Source: a virus
Direction: 5' to 3' (one strand)
Virus record (IMG/VR): IMGVR_UViG_3300005563_000068
Span: 1 to 35,234 of that record
DNA: 35,234 bases
The notes under the pieces are model-generated. The model was not told where the DNA came from. It saw nothing but the letters and a program-made list of their open reading frames with translations, and searched no databases. Positions 1 to 35,234 of this stretch are shown piece by piece. Positions within the stretch are counted from its first letter, which is position 1, and every line of letters begins with the position of its first letter. A program made the translations under genes and the position numbers.

Positions 1-126
1 GCCTTCGAATACGACCAGGAGATCGCAGCGTACCGACGGCGACGTCCCGAGCCGGACGTAGCGGTAGGCGTGCCGTCGCAGTTCGATGCCATAGGAGCGA
101 CGGACGAAGACGAGGGCTTCCCGTGA
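1..126 (+). CDS. C-terminal end of an unidentified virion-region protein
   Basis: This is the last 41 codons of a gene that begins before the window. The visible tail is charged, with an Arg-rich stretch (AAYRRRRPEPD) followed by an acidic end (TDEDEGFP). The TGA stop at 124-126 overlaps the GTG start of the next gene at 123, so the two are probably translationally coupled. The following genes are head-tail adaptor and spike genes, so a capsid-region protein is likely. Nothing in the fragment identifies it as coat, portal or scaffold. Confidence 0.7.
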   Translation, partial: AFEYDQEIAAYRRRRPEPDVAVGVPSQFDAIGATDEDEGFP

Positions 127-1571
127 GCGTTCGCGTCGCAAACATCAGCGCGGCGCGCGCCATCGCGACGTCGCAATATAGTGCAGATATCGACCATGCG
201 GTCTACGTCGACACGTATGGCGACTACTTCAGGTTTCGTCAGGGCGGCACGCTGACGCCGGTCGACGGGGTAGTGTTCGCCACCAACGACGGGCTGGGCC
301 AGCTTGAGCGAATGGGCGTGCCAAACCGTGTGTTTCACGCTGCGCAGTTTTGGGCAATCGATCCGGTAGGCGGGAGCGACGAAAACAAGGGCTGGGGAGC
401 CACGCAGGCCGCGGCAGAGGCGGTTCCGCTCAAGACAATGGCAGAACTCGACAGGCGCCTAGCTGGCCACCCAGGGTACACGACGTCGCCTCTGTTCAGC
501 ATCATGGGCGACATACCGCTGTCCGACGCTCGGGTCATGGCGAATGTTCGCACGGCCCCGACGTCTTCGGCGTTCCCAATGTTCGCCGGGAAGATTGGGG
601 CGCCACTGGCCACCGGTACGATGGCCGGTTACACAGCCAAGAACGTCGGAGCCGGCACAGGACAGACGTACCTAATGAACCTTACGTCTGCCGCGTCCTA
701 CGTCGGGAAGATGGTCATAGATTCGGACAGCACATACGCGTTCGTTCTCGGCGCTGCGTCGGCGAACGTCGCGCAGATCTCGACGCCGATGTACGAGCAG
801 CACGGGACCGTGGTTCCGTCGGCAAATCCAGCCGAGCCCGGAGACTTCGTAAACGGCAAGTCATTCGGCGTCTACGACCTGTACCGACTCCCGGCGTACC
901 CATTTCTCCCGGACATTCAGTACGGAGCCGTTGCACAACTAAAGATCGGACAAGCTGTCGTCTCTTCGTTCAGCAATCCGAATTTAGGCGGGTCTGCATC
1001 GTACATCATGAAATGCATCATCGAGACGGGACCACAGTCCGGTAATGGCACGTCCGGATCGTGGACCGGAGGATTCACGTTCTGGGGAGGCGACTTGTTC
1101 TATGGAACGGCATCGACGTCGGCGATCACGTTCTTGCATCACTCGGGAAACTTCCACTGTCCAGCATTCATGAGATGCCGAGTCAACTTCATGAATGGTT
1201 CTGGGGCGAGATTCCAGGAGGAGGCGATGTTGTATGGCGCCGAGGCGAGAGTCTTTCTCGACGAGACGTCGTCGTTGAGCGGCGTACCTAACACGACCCC
1301 TAGGCTTCAGCTCGGGGTGTTCTCGACGACGAACCCAGCGTTTTCTGGAGGCCGCGTCAGATTGCCATCAGACGGCGGCACGGTATACGGCGCTAGCAAC
1401 ACGTCGAACATATTCAGCGTGCCGCAAGGGTCGTCCTACTCGGTCCCAAAGGCAGGTTGCACGGCCGCGACGTCAGGGAACGTGCTTTCGGTTGGCGGGA
1501 CCGCCAAGGCCTTTTCTGACGTGCCGTTCATCAACACCACGAACAACGCCACGATCACGGACGGGCCATGA
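123..1571 (+). CDS. Beta-helix tail spike/fibre-like protein
   Basis: A 482-residue protein with a GTG start overlapping the upstream stop. Around residues 80-110 it has a segment (AIDPVGGSDENKGWG followed by PLKTMAELDRRLAG) of the kind found at the start of right-handed beta-helix domains in phage tail spikes and fibres. The rest is rich in Gly, Ser, Thr and Asn, as expected of beta-helical fibres, and no transmembrane segment is seen. It lies directly upstream of the adaptor gene, with a second beta-helix protein two genes on. It could bind or cut a host surface glycan. No catalytic residues can be assigned by eye. Confidence 0.6.
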   Translation: MSVRVANISAARAIATSQYSADIDHAVYVDTYGDYFRFRQGGTLTPVDGVVFATNDGLGQLERMGVPNRVFHAAQFWAIDPVGGSDENKGWGATQAAAEAVPLKTMAELDRRLAGHPGYTTSPLFSIMGDIPLSDARVMANVRTAPTSSAFPMFAGKIGAPLATGTMAGYTAKNVGAGTGQTYLMNLTSAASYVGKMVIDSDSTYAFVLGAASANVAQISTPMYEQHGTVVPSANPAEPGDFVNGKSFGVYDLYRLPAYPFLPDIQYGAVAQLKIGQAVVSSFSNPNLGGSASYIMKCIIETGPQSGNGTSGSWTGGFTFWGGDLFYGTASTSAITFLHHSGNFHCPAFMRCRVNFMNGSGARFQEEAMLYGAEARVFLDETSSLSGVPNTTPRLQLGVFSTTNPAFSGGRVRLPSDGGTVYGASNTSNIFSVPQGSSYSVPKAGCTAATSGNVLSVGGTAKAFSDVPFINTTNNATITDGP

Positions 1572-2281
1572 CCATCGGAGCAACCACAAGCTTCCAGGAC
1601 TCCCGCGACGATATTATTTCGAGCGCCCTGGAAAACGTCGGCGCGCTCGCACCTGGCGCCGCCCGCGACAACACCAACTCGCCGTTGTTCGAGGTAGGCG
1701 CTCGCGCGCTGAATCGCATCGTCAAGCGCATCGACACGACCGGGAAGCGACTGTGGCGTACGGTGCGGCGGACGGCGACCATGACAGCAGGTACGGATAC
1801 GGTCACGCTGGCGTCCGACGTGCTGCTCGTCGACGATCCGGCGCGGTACACGCGCAGTGGCGAAACCTCCGCGATGCAGGTGCTCGCCATGTCGCGCATG
1901 GACTACATGGTCCTGGCTGACCGAACGATGGCCGGGCCTTCGCGTCAGTTCTTCTTCGAACAGACGCTTGGCGGCGCGACGCTGAAACTTTGGCCAGTGC
2001 CAGACCAGACGGGTGACACGCTGGAGTACGTCGCGTACACGCGCGCCGCCGACTTCACGTCCGGGTCTGACACGCCTGACTTCCCGTCGGAATGGTCGAA
2101 CTGTCTGATCTACGCATTGACCATCGAGCTCGCGCCGAAGTTCATGCAGACGGGTCTCATCCAGACGTTCAAGCCGCTGTACGAGCAAGAGCTGTCAAAT
2201 CTTGTCAACTCCGACTCCGAGAGGGGGAACATGGTGCTCTCGCCTTGGGGCATGTACTCGAGCGGAGGAGGTGCGGGCTAA
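1568..2281 (+). CDS. Head-tail adaptor protein, P22 gp4/T7 gp11-like
   Basis: A 237-residue protein whose ATG at 1568 overlaps the upstream stop. It resembles the podovirus adaptor family that attaches to the portal ring and starts the tail. An N-terminal helical part (DDIISSALENVGAL, ALNRIVKRID) is followed by a strand-rich insert with the family-typical pattern of a Met-Asp-Tyr segment (SRMDYMVLADRT), then QFFFEQ and TLKLWPVPDQTGDTLEY, and a C-terminal helical part. Its place just before a gp10-like gene supports the call. It should act as a dodecameric ring in the virion. Exact family membership is from memory of family patterns. Confidence 0.75.
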   Translation: MTIGATTSFQDSRDDIISSALENVGALAPGAARDNTNSPLFEVGARALNRIVKRIDTTGKRLWRTVRRTATMTAGTDTVTLASDVLLVDDPARYTRSGETSAMQVLAMSRMDYMVLADRTMAGPSRQFFFEQTLGGATLKLWPVPDQTGDTLEYVAYTRAADFTSGSDTPDFPSEWSNCLIYALTIELAPKFMQTGLIQTFKPLYEQELSNLVNSDSERGNMVLSPWGMYSSGGGAG

Positions 2282-3822
2282 TGGCTGCCACCGTTTCATT
2301 GATTCAGATGCTTTCGGCTGGGATGGCGACGAGCGCCGGTCTCCCTGTCGCCTCCGGCCGCTGCCGGTTCTACCAGCCAGGTACGCTCACCCCTGTCACG
2401 GTCTACGCCGACAGTGCTGCCGCCACTGCCATCACGCCGCCGCTCATCCTTACGGCGGGCGGGACAGGAACGGCATACACGCAGCAGCCGACGCGGATCA
2501 TTGTAAAAGATTCACTAGACGTCACGACGCTGTTCGACGGAAACGTGAACACGACCAGAGCCGAATCGGAGTACATCCAGTCGGCGGCGTTCAGCGGCGG
2601 CTCAGAGACTAGGCTACAAACCGTGCTCGACGGATGGTCCACTGCCTTTGGCGGGTCCTCCGGTCTATGGACGTACAAGGCATACTCCGACGCCGCCGAG
2701 CGCAATCCTGGCGCCGTCCTTACCGAGATGCTGTTGTCCGTGAAGAACTATGGCGCCGTCGGCGATGGCGTCACGGACGACACGGCGGCCATTCAGGCGA
2801 CGATCACACGCGTTGCGACCGCTGGCGGAGGTATCGTTTTCGTCCCAGCAGGAACATATCAACTTTCGTCCGCGCTCACGATCGGCACTACTGGGGTTAA
2901 TATCGTCGGCTCGGGGGCGAAGTCCGTGCTTCGTCAGACTGGAGCTACTGCTGGCGTGTTGACATTCTCGACGTCGGGGACGTCTGCAATCAATCACGCA
3001 GTACGTGACATCAAGATCACCCACTCTTCTACTTCGACGGGGACGGCGATTTCAGGGCAGTGCCTGTCTCTGTCTGGGGTCACGGTCGACGGCCCGATGT
3101 TCAGAGTTGGCGTTGACATGACTGGTGGGTTTGTTGGGTTCCTCGTCAACTCGTCAGTGCGCGGGAACAACACCGATGCGTCCAGCTTCTCGGTCAAGAT
3201 ATCGGGCACGATTGGCGCGGCCATTATCGGATGCCTGATCGAGAGAGCTGGGTCATCAGGAGCGTGCGTATCGGTTGCTACTACCGGGTGCATGATCTTC
3301 GGCAACTACATCGACGCAACCAACACGGGCGCTGCCGATGCCATCAAAATCACTGGTACCGGGTTCGCCGTCATCGCCGGCAACGGCGGCATCCTCGGCG
3401 GCGGTTCTGCCCACGGTATCAACATCGCCGCGACGGCCGGCGCTCAAATCGATGACAAGCAGGGTATCAGCCCCGATATCCTTGACTCGCGAACCTCGTC
3501 GACGTCCCCCGTCGGTTACACGTTCGGAGCCAACGGATCCGTTACGCCGCTGCCGCTACAGTCGAGCGCCATCAGACTAGAGGCCACAGCAGGTGGCATC
3601 ACCGTGACCGTAAATGCCGTGGCCGCCACAGGGTTCGGGCGCAAGTTCTCTCTCATCTGCTCGAATACCAGCGGCGGCGCAGTGACGTGGACGTTCAACG
3701 CGCAGTATGTCCTGTCCGGAGCAGTCGCACCTGCAACGGGAAACAGGGTCAACCTGCTGCTCGAGTACAACCCGGTCGATGCGAAGGTCTACGAGATAGG
3801 CCGGGCGGCAACCGCTAACTGA
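2281..3822 (+). CDS. Tail spike with pectate-lyase-type beta-helix
   Basis: A 513-residue protein starting at the ATG that shares one base with the upstream TAA. The open frame reaches further upstream, but the extension only reads the adaptor gene out of frame. Residues about 1-145 form a virion-attachment-like domain (GRCRFYQPGTLTPVTVYADS). This is followed by the hallmark start of the pectate lyase 3 superfamily, NYGAVGDGVTDDTAAIQATI, at about 155-175. A long Gly/Ser/Thr beta-helix with many IxG turns follows, then a short beta-rich tail. Such spikes are trimeric and bind or cleave surface polysaccharide. Substrate and catalytic residues are unknown. Confidence 0.82.
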   Translation: MAATVSLIQMLSAGMATSAGLPVASGRCRFYQPGTLTPVTVYADSAAATAITPPLILTAGGTGTAYTQQPTRIIVKDSLDVTTLFDGNVNTTRAESEYIQSAAFSGGSETRLQTVLDGWSTAFGGSSGLWTYKAYSDAAERNPGAVLTEMLLSVKNYGAVGDGVTDDTAAIQATITRVATAGGGIVFVPAGTYQLSSALTIGTTGVNIVGSGAKSVLRQTGATAGVLTFSTSGTSAINHAVRDIKITHSSTSTGTAISGQCLSLSGVTVDGPMFRVGVDMTGGFVGFLVNSSVRGNNTDASSFSVKISGTIGAAIIGCLIERAGSSGACVSVATTGCMIFGNYIDATNTGAADAIKITGTGFAVIAGNGGILGGGSAHGINIAATAGAQIDDKQGISPDILDSRTSSTSPVGYTFGANGSVTPLPLQSSAIRLEATAGGITVTVNAVAATGFGRKFSLICSNTSGGAVTWTFNAQYVLSGAVAPATGNRVNLLLEYNPVDAKVYEIGRAATAN

Positions 3823-3823
3823 C

Positions 3824-5251
3824 GTGCTGACTCAGGTCGACATATCCGCCGGGCTGGTCTCGACCGCTGATGACATGTCTCCGGCGACGTCGAAGCTTGT
3901 CAACTGGCTACCAGACGTCGCTGGCGTGCAGCGCATCCGCCCAGCTCTCGTGTCGTACGCTACGACAGGGCTCGGGACGGCGCCGCTCATCGGCCTGTAC
4001 CGCTGGAAGACGTGGATCGTAGGCGTCGACTCCGACCGACTGATCTATGCGCTCCCGGATGCAACTCCGACGCTTTGGCAGGCCATCTCTGACCCGGCAA
4101 CCGCCTCGACCAAGCTCGCAGGAGTCGGCCGTCCAGTTTTTGCAGAGTCGCCGAGCAATCTGTACATCGCCGGTGGCTTGCAGATCCAAAAATGGACGGG
4201 AGTAGGAAACACCGCCCGCCTGGGCGGAACGTCTCCGAGTACGACTCACATCGCGAACCTGGCGCAACGGCTTGTGGCCATCGACCCGGCAAATCCTGGC
4301 AGGTACCGATATTCCGACCTCGGCGAGGGGAACGATACGAGCTGGCCGGCTCTCAACTTCATCACGGCAGAGGCTCGCCCGGACGGCTTGGTCGCAATCC
4401 GTGAGAACACGGCAGAGCTCGGCCTATTCGGCACGTCGACCACCGAGATACACGGCATCTCGACGGACCCGCTGACGCCGTTCCAGCGCATCTCGACGAT
4501 CAACGTAGGGTGCTCCGCTGCTCACAGCATCGTTCGCTTCGATGACTACTACTTCTGGCTCGATGACAAGCGCCGGATCATCAAATCGGACGGGCGTAGC
4601 TACAACTCAGTCGGAGACGCCATCCAGCGTGACCTGCGCGACCTGGGGACCGTCTCGGACGCCTTCGGGTACCGCGAGGATACCGACCGCAACGGCTGCC
4701 TGGTGTGGGTATTCCCGACAGCCGGTCGGACATGGGCGTACGACTACACGGCGCAGAAGTGGAGCGAGCGAGCACTGTACGACGGCGTGTCTGCCAATAC
4801 GGCCTGGCCGGTTGCTACGCACGCATTCTGGGACGCCAAGAACATCAACGTGGTCGGCGCCTCTGGCACGGCTGGGCTGTACAGGCTTGACACAGGCGCT
4901 AGGCAAGACATCGGCGGTACCATCCTCGCCGAGCTCGTCACCGGCTGGCAAGACTTCGGGACCGACCACCGCAAGCGCTCAGCTCGCGTCCGCGTCGTCA
5001 TGCGCCGCGGGACCACGCCACTCGGGGCGACGTCAGGGCAACTCGAGGTGGCAGTGGAGGACGACGGCAAGGGGTTTACGCCGTTCCGTGTCATCGACCT
5101 TGGCCAGCCGTACGACACAAATCCGTCGGTAGATTGCCATTTTGGCGGAGTTTTCCGCCGCAGACGGTACTGGTTGCGCTATTCTGGCACAGACGAGGTG
5201 TCGATTGCCAAATTGGCAGACGACGTCACCGACCTGGAGGCCGTCGCATGA
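3824..5251 (+). CDS. Tail hub / packaged-DNA stabilisation protein, P22 gp10-like
   Basis: A 475-residue protein with a GTG start one base after the spike stop. Its length is close to that of P22 gp10 (about 470 residues), which forms the hexameric hub below the adaptor and closes the filled head. The sequence is beta-propeller-like with repeated short strands (LIGLYRWKTWIVGVDSDRLIYAL, FDDYYFWLDDKRRI, RTWAYDYTAQKWSERAL), as in that family. The order adaptor, spike, hub is compatible with a P22-like tail. Two GCCA-N3-TGGC palindromes lie in its 3' end (5136-5146 and 5207-5217). Confidence 0.75.
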   Translation: MLTQVDISAGLVSTADDMSPATSKLVNWLPDVAGVQRIRPALVSYATTGLGTAPLIGLYRWKTWIVGVDSDRLIYALPDATPTLWQAISDPATASTKLAGVGRPVFAESPSNLYIAGGLQIQKWTGVGNTARLGGTSPSTTHIANLAQRLVAIDPANPGRYRYSDLGEGNDTSWPALNFITAEARPDGLVAIRENTAELGLFGTSTTEIHGISTDPLTPFQRISTINVGCSAAHSIVRFDDYYFWLDDKRRIIKSDGRSYNSVGDAIQRDLRDLGTVSDAFGYREDTDRNGCLVWVFPTAGRTWAYDYTAQKWSERALYDGVSANTAWPVATHAFWDAKNINVVGASGTAGLYRLDTGARQDIGGTILAELVTGWQDFGTDHRKRSARVRVVMRRGTTPLGATSGQLEVAVEDDGKGFTPFRVIDLGQPYDTNPSVDCHFGGVFRRRRYWLRYSGTDEVSIAKLADDVTDLEAVA

Positions 5252-5466
5252 AGCCGGTTACCGAGAACATGAGCCCGAAGGAGACGACGGCCGTTCTCCG
5301 CGAGCTCCAGTTCCGCGTGACGCCTCTGTCCGGTACGGGCGCTCCGGCGGCCAGCGCGGCCTTCGTTGGTCAGGAGTACCAGGACACGTCGGCGGTCTCT
5401 CCTGCCGGCTGGTACAAGGCGCGCACCGTAGGCTCGGGCGCCGCTGACTGGGTGGCCATCTCGTAG
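5248..5466 (+). CDS. Small structural-region protein, function unknown
   Basis: A 72-residue protein; its ATG overlaps the hub stop (ATGA). The N-terminal third looks helical (SPKETTAVLRELQF). The rest reads like a short beta-domain with VGQEYQDTSAVSPAGWYKA and GSGAADWVAIS. Similar Gly-x-x-Tyr/Trp-Tyr-Lys-Ala patterns occur in small phage tail-associated proteins. A longer upstream frame exists but would overlap the hub gene by more than 100 bases, so the internal ATG is preferred. It is probably a minor virion protein. Confidence 0.6.
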   Translation: MKPVTENMSPKETTAVLRELQFRVTPLSGTGAPAASAAFVGQEYQDTSAVSPAGWYKARTVGSGAADWVAIS

Positions 5467-5475
5467 GAGGAAACC

Positions 5476-5895
5476 ATGGCGTGGTACGACTACACGAAAT
5501 ACCTCGGCCCAATCGGGTACGGCATTGACAAGGCCGCTGGCCACGACGACAAGCTCTTGACGAGCTACTTCGATCCTGGCGACATTCTTAACAAAGAATC
5601 TGCCAAGGACGTCGGCGAGGCCGGCAAGGAAGCGCAGAAGTACCTACAGCAGCTATCGGACACGGCCTGGCAGCGGCAGATGTCAGGCCTCCAGCAGGCC
5701 CTCGGTAGCATGAATAGCTACAACGGCATCCTCTCGCAGATCTACGGCGTTCCGACGAACTATTACGACCCGTCGCAGATGGGCGGCGTCCAGGGGCCGG
5801 CGCCGTGGACTAGTCACGCACCGCCCGCCGCCCCCGTGCCGTTGTCGTCTACCGGCCCTGCCGTTGAGACGCGGAAAGGGCCGGGGCACTTCTAA
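5476..5895 (+). CDS. Putative minor virion protein
   Basis: A 139-residue protein with a strong ribosome site (TAGGAGGAAACC then ATG). A helical Gln-rich centre (AGKEAQKYLQQLSDTAWQRQ) is followed by a Pro-rich tail. No known domain is recognised. It begins a run of Gln/Ala/Gly-rich proteins between the tail hub and the lysis genes, which is where podoviruses keep internal ejection proteins, so a minor virion or ejection role is inferred. Its TAA stop shares its last base with the next ATG. Confidence 0.65.
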   Translation: MAWYDYTKYLGPIGYGIDKAAGHDDKLLTSYFDPGDILNKESAKDVGEAGKEAQKYLQQLSDTAWQRQMSGLQQALGSMNSYNGILSQIYGVPTNYYDPSQMGGVQGPAPWTSHAPPAAPVPLSSTGPAVETRKGPGHF

Positions 5896-6605
5896 TGCCT
5901 GCCTACTCGACGCCGCCCCCCGGAGTCCCCGCCGAAATGTGGCAGCAGATCCAGGGCGCGTACAGCACGGCCGAGCAGGACCCCGCCTGGGTGGCTGCCC
6001 AGAAGCAGAAGGCTGACCAGCTCAACGCGTACCGTTCTGCCCAAACGGCGTCGATGGGCATGATGACGTCTGGCCCTAACTCTGCCGTCGCGGCGGACCC
6101 GTCGACCGCGTTCCAGAAGTTCGTGCAGTCTGGCTACACGCCGCAGCAGGCGCAGGCTGACGGCTGGGCGACGAGCGGAAACGGGAATCGCGGCTGGGAG
6201 AATATGGTCGGCTACCAAGCGCCGCTCAACTCCCAGGGGCTCATCGGCGCCCCGTACGCGCAGCAGCAGATCCAGCAGTACCAGCAGGCGCAACAGCAGC
6301 CGATGGGAGCCGGCGCGAATCCGTTCGGCTCTCAGCCGCGAAACAACCCGGCGTCGCAGGCGTACGGCATGGGAGCGCCAAGCGGCCGCGGAATCTACCA
6401 GCAGCTCGGCTCGATGCTCGGCGGTGGCGCTGGTCAGTCTAATCCGTTCGCCCAGTACAGCGGCGGGTCCTCTGGCTCGGCTCCCCAGATGCAGGCGTCG
6501 TCTGGTATGCCGCCCGGCGGGTACGGGCAGCGGCAGAACGCCTTCGCGCAGTCGCCGTCCTGGCAGGGGTTCCTGAGCAACTTCGGCGGAAAGCAGGGCG
6601 GCTAA
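5895..6605 (+). CDS. Gln/Gly/Pro-rich putative virion protein
   Basis: A 236-residue protein of low complexity. It has many Gln runs (AQQQIQQYQQAQQQP), Gly/Ser/Asn stretches and a short charged start (DPAWVAAQKQKADQLNAYR). It has no Cys and no membrane segment. The start overlaps the upstream stop (TAATG), and its own stop is directly followed by the GTG of the 715-residue repeat protein, so the three genes are likely co-translated. Composition and place suggest an ejected or internal virion protein, but no family is recognised. Confidence 0.6.
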   Translation: MPAYSTPPPGVPAEMWQQIQGAYSTAEQDPAWVAAQKQKADQLNAYRSAQTASMGMMTSGPNSAVAADPSTAFQKFVQSGYTPQQAQADGWATSGNGNRGWENMVGYQAPLNSQGLIGAPYAQQQIQQYQQAQQQPMGAGANPFGSQPRNNPASQAYGMGAPSGRGIYQQLGSMLGGGAGQSNPFAQYSGGSSGSAPQMQASSGMPPGGYGQRQNAFAQSPSWQGFLSNFGGKQGG

Positions 6606-8753
6606 GTGGCCGACGTCGGATACAACTCAAACCTTAGGCCTGGGTTCGCCACGATCTCGTCGGATCCGTCTATTCGCCCCGGATTCGCTACGGTTGGTCA
6701 GCCGTACCAGAACGTCTATTCCGCGTTCACTCCTGTCCAGCCGACGACAGGGCAGCCGCCGCAGTCACAGCCGACCGGCTACGACGCCAGTAGCGGCCAG
6801 GGAAACCAGTACGCCTCAACCACGGCCTGGGGAGCTACGCCTACGCCATGGCTCGAGCAGGCCTTCGGGCAGTACGGGTCTCAGTACCAGCAGCCTACGC
6901 AGTCGTCGCAGTTCTACGGGCAGGCGGCGGGCGCACTCGGACAGCCATCGGCAACGTCGCAGGCGTACGGCGCATACTCGGGCTACCTCGGCCAGCCGAC
7001 CGCCACCGGATCCGTGTTCGGACAGGCCGCTGGCGCGTTGTCCGGGCCGACGATGAGTCAGAGCGTCTACGGCTCGCTGGCTGGTCAACTTGCTCAGCCA
7101 ACGGCGACGTCAGGCGTGCTCGGACTCGCTGGCAACACGCTGGGTGGACCGAGCGACTCTCGTCAGCTCTACGACGCCATCGGGTCGCAGTACCTCCAGC
7201 CGTCCGCTTCGTCACAGGCTCTCGGCGCGCTCGCTCCTGGCCTGTCCGGCCCCGGGGCGACGCAGCAATACTACGCGCAGAACGGCGCCGCTTACGGCGC
7301 ACCGACGGCTATCGGCGCCCTGTCCGCGTCGAACCCGTACGGCGCGCCACTGGTCGGCGAGCAGTTGGGTGCGCACGCTCTCGACCTGTACGGGAACGAC
7401 ACCTACTCGCAGCGCAACCTGGGTAGCGCGATGGCTCAGGCGAACGCGCCGTCGGAGCTCTCGCAGAACCAGGGCGCCATCTCCGGGCTGTACAACGGCG
7501 CCAACTACACGCAGGGCTTCCTGGGTGCGAACGGATCGCAGCTGAGCGGCCCCGGCGCGCTGGAGCAGTTCGCGGCGTCAGACCTGAATCGGACCAATCC
7601 CTACTACGACATGCTCCAGAAGCAGCAGGCCGATACCATCGACCAGGCTGCCGCTGCCAGGGGTGCGTACGGCGCTGGCGGGTCGTTGGCCGCGCAGGCG
7701 CTTGGGTCTGCGAACCTGCGGGCGCAGCAGTACCAGCAGGAAGGCCAGCTCCAGGGGGCCGCGCAGCAAGCGCAGTTGTCGCGCCTCGGACTAGGCGCCA
7801 ACGTCGCCGGCCAGGCATCGAGCGAGCGCATGGCGCAGGGCAACGCCCTTCAGTCGCTCGCGCAGAACATGTTCGGCGACCGCATGCAGGCCGCGCAACT
7901 CGGGCTGTCCGCTACGGGTCAGGCCGACACGGCGAATATGCAGCGGCTCTCTGGAATCACGAACATGGCCGGACTCGCCGACCAGTCGACGCTCGGACGC
8001 CTGTCGGGACAGTCCGCCCTTGCAGGCGCCGCTTCTGCTTCGGCGCTCGACTACCTGAACTCGGGGCTAGGGGCGGCCGGCGCCGCCGATCAGACGGGCC
8101 TCGCTCGCGCCGGCATGCTCGGGTCTCTCGCAGGCCAGTCCGACCAGCAGCGCCTCGCCGGGCTGGCCGGAATCACCGGGATGGCCGGGCAGTCGGACGC
8201 GACGACGCTCGCCAACATGGGTCTGCTCGGGTCACTTTCCGGGCAGCAGGACACGCAGAGTCTCAATCGGTTCAACTCCGCGATGACCGGCGCCGGTCAG
8301 GTCGACCAGTCCATCTACAACAACTACGGCCTACTCAACAACATGGCCGGCAACGTCGACACGCAGGGCCTTAACCGCTACAACGCGGCCATGTCCGGCG
8401 CGAATCAGGTCGACTCGCAGGCGCTCGCACGGCTCGGGTTGCAAGGGCAACTCGCTGGACAGGTCGATTCGACGGGGCTTAACTGGCTGAATAGCTACTT
8501 CCAGAGCGCAGGAAACGCGCAGGGAGCAGGCCAAACGCGAATCGACAATGAGCTGAATCAGCTATTCCAGTCGGCCGCTCTCCAGGCGGGACTGTACAGC
8601 GGCTTCTACGGCCAGGGCGGTCAGCAGTCCGTCGAAGCTGGCACCGGATCGGCAACGGCAGGCACCGGCGCAGCTGCGGCTGCCGCTAATCAGACGCAGC
8701 AGGGAAGCAAGAACGCACTGAGCGCGCTCATGGCCATCTTCGGCGGGGGGTAG
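6606..8753 (+). CDS. Repeat-built internal virion / DNA ejection protein
   Basis: A 715-residue protein with a GTG start directly after the previous stop. It has three parts. Residues 87-239 are nine tandem 17-residue units with a Pro at position 11 of every unit. Residues about 330-385 (NPYYDMLQKQQADTIDQAA, RGAYGAGGSLAAQALGSAN) match a pattern common in podovirus injection proteins. Residues 386-637 are fourteen tandem 18-residue units, many starting with A/V/S-Asp and ending in Ala-Gly-Gln/Asn. It contains no Cys and has an Ala-rich C-terminus. The role in DNA ejection is inferred from composition and context. Confidence 0.7.
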   Translation: MADVGYNSNLRPGFATISSDPSIRPGFATVGQPYQNVYSAFTPVQPTTGQPPQSQPTGYDASSGQGNQYASTTAWGATPTPWLEQAFGQYGSQYQQPTQSSQFYGQAAGALGQPSATSQAYGAYSGYLGQPTATGSVFGQAAGALSGPTMSQSVYGSLAGQLAQPTATSGVLGLAGNTLGGPSDSRQLYDAIGSQYLQPSASSQALGALAPGLSGPGATQQYYAQNGAAYGAPTAIGALSASNPYGAPLVGEQLGAHALDLYGNDTYSQRNLGSAMAQANAPSELSQNQGAISGLYNGANYTQGFLGANGSQLSGPGALEQFAASDLNRTNPYYDMLQKQQADTIDQAAAARGAYGAGGSLAAQALGSANLRAQQYQQEGQLQGAAQQAQLSRLGLGANVAGQASSERMAQGNALQSLAQNMFGDRMQAAQLGLSATGQADTANMQRLSGITNMAGLADQSTLGRLSGQSALAGAASASALDYLNSGLGAAGAADQTGLARAGMLGSLAGQSDQQRLAGLAGITGMAGQSDATTLANMGLLGSLSGQQDTQSLNRFNSAMTGAGQVDQSIYNNYGLLNNMAGNVDTQGLNRYNAAMSGANQVDSQALARLGLQGQLAGQVDSTGLNWLNSYFQSAGNAQGAGQTRIDNELNQLFQSAALQAGLYSGFYGQGGQQSVEAGTGSATAGTGAAAAAANQTQQGSKNALSALMAIFGGG
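6864..7322 (+). repeat. Nine tandem 17-codon repeats
   Basis: The coding sequence has a 51-base period here, best seen in the protein. Unit examples are YGQAAGALGQPSATSQA, YGAYSGYLGQPTATGSV, FGQAAGALSGPTMSQSV and YGSLAGQLAQPTATSGV. Position 1 is mostly aromatic or Leu, position 8 is mostly Leu or Tyr, and position 11 is always Pro. There is little drift in length: all nine units are exactly 17 residues. Confidence 0.9.
7761..8516 (+). repeat. Fourteen tandem 18-codon repeats
   Basis: A 54-base period in the coding sequence. Examples are ADQTGLARAGMLGSLAGQ, SDQQRLAGLAGITGMAGQ, SDATTLANMGLLGSLSGQ and VDSQALARLGLQGQLAGQ. Asp is at position 2 in most units from the fourth onward, position 6 is hydrophobic, and units end in Gln or Asn after Gly or Ala. 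Eighteen residues equals five alpha-helical turns, though the Gly content also allows a solenoid. Confidence 0.88.
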
Positions 8754-8756
8754 GAC

Positions 8757-10418
8757 ATGGCGTTCCAATACATCATGCCCACGCCCGTCGACATGTCGGA
8801 CGTGTTTGCGCAGTTTGCGCACGCTAGGCAGGTCAAGAAGGACCAGGAAGCCAAGCGCGCCGAGACGCTCATGCGGCAGCAGACGATGGACCGCGAGAAC
8901 GCCCGCCTGGATGAGCAAATCCGCCACACGCAGGCGCTGGAGCAGCGTCAGCAGGGCATGGATGTCGCGAACGCCATCCCGAAGATCAAGTCCATGTTGA
9001 CGCCCGGGAGTGCCGACTACGACCCCGAGTCTGGCATGTCGCTCGCCCGTGCATACGGCATCAACCTGACGGCTCAACAGCCGCAGATGCCGGTGGCGCC
9101 CGAGAAGCGCGATATCGGTCCAACGCAACTTGAGTACGGCCCACGCGCTACGCCTGAGATCGCGCAGCAGGCCGCCATTCTAAGCGCCCGCACGCCGCCC
9201 GAGCAGCCCGAAAAGCGCGCCGACGAGGTGATGGACCTTGCCGGCCAAGCCGAGTCCGATCGGAAGCGATTCGAGCAGGCGAATGACCCGTCTGTCGTGG
9301 CGCAGAACCAGCAGCTTCAGACGCAGCAGGACACCGAGCAGAACGACTATCGCGCGAAGCTGGCCGATGCTTCCAGGCGCTCGCCGACGTATACCGGAAC
9401 GTCACCGATTGGCCCGGTCAGCATTGACCCGAACGCCGCGCAGGCAGCGAGGTCCGAGGCGCTGCGCCAGCAGCAGGAACGGCTGGCGCCACTGATGGGC
9501 GCGGTCGACCAGGATTTCCAGCCTGTCGTCAAGGCGATGGTCGATGCTGGAATGCCGCCGAATGAGATCGCCAAGGCCGTCGCCGACTATCGGAAGCAGA
9601 TGGCGACCGACAACCGCGACGCGCAGTACAAGCCTACCGTCGGCAAACAGGACGAGTGGCACCAGATGATGTACCGGGCGGCAATGGCGAATGCTGGCGC
9701 GCGACGGGCGCAGGCCGGCGACGACAACCCCGAGGTTGGGCGCGCGATTGCGCAACACCTGACCGACAACCCAGGCGACATCGAGGGCGCCTACCGAGTC
9801 GCACAGCAGGCAGGCAGCGTGGCCCCGACGAAAACAGTCGGCGCCGTCCGCACTCAGGTCACTCCGACCGAGGGGCAGGCCAAGGACGCACGTCAAGCTG
9901 CCATCGGACAGCGCGCCCTTGGAGACATCGCCGCTTCCGGGTACGAGCCTACCCACGAAGATATTCAGAAGTGGCTCAACAACCAGAAGTGGGTAGACCG
10001 TGCCCAGCGCGCCGGGGCCGGAACCGGCATCGGGTCAATCATCGGCGGTGGCATCGCTGGGCTTGCACAAGGGGCGGGGGCCATCCCTCAGAGCGAAACC
10101 GAAGGGCTGGATCCGAAGGCGGCGAACTACTTCGCCAACGTCAGGCGCTACATGGAGACCATAGGTCGCGCGCAGTCAGGAGCCGCAATCAGCCCGACCG
10201 AGTGGCAGAATTTTTTCAACCAGTACGGGCCGAACTCGCCAGGCGGCGGAGCGGCAGCACGGCGTTACATGGAGGACCAGGCGCGCCTCGGCGGGGCTGC
10301 TACCAGGCAGCTAGAGGCACCACGGCGCAAGTCCAAGGACGAATCGCGCTCCGATGCGGTTAAGAGCGGCGGCAAGGGCAAGTCCGTGTCCGATTTCGAA
10401 AGGGAGCACGGGTTCTAG
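8757..10418 (+). CDS. Large Gln-rich putative ejection protein
   Basis: A 553-residue protein. The first about 75 residues form a strongly charged coiled coil (QVKKDQEAKRAETLMRQQ, ENARLDEQIRHTQALEQR). The middle has more Gln-rich helices (AQNQQLQTQQDTEQND) and a Gly-rich stretch near residues 418-445 (GAGTGIGSIIGGGIAGLAQG) that could insert into a membrane. The C-terminus is Lys/Arg-rich. Its place after the repeat protein, its size and its composition fit the internal proteins that podoviruses eject to form a channel. No enzymatic motif is seen. The ribosome site is a G-rich stretch (GGGGGGTAGGAC). Confidence 0.65.
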   Translation: MAFQYIMPTPVDMSDVFAQFAHARQVKKDQEAKRAETLMRQQTMDRENARLDEQIRHTQALEQRQQGMDVANAIPKIKSMLTPGSADYDPESGMSLARAYGINLTAQQPQMPVAPEKRDIGPTQLEYGPRATPEIAQQAAILSARTPPEQPEKRADEVMDLAGQAESDRKRFEQANDPSVVAQNQQLQTQQDTEQNDYRAKLADASRRSPTYTGTSPIGPVSIDPNAAQAARSEALRQQQERLAPLMGAVDQDFQPVVKAMVDAGMPPNEIAKAVADYRKQMATDNRDAQYKPTVGKQDEWHQMMYRAAMANAGARRAQAGDDNPEVGRAIAQHLTDNPGDIEGAYRVAQQAGSVAPTKTVGAVRTQVTPTEGQAKDARQAAIGQRALGDIAASGYEPTHEDIQKWLNNQKWVDRAQRAGAGTGIGSIIGGGIAGLAQGAGAIPQSETEGLDPKAANYFANVRRYMETIGRAQSGAAISPTEWQNFFNQYGPNSPGGGAAARRYMEDQARLGGAATRQLEAPRRKSKDESRSDAVKSGGKGKSVSDFEREHGF

Positions 10419-11974
10419 TGGCACTGGACGAACTCGAACGTCAGTTCTACGAGACGGCCAAGCGCGAAGGCATGGACGATGCCGAGATCGCGTCCAGAAT
10501 CCGTGCGCGCCGTGAGCGCTCCTCGTCTCCATACAAGCCGACGAACTACGCCGCCGAAGCCGCCAAGCTTCCTTCGCGCGCGCCTGAATACGAAGCGCTC
10601 ATGGCGCGCGGACTGTCGCCCGAGCAGGCGGTCGATTCTGTCATCCACACCGATCGCGTCGTGGCCGGACGCACGCCTGAACAGCGCAGCCGCGACGAGG
10701 ACGTGTACGCCAACGACCCGCTGGCGACGATGGTGCTGGCAGGTACTCTTGGCATGGGCGCCGGTGCTCTGCTTGGAGGCGCTGCGCATCCGATTCTTGC
10801 GGGCGCTGCGAACTCAGCTACCCAGACGGCTGTCACGGGCGGCAGCGGCAATGACATCATCGAGAGCGGCGCCATCGGAGCGTTCATTCCCGCGGCTGGA
10901 GCAGTGCTCAAGAAAGCCGGGTCTGCCATCCGTGGCAGCGCAGGCGGGCAGGCAAGGGCACTGTGGGAGAAACACGGCGGTAACGTCGGGCCGCTCGATA
11001 GCGGGTCAGGCGTCGAGGAAATCGCCGGGCTTGAGCCTTCCCGGGCAAACGTCGGCAAGGCGAGCGCCATCGGCGCCAGGAATATCCGCCGCGGGATGGC
11101 CGAGGACTTCGAGAAGAACGTCGAGGCTCCGTATAAGGCCGCTCGCGAACCCGTCGACTATGGTCAGGCCGGCAAGGAGATGACCGACGTTACCTCGCTG
11201 ATCCAGACAGTCGGGGAGCTGCCCGAGGCCCTGCGGCCCGCCATCAAACGCGAGTTGCAAGACCTCGGCGCCGTCATGGGAGAGGACGGCCGCGTGACGA
11301 TGTCGCAAGCCGATCTGAATGTTGCCAAGCAGCGGCTTCAGAGCCTGGCCAAGTACGGCCTGAACACCGGGGCCGGAACCGGCAACATCAAGGATCAGTC
11401 GTTCAAGTCGCTGGCGAACGCTGCCAAGGTGCTGGTCGACGAGGGACCGTACGCGGAAGCGAACGACATCTATGAGCGCGGCATGAACATGCAGGAGGTA
11501 GACCGCGCGTCGCTCGGCTTGTCTACCCAGCCGGCAAAGCTGCTCAAGGGTCGGATGGAGGAGAATGCCAAGGTTGCCCAGATCCTTCGCAACCGAAACA
11601 ACGATTCCGAGGCGGCGGGTGCGATGGCAGAACGCGCGGACCTGCCAGGGTTCGTTTCTCGGCACCCTGAACTAGAGCGGCAAGTTGACCTTCCTGACCT
11701 CGTCCGAGCCAAGGGCAAACTAGAATTCGGGCTCAACCCGGACAAGCTGCGGAACCTGAACGCGAAGGGCGAAAACCCGACGTCGCTCAAGAGGTGGAAA
11801 GACTTGGTCGGCATGAACATGGATGCATTCCGCGGTCGCTACCTCTACGCACCGGCCGGCGGAGCACAGGCTATCGGCGGTGTCGCGCAGTCGGCAGAGA
11901 CGAACCAAATCCTTGCGGCGCTCGCCGCGCAACGTGAACTCGAGAAGCGGCGCGCAGAGGCGCTCGGACGATAG
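10418..11974 (+). CDS. Putative ejection protein with hydrophobic membrane-active segments
   Basis: A 518-residue protein with a GTG start sharing one base with the upstream TAG. A short helical N-terminus (LERQFYETAKREGMDDAEIA) is followed at about residues 105-170 by Gly/Ala-rich hydrophobic segments (LATMVLAGTLGMGAGALLGG, AIGAFIPAAGAVLKKAG). The remainder is a long charged helical region. This is the expected design for the podovirus internal protein that crosses the host membrane during ejection (analogous in place to P22 gp16 or T7 gp16). No lytic transglycosylase motif is visible, so the role rests on order and composition. Confidence 0.65.
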   Translation: MALDELERQFYETAKREGMDDAEIASRIRARRERSSSPYKPTNYAAEAAKLPSRAPEYEALMARGLSPEQAVDSVIHTDRVVAGRTPEQRSRDEDVYANDPLATMVLAGTLGMGAGALLGGAAHPILAGAANSATQTAVTGGSGNDIIESGAIGAFIPAAGAVLKKAGSAIRGSAGGQARALWEKHGGNVGPLDSGSGVEEIAGLEPSRANVGKASAIGARNIRRGMAEDFEKNVEAPYKAAREPVDYGQAGKEMTDVTSLIQTVGELPEALRPAIKRELQDLGAVMGEDGRVTMSQADLNVAKQRLQSLAKYGLNTGAGTGNIKDQSFKSLANAAKVLVDEGPYAEANDIYERGMNMQEVDRASLGLSTQPAKLLKGRMEENAKVAQILRNRNNDSEAAGAMAERADLPGFVSRHPELERQVDLPDLVRAKGKLEFGLNPDKLRNLNAKGENPTSLKRWKDLVGMNMDAFRGRYLYAPAGGAQAIGGVAQSAETNQILAALAAQRELEKRRAEALGR

Positions 11975-11983
11975 GAGACGACG

Positions 11984-12391
11984 ATGTCTGACATGCACGG
12001 GTGGCACACTCTCAGCAAGACCGGCGACAAGGTCAACGGCGTGTCGACTACCCCAGGTAGTGGATCGACGGTGACCCTATACGACAGCACGGTGCAGGCT
12101 GGTGGCCCTCGCGGAGCTGGCGCGCGGTTCAAGATGCTCGTCATCAACCTCAACTCTTCGCACGACTCTGCTGCCACTGGCGTAACCATCGACGAGTCAA
12201 ACGATGGCGGCGCGAACTGGGAGAACCTGTCTGCGCAGTCGTTCACGTACCAGACGGCGAGCGGTTACGTGAAGACGTTTGTGAAGGTCAGCGCCCCCGA
12301 GGTTCGCGTCAAGTATGCGAACAGCGCGAACGTTCTTACCAGGTGGCGATTTTCGATCCTAGGCGACAGCGAGGAAAGGGGGAACGGCTGA
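11984..12391 (+). CDS. Small beta-rich putative virion protein
   Basis: A 135-residue protein with the ribosome site AGGAGACGACG before ATG. The sequence alternates strands and Gly/Asn/Asp turns (GARFKMLVINLNSSHDSAAT, GVTIDESNDGGANWENL, VKVSAPEVRVKYANS), resembling Ig-like or jelly-roll decoration proteins. There is no Cys and no signal peptide. It stands between the ejection proteins and a lectin-like protein and overlaps the latter by one base. A virion-surface role is an inference; no family is recognised. Confidence 0.6.
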   Translation: MSDMHGWHTLSKTGDKVNGVSTTPGSGSTVTLYDSTVQAGGPRGAGARFKMLVINLNSSHDSAATGVTIDESNDGGANWENLSAQSFTYQTASGYVKTFVKVSAPEVRVKYANSANVLTRWRFSILGDSEERGNG

Positions 12392-13125
12392 TGTCGGTCG
12401 TCAGGGGGGATATTGCTGCCGTCGGAGACTACCGCGCCTTCGCGCTCAAGCGTGCGCAGTCACTTGGCGTGTTCACGTCGACGCCGGCAGTTTTTGAAGA
12501 CCCGTTCACCGATAAGCTCGGCGCCGGAGCGTCGAAGTGGAAAACCACGCTCGGCGGTACGGGCGCCGTGTCGATTCTCCAGGACGTGTCAGGCGGTGTC
12601 GCTCGCATGGATTCTGGCGGCTCGGCGAGCGGCAGCGTCCTTGCGCCGATCGGCGCCGGCACCGACCTTCCGTCTCTGATTCCAGACCCGGGGATTACGG
12701 CCAGTCGGTGGTATCTGTTTTGGGTTTTCAGGGTTCCGACGACGGTCGATAACAAGGCCGCGCAATACATCGAGCTTACGAAGGCGTCAGGCTCTGCGAC
12801 GAACTCGGTTTACATCGGCGTAGACGGCGCGTTCGCAAGCACCACAAAGTTTATGGTCGAGGACAACACCGCAGCAACCCTGTCAACCGTATCCATCGAC
12901 GCGAACTGGCACTATGTGGAGGTTTGGCAGACCGGCACTGCCCGCGTGGTCAAATTTTCCTTCGACAACGAGGCGCCTGTCTCGTTCACCATGGCGGCAA
13001 ACAACGGCGGGTTTACGCTGCCTAGGTTTTGGGTGGCGAACGGAACTACCGCTGCCTCGCAGAAGCTCGACAACGACCATTTCATCATGCTGACGCCGAG
13101 CAACGTGACGCTTCCGAACACCTAA
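12391..13125 (+). CDS. Concanavalin/LamG-like putative virion surface protein
   Basis: A 244-residue protein read from the ATG that overlaps the preceding TGA; the frame stays open 48 bases further upstream but that part lies in the previous gene. From residue about 40 it reads as a beta-sandwich (VFEDPFTDKL, ARMDSGGSASGSVLAPIG, RWYLFWVFRVPTTV, DANWHYVEVWQTGTARVVKF, FDNEAPVSFTMA). The W-x-x-V-E-V then F-D-N-E pattern is typical of ConA-like/LamG folds. It may bind a glycan on the particle or host. The fold call is by pattern only. Confidence 0.6.
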   Translation: MSVVRGDIAAVGDYRAFALKRAQSLGVFTSTPAVFEDPFTDKLGAGASKWKTTLGGTGAVSILQDVSGGVARMDSGGSASGSVLAPIGAGTDLPSLIPDPGITASRWYLFWVFRVPTTVDNKAAQYIELTKASGSATNSVYIGVDGAFASTTKFMVEDNTAATLSTVSIDANWHYVEVWQTGTARVVKFSFDNEAPVSFTMAANNGGFTLPRFWVANGTTAASQKLDNDHFIMLTPSNVTLPNT

Positions 13126-13127
13126 CA

Positions 13128-13343
13128 ATGACAGACCAAGGTCGCCACCTGACAGCAATTTCCATCGCCGCCGCGGTGGCGGTCGCGGCGTCCATATTCA
13201 AGGTGTGCGACCAGCAGCTGTACATGATCGCGTCGGGCATCATCGCGGGTGAATACGCCCTGGCGCGGTCTGCTCCTGCGGTGACGAGCAACAACAATCA
13301 CCCCGTCACCATCAACCAACAGGAGCCGCGTGTCGCTCCATGA
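13128..13343 (+). CDS. Holin-like small membrane protein
   Basis: A 71-residue protein with two hydrophobic segments, about residues 8-24 (LTAISIAAAVAVAASIF) and 30-47 (LYMIASGIIAGEYALA), and a polar, Asn/Gln-rich C-terminus. Size, topology and position just before the endolysin block fit a small holin that permeabilises the inner membrane. The start is the ATG 2 bases after the preceding stop; a longer frame begins inside the lectin-like gene and is rejected. Small membrane proteins cannot be assigned as holins by sequence alone. Confidence 0.55.
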   Translation: MTDQGRHLTAISIAAAVAVAASIFKVCDQQLYMIASGIIAGEYALARSAPAVTSNNNHPVTINQQEPRVAP

Positions 13344-13534
13344 TGAACGACGACTCGCCGGGGGTGATGCTGCAACGGGTGCGGGAAGTGATCGTCCGGC
13401 AGAGACTCGGCGAGAAGGCCGCTACGGCTGCTCCGACCTCGGCGTTATCGTCGGAACGGTTGGGCCTGCTCTTGTCGAAATGGAACGCTATCTTGGTCGA
13501 CCTGACGACTCTTCGCTCATCGAGCGAGCGGTAG
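13340..13534 (+). CDS. Small lysis-block protein, unknown function
   Basis: A 64-residue protein, mostly helical (VMLQRVREVIVRQRLGEKA, LGLLLSKWNAILVDLTTL). The ATG overlaps the holin-like stop (ATGA). A competing frame, GTG at 13330 to 13641, covers the same bases; this frame was chosen because its third codon positions are strongly G/C, as in neighbouring genes, whereas the other frame's are not up to about 13530. An AGGAG lies at 13321, 14 bases before this ATG but only 4 before the competing GTG, so the choice is not certain. Confidence 0.5.
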   Translation: MMNDDSPGVMLQRVREVIVRQRLGEKAATAAPTSALSSERLGLLLSKWNAILVDLTTLRSSSER

Positions 13535-13536
13535 CG

Positions 13537-13641
13537 ATGGACAAGCTGCTCAAGCAGCTAAGCGAGGCGGCAGAGGAGACCCGTCGGTACCTGCACGACT
13601 GCGTTGTTGATGCGGTGGCGAGGGGAGCCGGCGGTGGGTGA
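13537..13641 (+). CDS. 34-residue coiled-coil-like microprotein
   Basis: ATG at 13537 lies two bases after the stop of the 64-residue protein. The product (MDKLLKQLSEAAEETRRYL, then a short Gly-rich tail) is a single amphipathic helix. Third positions are G/C-rich. It could alternatively be the C-terminus of a 103-residue protein in the same frame starting at GTG 13330, or the two small ORFs could be linked by a frameshift. The function is unknown. Confidence 0.4.
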   Translation: MDKLLKQLSEAAEETRRYLHDCVVDAVARGAGGG

Positions 13642-13987
13642 CACCGAGCCAGAATACGTCCTCGAGTACGACGACGACCTCGAAGTCCCGTTCAAGGGCG
13701 AGGAGACGCCGACCAAGCTGGAAGACCCGGGCGCGTGCTGGAAGTGCTGGAAGCTGATGCCAGTCCAAATCGTTGCGCCTGCCCCAGGCTCCGTGCATGA
13801 GGCGCTTCGCTATCACACGTGCATCGCATCGGCCGGTGGTGGCTGGTCGGTATGTGCGGTCCACATGGTTCTGCGCCTCGGGGAATGGGAGCTGTATTTC
13901 GGACCGGAGCGGCGCGCGGCGAAGTTGCCGCCGCCACACGGCGAGCGGAGGCGCTTCCCTCCGCGGAAAGACGGAGACGACAGATGA
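13634..13987 (+). CDS. Acidic Cys-containing protein in lysis block
   Basis: A 117-residue protein read from GTG 13634, which has GGGGAG six bases upstream and overlaps the previous stop. The first 35 residues are very acidic (EPEYVLEYDDDLEVPF). A GACWKCWKL motif and later HTCIASAGGGWSVC supply four Cys and a His that could bind a metal. The C-terminal third is basic and Pro-rich. Its ATGA overlap with the endolysin gene suggests co-expression. No family is recognised. Confidence 0.55.
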   Translation: MGDTEPEYVLEYDDDLEVPFKGEETPTKLEDPGACWKCWKLMPVQIVAPAPGSVHEALRYHTCIASAGGGWSVCAVHMVLRLGEWELYFGPERRAAKLPPPHGERRRFPPRKDGDDR

Positions 13988-14436
13988 GGTCACGATTCTT
14001 CACGGTCGACGAGTTCCGCTGCCATAGTGGCGATCCTTACCCCGCCGCATGGGTCGATGACCGCTTACAGGCGCTCTGCACCGCCCTCGACGCCATCCGT
14101 GATGCCTGGGACGGTCCAATCGCCGTCGTCTGCGGCTACCGGACTGCTGCCTACAACGAGGCGCTGGCGAAGGCTAGCGCGGCTCGCAACGGCGGCGTGT
14201 CTGGCGTGGCCCAGAACAGCCAGCACATCCAGGGACGCGCCGCAGACGTTCGCCCTGCCGCCTCTCCGACTGTCGAGCGGGTGGCGTCGTTGCACAGGCT
14301 GACGAAGGAGCTGCACGACCGCGGCATCATCCGCATCGGCGGGCTCGGCCTGTATCCTGGTTGGATCCACGTCGATGTCAGAGCAGGCGACCGCCTTGCC
14401 ATGTGGGGCGGCAACGGCATGGGTGACGCGCAGTGA
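13984..14436 (+). CDS. Endolysin, M15-family peptidase
   Basis: A 150-residue zinc peptidase of the M15 type that should cut peptide cross-links of peptidoglycan. The zinc ligands are visible: His81 in NSQHIQGRAADVR, Asp88 seven residues later, and His129 in GWIHVDVR, with the supporting Asp131. CGYRTAAYNEAL (50-61) is the conserved substrate-loop segment. The length is typical of a single-domain endolysin with no separate cell-wall-binding domain and no signal peptide, so it would depend on a holin. The start overlaps the upstream stop (ATGA). Confidence 0.9.
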   Translation: MRSRFFTVDEFRCHSGDPYPAAWVDDRLQALCTALDAIRDAWDGPIAVVCGYRTAAYNEALAKASAARNGGVSGVAQNSQHIQGRAADVRPAASPTVERVASLHRLTKELHDRGIIRIGGLGLYPGWIHVDVRAGDRLAMWGGNGMGDAQ

Positions 14437-14954
14437 GGACGCTTATCGTCCTGTTGGCCCTTGCCGGTTGTCGCCAGCAAGTCAACTGGCTGCCCGACCC
14501 GAAGTGGTCCGCCGTGCCGATCACGGTGCGCTGGGACGGCATCGATCCGGTGTTCGACGGCAGCTTGCACTACGCGGTCGATGCCTGGAACCACGCGGCC
14601 GGGTGCGACGTGCTGCGAGAGGCCGCCGACGCGCGGGTGACGGTGTCGACCTACGACGGGACGGCATGCGGGGCGCCGGCTCAGCTCGAGCGAGCCCTTG
14701 GCGCGACGGCCGGGACGTGGCGGTGCTCGGCTGACTCGGCAGAAGTGCGCTTCCAGGTCATGTCGGACATCCGCAGCGTCTACGTCATCGCGGCGCACGA
14801 GTTCGGGCACGTCCTGGGCCTGGGCCACGACAGGAGCGCCATCATGCAAGAGGCGCCGACACTGTACGACCAGGCGGTGGGGCACAACATGGCGGCGCTG
14901 CCGTGGCCGTCAGACGCTGACGGGGCCGCCGTGGGCGCGAGGTACTGCCGATGA
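14433..14954 (+). CDS. Lipoprotein matrixin-like zinc metalloprotease
   Basis: A 173-residue secreted lipoprotein. Residues 1-13 are a signal peptide with lipobox LAGC (Cys13). A metzincin zinc site HEFGHVLGLGHD is at 122-133, followed by SAIM with a candidate Met-turn at Met138, as in matrixins (family M10). Upstream is YAVDAWNHAAGCDV, a helix seen in this fold. Additional Cys residues may form disulfides. The GTG start overlaps the endolysin stop and the stop overlaps the next gene, placing it inside the lysis operon. It may attack envelope proteins at lysis, or alter the lysogen surface; both are inference. Confidence 0.85.
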   Translation: MRTLIVLLALAGCRQQVNWLPDPKWSAVPITVRWDGIDPVFDGSLHYAVDAWNHAAGCDVLREAADARVTVSTYDGTACGAPAQLERALGATAGTWRCSADSAEVRFQVMSDIRSVYVIAAHEFGHVLGLGHDRSAIMQEAPTLYDQAVGHNMAALPWPSDADGAAVGARYCR

Positions 14955-15229
14955 GCGATGCTGAGACCATCAAGGAACTGCGCCGGCAACTTCGCATCCA
15001 GCAAGAGGCGCTCGAACGGAAGAACCGCGAACTGGACGCGCTCCACTTCGTCTGGTGCGACGGCACCTGTTCAAGCGGCGTCAATCGCTGGTGCGACGAT
15101 GAGAAGATCACCGAGGAGCTTGTCGAGCTCGCAGAGCGGAACACTCGTCGGCTTCGACGATGGTGGAACAACCGCGTATTCCGTGAGAGATGCCAGCAAT
15201 TCTTCGCAGACTCCAAGAGGGCAGCATGA
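14951..15229 (+). CDS. Coiled-coil protein with CDGTC motif
   Basis: A 92-residue charged helical protein. The N-terminus is a coiled coil (ETIKELRRQLRIQQEALERK), then comes HFVWCDGTCSSGVNRWCDD, then ITEELVELAERNTRRLRRWW. The Trp-Cys-x3-Cys-x2-Gly-Val pattern followed by a Glu/Arg helix recalls a small phage family of unknown function, by memory only. There is no signal peptide or membrane span. The start and stop overlap both neighbours in the lysis operon, so it is co-expressed with the metalloprotease and the spanin-like gene. Confidence 0.65.
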   Translation: MSDAETIKELRRQLRIQQEALERKNRELDALHFVWCDGTCSSGVNRWCDDEKITEELVELAERNTRRLRRWWNNRVFRERCQQFFADSKRAA

Positions 15230-15771
15230 GCCCGCGGTGGCTCGGACTCATCCCCGTCGCGGCGCTTCTCGGCGTGCTATTCGGCCGGCACTACGGACCT
15301 GAACGTATCAAGGACGTTTATAAGACCGATGTAGTCTATAAGGATCGCGTCGTCGAGAAAATCGTTCACGACGTGCAGGTGCAGCACGACGTAGCGACGC
15401 AGACCCGCACGGTGACGGTCACGAAGTGGGCGAAGGCGCCCGACGGCTCGCCAGTGGTCACGCAGGAGACGCACGCCGAGAAGGACCAGCAGGCCGAGAC
15501 GAAGCGCCAGGCCCGCACGCGGGGCACGCAGGAGCGGCAGAGCGAGGCGCACCAGGCGACCGTCGAGACGCACGCCGTCGAGGCGCGACCGAACTGGTCG
15601 GTCGCGCTACTAGCCGGCGTGCAAGACGGCGGTAAGCGACTTGTCGACGCGCTACCATGGCCGCTTGTCGTAGGCGTATCCGCCGAGCACCGCCTCATTG
15701 GTCCGCTCTCCGCCGGCATCTGGGGAACTACCAGTCGCGCGGCCGGCATCTCGGTGCGCCTGGATTTCTGA
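15226..15771 (+). CDS. Membrane-anchored spanin-like protein
   Basis: A 181-residue protein starting at the ATG overlapping the previous TGA. Residues 4-20 are a hydrophobic N-terminal anchor (RWLGLIPVAALLGVLFG). A long charged helical periplasmic region follows (VYKTDVVYKDRVVEKIVHD, EKDQQAETKRQARTRG). The C-terminal about 60 residues are beta-like (VALLAGVQ, LVVGVSAEHRLIGPLSAGIW, AAGISVRLDF). The order holin, endolysin, then an anchored coiled-coil protein fits an inner-membrane spanin; the lipoprotein partner could be the metalloprotease. Its last 120 bases overlap a convergent gene. Confidence 0.6.
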   Translation: MSPRWLGLIPVAALLGVLFGRHYGPERIKDVYKTDVVYKDRVVEKIVHDVQVQHDVATQTRTVTVTKWAKAPDGSPVVTQETHAEKDQQAETKRQARTRGTQERQSEAHQATVETHAVEARPNWSVALLAGVQDGGKRLVDALPWPLVVGVSAEHRLIGPLSAGIWGTTSRAAGISVRLDF

Positions 15772-16080
15772 CATCGGTAACCTGAGCGGGTCCGGACGAG
15801 GCGGCGGTTCCAGCGCTGGCGCATCGACTCGCTTGTACCGCGGCCCGCATAGCGTCTCGGCGGCGCGCGCAAACATGCGTCCGACGCGCGTCACCTGGCC
15901 GTTTCCTCCTTGCGCATGGAAGTGGAAATTCCCAGTGCCGCCGCCGCCGGCACCTAGGACCATCTCTCGATGGTCTGACGGGAACGCCAGTCCGCACTTG
16001 AGGCAGACCCATACGTCCGTGGTCGGGCCGTCATCTCCAGGCCCTCTGCGCTTGCCTTTACTCTTGCCGTGAAGTCCCAT
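15652..16080 (-). CDS. Unknown protein with zinc-ribbon-like CxxC
   Basis: A 142-residue protein and the last gene of the leftward operon. The ATG at 16080 has a strong ribosome site (TAGGAGGATCG on the minus strand). The N-terminus is very basic (KSKGKRRGPG), followed by VWVCLKCGLAF with one CxxC, a Gly-rich loop and an HFH segment that may complete a metal site. The C-terminal third is Pro-rich. Its 3' end overlaps the spanin-like gene by 120 bases on the opposite strand, a long convergent overlap. The function is unknown. Confidence 0.6.
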   Translation of the reverse strand: MGLHGKSKGKRRGPGDDGPTTDVWVCLKCGLAFPSDHREMVLGAGGGGTGNFHFHAQGGNGQVTRVGRMFARAAETLCGPRYKRVDAPALEPPPRPDPLRLPMSEIQAHRDAGRATGSSPDAGGERTNEAVLGGYAYDKRPW

Positions 16081-16089
16081 TCGATCCTC

Positions 16090-16380
16090 CTATCCTAGCG
16101 CGCCGACAGCCCGTAGCGCATCTTCCTCGGTCAGCACGACGACGAAGCTTTCAGGAAAAAAAATCTTCATCCACTCTTCGGATTCCGTCAGTTCGCGCTT
16201 CGAAGGCGGCTTGCTAGGGTCCTTTACCTCAATGAACACCGGCGCCCCTGTCTTTCGGTGCCGCGCCAGGAAGTCGTAGCCGACGCCGCCATGTTGCCGC
16301 ATGTCCTTGGCTACGGTGACGGCGCGCAGCGCCTTGCCGATCGCAGAGTGGTTGCCATCAACATTCGACGCGTACCTCAT
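16090..16380 (-). CDS. VRR-NUC-like PD-(D/E)XK nuclease
   Basis: A 96-residue protein with the core of the VRR-NUC family: GVGYDFLA (Asp36), then FIEVKD (Glu51, Lys53), then SKPPSKRELTESEEWM, which is highly typical, and a final strand-helix FVVVLTEEDALRAV. These small phage nucleases are thought to process branched or recombining DNA. It overlaps the upstream 317-residue gene by ATGA. The codons for KIFFP contain a run of eight T on the coding strand, a possible slippage or sequencing-error site. It is the only enzyme recognised in the leftward operon. Confidence 0.8.
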   Translation of the reverse strand: MRYASNVDGNHSAIGKALRAVTVAKDMRQHGGVGYDFLARHRKTGAPVFIEVKDPSKPPSKRELTESEEWMKIFFPESFVVVLTEEDALRAVGALG

Positions 16381-17330
16381 TTCGCCGGCCTCCCGTCGCG
16401 GATGGCGTCACGGTGCACCGGCCACGTATGATTCGAAGCCCACCACAGGCACCGTTCGCGCTCGGCAGCGACCGCCGTAGCGGCGGCGTCAGCGCCAGTC
16501 TGCGCCGTCGTGATGACAGCCTGCTTCAACTCATCGCGCTCCCGTTCGGCGTCGGCGAGCCGCGTCTCTAGGGCGGCAATGTCATAGCGTATGGCTGACC
16601 TAGTACCTTCATCGAACCAGTGGCTCAGGTACTTGTCGATTCTTGCGCTCAAAGGCTTCCGCGGCTCGGCGGGTGCGCCCTGGGCCGGCGCGGGCGGTTG
16701 CTTCGCGGCGTACTCATCCAGTCTCTCGATCAGTTCCGCGGCCGACCGTGGCTTACCGCAGTCGCATGCAGCCCCGCTTCTTTTGTTTGACCTGCACTCA
16801 GGAGCGCACAGCACCTCATTAGCCGCGCTCACAGGTTGCTCGGCGAAATGCGTTCCGCTACGGTGAACAGGCTTCGCCATAGGCGGCTCGACCTTGACGA
16901 TCGCGCCCATCTCTTCGGCGTGGGCAGCGCAGGCGCCATTCCCGCCGTAGTAGACCGCGGCGGCAAAGCACCCCTTCGCGACACAAGAGAGTGGCCCGCC
17001 TAGCACGGATGGAGGGACCACCGTTCTCCACCCCGGCGCCAGCGCGTACCCCGGCGGAATAGGTCCGGCAGCGGCGGGCGTTGTCTCCCGCGCGGCACGG
17101 GGAGACGCGTTGTCCGTCAATGAGGAAGTCATGTTCCCCACGGTGCGCGTGGCCGTTTCCGCCGCTGCCGAAATTTGTGTCGCGCCGCGGATGCGTACGC
17201 CGAGCCTGCACCCTGGACCGTGCGCGCAGTCGCACGCCTCCAGCTTCGCGATTCGGTCGGCTAGGCGGTGAAACGCAAGGATGTTGTCGGTCGAAAGGTG
17301 CCTCTCGGCACCGCACGTCTTGCAGCTCAT
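16377..17330 (-). CDS. Cys-rich N-terminus plus coiled coil, unknown
   Basis: A 317-residue protein from the ATG at 17330, which has GGAGGGG seven bases upstream; a longer frame to 17516 only shadows the neighbouring gene. It starts with MSCKTCGAERH and an ACDCAHGPGC segment that could bind zinc. A long Ala/Pro-rich middle contains further Cys groups (LSCVAKGCFAAAVY, LCAPECRSNKRSGAACDCG). The C-terminus has a coiled coil (IAALETRLADAERERDELK) and a conserved-looking end (RCLWWASNHTWPVHRDAI). No family is recognised. It may be a fusion of several small early proteins. Confidence 0.6.
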   Translation of the reverse strand: MSCKTCGAERHLSTDNILAFHRLADRIAKLEACDCAHGPGCRLGVRIRGATQISAAAETATRTVGNMTSSLTDNASPRAARETTPAAAGPIPPGYALAPGWRTVVPPSVLGGPLSCVAKGCFAAAVYYGGNGACAAHAEEMGAIVKVEPPMAKPVHRSGTHFAEQPVSAANEVLCAPECRSNKRSGAACDCGKPRSAAELIERLDEYAAKQPPAPAQGAPAEPRKPLSARIDKYLSHWFDEGTRSAIRYDIAALETRLADAERERDELKQAVITTAQTGADAAATAVAAERERCLWWASNHTWPVHRDAIRDGRPAK

Positions 17331-17332
17331 GT

Positions 17333-17713
17333 CTATTCCCCTCCGAGCGCCAAGGCGCGCCGGGCGATGTCGTAGATGTCGCGCACGGTCGTGCCTGGGT
17401 GGCCGACGAATCCGCCTATGCGCTTGTCGATATCCTTCAGCGCCTTCCGCAGCGCGACGCTCTCCTCGCACGAGCAGCGCTCGACGGGGCGGGGCTGGCA
17501 GACCTCGTGATGGCACTTCGACCCGTCATTGCGACAGATACAAGTCGCCTCTGGATAGGTGTAGTTGACCGACGGGTGCTCGACGGGGCGCGGGGCCGGG
17601 TTCAGCGAGTGGCCTGCTCGACGGCACGCATCGCTGCACCATCCGACCTCGTATTCGACGTCGCCGCATCCTGGGGTGCACGTCCGCCCCGCCTCGGGCT
17701 TGTCGGCGCTCAT
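17333..17713 (-). CDS. Cys-rich small protein
   Basis: A 126-residue protein with many Cys residues in pairs: CTPGCGDV, WCSDACRRAG, CICRNDGSKCHHEVC and CSCEE. This suggests one or more structural zinc sites. The C-terminal 45 residues are a helical domain (SVALRKALKDIDKRIG, TTVRDIYDIARRALALGG). The WCSDACRRAGH segment resembles FCSDECALAGKH in the gene at 29601, so the two early arms share a motif. The start overlaps the stop of the 77-residue paralogue upstream (ATGA). Function unknown. Confidence 0.6.
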   Translation of the reverse strand: MSADKPEAGRTCTPGCGDVEYEVGWCSDACRRAGHSLNPAPRPVEHPSVNYTYPEATCICRNDGSKCHHEVCQPRPVERCSCEESVALRKALKDIDKRIGGFVGHPGTTVRDIYDIARRALALGGE

Positions 17714-17943
17714 GGAGCCACCGGGAGCTTGCGGATCAGCATGGCGAGGTATGCATTAGCGGCGTCGATTTCCTTCGCCGCCATCTCGCGCATCTCCTCG
17801 CGGGCTCGCTGGGCCAGAAGTTCGAGTCCCGGCAGCGTTCTCTTGCACACGTCGCACTCGTCGCGTTCTGGGCCCGGAGCGCACAGGACGCCGTCGAGCA
17901 GCGCGGACCCATCATCGCCCAGCAGTTCCAGCGCGGTCTTCAT
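17710..17943 (-). CDS. TALELL-family small early protein (copy 1)
   Basis: A 77-residue protein with MKTALELLGDD at the start, a Cys-containing centre (CAPGPERDECDVCKRT), then LELLAQRAREEMREMAAKE and a C-terminus ending in IRKLPVAP. The same plan is found in the genes at 29371 and 30587 on the other strand. All three share TALELL, a central Cys segment, a xxAxRAREE helix and a terminal I-R-x-LP-x-x-P. It is an intracellular helical protein of unknown role; the number of copies suggests a phage-specific family. Confidence 0.65.
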   Translation of the reverse strand: MKTALELLGDDGSALLDGVLCAPGPERDECDVCKRTLPGLELLAQRAREEMREMAAKEIDAANAYLAMLIRKLPVAP

Positions 17944-18281
17944 GGCTGGCCTCGCAGCTTCGCGAGCATGGCAACGGCGCTTCCGGCAATCTCCTCAAGC
18001 GGTCGGTCCCAATAGTCGGGCGCCTTCTCGTGTTCTTCGAAGATTCGCTCAAGCAACGTTATGCACTCGGCGCGCTCCGCTCGCAGCCGCTCGTTTTCTC
18101 CCACGAGGCGCTCTCTATCTGCCTTCCATGCATCGCGGCCCTGCTCGGCGATCTCCAGGTTCTTGCGCAGCCGATCGTTTTCTGCGGCGAGGTCGGTCAC
18201 TCTCGCCGCCGTCAAGCTGCCGCAACAAATTTCGACGAGATTAGCGAGTTGCGCAATCTCCTCCTTGCTCGGCGCGCTCAT
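17940..18281 (-). CDS. Coiled-coil early protein
   Basis: A 113-residue protein read from the ATG at 18281 (MSAPSKEEIAQLANLVEI). Nearly all of it is a coiled coil with heptad Leu and charged residues (VTDLAAENDRLRKNLEIAE, RERLVGENERLRAERAE). It ends with a DRPLEEIAGSAVAMLAKL helix. It probably dimerises. It overlaps both neighbours by a few bases in the leftward operon. The longer open frame upstream is a shadow of the next gene. No function is recognised. Confidence 0.6.
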   Translation of the reverse strand: MSAPSKEEIAQLANLVEICCGSLTAARVTDLAAENDRLRKNLEIAEQGRDAWKADRERLVGENERLRAERAECITLLERIFEEHEKAPDYWDRPLEEIAGSAVAMLAKLRGQP

Positions 18282-18547
18282 GGCAGCACTTCGACGTGCG
18301 ACAGGCAAACACCGCCGGTCCTGCCGACGACCTTTACGATCACGGAGCCATCTCCGATCATCCACGCCTCCGATCGCGTCGTCGTATCTTGAGGAGGGAT
18401 GCCGTCGACCGGGGGATAGACCGGCCAGTACCTGACCTTTGTCCCGATCGGATTCGCGGCGTTCCACGACTCGGCGGTATGAGCGCCGCTGAGCTGGCGT
18501 CGCCGCGCGTTTCGTTTCCTGTCCATGCTCTTCCCGACGTACGGCAT
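18278..18547 (-). CDS. Small basic/beta protein, unknown
   Basis: An 89-residue protein from the ATG at 18547, with GGGAGGGAAGTG as ribosome site. The N-terminus is basic (KSMDRKRNARRRQLSGA). The rest looks like a small beta-barrel (GTKVRYWPVYPPVDG, SEAWMIGDGSVIVKVVGRTG, VCLSHVEVLP), reminiscent of SH3-like or PepSY-sized adaptor folds. This is an impression from strand pattern only. It overlaps its upstream and downstream neighbours in the leftward operon. Confidence 0.6.
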   Translation of the reverse strand: MPYVGKSMDRKRNARRRQLSGAHTAESWNAANPIGTKVRYWPVYPPVDGIPPQDTTTRSEAWMIGDGSVIVKVVGRTGGVCLSHVEVLP

Positions 18548-18663
18548 CACTTCCCTCCCATCAGCCAGACGGCCAGGTCCAACGGCCCGGCCAGCAGTCC
18601 CCACGCGCCGCACACGATGACGGCGAGCCCCAGCGGGCGAATGCGGGTGAAGGTCATCGTCAT
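18547..18663 (-). CDS. 38-residue single-span membrane protein
   Basis: A 38-residue ORF from ATG 18663, preceded by a G-rich site (CTCGGGGGC). The product has a basic N-terminus (MTMTFTRIRPLG) and a hydrophobic stretch (LAVIVCGAWGLLAGPLDLAVWLM) able to span a membrane once. It shares bases with the stop of the gene before it and the start of the gene after it, which supports translation within the operon. Function unknown. Confidence 0.5.
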   Translation of the reverse strand: MTMTFTRIRPLGLAVIVCGAWGLLAGPLDLAVWLMGGK

Positions 18664-19313
18664 GCCCCCGAGGGTTCGTTGTCGCACGTCGATGGGTACC
18701 GCCGCGACGCCCGCTCGCAGGCAATCTCGGTGGCCGTCTTGTGGCGCGCTTCCATGTGCAGGCCGGTCGCGACGCCGGCTTGCTCCTTCGCCCAGCCGTC
18801 GTAGTAGCCGAAGCCTTCGCGACAGCCCGAGGTGTCGTTGTCGAGGTACTCGCCCACCGCCCGCACCTCCCGCTTCGGCCGCTCCGTGCAGTAGCAGACC
18901 GAATCTCCCGACAGGTCGCGCAGGTTCATGCGGGCGCAGGGGCATGAACAGGTGGCAGCGGCGGGCGTCGAGGCGCCAACCTCAGCTTTCGCGCTCGCGG
19001 TTTCCGCCGGTGAAAGAGCGGCCCGCCCACGCTCGGCGGTCGTTTCCGCCGCTGCCAGAGACTCGTAAACACCCATCGACTCGGCGCAGGCGAGGCAGGC
19101 GCCGGGGTTGCCCCCGTTCTGGCCGCGCTTTCCATGCGACGCCAGCACGCCGTCGCCGAGGTGTACGTGAGATGTGCAGCGCCAGCGACCATCTACCGTC
19201 TTCCACTCAACAGGTTGCACGCCGATGCTGTCGAACTTGACCCATCCCGTAGCCAACCGTCGCTCCACCTTCCGCACCTGCTGTTTCGCGGCGTCGATCG
19301 AATTCTCGTTCAT
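18660..19313 (-). CDS. First gene of the leftward operon, Cys-rich unknown protein
   Basis: A 217-residue protein. The ATG at 19313 is chosen for its ribosome site (AAGGAAAGGAACGCC) and because the frame further upstream only overlaps the divergent regulator gene. It begins with a helical segment (AAKQQVRKVERRLATGWV), then DGRWRCTSHVHLGDGV and GACLACAESMG. An Ala/Glu-rich linker is followed by a Cys cluster (ATCSCPCARMN, SVCYCTE) and a C-terminal region with CREGFGYYDGWAKEQ. Several metal-binding sites are likely. It is divergent from the regulator at 19345, with only 31 bases between the starts. Confidence 0.6.
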   Translation of the reverse strand: MNENSIDAAKQQVRKVERRLATGWVKFDSIGVQPVEWKTVDGRWRCTSHVHLGDGVLASHGKRGQNGGNPGACLACAESMGVYESLAAAETTAERGRAALSPAETASAKAEVGASTPAAATCSCPCARMNLRDLSGDSVCYCTERPKREVRAVGEYLDNDTSGCREGFGYYDGWAKEQAGVATGLHMEARHKTATEIACERASRRYPSTCDNEPSGA

Positions 19314-19344
19314 GGCGTTCCTTTCCTTCTGATACGTTTGGCCC

Positions 19345-19815
19345 GTGAGCGACCCGAAGCAGCCCGAGACGATGACGCCGAACCAATTGCGCGCCCTGGC
19401 CGACAGGTTCGAGCGAGAAGCCGCCGCGCTGACTGCCCGCGCGAAGCAGCTCCGAGGGGCGGCCGACACGATCGAGGCGATTCGGGCGATGGGGCCATTG
19501 ACAACCGACACAGACTCTACAACACTACAGGGTGTGAACGCAAACACTTCTTCGAAGCTCGCGCGCGGAATGTCGCGGTCCCGCACGAAACGGCACCCCT
19601 TCGTGAAGGCGCTATATGAGAAGAAGCGCATCACCGTCACCGAGTGGGCCAAGAGGCACGGCCTTAAGCCCGGAACCGTCGCGTCATGGACGGTAAAGCC
19701 AGGGGAGGGTGGGGCGCGTCGCATCCCGCGGGAGTACGCCGACAAGATCCAAGAGGAGCTTGGTGTGCCGGCGACCCTGGAGACCTGGAAGAGCGGCATC
19801 ATCGAGCCGGAGTGA
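19345..19815 (+). CDS. Helix-turn-helix regulator, candidate lysogeny switch protein
   Basis: A 156-residue protein. The N-terminal 50 residues form a charged helix (LRALADRFEREAAALTARAK). After a Ser/Thr linker, residues 96-115 (ITVTEWAKRHGLKPGTVASW) read as a helix-turn-helix of the Cro/CI/XRE kind, followed by a basic segment and PREYADKIQEELGVP. It stands head to head with the leftward operon, the usual site of a phage switch regulator. No ribosome site precedes GTG 19345; ATG 19372 is an alternative start. The DNA-binding part is C-terminal, unlike classic CI. Confidence 0.65.
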   Translation: MSDPKQPETMTPNQLRALADRFEREAAALTARAKQLRGAADTIEAIRAMGPLTTDTDSTTLQGVNANTSSKLARGMSRSRTKRHPFVKALYEKKRITVTEWAKRHGLKPGTVASWTVKPGEGGARRIPREYADKIQEELGVPATLETWKSGIIEPE

Positions 19816-19844
19816 GAATCTCCGACGGCGATGCTGATTTAGTA

Positions 19845-19873
19845 TTGACCCGTCCGTAGAGTGTGCGTAGAGT
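19845..19873 (+). promoter_or_regulatory. Sigma70-like promoter, possibly giving a leaderless mRNA
   Basis: TTGACC at 19845-19850 and TAGAGT at 19868-19873 are separated by 17 bases. The ATG of the next gene starts 7 bases after the -10 box, about where transcription would begin, and no ribosome site lies between. The octamer CGTAGAGT occurs nearly twice within 15 bases here. Confidence 0.55.
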
Positions 19874-19880
19874 GAATGTC

Positions 19881-20078
19881 ATGACGACGACGAAATGCGA
19901 CTGCGGCCATCAGCTTTCAGCCCACGGAGACATGGAGGCGACGAGATGCGACGACGCATCGTGTACGCGCGTCGGCTGCGACTGCGTCGAGTTCCAGGCT
20001 GCGCCTGTCTGCTCGCACTGCGGAAACGCGCACGACCCGGACATCAGCTCCGCCATCGCGGAGGAAGCCACATGGTGA
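19881..20078 (+). CDS. Cys/His-rich zinc-binding microprotein
   Basis: A 65-residue protein with 9 Cys and several His: CDCGHQLSAHGDMEATRC, then CTRVGCDCVEF, then CSHCGNAHD. The CxCGHxxxxH-x(n)-C pattern with a CxCxxF partner is common in small phage zinc proteins of unknown role. ATG 19881 is preferred to GTG 19863 because the latter lies inside the -10 region of the promoter. It is the first gene of the rightward early operon. Confidence 0.65.
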   Translation: MTTTKCDCGHQLSAHGDMEATRCDDASCTRVGCDCVEFQAAPVCSHCGNAHDPDISSAIAEEATW

Positions 20079-20221
20079 CCCGTCTCGCACCGCTGCGGCC
20101 CGAGCCCGAACCTATCTCGGTGCTGATCGCCTCCATCGTCAGATTCGAGTCAGCGCCCGTCGACGAGTTCGAGGCGCCTACCAAGGTTGAGCGGCCGTGC
20201 GCCGCGGAAGGGATGGAGTGA
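20072..20221 (+). CDS. 49-residue early protein
   Basis: ATG at 20072 has GGAGG at 20060-20064, seven bases upstream, and overlaps the end of the zinc protein gene. The product starts with MVTRLAPLRPEPEPISVLIA, is Pro/Glu-rich and has no Cys until its end. No known family. A longer frame runs upstream but is a shadow of the previous gene. Confidence 0.5.
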   Translation: MVTRLAPLRPEPEPISVLIASIVRFESAPVDEFEAPTKVERPCAAEGME

Positions 20222-20225
20222 ATCA

Positions 20226-20432
20226 ATGGATCGCCATGAATGCATGCTGTGCGGGAGAGACTACTACTCGCACCACGACTTCGCGGAACGAGCGAATGGC
20301 TGCGTGTGCGATGAGTGGGAGGGCGCCGATGAGTACCTGCCTACCTGCAAGGCGTTCGACGCGAACAAGATCGGCGATGGCAGGTGCGGCAGGTGCGAGC
20401 ACGAAAAAGCGTGCCACAAGGAGGCGGCCTAA
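20226..20432 (+). CDS. Cys-rich zinc-binding microprotein
   Basis: A 68-residue protein with paired Cys: ECMLCGRDYYSHHD, GCVCDEWEG and GRCGRCEHEKACHKE. At least one, perhaps two, zinc sites are expected. GGAG lies 8 bases before the ATG. Together with the product of 19881 it makes a pair of small zinc proteins at the start of the early operon; such proteins often bind host factors, but that is inference here. Confidence 0.6.
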   Translation: MDRHECMLCGRDYYSHHDFAERANGCVCDEWEGADEYLPTCKAFDANKIGDGRCGRCEHEKACHKEAA

Positions 20433-20563
20433 TGCGCTCCTACGTTCGCCTCATCGGTTCCTGGCTCGGCGTCGACAACCGTACCGCCGTCCAACTGCTC
20501 ACCGCCGACGAGGTCGAGTGCCTGCTCGTCGAGGCGATGTGCCGAAAGGCGGTGTGGTCGTGA
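20432..20563 (+). CDS. 43-residue early protein
   Basis: ATG at 20432 shares a base with the upstream TAA and has AAGGAGG about 8 bases upstream. The product begins MRSYVRLIGSWLGVDNRTA and continues as a helix with LLTADEVECLLVEAM. There is no recognised family. The stop overlaps the ATG of the next gene, so it is part of the coupled series. Confidence 0.55.
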   Translation: MRSYVRLIGSWLGVDNRTAVQLLTADEVECLLVEAMCRKAVWS

Positions 20564-20964
20564 TGCCTGGGTGCGGAGCGCCGATGCCGCCATGGTCGTG
20601 CGGCGAGCTGATGCCCTCGGGCGTGCGGGCCATGTGCGATGCCTGCGACGTCGACGAGCGGCTAGAGGAGGTGGCACGAAAGGCAATCGCGGAACTGGAC
20701 CTGACCGGCGCATTCCAAGCAGACAAGGGCGACAGCCTAACCATCCGCGCCGACGGCTCAGGTACGTACGAGTTCTCCGACGGTCGCAAGGTCGAGTACC
20801 CGGCGCACCAGCCGCCGCGCACGTTCGGCCTGCACGTCTACAAGCACGACGGCTACTGGACGATCGAGCGGCTGCGCGACGGCGAGCTTATCGAGAGCTT
20901 CGTCCGCGTGGCCACGATTGCGGACGCGCTGGACCGGATCGGCGACTGGATGCGTGCGGTATGA
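20563..20964 (+). CDS. Unknown early protein with Cys-rich start
   Basis: A 133-residue protein from ATG 20563, which overlaps the previous TGA. The first 30 residues contain four Cys (MPGCGAPMPPWSCGEL, MCDACDVDE). The rest reads as beta strands (SLTIRADGSGTYEFSDGRKV, FGLHVYKHDGYWTIERL) followed by a helix (ATIADALDRIGDWM). Third-position G/C is high, supporting coding. No domain is recognised. It is translationally coupled to both neighbours. Confidence 0.6.
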   Translation: MPGCGAPMPPWSCGELMPSGVRAMCDACDVDERLEEVARKAIAELDLTGAFQADKGDSLTIRADGSGTYEFSDGRKVEYPAHQPPRTFGLHVYKHDGYWTIERLRDGELIESFVRVATIADALDRIGDWMRAV

Positions 20965-21185
20965 TCATCATGGACCTTACCGACGAGGACAAGCGGCAGC
21001 TCGACGTCTTGCAGGGACGCGACAAGGACCCGGACGGAATCGCGCAGCACTACCGCGTGTGCGGAGCGGCTGGGTACTTCGCGCGGCGGGCGCTTCAGTA
21101 CGTGCGCGTCGCTGGGCATCCGCCCGCAGCGCTGGTGCGGGCACTGGAAGACTACGCACTCGAATGCGGCAACACGGGGGACTGA
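20961..21185 (+). CDS. 74-residue helical early protein
   Basis: ATG at 20961 overlaps the upstream stop (ATGA). The product is helical and amphipathic: LTDEDKRQLDVLQGRDKDPD, QHYRVCGAAGYFARRALQYV and ALVRALEDYALECG. It precedes the recombination genes in the same operon. A second in-frame ATG lies 9 bases on. No family is recognised. Confidence 0.6.
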   Translation: MIIMDLTDEDKRQLDVLQGRDKDPDGIAQHYRVCGAAGYFARRALQYVRVAGHPPAALVRALEDYALECGNTGD

Positions 21186-21187
21186 AC

Positions 21188-22285
21188 ATGACCACATCGC
21201 TTGTACCTGCTCCATCTCCGATGCCGGACGCGGCGACCGTGCAGGAAGTGCTTCTTAGCGGCAACATCGCCAGACTCAGCCCGGCAGAGAAGATTTCGTA
21301 CTACAACCGCGTCTGTGAGTCGCTGGGCCTGAATCCTCTGACCAAGCCGTTCGAGTTCCTAACGCTCAACGGGAAGCAGGTCTTCTACGCCCTCAAGAGC
21401 TGCACGGAGCAGCTCCGCCAGATTCACGGCATATCGCTGTCCATCGTGTCTCGCGAGGTCGTCGAGGGCTGTTACATCGTCACGGCTCGAGCCGAGACAC
21501 GCACCGGCCGCACCGACGAGTCTATCGGTTCTGTGCCCATTGAGGGCCTCAAGGGCGAGCCGCGGTCCAATGCGATGATGAAGGCCGAGACGAAGGCCAA
21601 GCGCCGCGTGACGCTTTCGGCGTGCGGCCTCGGCATGCTCGATGAGACCGAGGTGGAATCGGTCGCGCCGTCGACGAAGGGCCAGCGTCAGGACAGGGTG
21701 GTCGCGGCGGTGGCTGAACCTGCGGCGCCCCCGCCCGACGCGACCCTCGAAGCTGACCTACAGGCATCTGTCGAGGCCGGCATGGTCGAGGTCATCGACG
21801 CGAAGTCGGGCGAAGTCACCAAGAAACCAAAGGTGACCAAGCAGCAGCTCTCGATGATCCACGTCCTGAAGAAGGAAGGTCGCTACACGGACCAGCAGTG
21901 GCAGGAGATGCTCAAGGCTGCCTATGGCACGGAGTCGTCAGCCAACATCACGAAGGACCAGGCGACGCACCTCATCGAGAAGCTGCAGCGCAAGATGCAG
22001 GCGGCTAGCGACCCGTTCATGGCCGAGTTGGTTCAGGACGTCGTCTCCGCGCCGAAGAGCGAGCCAGAGGCGAGCCCGCCCGGACTCATCACCTTCGCCT
22101 CTCCGGAGCAGGTTGCCGAGATCGGCGAAGAGCTGAAGCGCCTGCGCTGGCAGAAGGAGCGGACCGTCATGTACCTCCAGTCGACGTACAAGGCGAGCTC
22201 CATTGGCGCCTTGCAACTTCACCAGGCGACGGACTTCCTAGCGATGCTGATGCACCAACCTGACCCTGTACGAGGAGACAAGTAG
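21188..22285 (+). CDS. RecT/Red-beta-like single-strand annealing protein
   Basis: A 365-residue protein from ATG 21188. Residues 36-160 match the RecT/Red-beta plan: YYNRVCESLGLNPLTKPFEF, a GKQVFYALKSCTEQLRQIHG strand-helix, a strand-rich core ending with GRTDESIGSVP, and MKAETKAKRRVTLSACGLGM then LDETEVE. Such proteins anneal complementary single strands during phage recombination and replication. Residues 217-268 and 305-356 look like two copies of a helical repeat. The next gene encodes an OB-fold protein, a common pairing. The family assignment is by motif memory. Confidence 0.72.
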   Translation: MTTSLVPAPSPMPDAATVQEVLLSGNIARLSPAEKISYYNRVCESLGLNPLTKPFEFLTLNGKQVFYALKSCTEQLRQIHGISLSIVSREVVEGCYIVTARAETRTGRTDESIGSVPIEGLKGEPRSNAMMKAETKAKRRVTLSACGLGMLDETEVESVAPSTKGQRQDRVVAAVAEPAAPPPDATLEADLQASVEAGMVEVIDAKSGEVTKKPKVTKQQLSMIHVLKKEGRYTDQQWQEMLKAAYGTESSANITKDQATHLIEKLQRKMQAASDPFMAELVQDVVSAPKSEPEASPPGLITFASPEQVAEIGEELKRLRWQKERTVMYLQSTYKASSIGALQLHQATDFLAMLMHQPDPVRGDK

Positions 22286-22630
22286 ATGGACCACGGAACC
22301 GGATTCAGAGTCGTCGGCATCGTCGAGCGCGTCTTTGCCGCGCAGTCTGGCAAGTTCGCCAAGGTCACCGTCTCGACGACGGACGGGAAGGGCAAGCCGC
22401 TCAAGGTCGACGTGGTCGCATTCTCCGAGACGTTCGGCCAGCTCGCTAGCCTCGGCCAGGGCGAAGAAGTCCAGATCACTGGCAACATCGCCATGGAGAA
22501 GCTGACCGACAAGCAGCGTAACGAGATCAAGGTCGACGGCTACGCGAAATGGTCGCCGATGCTCGTGGCGAAGACCGCCAAGGTGGAGCGGCCGGCAGCG
22601 GCAGACCATTCGAACGATCCGGGTTGGTGA
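22286..22630 (+). CDS. SSB-like OB-fold protein
   Basis: A 114-residue protein whose ATG follows the TAG directly. Strand pattern and residues fit a small OB-fold: FRVVGIVERVF, KFAKVTVSTTDGKGKPLKVD, VVAFSETFGQLASLGQGEEV, and QITGNIAMEKL. The C-terminus ends with DHSNDPGW rather than the DDDIPF tail of cellular SSB. It probably binds single-stranded DNA alongside the annealing protein encoded just upstream. The ribosome site is GAGGAGAC. Confidence 0.7.
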   Translation: MDHGTGFRVVGIVERVFAAQSGKFAKVTVSTTDGKGKPLKVDVVAFSETFGQLASLGQGEEVQITGNIAMEKLTDKQRNEIKVDGYAKWSPMLVAKTAKVERPAAADHSNDPGW

Positions 22631-22803
22631 TGGCCGACGGTACCGGCGAAGGCCACTTCAAGACGGTCGCCGAGTTACGAGCGGCCGTTGCCGACCACGA
22701 GAAGCGCATCAAGGCGGTGGAGATCGACGTGCTCGAGATAGCTGACCGCGTGTTCGGCGGGCGACGTGTGAAGCGACCGCGGCGCCGTAACCCGAAGCGG
22801 TGA
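22630..22803 (+). CDS. 57-residue basic-tail helical protein
   Basis: ATG at 22630 overlaps the preceding TGA. A coiled-coil-like helix (TVAELRAAVADHEKRIKAVE, IDVLEIADRVF) ends in a strongly basic tail (GGRRVKRPRRRNPKR) likely to touch nucleic acid. It is the last gene before the integrase region. No family is recognised. Confidence 0.55.
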   Translation: MADGTGEGHFKTVAELRAAVADHEKRIKAVEIDVLEIADRVFGGRRVKRPRRRNPKR

Positions 22804-22985
22804 TGAAACTACGCGGCCCTGACTGAGCGGTCGCTTCCGTCCGAACTGCCCGAAAAGGGCCTGAAAGTCATATCGCAACGTCACGGCACGGACTGTGCTG
22901 ATGGCGTTTTGCGCCGTCGTCATGACGCATAATTACAACTACTTTTCACCAAAATGCACGACTTGCACTCACACGGAGGCACTAG
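22804..22985 (+). promoter_or_regulatory. Gene-free leader of the integrase gene
   Basis: 182 bases between the early operon and the integrase, more AT-rich than the surroundings in its second half. It holds CATAAT at 22928-22933 (5 of 6 to the -10 consensus), directly preceded by the perfect palindrome CGTCATGACG (22918-22927). No good -35 is seen. GGAGG at 22975-22979 is the integrase ribosome site. A GCCC/GGGC hairpin near 22850 has no T-run and is not called a terminator. Confidence 0.45.
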
Positions 22986-23855
22986 GTGCTACAGCTCGAA
23001 CTGAGGGGAGTTTCGACAGCTGGTACGCTGAGACACGCGCTCGATCATCTTCTCGCGAACGCGTTGGAATGCCGGCCGTGGACGCGCAGGATGCACGACG
23101 TTCACCGGAGGTACCTGCTGGAATGGTTCGGTGACCGGCAGCTCGACTCGATCGGGTACCCGCTGATCCAGCGGTACTATCTAGAAGAGCAACGGCGAGG
23201 GATGGCACGCGAGACCATCAGGAAGCGCCTCTCGACGCTGCACATGGCTCTCGCCGAGGCCGTTCGGCAGGGCTGGATCGAAAAGGTCCCACCCTGGGTT
23301 GTGATTAAGACGGACAGCCGCCCGAAGGACGCTTTCTGGACGCTGGTGCAGTGGGAGGCGGCGCACCTCGCGTGTGACGATGAAGACCTGCGAACCTGGA
23401 TCGCCTGCGGCTGGTGGACCGGCATGCACACGTCCGACCTCAACCGCTTCCGGTGGACTGACGTCGACCTCGTGAAGAAGACCTGGGTCAGGAGGAACAC
23501 AAAGACCGGCATCGCCCCGGTGACCCTCCCGATGCCAGATCGGCTTTGGCGGGTCCTCTCCGAGCGCCAGGAAGCGATTCAGCCGCACCCGAGGGACCTG
23601 GTGGCCGGCCGCAACATGGGGCACCCGAATAGGCCAATGCGTGCCGTCTGCCATCGGGCTGACGTGCCGCTCATCTCTCCGATCGGTCTGCGGCACTCGT
23701 GCGAGACGTTCCTAGAAGAACGGGGAACGACCGAGCTCTTCCAGATGACGTGGATGGGCCTGAAGAGTCCCGCTATGCTCAAGAAGGTCTATCGGCACAT
23801 CACGCCACCGACCATCGACGGTGGCGTTGCGGCGCTGAACGCGTCCGTGGAATGA
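22986..23855 (+). CDS. int: Tyrosine recombinase (integrase) with unusual active site
   Basis: A 289-residue phage integrase with GTG start and GGAGG six bases upstream. Residues 10-100 are the SAM-like core-binding domain (LDSIGYPLIQRYYLEEQ, IRKRLSTLHMALAEAVRQGW). The catalytic domain follows, with TGMHTSDLNRFRWTDVDL, TKTG (Lys173), IGLRHSCETFLEERG (Arg236) and LKKVYRHI (Tyr269). By position His148 replaces the first Arg, Ile233 the His of HxxR, and Leu259 the next His/Trp, so three of six catalytic positions differ. It is adjacent to a tRNA-fragment attachment site. Expected role: insertion into a host tRNA-Phe gene. Confidence 0.82.
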   Translation: MLQLELRGVSTAGTLRHALDHLLANALECRPWTRRMHDVHRRYLLEWFGDRQLDSIGYPLIQRYYLEEQRRGMARETIRKRLSTLHMALAEAVRQGWIEKVPPWVVIKTDSRPKDAFWTLVQWEAAHLACDDEDLRTWIACGWWTGMHTSDLNRFRWTDVDLVKKTWVRRNTKTGIAPVTLPMPDRLWRVLSERQEAIQPHPRDLVAGRNMGHPNRPMRAVCHRADVPLISPIGLRHSCETFLEERGTTELFQMTWMGLKSPAMLKKVYRHITPPTIDGGVAALNASVE

Positions 23856-23992
23856 ACCGATCTCCAGTCGCAAGCGGCCACGTTGACGATTGGTGCACGA
23901 CGCGTTAAACCGCAGTTTTCCTGCCGAAAATCGAAGATAGCGGGACTGTAGGGTAACGTGCGTCCGAAGATCGTGACGTTTTTCCCTTGATC

Positions 23993-24068
23993 CGCGGAAC
24001 GGACTGTGGCCTAGATAGTCGTGCGAGATGGCTTCGGTCATTCACACTCCAAGCGGTCCCGTTCCGCG
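23993..24068. repeat. Inverted repeat B, 10-bp arms
   Basis: CGCGGAACGG at 23993-24002 is matched by CCGTTCCGCG at 24059-24068, a perfect 10-bp inverted repeat. The left arm sits in the spacer of the possible TTGATC/TAGATA promoter. Confidence 0.75.
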
Positions 24069-24087
24069 CTCACCGGCCATCTCGCAC
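24021..24087. repeat. Inverted repeat A, 12-bp arms
   Basis: GTGCGAGATGGC at 24021-24032 pairs perfectly with GCCATCTCGCAC at 24076-24087. The arms straddle the right arm of repeat B and the left arm of repeat C. Confidence 0.8.
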
Positions 24088-24127
24088 ATGCTCGGCGCGT
24101 CGAAGCGGGCCGGCTTGGGGTGTGAAT
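24040..24127. repeat. Inverted repeat C, 14-bp arms with one mismatch
   Basis: ATTCACACTCCAAG at 24040-24053 matches the reverse complement of CTTGGGGTGTGAAT at 24114-24127 in 13 of 14 positions. With repeats A and B the order of arms is B-A-C-B'-A'-C', so they cannot all form hairpins at once. Confidence 0.75.
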
Positions 24128-24180
24128 CTCGGAGGAACGCATGGAGACGAACACCGTCTGTCCGTGCGTCGTGCACCCAG

Positions 24181-24230
24181 ACGGACTGAAAATCCATGTG
24201 TGGACAGTTCGATTCTGTCCCTGGGCACCA
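24181..24230 (+). other. attP core: 3' half of tRNA-Phe(GAA)
   Basis: These 50 bases fold as the 3' half of a tRNA: anticodon loop CTGAAAA (24186-24192) with anticodon GAA, a partly paired anticodon stem, variable loop GTGTG, a perfect T-arm GACAG-TTCGATT-CTGTC (24203-24219), acceptor strand CCTGGGC, discriminator A and CCA. No matching GCCCAGG acceptor strand or D-arm lies upstream, so it is not a whole gene. Next to an integrase gene this is the usual form of an attP site that restores the host tRNA on insertion. Confidence 0.8.
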
Positions 24231-24265
24231 CGACGCAGCACTGATACCCACGCCCGGAGGTCGCC

Positions 24266-24706
24266 ATGAGCGCCTCCCGTCACCAGGTCGCAGCCGACGC
24301 CTACGAGCTGCTGGTTTTGAGCGGCATGCCCAAGGGCGTCGCCTTCAAGGCCGCCATGCAGACCCTGCGCGGCGACAACGCGCCTGTGCCGCTCCCGGCC
24401 GAGCTGCCCGGACTGATCGAGTCCATCGTGCGCTCCCAGGTCGCCGAGGACTGGCGCGCGGCTTCTCGCGAGGTCCGCTCCGGCAAGAGCACGCACCGGC
24501 ACTACGTCGAGCTGCGGTCCGTCGTGGCGCACGTCCTGAGTGAGAAGGGCTACAGCGACGCCGTCATCGGGGCGGCTCTCAGTCGCGACAGGTCGAGCGT
24601 CAACGTGATGCTGAACAAGTTCGCTCGGCGCCTCGCGGCTGACCAGCTGCTGGCGGCGCGGGTCGAGCGGGTTCTGGCCGCGGCGGGGAAGGCGAGGGCG
24701 GCGTGA
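24266..24706 (+). CDS. Protein with DnaA domain IV-like DNA-binding fold
   Basis: A 146-residue protein with GGAGG five bases before its ATG. Residues about 79-125 (HYVELRSVVAHVLSEKGYSD, then AVIGAALSRDRSSVNVMLNK) resemble DnaA domain IV, which reads DnaA boxes with a helix-turn-helix and the D-R/H-S-T/S-V signature. The AAA+ domain is absent. The N-terminal half (DAYELLVLSGMPKGVAFKAA) is helical and unassigned. It lies first in the replication operon. It could mark the phage origin or act as a repressor; DnaA-box-like targets were not searched systematically. Confidence 0.65.
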   Translation: MSASRHQVAADAYELLVLSGMPKGVAFKAAMQTLRGDNAPVPLPAELPGLIESIVRSQVAEDWRAASREVRSGKSTHRHYVELRSVVAHVLSEKGYSDAVIGAALSRDRSSVNVMLNKFARRLAADQLLAARVERVLAAAGKARAA

Positions 24707-24951
24707 GCTTCAAACTGACATTGGATTTCGAATCAGACGCGGACCGGGACGATTTCATCGGGTGGTTTCTCGACGGAGGAGGCGAGTACGAGTTCAACGA
24801 AGGCCGAAGAGAGCGCGGCGATGTTGCGCTCGACACTAGCGGCCCTGGCGGTGGCGATTGGGAATGGTCTACGCCCAGCAAGGCCGTCCCGGTCATGGAG
24901 AACTACACGATCGAGCTGCGGCCGTACCCGGAAGAGGGTGACGAGCCATGA
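24703..24951 (+). CDS. 82-residue acidic early protein
   Basis: GTG start overlapping the previous stop. The product is acidic and small: LTLDFESDADRDDFIGWF, GGGEYEFNEGRRERGD, NYTIELRPYPEEGDE. It reads as a compact alpha/beta protein of unknown function. It overlaps the next tiny ORF by ATGA. No family is recognised. Confidence 0.55.
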   Translation: MSFKLTLDFESDADRDDFIGWFLDGGGEYEFNEGRRERGDVALDTSGPGGGDWEWSTPSKAVPVMENYTIELRPYPEEGDEP

Positions 24952-25043
24952 CCCGCCCGCCTCTCCCGCCCGTCCGCTGGCTGAATCTACTGGCCGTGAT
25001 GCTCGGCATGCTGGCCGTTCTGGTCGCGAAGGGTTTGCCGTAG
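24948..25043 (+). CDS. 31-residue single-span membrane microprotein
   Basis: ATG at 24948 overlaps the upstream stop, and its TAG overlaps the GTG of the methyltransferase. The product (MTRPPLPPVRWLNLLAVM, then LGMLAVLVAKGLP) has one hydrophobic helix. Coding is supported by the exact start/stop couplings on both sides. Function unknown. Confidence 0.5.
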   Translation: MTRPPLPPVRWLNLLAVMLGMLAVLVAKGLP

Positions 25044-26041
25044 TGCCCGCCTATTACAACGAGATTGACCCGTTCGCCGCACAGTGGCTGCGCAATTTGA
25101 TTGCGGCCGACCGTATCGCCCCTGGCGATGTCGACGAGCGAAGCATCGAGGAAGTCAATGCAACTGACCTTGTGGGCTACGGACAGTGTCACTTCTTCGC
25201 AGGAATCGGAGTCTGGTCATGCGCTCTCCGCTCTGCTGGATGGAGCGACGAAGCGCCGGTCTGGACGGGTTCGTGTCCTTGTCAGCCCTTCAGCGATGCC
25301 GGACGCAAACATGGAATCAAAGACGAGCGGCATCTTTGGCCAGAGTTCTTTCGACTCATCGCCGAGCGCCGTCCTGGCGTCGTGTTTGGCGAACAGGTTG
25401 CGAGTCGTGACGCACTCGCTTGGCTCGACGTTGTTCAAGCTGACTTGGAAGGAGCGGGCTACGCCGTCGGGGCGGTCGATACCTGCGCTGCGGGGTACGG
25501 CGCGCCGCACATCAGACAGCGACTCTACTGGGTGGCCGACGCCGATGCGAAACGATGGAACGGGGAGCACTCACTGCTACGGCAAGACGCACGACGTGAT
25601 TTTTCTGAAGCTGCCTGGGGCGGCGAAGCTGGCGGGGTGGGGAACGCCGACAGCGACGGAGCCGGGCGGGGACGCAGAGGGAGAGCTCGCCAGGAAGCGA
25701 GCGGCAGTGTCGACAGGCAAGTCGATAGGTGTGTCGGTGACCGCGCTGGCGCATCAAGCGAAGCTCGCCGCATGGCCAACGCCGATGGCATCGGAACGGG
25801 AAACGCGTCCGAAGAGGTACAAGCGCGGCAATCCGAACCTGGCGGCGCTGTCAATGGCTACTGGGCCGACGCCGAGTGGATCTACTGCCTCGACGGCAAG
25901 CACCGGCCAACTAAACCCGGAGTTGCCCCGCTGGCTGCAAGGTCTCCCGGAGACGTGGGGAAACTTCGCGCCTACGGAAACGCCATCGTCGCTCCGCAAG
26001 CGACTGAATTCGTCCGAGCGTTCATTGAGGTAATGCCATGA
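25043..26041 (+). CDS. C5-cytosine DNA methyltransferase
   Basis: A 332-residue Dcm-type enzyme that should methylate cytosine C5 in phage DNA, probably to evade restriction. Visible motifs: I, FAGIGVWSCALRSAGW (52-67); IV, PCQPFSDAGR (79-88) with the catalytic Cys; VI, a GEQV version of ENV (116-119); VIII, RQRLYWVAD (158-166); X, YGNAIV near 313. The stretch between VIII and X, which holds the target-recognition part, is low-complexity (GVGNADSDGAGRGRRGR). GTG 25043 overlaps the previous TAG. A second frame is open through most of the gene. No restriction partner is present. Confidence 0.88.
   Translation: MPAYYNEIDPFAAQWLRNLIAADRIAPGDVDERSIEEVNATDLVGYGQCHFFAGIGVWSCALRSAGWSDEAPVWTGSCPCQPFSDAGRKHGIKDERHLWPEFFRLIAERRPGVVFGEQVASRDALAWLDVVQADLEGAGYAVGAVDTCAAGYGAPHIRQRLYWVADADAKRWNGEHSLLRQDARRDFSEAAWGGEAGGVGNADSDGAGRGRRGRARQEASGSVDRQVDRCVGDRAGASSEARRMANADGIGTGNASEEVQARQSEPGGAVNGYWADAEWIYCLDGKHRPTKPGVAPLAARSPGDVGKLRAYGNAIVAPQATEFVRAFIEVMP
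25158..26033 (+). CDS. Overlapping +1-frame ORF inside the methyltransferase gene
   Basis: A 291-codon frame starting at ATG 25158, with GAGG seven bases upstream, ends 8 bases before the methyltransferase stop. It reads MQLTLWATDSVTSSQESESG, STLFKLTWKERATPSGRS, ARRTSDSDSTGWPTP and near the end TGQLNPELPRWLQGLPE. Proteins with this LTWKERxTPxGRS / WPTP / QLNPxxxRWLxGxP plan are, by memory, common in phage and prophage annotations. That plan is exactly the +1 reading of methyltransferase motifs. Either it is a genuine dual-coding gene or a widespread shadow frame kept open by base composition. No function can be assigned. Confidence 0.35.
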   Translation: MQLTLWATDSVTSSQESESGHALSALLDGATKRRSGRVRVLVSPSAMPDANMESKTSGIFGQSSFDSSPSAVLASCLANRLRVVTHSLGSTLFKLTWKERATPSGRSIPALRGTARRTSDSDSTGWPTPMRNDGTGSTHCYGKTHDVIFLKLPGAAKLAGWGTPTATEPGGDAEGELARKRAAVSTGKSIGVSVTALAHQAKLAAWPTPMASERETRPKRYKRGNPNLAALSMATGPTPSGSTASTASTGQLNPELPRWLQGLPETWGNFAPTETPSSLRKRLNSSERSLR

Positions 26042-26478
26042 CGACCCTCCGCTACAAGCTGCTCGCCGACGTGCCGCATCCAGCGTACCAAACGGCCGGC
26101 GCGTCCGGAATCGACCTGTGCCTGTCCGAAGATGCTCAAATATGGAACGGAAAGACCGTCATCGTCGGCACAGGTATCGCCGTAGAGATTCCGCCCGGCC
26201 ATGAAGGGCACATCAGGCCGAGATCGTCGCTGTCTGCCAATGGAATCGTCGGTCACTTCGGAACCATCGACTCAGACTATCGAGGAGAGTTGCGCGTTGT
26301 ACTGACCAACATTGATCAACCAGGGACGAACTGCTACTCATCAATCACCCTTCGCAAGGGCGACCGCATCGCCCAGCTCGTAATCGCGCCGGTCGAGCGC
26401 GTCGAACTGGTCCGCGTCGAGCAGCTTAGCGAGACGGCGCGGGGCGAGCGAGGGTTTGGCCATACCGGGAGACGGTGA
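26038..26478 (+). CDS. dut: dUTPase
   Basis: A 146-residue trimeric-type deoxyuridine triphosphatase that hydrolyses dUTP to dUMP and pyrophosphate, lowering uracil in phage DNA. All five motifs are present: GASGIDL (21-27), PRSSLS (61-66), GTIDSDYRGEL (75-85), RKGDRIAQLVIAP (106-118) and RGERGFGHTG (135-144). The length is normal for the family and the phosphate-binding C-terminal loop is complete. The ATG overlaps the methyltransferase stop. Confidence 0.95.
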   Translation: MTTLRYKLLADVPHPAYQTAGASGIDLCLSEDAQIWNGKTVIVGTGIAVEIPPGHEGHIRPRSSLSANGIVGHFGTIDSDYRGELRVVLTNIDQPGTNCYSSITLRKGDRIAQLVIAPVERVELVRVEQLSETARGERGFGHTGRR

Positions 26479-26732
26479 TGGCCATCCACGTCAACGACAA
26501 GATCGGCGGGCTCACCATTCACCGCATCGACGTGTTCGAGCGGCACGGAGACGGTTGCTACATGACCGTGTTCGTCGGTGGCGAGCGGCCCACGCCTGGA
26601 AGCATCAGCGTGCCGCTGTCTCGAGACCAGGCGCAGGAGCTCGCGGCGGTCCTGCTCGACGTCGCTGACCAACTCGGGCCCGGCGTCATGGAGCGTGGCG
26701 AGCGGTCGTTCTCGTACAGGCTGAGGCGATAA
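26478..26732 (+). CDS. 84-residue early protein, unknown
   Basis: ATG 26478 shares a base with the dUTPase stop; GTG 26475 is an alternative. The product is alpha/beta: VNDKIGGLTIHRIDVFERHG, CYMTVFVGGERPTPGSISVP, then a helix LSRDQAQELAAVLLDVADQL and a basic end. It stands between dUTPase and the O-like replication gene. No family is recognised. Confidence 0.6.
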   Translation: MAIHVNDKIGGLTIHRIDVFERHGDGCYMTVFVGGERPTPGSISVPLSRDQAQELAAVLLDVADQLGPGVMERGERSFSYRLRR

Positions 26733-26735
26733 CCG

Positions 26736-27344
26736 ATGAACTGCCCTGACTGCAACGGAGAGTCAAAGGTGATCAAGACGATCATCGGAGTTGGCGTACG
26801 CCAACGGTACCGTAATTGCCAGTCGTGTGGGACTAGGTGGGTGTCAGAGGAGCGCAACCTCAAGGTTCGCTGGGGCTCTTCGGTTGCCCGTAACCAGCCC
26901 GCAACCGACAGCCAACCACCGCCAACAACCGGCAACCACCCCCCAACTGTAGCCAACGGTTGGGGGGTAGGGGGGGATCTGTCTTCAGGATCCGATCCGT
27001 ATCCGGATCCTATCAGCAGATCCGGATCCTACAGCGATCGAGATCCTGATCCGCGGGCGCGGTTTAAGTATCCGGACTCTTTCGAGGCCGTATGGGCTGG
27101 GACCGGCGGTAAGGGAGGCAAGAAAGCTGCGTTCACTGCGTGGAAGAAAGCAGGATCTCCGCCCTGGGGAGAGCTCGCCGCGACTTGGGGTGCTTACATG
27201 CTTTCTGAGCGTGTGGCAAGGGGGTACCTGAAGGACCTGTCTGGTTGGTTCAACGCTGGGTACCACCAGCAAACCTGGGTTCCGTACGAGCCCAAGCTAC
27301 GCGCTGTTGCTGGCTGGCGGTCCTCGACCGGGGATGACATGTGA
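26736..27344 (+). CDS. O-like replication protein with N-terminal zinc ribbon
   Basis: A 202-residue protein directly before the DnaB helicase gene. Residues 3-31 form a zinc ribbon (CPDC then CQSC). The middle (45-110) is disordered, Pro/Asn/Ser/Asp-rich, and coded by strongly repetitive DNA. Residues 116-180 (FEAVWAGTGGKGGKKAAFTA, WGAYMLSERVARGYLKDL, SGWFNAGYHQQTW) resemble the C-terminal domain of phage initiator/helicase-loader proteins, which ends in a x-x-W-L/F-N-x-G motif. It probably recruits DnaB. As in lambda O, the origin may lie inside this gene. Confidence 0.65.
   Translation: MNCPDCNGESKVIKTIIGVGVRQRYRNCQSCGTRWVSEERNLKVRWGSSVARNQPATDSQPPPTTGNHPPTVANGWGVGGDLSSGSDPYPDPISRSGSYSDRDPDPRARFKYPDSFEAVWAGTGGKGGKKAAFTAWKKAGSPPWGELAATWGAYMLSERVARGYLKDLSGWFNAGYHQQTWVPYEPKLRAVAGWRSSTGDDM
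26938..26976 (+). other. Hairpin and G-run, part of a candidate replication origin
   Basis: ACCCCCCAAC (26938-26947) and GTTGGGGGGT (26959-26968) form a perfect 10-bp hairpin with an 11-base loop. A run of seven G follows at 26970-26976. The bases just before carry several CAACC/CCAAC copies (26890-26940). Confidence 0.6.
26988..27075 (+). repeat. GGATCC-based iteron-like cluster
   Basis: GGATCC occurs at 26988, 27005 and 27024, with further GATCC or TATCCGGA copies up to about 27075. The longest shared unit is ATCCGGATCCTA at 27001-27012 and 27020-27031. It lies inside the O-like gene and codes for a low-complexity linker (DPYPDPISRSGSYSDRDPDP). Position and structure recall iterons of origins nested in initiator genes. 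Confidence 0.65.
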
Positions 27345-28645
27345 TGGAACTCCCCGCTGACATTGACGCCGAGCGCGCCGTGCTTGGCTGCATCCTGATC
27401 CGAGAGCGCCTGTCTGACGTCCTTGGCGAGCTCGAGGTTGATGACTTCGTGCTACCGGCGCACCGCGAGATCTTCTCGGTGATGCTGGACCTGTCGGCTT
27501 GGCGGTCGACGGTCGACATACTCACGGTGGCGGCCGAGCTTCGTCTTCGTGGGAAGATGGCAGGCCTAGAAGGCGAGGACGCGTATCTGCTCAAACTGAG
27601 CAATTGCGTCCCGACGGCGACATCGGTCCAGCATTACGTCGGCGTGGTCAGGGCGAGGTCGGCATCCCGTAGCCTGATTACCTCGTGCGCTGACGCCATG
27701 AGCAGGGCAGCCCGTGAGCCTGCGGACGATGTCACCGCAGATCTGCGCGTGTCACTCTCTGGCTTGCGATTAGAGCGCGGCGGACCGATTTCCTTGGGGG
27801 ACAGGCTTCCCGGGTATCTCGACGCCCTGGAGGCACGCCAAGCAGCCAAGAGCGAAGCCAGGGTCCCGTCTGGCCTTCGTGGCCTTGACAAGAAGCTCCT
27901 TGGCGGCATCGCCATGGGACAGGAGGTTGTGGTTGGCGCGAACCCAGGCATGGGGAAGACGTCCCTCGCCCTTCAGTGGGCCATTGAGGCGTCAAGGGCT
28001 GGCGTGCCGGTGCTCGTGTTCAGTCTCGAGATGATGGCTTCGGAGCTGCTCGACAGGGCGCTTTCCTACGTGTCTGGCATAGACGGCGCGCGCATCGCCA
28101 TGTCCGGAGGCCTCGACCTGGTCTCATGGAAGCGGGTTCAGGCGGCTTCGAAAGAGATGTCCTGGCCGATGTTCATCGACGACCGGAAGCTGACCATTGA
28201 CCAGATCGCATCGGAGACCATCAGGTGGCGCGACCGCAACCCGGGGCCGCGAGCACTGGTGGTGGTCGACTACCTGGGGCTGATTCGGTCGAAGGGCAAG
28301 GCAGAGAACCGCCAGCAGGAGGTAGGTGGTTGGTCGCGTGACCTGAAGATACTGGCAGGCGACGCGAAGGCCGGAATGTTGGTGTGCGCGCAGCTCAACC
28401 GGAAGAACGTCGAGAACGGCCCGCCCGAGAAGCCTGTGCTATCGAACCTGCGCGACTCTGGAGAGATCGAGCAGAACGCGGATACGGTGCTGTTCCCATG
28501 GCGCAATGGCTCGGTCGCTGAGATCGCCATAGCCAAGCAGCGCGGCGGTCCGGTTGGCGTGGCTCCAGTGCTGTGGAATGGGCAAACGACTAGCTTCCGT
28601 GACGACCAGGTCGCGCAGGAAGATGATGACGGGAGATGGATGTGA
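27344..28645 (+). CDS. dnaB: Replicative DNA helicase, DnaB family
   Basis: A 433-residue hexameric 5'-3' helicase. The N-terminal domain has the family start (LPADIDAERAVLGCILIRER). The RecA-like domain has Walker A GANPGMGKT (198-206), the VFSLEMMASELLDRAL segment (225-240), Walker B VVVDYLGLI (306-314) and the downstream QLNRK and DSGEIEQNADTVLF signatures. The length is typical. The preferred ATG 27344 overlaps the O-like gene's TGA; GTG 27341 is possible. It should unwind phage DNA after loading by the upstream gene product. Confidence 0.93.
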   Translation: MELPADIDAERAVLGCILIRERLSDVLGELEVDDFVLPAHREIFSVMLDLSAWRSTVDILTVAAELRLRGKMAGLEGEDAYLLKLSNCVPTATSVQHYVGVVRARSASRSLITSCADAMSRAAREPADDVTADLRVSLSGLRLERGGPISLGDRLPGYLDALEARQAAKSEARVPSGLRGLDKKLLGGIAMGQEVVVGANPGMGKTSLALQWAIEASRAGVPVLVFSLEMMASELLDRALSYVSGIDGARIAMSGGLDLVSWKRVQAASKEMSWPMFIDDRKLTIDQIASETIRWRDRNPGPRALVVVDYLGLIRSKGKAENRQQEVGGWSRDLKILAGDAKAGMLVCAQLNRKNVENGPPEKPVLSNLRDSGEIEQNADTVLFPWRNGSVAEIAIAKQRGGPVGVAPVLWNGQTTSFRDDQVAQEDDDGRWM

Positions 28646-28956
28646 ACCAGCGCGCGCTGTGGGCAGATCCGAACGTGAGGCTAGAGCGTCAGGCGCGGGC
28701 CGAGGCGTTCATGGGAAGGTCAATGGAATTCGACGAGGAGACGACGATGACGCGCGTGACGGATGACGAACTGGATCGAATGACCGCGATGTGCGCCAGC
28801 GACGTGACCGACGACAGGCGGTCGCTGCTGGGCGATGCCGTACGCGCCGAGCTGCTGGCGTTGCGCAAAGTCGCGGACGCGGCGGTCGACTGCCGAGAGC
28901 ACGAATTCGCGCTGGCACCGTCGATTAAGGCTGCGCTGCGGGAGGCTGGGCTGTGA
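28642..28956 (+). CDS. Small early protein, start uncertain
   Basis: Three starts are possible: ATG 28636, GTG 28642 (GGGAG six bases upstream) and ATG 28747, which has the strong site GAGGAGACGACG also used at 11984. From 28747 the product is 69 residues (MTRVTDDELDRMTAMCASD, then LLALRKVADAAVDCREHE). The longer forms add a basic, Arg-rich N-terminus. It is helical and acidic with no recognised family. It overlaps the DnaB stop if the early start is used. Confidence 0.55.
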   Translation: MNQRALWADPNVRLERQARAEAFMGRSMEFDEETTMTRVTDDELDRMTAMCASDVTDDRRSLLGDAVRAELLALRKVADAAVDCREHEFALAPSIKAALREAGL

Positions 28957-29189
28957 CGACACGTGAACAGGCAAGGCTGGAGATGATGCGTCGACTGCGC
29001 GACAAACGGCTGGTCGAACGCGAGCGGCGGCGGATTCGCCGGCTGATCGCGCCGCACTTGTCGGCCATTCGCGACACAGAGGAGTACCTGCGGCGGCACG
29101 AGCACATCATTGCCGCCGACGAACTTGTCGGGCCGATTGCAGCCATCGACGCCGCAACTCGCGCGCCGAAGAAAGCGAGGACGAAGTGA
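28953..29189 (+). CDS. Arg-rich helical early protein
   Basis: A 78-residue protein with GTG start overlapping the previous stop. The sequence is an Arg/Glu-rich helix (EQARLEMMRRLRDKRLVE, RERRRIRRLIAPHLSAIRD) followed by EEYLRRHEHIIAADELVG and a basic tail. It may bind nucleic acid or form a coiled coil. It is coupled to the following gene. No family is recognised. Confidence 0.6.
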   Translation: MTTREQARLEMMRRLRDKRLVERERRRIRRLIAPHLSAIRDTEEYLRRHEHIIAADELVGPIAAIDAATRAPKKARTK

Positions 29190-29374
29190 GAGACCCGGCG
29201 CGAATAGAACCGACCTTGCAGCGGATACGCGAAGTGTGGCAACGCAATCCGGACGCTCGCCTCGGGCAGATCATCGCCAACGTGACGACAGAGGATGACG
29301 TCTACTTCATCGAGGACGAGGAGCTAATCAATCGAGTCGAGACGCTCTACCACATCACCGGAGAGAAGCGATGA
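29186..29374 (+). CDS. Small conserved-looking phage protein
   Basis: A 62-residue protein (GTG start) with MRDPARIEPTLQRIREVWQR, NPDARLGQIIANVT and DDVYFIEDEELINRVETLY. The RIxxxLxxIRExWxxNPDxRLGQ pattern with a following YFIEDxEL recalls a small family seen in phages and bacteria; it has no known function to my knowledge. The start and stop overlap both neighbours by four bases. Confidence 0.65.
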   Translation: MRDPARIEPTLQRIREVWQRNPDARLGQIIANVTTEDDVYFIEDEELINRVETLYHITGEKR

Positions 29375-29604
29375 AGCTCAAGACGGCGCTGGAGTTGCTG
29401 GGGGATGATGGCTGCATGAAGTGCTTCGGTGGCATGGGCTGCGACCACGACCTCAAACTGGTCGCCCGTCGAGCGCGGGAAGAGGCGTACGGGATGGCGG
29501 CGCAGCATCTCAACGATGCAGCTGGACTTCCTTCTTCATCACGTGTCGTGATTGACGTGCTTTCCGAGGAAATCCGCGCGCTCCCGACGGAGCCGACGCC
29601 ATGA
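29371..29604 (+). CDS. TALELL-family small early protein (copy 2)
   Basis: A 77-residue protein: MKLKTALELLGDDGC, a Cys segment (MKCFGGMGCDHD), LKLVARRAREEAYGMAAQ and an end IRALPTEPTP. It matches the copies at 17710 (minus strand) and 30587 in domain order and in the TALELL, RAREE and IRxLP motifs. Its first 12 codons are almost the same as copy 1. Coupled by ATGA to the previous gene. Function unknown. Confidence 0.65.
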   Translation: MKLKTALELLGDDGCMKCFGGMGCDHDLKLVARRAREEAYGMAAQHLNDAAGLPSSSRVVIDVLSEEIRALPTEPTP

Positions 29605-29858
29605 CCGCCGCTGACGCACTTCGCCGGTTGCTCGCGGACGTCGAGGTGGCACGTACCGACATGAACAGTTCAGCGGTGTCTACGTCGAAGCTGTTGAACT
29701 GGGACGGAGGTGCCGTGCTCGACTACCTCGAACGCCTGGCGCTCGACGGGCTGGCGGGGGAGGTGCGATTGCCACCGTGCGGACTGGTGTGGTTCTGCTC
29801 GGATGAATGCGCGCTTGCCGGGAAACACGTGAAGCCGACCGAGGACGGCCAGCCATGA
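29601..29858 (+). CDS. Early protein with CSDEC motif
   Basis: An 85-residue protein whose ATG overlaps the previous TGA. The first half is helical (ADALRRLLADVEVARTDM, VLDYLERLALDGLAGE). The end is LPPCGLVWFCSDECALAGKH, three Cys in a pattern also found as GWCSDACRRAGH in the gene at 17333. This may be a metal site exchanged between early operons. No family is recognised. Confidence 0.6.
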   Translation: MTAADALRRLLADVEVARTDMNSSAVSTSKLLNWDGGAVLDYLERLALDGLAGEVRLPPCGLVWFCSDECALAGKHVKPTEDGQP

Positions 29859-30160
29859 CGCGCGGCCCGTGGAAGATGGTGACGGACAGCTCCGAGGTGA
29901 AGCCTGGAGACTCGCTTCGGTGGTCGGACATTCCCGGCTCGCTCGCCATCGTGCTAGGTCCAGGCGGGCCGTGTCCGTGCGGACGCGTTGGTGTGCCTAC
30001 GTTCGCGCTTTCGGACGACCCGGTTGAATGGCCATGGAGCGAGGACGGTAACTGCCTGTGGTGCGACATCGAGCGCGGCGTGTTGTACAGGCTGGTCATC
30101 GACGACGACACCGCGGCCGACGAGACGACGGTGACGCGGAGACGGGAGCTGGTGAAATGA
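29855..30160 (+). CDS. Small early protein with CPCG/CLWC motifs
   Basis: A 101-residue protein from ATG 29855. It reads as a small beta domain (GPWKMVTDSSEVKPGDSLRW, IPGSLAIVLGPGGPCPCGRV) followed by DGNCLWCDIERGVLYRLVID. The two Cys pairs (CPC, CLWC) could bind zinc. Coupled by overlaps to both neighbours. No family is recognised. Confidence 0.55.
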   Translation: MTRGPWKMVTDSSEVKPGDSLRWSDIPGSLAIVLGPGGPCPCGRVGVPTFALSDDPVEWPWSEDGNCLWCDIERGVLYRLVIDDDTAADETTVTRRRELVK

Positions 30161-30375
30161 AGTGCGAGCACGGCGGGACGCAGGTCGTGGCTACCTGCGA
30201 AGGCAGGCCGGACGTGGTCATCGGTTGCCTGCACCGCGACGACGGCGTGATCGTCGCGCATATCGTCGAGCGATACTCGATGCGACCGCTGGCCATCGAA
30301 CTGATGTGGTTGGCGAAGAACGAGGCGCACAAGCAGCTTGCCCTCGGCAACTGGCCGCCCAATGAGGATGCGTGA
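30157..30375 (+). CDS. 72-residue early protein
   Basis: ATG 30157 overlaps the previous stop (ATGA). The product begins MKCEHGGTQVVATCEGRPDV, continues VIGCLHRDDGVIVAHIVERY and ends with a helix (LAIELMWLAKNEAHKQLAL). It has three Cys and several His. No family is recognised; third-position G/C and couplings support coding. Confidence 0.55.
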   Translation: MKCEHGGTQVVATCEGRPDVVIGCLHRDDGVIVAHIVERYSMRPLAIELMWLAKNEAHKQLALGNWPPNEDA

Positions 30376-30590
30376 AGGCCAAGCGCGCGAAGCCGGCGCG
30401 CGTCTACCCGGCTGAGTCGGACCCGAGACAGGTGAACGGCGTGAGTACGCCGACGGACACCAGGAGCGTTGCGGACTGGATGGTCGAGCGCGACCACATC
30501 GAGCCCATGAAAGATCGGCTTGCCCGCGAGTTCGGCCCGTGGGTGCGCGACGCCGACGGCAGGTGGCAACGCGATAGGAGGAAACGATGA
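30372..30590 (+). CDS. Basic 72-residue early protein
   Basis: GTG start overlapping the previous stop. The N-terminus is Lys/Arg-rich (MKAKRAKPARVYPAESDP). The second half has VADWMVERDHIEPMKDRLAR followed by EFGPWVRDADGRWQRDRRKR. The basic ends suggest nucleic-acid contact. No family is recognised. Confidence 0.55.
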   Translation: MKAKRAKPARVYPAESDPRQVNGVSTPTDTRSVADWMVERDHIEPMKDRLAREFGPWVRDADGRWQRDRRKR

Positions 30591-30820
30591 TGACTGCATT
30601 GGAGCTGCTGTCTGACATGCCAGATTGCGGGTGCGCAACAGGCGAGGGAGGGTGCATGCAGGAGTTCGAGTGGGTAGCCAAGCGAGCGCGCGAGGAGGTG
30701 CGGGAGGCTGCGGCGCTGGCTGCGATCGACGCCGGCGCGGAAGGCTTCTACGACCACACCGCCGCCGCTACCACCGACCGCATTGTGGCGGCGATCCGCG
30801 CGTTGCCGGTGCAGCCGTGA
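30587..30820 (+). CDS. TALELL-family small early protein (copy 3)
   Basis: A 77-residue protein with AGGAGG five bases before ATG 30587 (a second ATG follows at 30590). It has MMTALELLSDMPDCGC, a Cys/Gly segment, FEWVAKRAREEVREAAAL and an end IVAAIRALPVQP. Its length and plan equal those of copies 1 and 2. The strong own ribosome site suggests higher expression than its coupled neighbours. Function unknown. Confidence 0.65.
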   Translation: MMTALELLSDMPDCGCATGEGGCMQEFEWVAKRAREEVREAAALAAIDAGAEGFYDHTAAATTDRIVAAIRALPVQP

Positions 30821-30948
30821 CGCCCGAGCCAACCTGCAACGCCCCCATCAAGACAGCCGACGGCACGGTCGTCGCCACCTGCAACCTGCGCCCAGGCCAT
30901 CTCGGGAAGTGCCGCGAGGTGTGCTGGGAGATTGCGGGGCGGCCGTGA
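30817..30948 (+). CDS. 43-residue Cys-containing microprotein
   Basis: GTG 30817 overlaps the TALELL copy 3 stop and the stop overlaps the next GTG. The product (PTCNAPIKTADGTVVATCNL, then RPGHLGKCREVCWEIAG) has four Cys and a His that fit a zinc-knuckle-sized site. No family is recognised. Confidence 0.5.
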   Translation: MTPEPTCNAPIKTADGTVVATCNLRPGHLGKCREVCWEIAGRP

Positions 30949-31349
30949 GGAAGCAGGACAGCGACGGCAGCGCGCTCGATCCGGGTATCGCGAAAACCGT
31001 ACGGCGGCTGCGCGAGTGGGGATCGTCGTGGAACTACGAGACCACCGATTCTGGTGATGGCCGCTCAAAGTTCGAGGCCGGTACCGCTGACGAGACCACG
31101 CTGCGCGAGCCGCACGTCTTCATCCATGCTGACGCCAAGTACATGGTTGACGCTGCCAACGACCTATTGGCGACGTTGCGGGACGGCAGGCTCATCGACT
31201 CCGCTCTCAAGCGGGTCAGGGTGGAAGCCACCTACTGGCCGGCGGACGGGACAGCCATGTTGCAGGTGTTCGGGCTGGACGATTCGATGTGGCTTCCAAG
31301 GCCGACCACGGCGCCAGCCAGCGACGAGCCTCCGATCGGCCGCACATGA
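30945..31349 (+). CDS. 134-residue early protein, unknown
   Basis: GTG 30945 overlaps the previous stop. It reads as alpha/beta: IAKTVRRLREWGSSWNYETT, HVFIHADAKYMVDAANDLLA, LIDSALKRVRVEATYW and AMLQVFGLDDSMWLP. It has no Cys. There is no recognised family. It ends with a Pro-rich tail, and its stop overlaps a 12-codon ORF. Confidence 0.55.
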   Translation: MRKQDSDGSALDPGIAKTVRRLREWGSSWNYETTDSGDGRSKFEAGTADETTLREPHVFIHADAKYMVDAANDLLATLRDGRLIDSALKRVRVEATYWPADGTAMLQVFGLDDSMWLPRPTTAPASDEPPIGRT

Positions 31350-31384
31350 CGCGAGGGACGACGAGAGCGAGGGAGGACCGATGA
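31346..31384 (+). CDS. Possible 12-residue leader peptide
   Basis: ATG 31346 overlaps the upstream TGA and its own TGA overlaps the ATG of the next gene at 31381. The peptide is MTRGTTRAREDR. It could simply be spacer sequence; the ribosome site GGGAGG for the next gene lies inside it. Confidence 0.25.
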   Translation: MTRGTTRAREDR

Positions 31385-31485
31385 CGCTATTCGACTGGTG
31401 GGACAAGCACATGGTGGCCGGGACGATTCTTGTGGTCGTTTTCGGCCTCGCGCTCATCGACGCGGTCGGCAGGTGGCGCAAGTGA
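31381..31485 (+). CDS. 34-residue single-span membrane protein
   Basis: ATG 31381 has GGGAGG four bases upstream, one of the better ribosome sites nearby. The product (MTLFDWWDKHMVAGTILVV, then VFGLALIDAVGRWRK) has one hydrophobic helix of about 18 residues and a basic C-terminus, so the C-terminus is probably cytoplasmic. It is the last gene before the palindrome array. Confidence 0.5.
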   Translation: MTLFDWWDKHMVAGTILVVVFGLALIDAVGRWRK

Positions 31486-31486
31486 C

Positions 31487-31555
31487 TGTGGCGCTTTGCC
31501 ACACCAGTGACGCGTTCTGCCCCATCGATTGATCGGAGTGGGGCGTTTTGCCACA
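31487..31555. repeat. Palindrome array, left cluster (three 17-bp sites)
   Basis: Three sites of the form six bases, five bases, six bases: TGTGGC-GCTTT-GCCACA (31487-31503, perfect), TGACGC-GTTCT-GCCCCA (31508-31524) and TGGGGC-GTTTT-GCCACA (31539-31555). Start-to-start spacing is 21 and 31 bases, two and three helical turns. They lie between the small membrane gene and the basic protein gene. Confidence 0.75.
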
Positions 31556-31574
31556 CACCTTGAGACGGTCTTTG

Positions 31575-31805
31575 GTGAGGTTGGATACGGATGGAGAGGT
31601 CGGCGCCGCGATTAACCTAACGCCCGGCCAGGTCGCCCGTCGTGCTACCAAGCGCCTGGCACGTGCCCAGCGCCGTGCTACGGCGAAGATCCAGAATGCC
31701 GAGGAGCTACTGGCCATTGCTCGCAAGAGCGGTGTAACTGCGCGTAGTTGGCAGGCTGCTATACTCGCGCGGCTAGTGGCAGCTGAGCGCGACAAGCAGC
31801 GATAG
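31575..31805 (+). CDS. Small basic protein flanked by palindromes
   Basis: A 76-residue protein if GTG 31575 is the start; a TTG at 31548 lies inside a palindrome and is less likely. It is Arg/Ala-rich and helical: LTPGQVARRATKRLARAQRR, KIQNAEELLAIARKSGVTAR and SWQAAILARLVAAERDKQR. The charge suggests DNA or RNA binding, and it sits between the two palindrome clusters, so it could recognise them. No ribosome site is obvious and no family is recognised. Confidence 0.5.
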   Translation: MRLDTDGEVGAAINLTPGQVARRATKRLARAQRRATAKIQNAEELLAIARKSGVTARSWQAAILARLVAAERDKQR

Positions 31806-31994
31806 ATACGAGCGTTTCTGTCAAGGCACGGTGTTCAGTGTGGCGTAACGCTACAGCACTGTGGCAGTTCGCTACACAGCGGCTGGCGGTAGTTGCCGTC
31901 CGATGACCCCCACCCCCTCCCCCAAAAGCCGGGTGAGAAAAATCCCCTATACCCACCCCCATTCGAAAATCAGCCAAACAGGAGTGTGCTTGAC
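31806..31994. promoter_or_regulatory. Gene-free stretch with palindromes and C-runs
   Basis: 189 bases downstream of the basic protein. Besides the right palindrome cluster it contains C-rich runs (GACCCCCACCCCCTCCCCC at about 31904-31922) and a second C-rich part near 31950-31960. AGGAG at 31980-31984 is the ribosome site of the next gene. No clear terminator hairpin. Confidence 0.45.
31839..31876. repeat. Palindrome array, right cluster (two 17-bp sites)
   Basis: TGTGGC-GTAAC-GCTACA (31839-31855) and TGTGGC-AGTTC-GCTACA (31860-31876), 21 bases apart start to start. They share the left half TGTGGC and differ from the left cluster by GCTACA for GCCACA. Confidence 0.75.
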
Positions 31995-32267
31995 ATGAAG
32001 AAGCTGAAGGCCTGCCCGTTCTGCGGTGGCCACGAAATCATGCAGGTCGACAACGGGCTCGTGAAGCGCAACTTCGTTTGCTGCCTGGAGTGCCACGCCA
32101 GCGGACCTGAGGGGATGGGCAAGAACCTGCAGACGCGGTCTCGTGACGCCAGGAGGCGATGGAATATGAGCGCGCAGCGGCACGACGTCTGTTACGACAT
32201 CGGACCATGCTCGGTCGCCTGGTGCCCGGCACGGTTTACTGCGGCGTGCGACAAGGCTCGGGCCTGA
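31995..32267 (+). CDS. Lar-like zinc-ribbon protein
   Basis: A 90-residue protein from ATG 31995, with AGGAG ten bases upstream. It begins KKLKACPFCGGHEIMQVDNG and continues FVCCLECHASGPEGMGK, with a later basic RDARRRWNM. This is the pattern of the Lar / restriction-alleviation zinc-ribbon family (L-K-x-CPFCG, C-x2-C, then R-x-W-N). Lar proteins lessen restriction of phage DNA in some systems, so together with the methyltransferase this may serve anti-restriction. A further Cys-containing tail (CYDIGPCSVAWCPA) is atypical. Confidence 0.65.
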   Translation: MKKLKACPFCGGHEIMQVDNGLVKRNFVCCLECHASGPEGMGKNLQTRSRDARRRWNMSAQRHDVCYDIGPCSVAWCPARFTAACDKARA

Positions 32268-32316
32268 TTCCCCCGTCCCCTTCCAAAATTCCCCCAACTG
32301 CCGTGTACTTGACGGC
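32268..32316. other. Short convergent intergenic stretch
   Basis: It lies between the Lar-like gene and the end of the leftward gene. It is C-rich and contains one copy of CGTGTACTTGAC (32302-32313). No start codon follows on the plus strand, so this copy is not an evident promoter. No hairpin terminator seen. Confidence 0.4.
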
Positions 32317-32694
32317 TCAGTCGTAGTCCCACGGCTTCGGCCTGCCGTCGAGGATCCAGCGGTTGACCTCGCGGACCTCCTGTTCGGCGAGCTCAGTTGA
32401 CGGTCGCCACAGGCCGGCGGCGTAGGCGAGCGGGCCGTCTCGGTCCTGTTCGGCGGACCAGAGCTGGCGGGCGCGGTCGAGGGCCCTTTGCGCCGAGTGG
32501 CAGGTCTCGATGCGGCGGTACTTGCCGTCTGGCTCAACAGCGAAGACGGACCACGCTACCCGAGGTGGCTCCGATGCAAGCCGAGCCGGCAGAAGTGGAG
32601 GCCGTCGGTTGAGTCGAGGAGCTCGAGCACTGACGGCGTCCGAAACGATGATTCGGCGGCCGGTGCGCTGAGTCGAGGTCCGAGCCTGAGCCAA
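32317..32694 (-). CDS. Lone leftward gene with TTG start
   Basis: A 125-residue protein. TTG 32694 is the only usable start in the frame and has GGAGG eight bases upstream (CCGGAGGAAGCGAAC), which supports it. The N-terminus is basic (RTSTQRTGRRIIVSDAVSAR). The second half looks like a small domain: RVAWSVFAVEPDGKYRRIET, SAQRALDRARQLWSAEQD and VREVNRWILDGRPKPWDYD. It is opposite in direction to all its neighbours, so it may be expressed on its own, for example from the prophage. No family is recognised. Confidence 0.55.
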   Translation of the reverse strand: MAQARTSTQRTGRRIIVSDAVSARAPRLNRRPPLLPARLASEPPRVAWSVFAVEPDGKYRRIETCHSAQRALDRARQLWSAEQDRDGPLAYAAGLWRPSTELAEQEVREVNRWILDGRPKPWDYD

Positions 32695-32852
32695 GTTCGC
32701 TTCCTCCGGATCCGGATGGCCTTCTGGCGGTCGCCTCTGTTAGACAAGTAGCCCTAACGGGTTATCACGTGCGGCGCGTCAGGTTCCAGTGGGTCAGCGA
32801 AGAAATTACAATTGGTGACAATCGTGTACTTGACAGATGGTACACTCTCGGC
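32695..32852. promoter_or_regulatory. Divergent intergenic region with extended -10 promoter and operator-like palindrome
   Basis: It holds GTGTAC (32824-32829), TTGACA (32830-32835) and GTACAC (32840-32845). GTGTAC-N10-GTACAC is a perfect inverted repeat. TGGTACACT (32838-32846) fits an extended -10 promoter (TGnTANANT) that would start transcription at about the ATG 32853. A protein bound to the palindrome would cover the promoter. Confidence 0.5.
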
Positions 32853-33110
32853 ATGGATGACAACCCGGACGTCGCCGCATTTCATGCCGCGCTTGCTGAG
32901 GTGCTCGACGTTGGTCCCGGCGTGAAGATGGATGGCCGCGGGTGCGGTAAGCCAACCGAGGCGCGCAGGCGTGACGGTCGCCTTGGAACGCTACGATGCG
33001 GAGTCGATGACGGAGTCGCCGTGTTTTGCAACGAGTGCCAGATGGCTTCCGTGGTTGCTAACTCCCATAACGGCTTTCGCGCCACGCCAGGATGGGACAA
33101 GGACAAGTAG
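32853..33110 (+). CDS. Small Cys-containing protein with leaderless-type start
   Basis: An 85-residue protein from ATG 32853; no ribosome site precedes it, but a -10-like TACACT ends 6 bases upstream. The first third is helical and acidic (DVAAFHAALAEVLDVG). GRGCGKPTEARRRDGRLG, TLRCGVDDGV and FCNEC supply four Cys for a probable zinc site. An upstream GTG at 32769 is possible but would read through the promoter. No family is recognised. Confidence 0.55.
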   Translation: MDDNPDVAAFHAALAEVLDVGPGVKMDGRGCGKPTEARRRDGRLGTLRCGVDDGVAVFCNECQMASVVANSHNGFRATPGWDKDK

Positions 33111-33117
33111 CGTGTAC

Positions 33118-33146
33118 TTGACGCCAACGCGGTAATCAGATACACC
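33118..33146 (+). promoter_or_regulatory. Promoter of the serine recombinase gene
   Basis: TTGACG (33118-33123), 17 bases, TACACC (33141-33146), then 7 bases to ATG 33154. The -35 lies in a copy of CGTGTACTTGAC. There is no ribosome site, so a leaderless mRNA is likely if the promoter is used. Confidence 0.5.
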
Positions 33147-33153
33147 CGTATCT

Positions 33154-33693
33154 ATGCCAAGCGAACATGCCGTAGCTCTCCTGCGCGTCTCGACCGAAAA
33201 GCAGCAGCTCGGCCTGGACGCCCAACGCGCCGCCATCTCTGCCTACGCCGCCAACCACGACATCGAAGTCATATCCTGGCACACCGAGATCGTGTCCGGA
33301 GGGGCGCCGTTCGAGGAGCGGTACGGGCTACAGGCTGCCTCTGACGACGTGGCCAGACTCGGCGCCCGGTACCTCATCGTGGCCAAGCGGGACAGGTTCA
33401 GTCGCGACCCGCTCGTGGCCATGCTGACCGAACGGTCTCTTGAGAAGCTTGGCGCGTCCGTGGTCTGCGCCGACGGCAACAACGAGACTGACCCTGCGTC
33501 CGAGCTGATCCGCCACATCCTGGACGGGGTGGCGCGGTTCGAGAGGCGGATGATCGGCCTGCGGACCAAGGCGGCGCTGGCGGCACGGAAGGCCGCTGGC
33601 CACCGGCTAGGGCGCCCTCCCGGCATCGTCGAGACCGAGCCCAGAAAGCGGCGCGTGTCAACGGCTACAAAACTCCCCCAGGTGGACGCGTGA
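33154..33693 (+). CDS. Small serine recombinase (resolvase/invertase type) without C-terminal HTH
   Basis: A 179-residue protein of the resolvase N-terminal family. The catalytic Ser13 lies in LLRVSTEKQQLGLDAQ, and the active-site Arg pair is in AKRDRFSRD (Arg81, Arg84). The long E helix reads RFERRMIGLRTKAALAARKA, followed by AGHRLGRPPG. Only about 20 residues remain after the RLGRPPG hinge, too few for the usual helix-turn-helix. It could resolve multimers, invert DNA, or be a decayed remnant. The stop overlaps the next gene's GTG. Confidence 0.82.
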   Translation: MPSEHAVALLRVSTEKQQLGLDAQRAAISAYAANHDIEVISWHTEIVSGGAPFEERYGLQAASDDVARLGARYLIVAKRDRFSRDPLVAMLTERSLEKLGASVVCADGNNETDPASELIRHILDGVARFERRMIGLRTKAALAARKAAGHRLGRPPGIVETEPRKRRVSTATKLPQVDA

Positions 33694-34145
33694 AGACTTG
33701 CGTTGTCCTGCTACTGGCCGCGGTCGGATGCGGATATCATCCGGACCAGGCGAAGGTTGTTCCTGCTCCGGAGCGAGCCGATGAGGCGACGGCACTCGTG
33801 GTCAAGGCGTTCGCCATCAGCCACCCGCCGGCCGTGTACTGGTACGCGCCTGACGACGGCTGCCACCCAGGCATCACCGACCCTGAAGGTGAATGCGTCT
33901 TTGGCTTTCGCGTTGACGACACCGCGGTCCTGTCAACGCAGAATGGCGTCCCCATGAGCCAAACGGCGCTGGCTCACGAGTTGGGGCACCTGGCCTCGCT
34001 CGAGCACGACGGCACGTCTGACAACGCGTGCCACAACGGCAGGTACTTCAAGGACCCAGGCGACGCGCAGGACTGCAAGATCCCGAGCGACCAGCGCGGA
34101 CTCGTAGGATCGGCGAACCGGATGCTCGAGGCCATGGGGCTGTAG
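33690..34145 (+). CDS. Second lipoprotein zinc metalloprotease (metzincin-like)
   Basis: A 151-residue secreted lipoprotein. The signal peptide is CVVLLLAAVGC with lipobox AVGC (Cys14). The zinc site HELGHLASLEHD is at 96-107: HExxH is intact and the third His is in place, but the metzincin Gly is Ser103. Cys residues (about 58, 69, 114 and 133) may form disulfides. GTG 33690 overlaps the recombinase stop. It has no close similarity by eye to the 14433 protease beyond lipobox and zinc site. It may be a lysogenic-conversion factor on the host surface; that is inference. Confidence 0.75.
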   Translation: MKTCVVLLLAAVGCGYHPDQAKVVPAPERADEATALVVKAFAISHPPAVYWYAPDDGCHPGITDPEGECVFGFRVDDTAVLSTQNGVPMSQTALAHELGHLASLEHDGTSDNACHNGRYFKDPGDAQDCKIPSDQRGLVGSANRMLEAMGL

Positions 34146-34221
34146 CGACAAATTGACATAGCTAGCGCCATTTTGGCGCGAGTGGCCTTGACAGCGGTTG
34201 CCAATCTGGCACGCTGTCCTC
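34146..34221. promoter_or_regulatory. Regulatory gap with two TTGACA-palindrome units
   Basis: TTGACA at 34153-34158 is followed after 8 bases by GCCATTTTGGC (34167-34177, extended to GCGCCATTTTGGCGC). TTGACA at 34188-34193 is followed after 6 bases by GCCAATCTGGC (34200-34210). The two units are 35 bases apart. No good -10 box follows either TTGACA. Confidence 0.45.
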
Positions 34222-34365
34222 GTGTCGTTCGCAAGCTTCCTGCGCATCGCGACGTTCGTAGCTTCTGTTGCGTGCGCTGTCCTGGCAGCGGCCAGCCTGA
34301 TTAGCGGCGTCGCCGCGATGTCAGACCTGCGCGCAAGGGTCGAGGCGCTGGAGTCGTGCCAGTGA
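34222..34365 (+). CDS. 47-residue membrane protein
   Basis: GTG 34222. The product (MSFASFLRIATFVASVACAV, then LAAASLISGVAAMSDLRARV) has one long hydrophobic helix and a short charged helical tail (DLRARVEALESCQ). No ribosome site is obvious. Its TGA overlaps the next GTG. Membrane role unknown; small phage proteins of this shape can be holin, antiholin or superinfection-exclusion proteins. Confidence 0.5.
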   Translation: MSFASFLRIATFVASVACAVLAAASLISGVAAMSDLRARVEALESCQ

Positions 34366-34460
34366 GCTTCGCCGAGGCTCACCCGGTCGCGCTGATCGCC
34401 ACGGCCATTTCGCTGGTCGTATTCCTGTCACTGCTGGCCATGCCGAGGCCGCGCGGATGA
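34362..34460 (+). CDS. 32-residue single-span membrane protein
   Basis: GTG 34362 overlaps the previous TGA. The product (SFAEAHPVALIATAISLVV, then FLSLLAMPRPRG) has a hydrophobic helix and a short basic C-terminus. Its TGA overlaps the next ATG, so the pair of tiny membrane genes and the 97-residue gene are coupled. Confidence 0.5.
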   Translation: MSFAEAHPVALIATAISLVVFLSLLAMPRPRG

Positions 34461-34750
34461 GCCAAGGGCAAGGATATGGCGGCGACTTGGCCCAACTATG
34501 CGGCAGTCCGTACGCGAACGCGCAGGCGAGCGCGTCGCTTCAGCAGCAGCCACCGCCGAAGCCGGCGGCCAAGATCCGCGCCCGCATCGCCGAACTTGAG
34601 AAGGTCCGCGCGAACTACGTCGGCTACCTGGCGTTCCGGAAGTCCGAGGCCGACTGGCACGGCTGCTGGGACGCCTCGGTCAACATCAGCGAGACCGAGT
34701 GTGAAATCGCCGGACTCAAGTTCGCCCTCGATGCGCTGGAGGCCGGATGA
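34457..34750 (+). CDS. 97-residue coiled-coil protein
   Basis: ATG 34457 overlaps the previous TGA. A Gln/Ala-rich start (ANAQASASLQQQPPPKPA) is followed by a helical region (KIRARIAELEKVRANYVGYL, ETECEIAGLKFALDALE) with ADWHGCWDASVNI between. No family is recognised. The stop overlaps the next ORF. Confidence 0.55.
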   Translation: MSQGQGYGGDLAQLCGSPYANAQASASLQQQPPPKPAAKIRARIAELEKVRANYVGYLAFRKSEADWHGCWDASVNISETECEIAGLKFALDALEAG

Positions 34751-34839
34751 GGCGAGGCGGACTTCGGAATCCGATGGCGTTCTGGCTGATGATGCTGCCG
34801 GCCATCCGCGGCGTTTTCACCCCGGGGGTCGGTAAGTGA
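34747..34839 (+). CDS. 30-residue hydrophobic microprotein
   Basis: ATG 34747 overlaps the previous TGA and its TGA overlaps GTG 34836. The product (RNPMAFWLMMLPAIRGVF) is hydrophobic in the middle and basic at its start. Coding is supported mainly by the exact couplings. Confidence 0.4.
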   Translation: MRRGGLRNPMAFWLMMLPAIRGVFTPGVGK

Positions 34840-35132
34840 CCGAGGCGAACGTCCCGTACGTGCGCCCGAACTCGACCTGCTCACTATGCGGACAGATGGG
34901 TGGCGACGTGGACACTTCCCTCCTGTGTGCAACATGCCGGCGCATCACCGCCGCAGCCCGCGCGCTCCACCGCTTCAATGCACCGCGGGTCGGGAACGAT
35001 ATCGAGGACTGGGAGACGATCGGCGCGTCTTACCGAGTTCGATGGGTGAAACAGGCGACGCTTGCTCTTGAGGCAGCTGAACGGCAGGAGCGATCTGAGG
35101 CGGTAACGCCCGTGGTGGAGGGCCGTGGCTGA
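34836..35132 (+). CDS. 98-residue protein with a four-Cys zinc finger
   Basis: GTG 34836 overlaps the previous TGA. STCSLCGQMGGDVDTSLLC followed by ATC gives two CxxC pairs about 15 residues apart, a zinc-finger arrangement. A helical region follows (RITAAARALHRFNAPRVG, VRWVKQATLALEAAERQER). It may bind DNA or a protein partner. No family is recognised. Confidence 0.6.
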   Translation: MTEANVPYVRPNSTCSLCGQMGGDVDTSLLCATCRRITAAARALHRFNAPRVGNDIEDWETIGASYRVRWVKQATLALEAAERQERSEAVTPVVEGRG

Positions 35133-35234
35133 TGTCAGCCGACAGCGGCGCCACCAGATACTTCGCGCCGAAAGGGGCTATTGCCCCCGAGAAGGATGCG
35201 CCGCCGAGACAGGCGGCAAGCTCTGCGCCGTTCA
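35132..35234 (+). CDS. Start of an unidentified gene, cut by the window end
   Basis: ATG 35132 shares a base with the previous TGA. The visible 34 codons read MSADSGATRYFAPKGAIAPE and continue Ala/Pro-rich. Too little is present to assign a function. Confidence 0.5.
   Translation, partial: MSADSGATRYFAPKGAIAPEKDAPPRQAASSAPF

Follow-up and report, generated by a model that had tools for sequence, protein, structure and literature searches.

The viral sequence analysed here (IMG/VR record IMGVR_UViG_3300005563_000068; 35,234 nucleotides, referred to below as the window) carries, directly behind an endolysin gene, a gene for a lipoprotein-type matrixin-like metzincin, which we judge, with a probability of about 0.55, to be a late-expressed, envelope-anchored protease of the lysis module that assists lysis. 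The evidence comprises the structure of the gene, homology to matrixins, a lipobox, purifying selection on the protein and a conserved linkage to lysins of three kinds.

The matrixin gene and its cassette

The matrixin gene (14433..14954, plus strand) starts with GTG and encodes 173 amino acids, with a short signal peptide (MRTLIVLLALAGC, residues 1-12), the lipobox LAGC at residues 10-13 (lipobox cysteine, Cys13), a metzincin site at residues 122-133 (HEFGHVLGLGHD, window positions 14796-14831; HExxHxxGxxH at residues 122-132) and a Met-turn methionine at residue 138. The lipobox and the full metzincin site with its Met-turn, both read from this sequence in the initial annotation, were borne out, and the protein matches PF00413 (Peptidase_M10) at 29.2 bits and E 9.8e-7 (curated cut-off, 24), a cut-off that was also exceeded by 7 of the 7 relatives described below. 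In these relatives the motif and the Met-turn, as well as the cysteines at positions 58, 79, 98 and 172 (besides Cys13), are conserved wherever the sequence is present.

Using the lipobox consensus [LVI][ASTVI][GAS]C of an SPII signal, the window matrixin is of the bacterial-lipoprotein type as judged from its sequence. The lipobox takes the forms LASC, LVGC, MVGC and LGAC in the relatives, with an invariant Cys beside a variable hydrophobic stretch of the signal peptide, which is the pattern expected of a processed lipoprotein signal. The residue at +2 of the lipobox Cys is Arg, and the matrixin domain begins within ~20 residues of this Cys. Of 21 pairwise dN/dS values for the mature domain, 20 fell between 0.06 and 0.13, and the most similar pair gave 0.27; the mature domain is thus under strong purifying selection. 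An AlphaFold model built from the shallow family alignment (pLDDT 38, pTM 0.27) was too poor for fold searches.

The catalytic motif, the Met-turn and the similarity over the catalytic domain are common to the window protein and the matrixins (M10), including the MMPs. Unlike the MMPs, however, the window protein has no hemopexin domain and carries Asp instead of Ser/Thr after the third His of the motif. It has neither a propeptide nor a cysteine switch, and residues 55-121 contain no His, so that the MMP structural zinc site is missing. A vertebrate-type MMP (M10A) was ruled out on the absence of the cysteine-switch propeptide and of this zinc site, and we refer to the protein as matrixin-like.

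The cassette around the matrixin lies on the plus strand. A holin candidate of 71 amino acids (13128..13343), proposed by position and by its one or two hydrophobic segments, had no family match in Pfam or PHROGs; a conserved protein of unknown function (13604..13987, with a true start that may lie downstream of 13604) directly precedes the M15 endolysin (13984..14436; 150 amino acids; PF08291, 6.5e-13; phrog_894 endolysin, 1e-19), in which no signal peptide was seen. The matrixin gene overlaps the M15 gene at GTGA (14433-14436), GTG being the start of the former and TGA the stop of the latter. Its other end overlaps, at ATGA (14951-14954), the ATG start of the following gene, an ORF for a charged protein of 92 amino acids and unknown function (14951..15229). 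Behind this ORF lies the gene for a spanin-like protein (15226..15771) with an N-terminal transmembrane (N-TM) segment, a long charged linker and a C-terminal beta-type region ending in Phe. The region contains no sigma-70-type promoter-like site. The initial annotation had placed the matrixin between the M15 endolysin and the spanin-like gene, with four-base overlaps on both sides. The order and the overlaps stand, while immediate adjacency to the spanin-like gene does not, given the 92-amino-acid ORF in between; this ORF is missing from the same place in five of the related loci (L004, L005, L006, L007 and L008).

Recurrence in relatives and exchange of the lysin

The matrixin gene was found in seven more IMG/VR viral records, at 87-99% amino-acid identity, and the phages that carry it form an uncultured group from soil. 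In 8 of 8 records (the window and the seven relatives) the matrixin lies behind the lysin of the cassette, with a four-base overlap in six records and with one ORF between the two genes in the other two (42 amino acids in L004, 45 amino acids in L006). The lysin is of the M15 type in the window, L003 and L005, a GH24 phage lysozyme (PF00959) in L004, L006 and L009, and a CHAP protein (PF05257) in L007 and L008, where representatives were classed by Pfam and PHROG and the remaining members by eye from close similarity; these are three unrelated families. The matrixin copy of L009 is cut and was completed in L016. The spanin-like gene lies downstream of the matrixin in every record reaching far enough, directly after it in L006, L007 and L008 (ATGA overlap) and after one other gene elsewhere. 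The virion genes of the genome that carries L006 (G004) are mostly without matches in the other records, some being common to G003, and its cassette is the same.

The exchange of lysins around a constant protease represents the strongest evidence that the matrixin belongs to the lysis module. As the eight matrixins are closely related, the linkage may go back to a single event that was inherited and then maintained by selection acting on the cassette as a whole. The initial annotation had made its proposal depend on finding a lysin next to a lipoprotein matrixin in other phages; this neighbourhood recurs in 7 further records and with three lysin families and, together with the four-base overlap with the M15 endolysin, supports the assignment of the matrixin to a lysis operon.

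The ORF that separates lysozyme and matrixin in L006 (5864-6001) encodes a strongly cationic product of 45 amino acids (MANHKRKRPKHQRMG...), which recalls the phage disruptin idea; it did not recur in the other records. No relatives of the window matrixin were found among the INPHARED phages or the PLSDB plasmids, or, with the patterns used, in GTDB contigs.

A search of IMG/VR with the degenerate pattern HE[LF]GH[VA][LF]G[LF][GA]HD yielded 29 loci, seven of which are the window matrixin family; among the rest, many are matrixins that belong to larger phages and have an N-TM anchor. Profile-profile comparison of the window family with eleven of these N-TM matrixins gave a probability of 99.1 and E 8.7e-19 (columns 25-174), and the combined profile matched MMP-20 at E 1.3e-12; both values are partly circular, as both comparison sets had been selected by motif. 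The profile comparisons support homology of the window family to matrixins across the catalytic domain. The N-TM matrixins (L073, L068, L063 and others) have the same domain as the window matrixin, and the closest of them share with it GC[ED]L/VL near the start and YC[RD] at the C-terminus. Unlike the window matrixin, they have an inner-membrane-type anchor and no recognised lysins nearby.

Only one recognised lysin was present among the 109 neighbours of the non-family motif loci. It lies on a 125.6-kb contig from an unrelated phage, where a lipoprotein-type matrixin (27% identity to the window matrixin; lipobox SFSC, off the consensus) is located 336 bp upstream of an Amidase_2 gene called as endolysin by PHROG. 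On a 39.8-kb contig, a secreted-type matrixin is located near TM proteins and an Rz1-like lipoprotein (phrog_1275, E 0.004), with no recognised lysin near it, and a 424-kb contig carries a matrixin and an Amidase_2 gene on the same strand, separated by ~4 kb. The matrixins of G008 and G009, when searched for relatives, gave hits in no contigs but their own. Overall, the association between matrixin and lysin recurs, but it is not the rule; with a single lysin among these neighbours and most such matrixins located elsewhere in large phages, phage matrixins need not be lysis proteins, and the proposition that all of them are was rejected. One further record (L084, 5266-7275), filed as Acinetobacter phage MD-2021a, carries dnaK, grpE, purK and purE beside two annotated matrixins and seems to be of bacterial and not of phage origin.

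The spanin-like protein and the search for an o-spanin

The product of 15226-15771 is spanin-like by topology only and had no spanin family match in PHROGs or Pfam. dN/dS values for its gene ranged from 0.15 to 0.75, as compared to mostly 0.06-0.13 for the mature domain of the matrixin, and a structure model from a shallow alignment (pLDDT 42) was too poor to enter fold searches. The single database relative of this product is encoded by Myxococcus phage Mx1 (E 7e-5) and is annotated as hypothetical. This protein (WNM70284.1; L040, 7743-8312) shows the same architecture of an N-terminal TM segment and a C-terminal beta-type region, and its gene overlaps by one base the ClpP-like gene that precedes it; a PF00413 search of the Mx1 genome gave no match. 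The spanin-like protein alone could carry the outer-membrane step.

A Myxococcota host is suggested by this single match to Mx1 (E 7e-5), which we take only as a lead. The window also encodes a tyrosine integrase (22986-23855; phrog_1, 1.1e-34), and a probable attP beside the integrase gene (~24170-24230) reads as the 3' part of a tRNA-Phe, which together point to a probably temperate phage. None of the GTDB contigs searched gave an exact match to this tRNA-Phe half.

By sequence, the N-TM spanin-like gene and the matrixin lipoprotein gene appear as a pair in the i-spanin/o-spanin position. Phages with diderm hosts frequently encode, at the place of the matrixin, a lipoprotein that breaks the outer membrane. 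The matrixin as a classical short, non-enzymatic o-spanin was ruled out, as the protein has 173 amino acids and an enzyme domain and had no spanin match in PHROGs. We searched every frame for a hidden o-spanin by means of a lipobox scan, with lambda, T7, P2 and P22 as the calibration set; the scan recovered lambda Rz1, Bor, T7 18.7 and P22 Rz1 and missed P2 LysC, so that it can miss some lipoproteins. Four of the relatives have direct terminal repeats of 99-123 bp, which is consistent with complete genomes, and in these four records the scan found no convincing small o-spanin or u-spanin lipoprotein. The only credible candidates in each of them, as judged by eye, were the matrixin and a second lipoprotein with an HExxH motif; other lipobox-like ORFs were read by eye as probable chance occurrences, on the wrong strand or inside other genes.

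The second lipoprotein, which carries a zincin-type HExxH (HELGHLASLEHD), is encoded outside the lysis cassette (33690..34145, plus strand) and is present in 7 of the 8 records, G001 being an 18-kb fragment. Further copies are located at 35860-36315 in G002, 12423-12875 in G003 and 41169-41642 in G005 and, on the minus strand, at 13947-14399 in G004 (a copy that came from the lipobox scan), 26881-27363 in G006 and 34029-34496 in G007, where the gene is opposite in orientation to the flanking virion genes. This protein changes fast, with 32-37% identity to the window copy where the search found it and with the motif forms HELGH, HEFAH, HELYH and HEMGH.

It is possible that the matrixin stands in place of an o-spanin. 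Recognisable spanins are missing from approximately 13% of the phage genomes surveyed, and the means by which these phages break the outer membrane is an open question (PMC6139136). One tentative and rather unlikely answer for the phages studied here is that outer-membrane disruption is enzymatic, with the lipid-anchored metzincin replacing the o-spanin and cutting proteins that hold or stabilise the outer membrane; that survey does not include proteolytic disruption in the alternatives it considers for phages without spanins (PMC6139136).

Proposed role of the matrixin in lysis

Late expression, lipidation, outer-membrane location, catalysis, a target and an effect on lysis would, as we infer, fit together as follows. 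Late in infection, the matrixin would be translated along with the endolysin, leave the cytoplasm through the Sec pathway and then be lipidated on Cys13. With Arg rather than Asp at +2 of the lipobox Cys, the Asp+2 retention rule for lipoproteins of E. coli does not apply, and the protein would probably be sorted to the outer membrane, on its periplasmic side. There, the matrixin domain could cut envelope proteins, with tethers that join the outer membrane to the wall, proteins of the outer membrane and the N-TM spanin-like protein of the same cassette as possible targets, and the envelope would fail once the endolysin had opened the wall. The outer-membrane part of this explanation assumes a diderm host. 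We count against a role in lysis that neither propeptide nor cysteine switch is present to hold the protease inactive before lysis.

The matrixin could alternatively cleave receptors or other surface proteins late in infection, so that progeny avoid debris or superinfecting phage is excluded, and share the operon only for timing. Phage outer-membrane lipoproteins that block receptors (Cor, Llp) are known, the lysin-swap pattern would suit any late gene travelling with the cassette, and the same phages carry the second HExxH lipoprotein. We nevertheless consider this unlikely, as a domain within ~20 residues of its anchor suits a periplasmic position (unless the protein is flipped to the surface), and a receptor-directed protein should diversify with receptor use, whereas the matrixin shows strict lysin linkage and slow change. 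A gene that landed in the lysis cassette by chance, as a moron or lysogenic-conversion gene, would agree with the temperate appearance of these phages (tyrosine integrase, tRNA-Phe 3' end beside it) and with the matrixins located away from lysins in large phages; the four-base overlaps with lysin genes, the absence of a sigma-70-type promoter-like site in the region and the same placement in all eight records, across three different lysins, make such an origin very unlikely.

The substrate could also be the co-encoded N-TM spanin-like protein, freed or activated by cleavage, as proposed for Mtz acting on Tim in Listeria. Matrixin and spanin-like gene occur together in all records extending far enough, and Mtz is implicated in the cleavage of Tim, with lysis enhanced only by the pair with active Mtz (PMC8235301). 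However, the spanin-like protein evolves much more rapidly than the protease and its Mx1 relative occurs without any PF00413 protein, and we regard this substrate as decidedly unlikely.

Compared to spanins of the Rz/Rz1 type, the window cassette is alike in the order of lysin and then envelope proteins, in the presence of one lipoprotein and one N-TM protein and in overlapping genes (PMC6139136). By its sequence, however, the window lipoprotein is predicted to have a folded enzyme domain, while Rz1 is a short peptide (PMC6139136), and its gene precedes the N-TM gene rather than being located inside or after it.

The Mtz-Tim pair of Listeria consists of a secreted metzincin (Mtz) and a lipoprotein (Tim) and is of phage origin (PMC8235301). 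The pair, tested as a chromosomal locus, sensitises Listeria cells to holin-lysin only if Mtz is catalytically active, and copies in prophages often lie downstream of holin-lysin (PMC8235301). The Mtz of L. monocytogenes and the window protein are both phage-derived metzincins (HEXXHXXGXXH/D, Met-turn) linked to lysin genes. Mtz has a Gram-positive host, carries an SPI signal and is secreted, with the lipoprotein as its partner, whereas in the window the metzincin itself is of the lipoprotein type and lies directly behind the lysin, beside an N-TM spanin-like protein. This precedent makes a lysis role of the window protein credible and lowers its novelty. The new lysis component proposed in the initial annotation would be new in the lipid anchor on the protease, in its direct coupling to the lysin and in its spanin-like partner, but not as a phage-derived, lysis-enhancing metzincin, which has already been published for Listeria (PMC8235301).

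If the matrixin does assist lysis, a lipid-anchored protease behind three interchangeable lysins would be a candidate for a proteolytic lysis step, and its role would carry the precedent of Listeria Mtz over to a different cassette and a different anchor.
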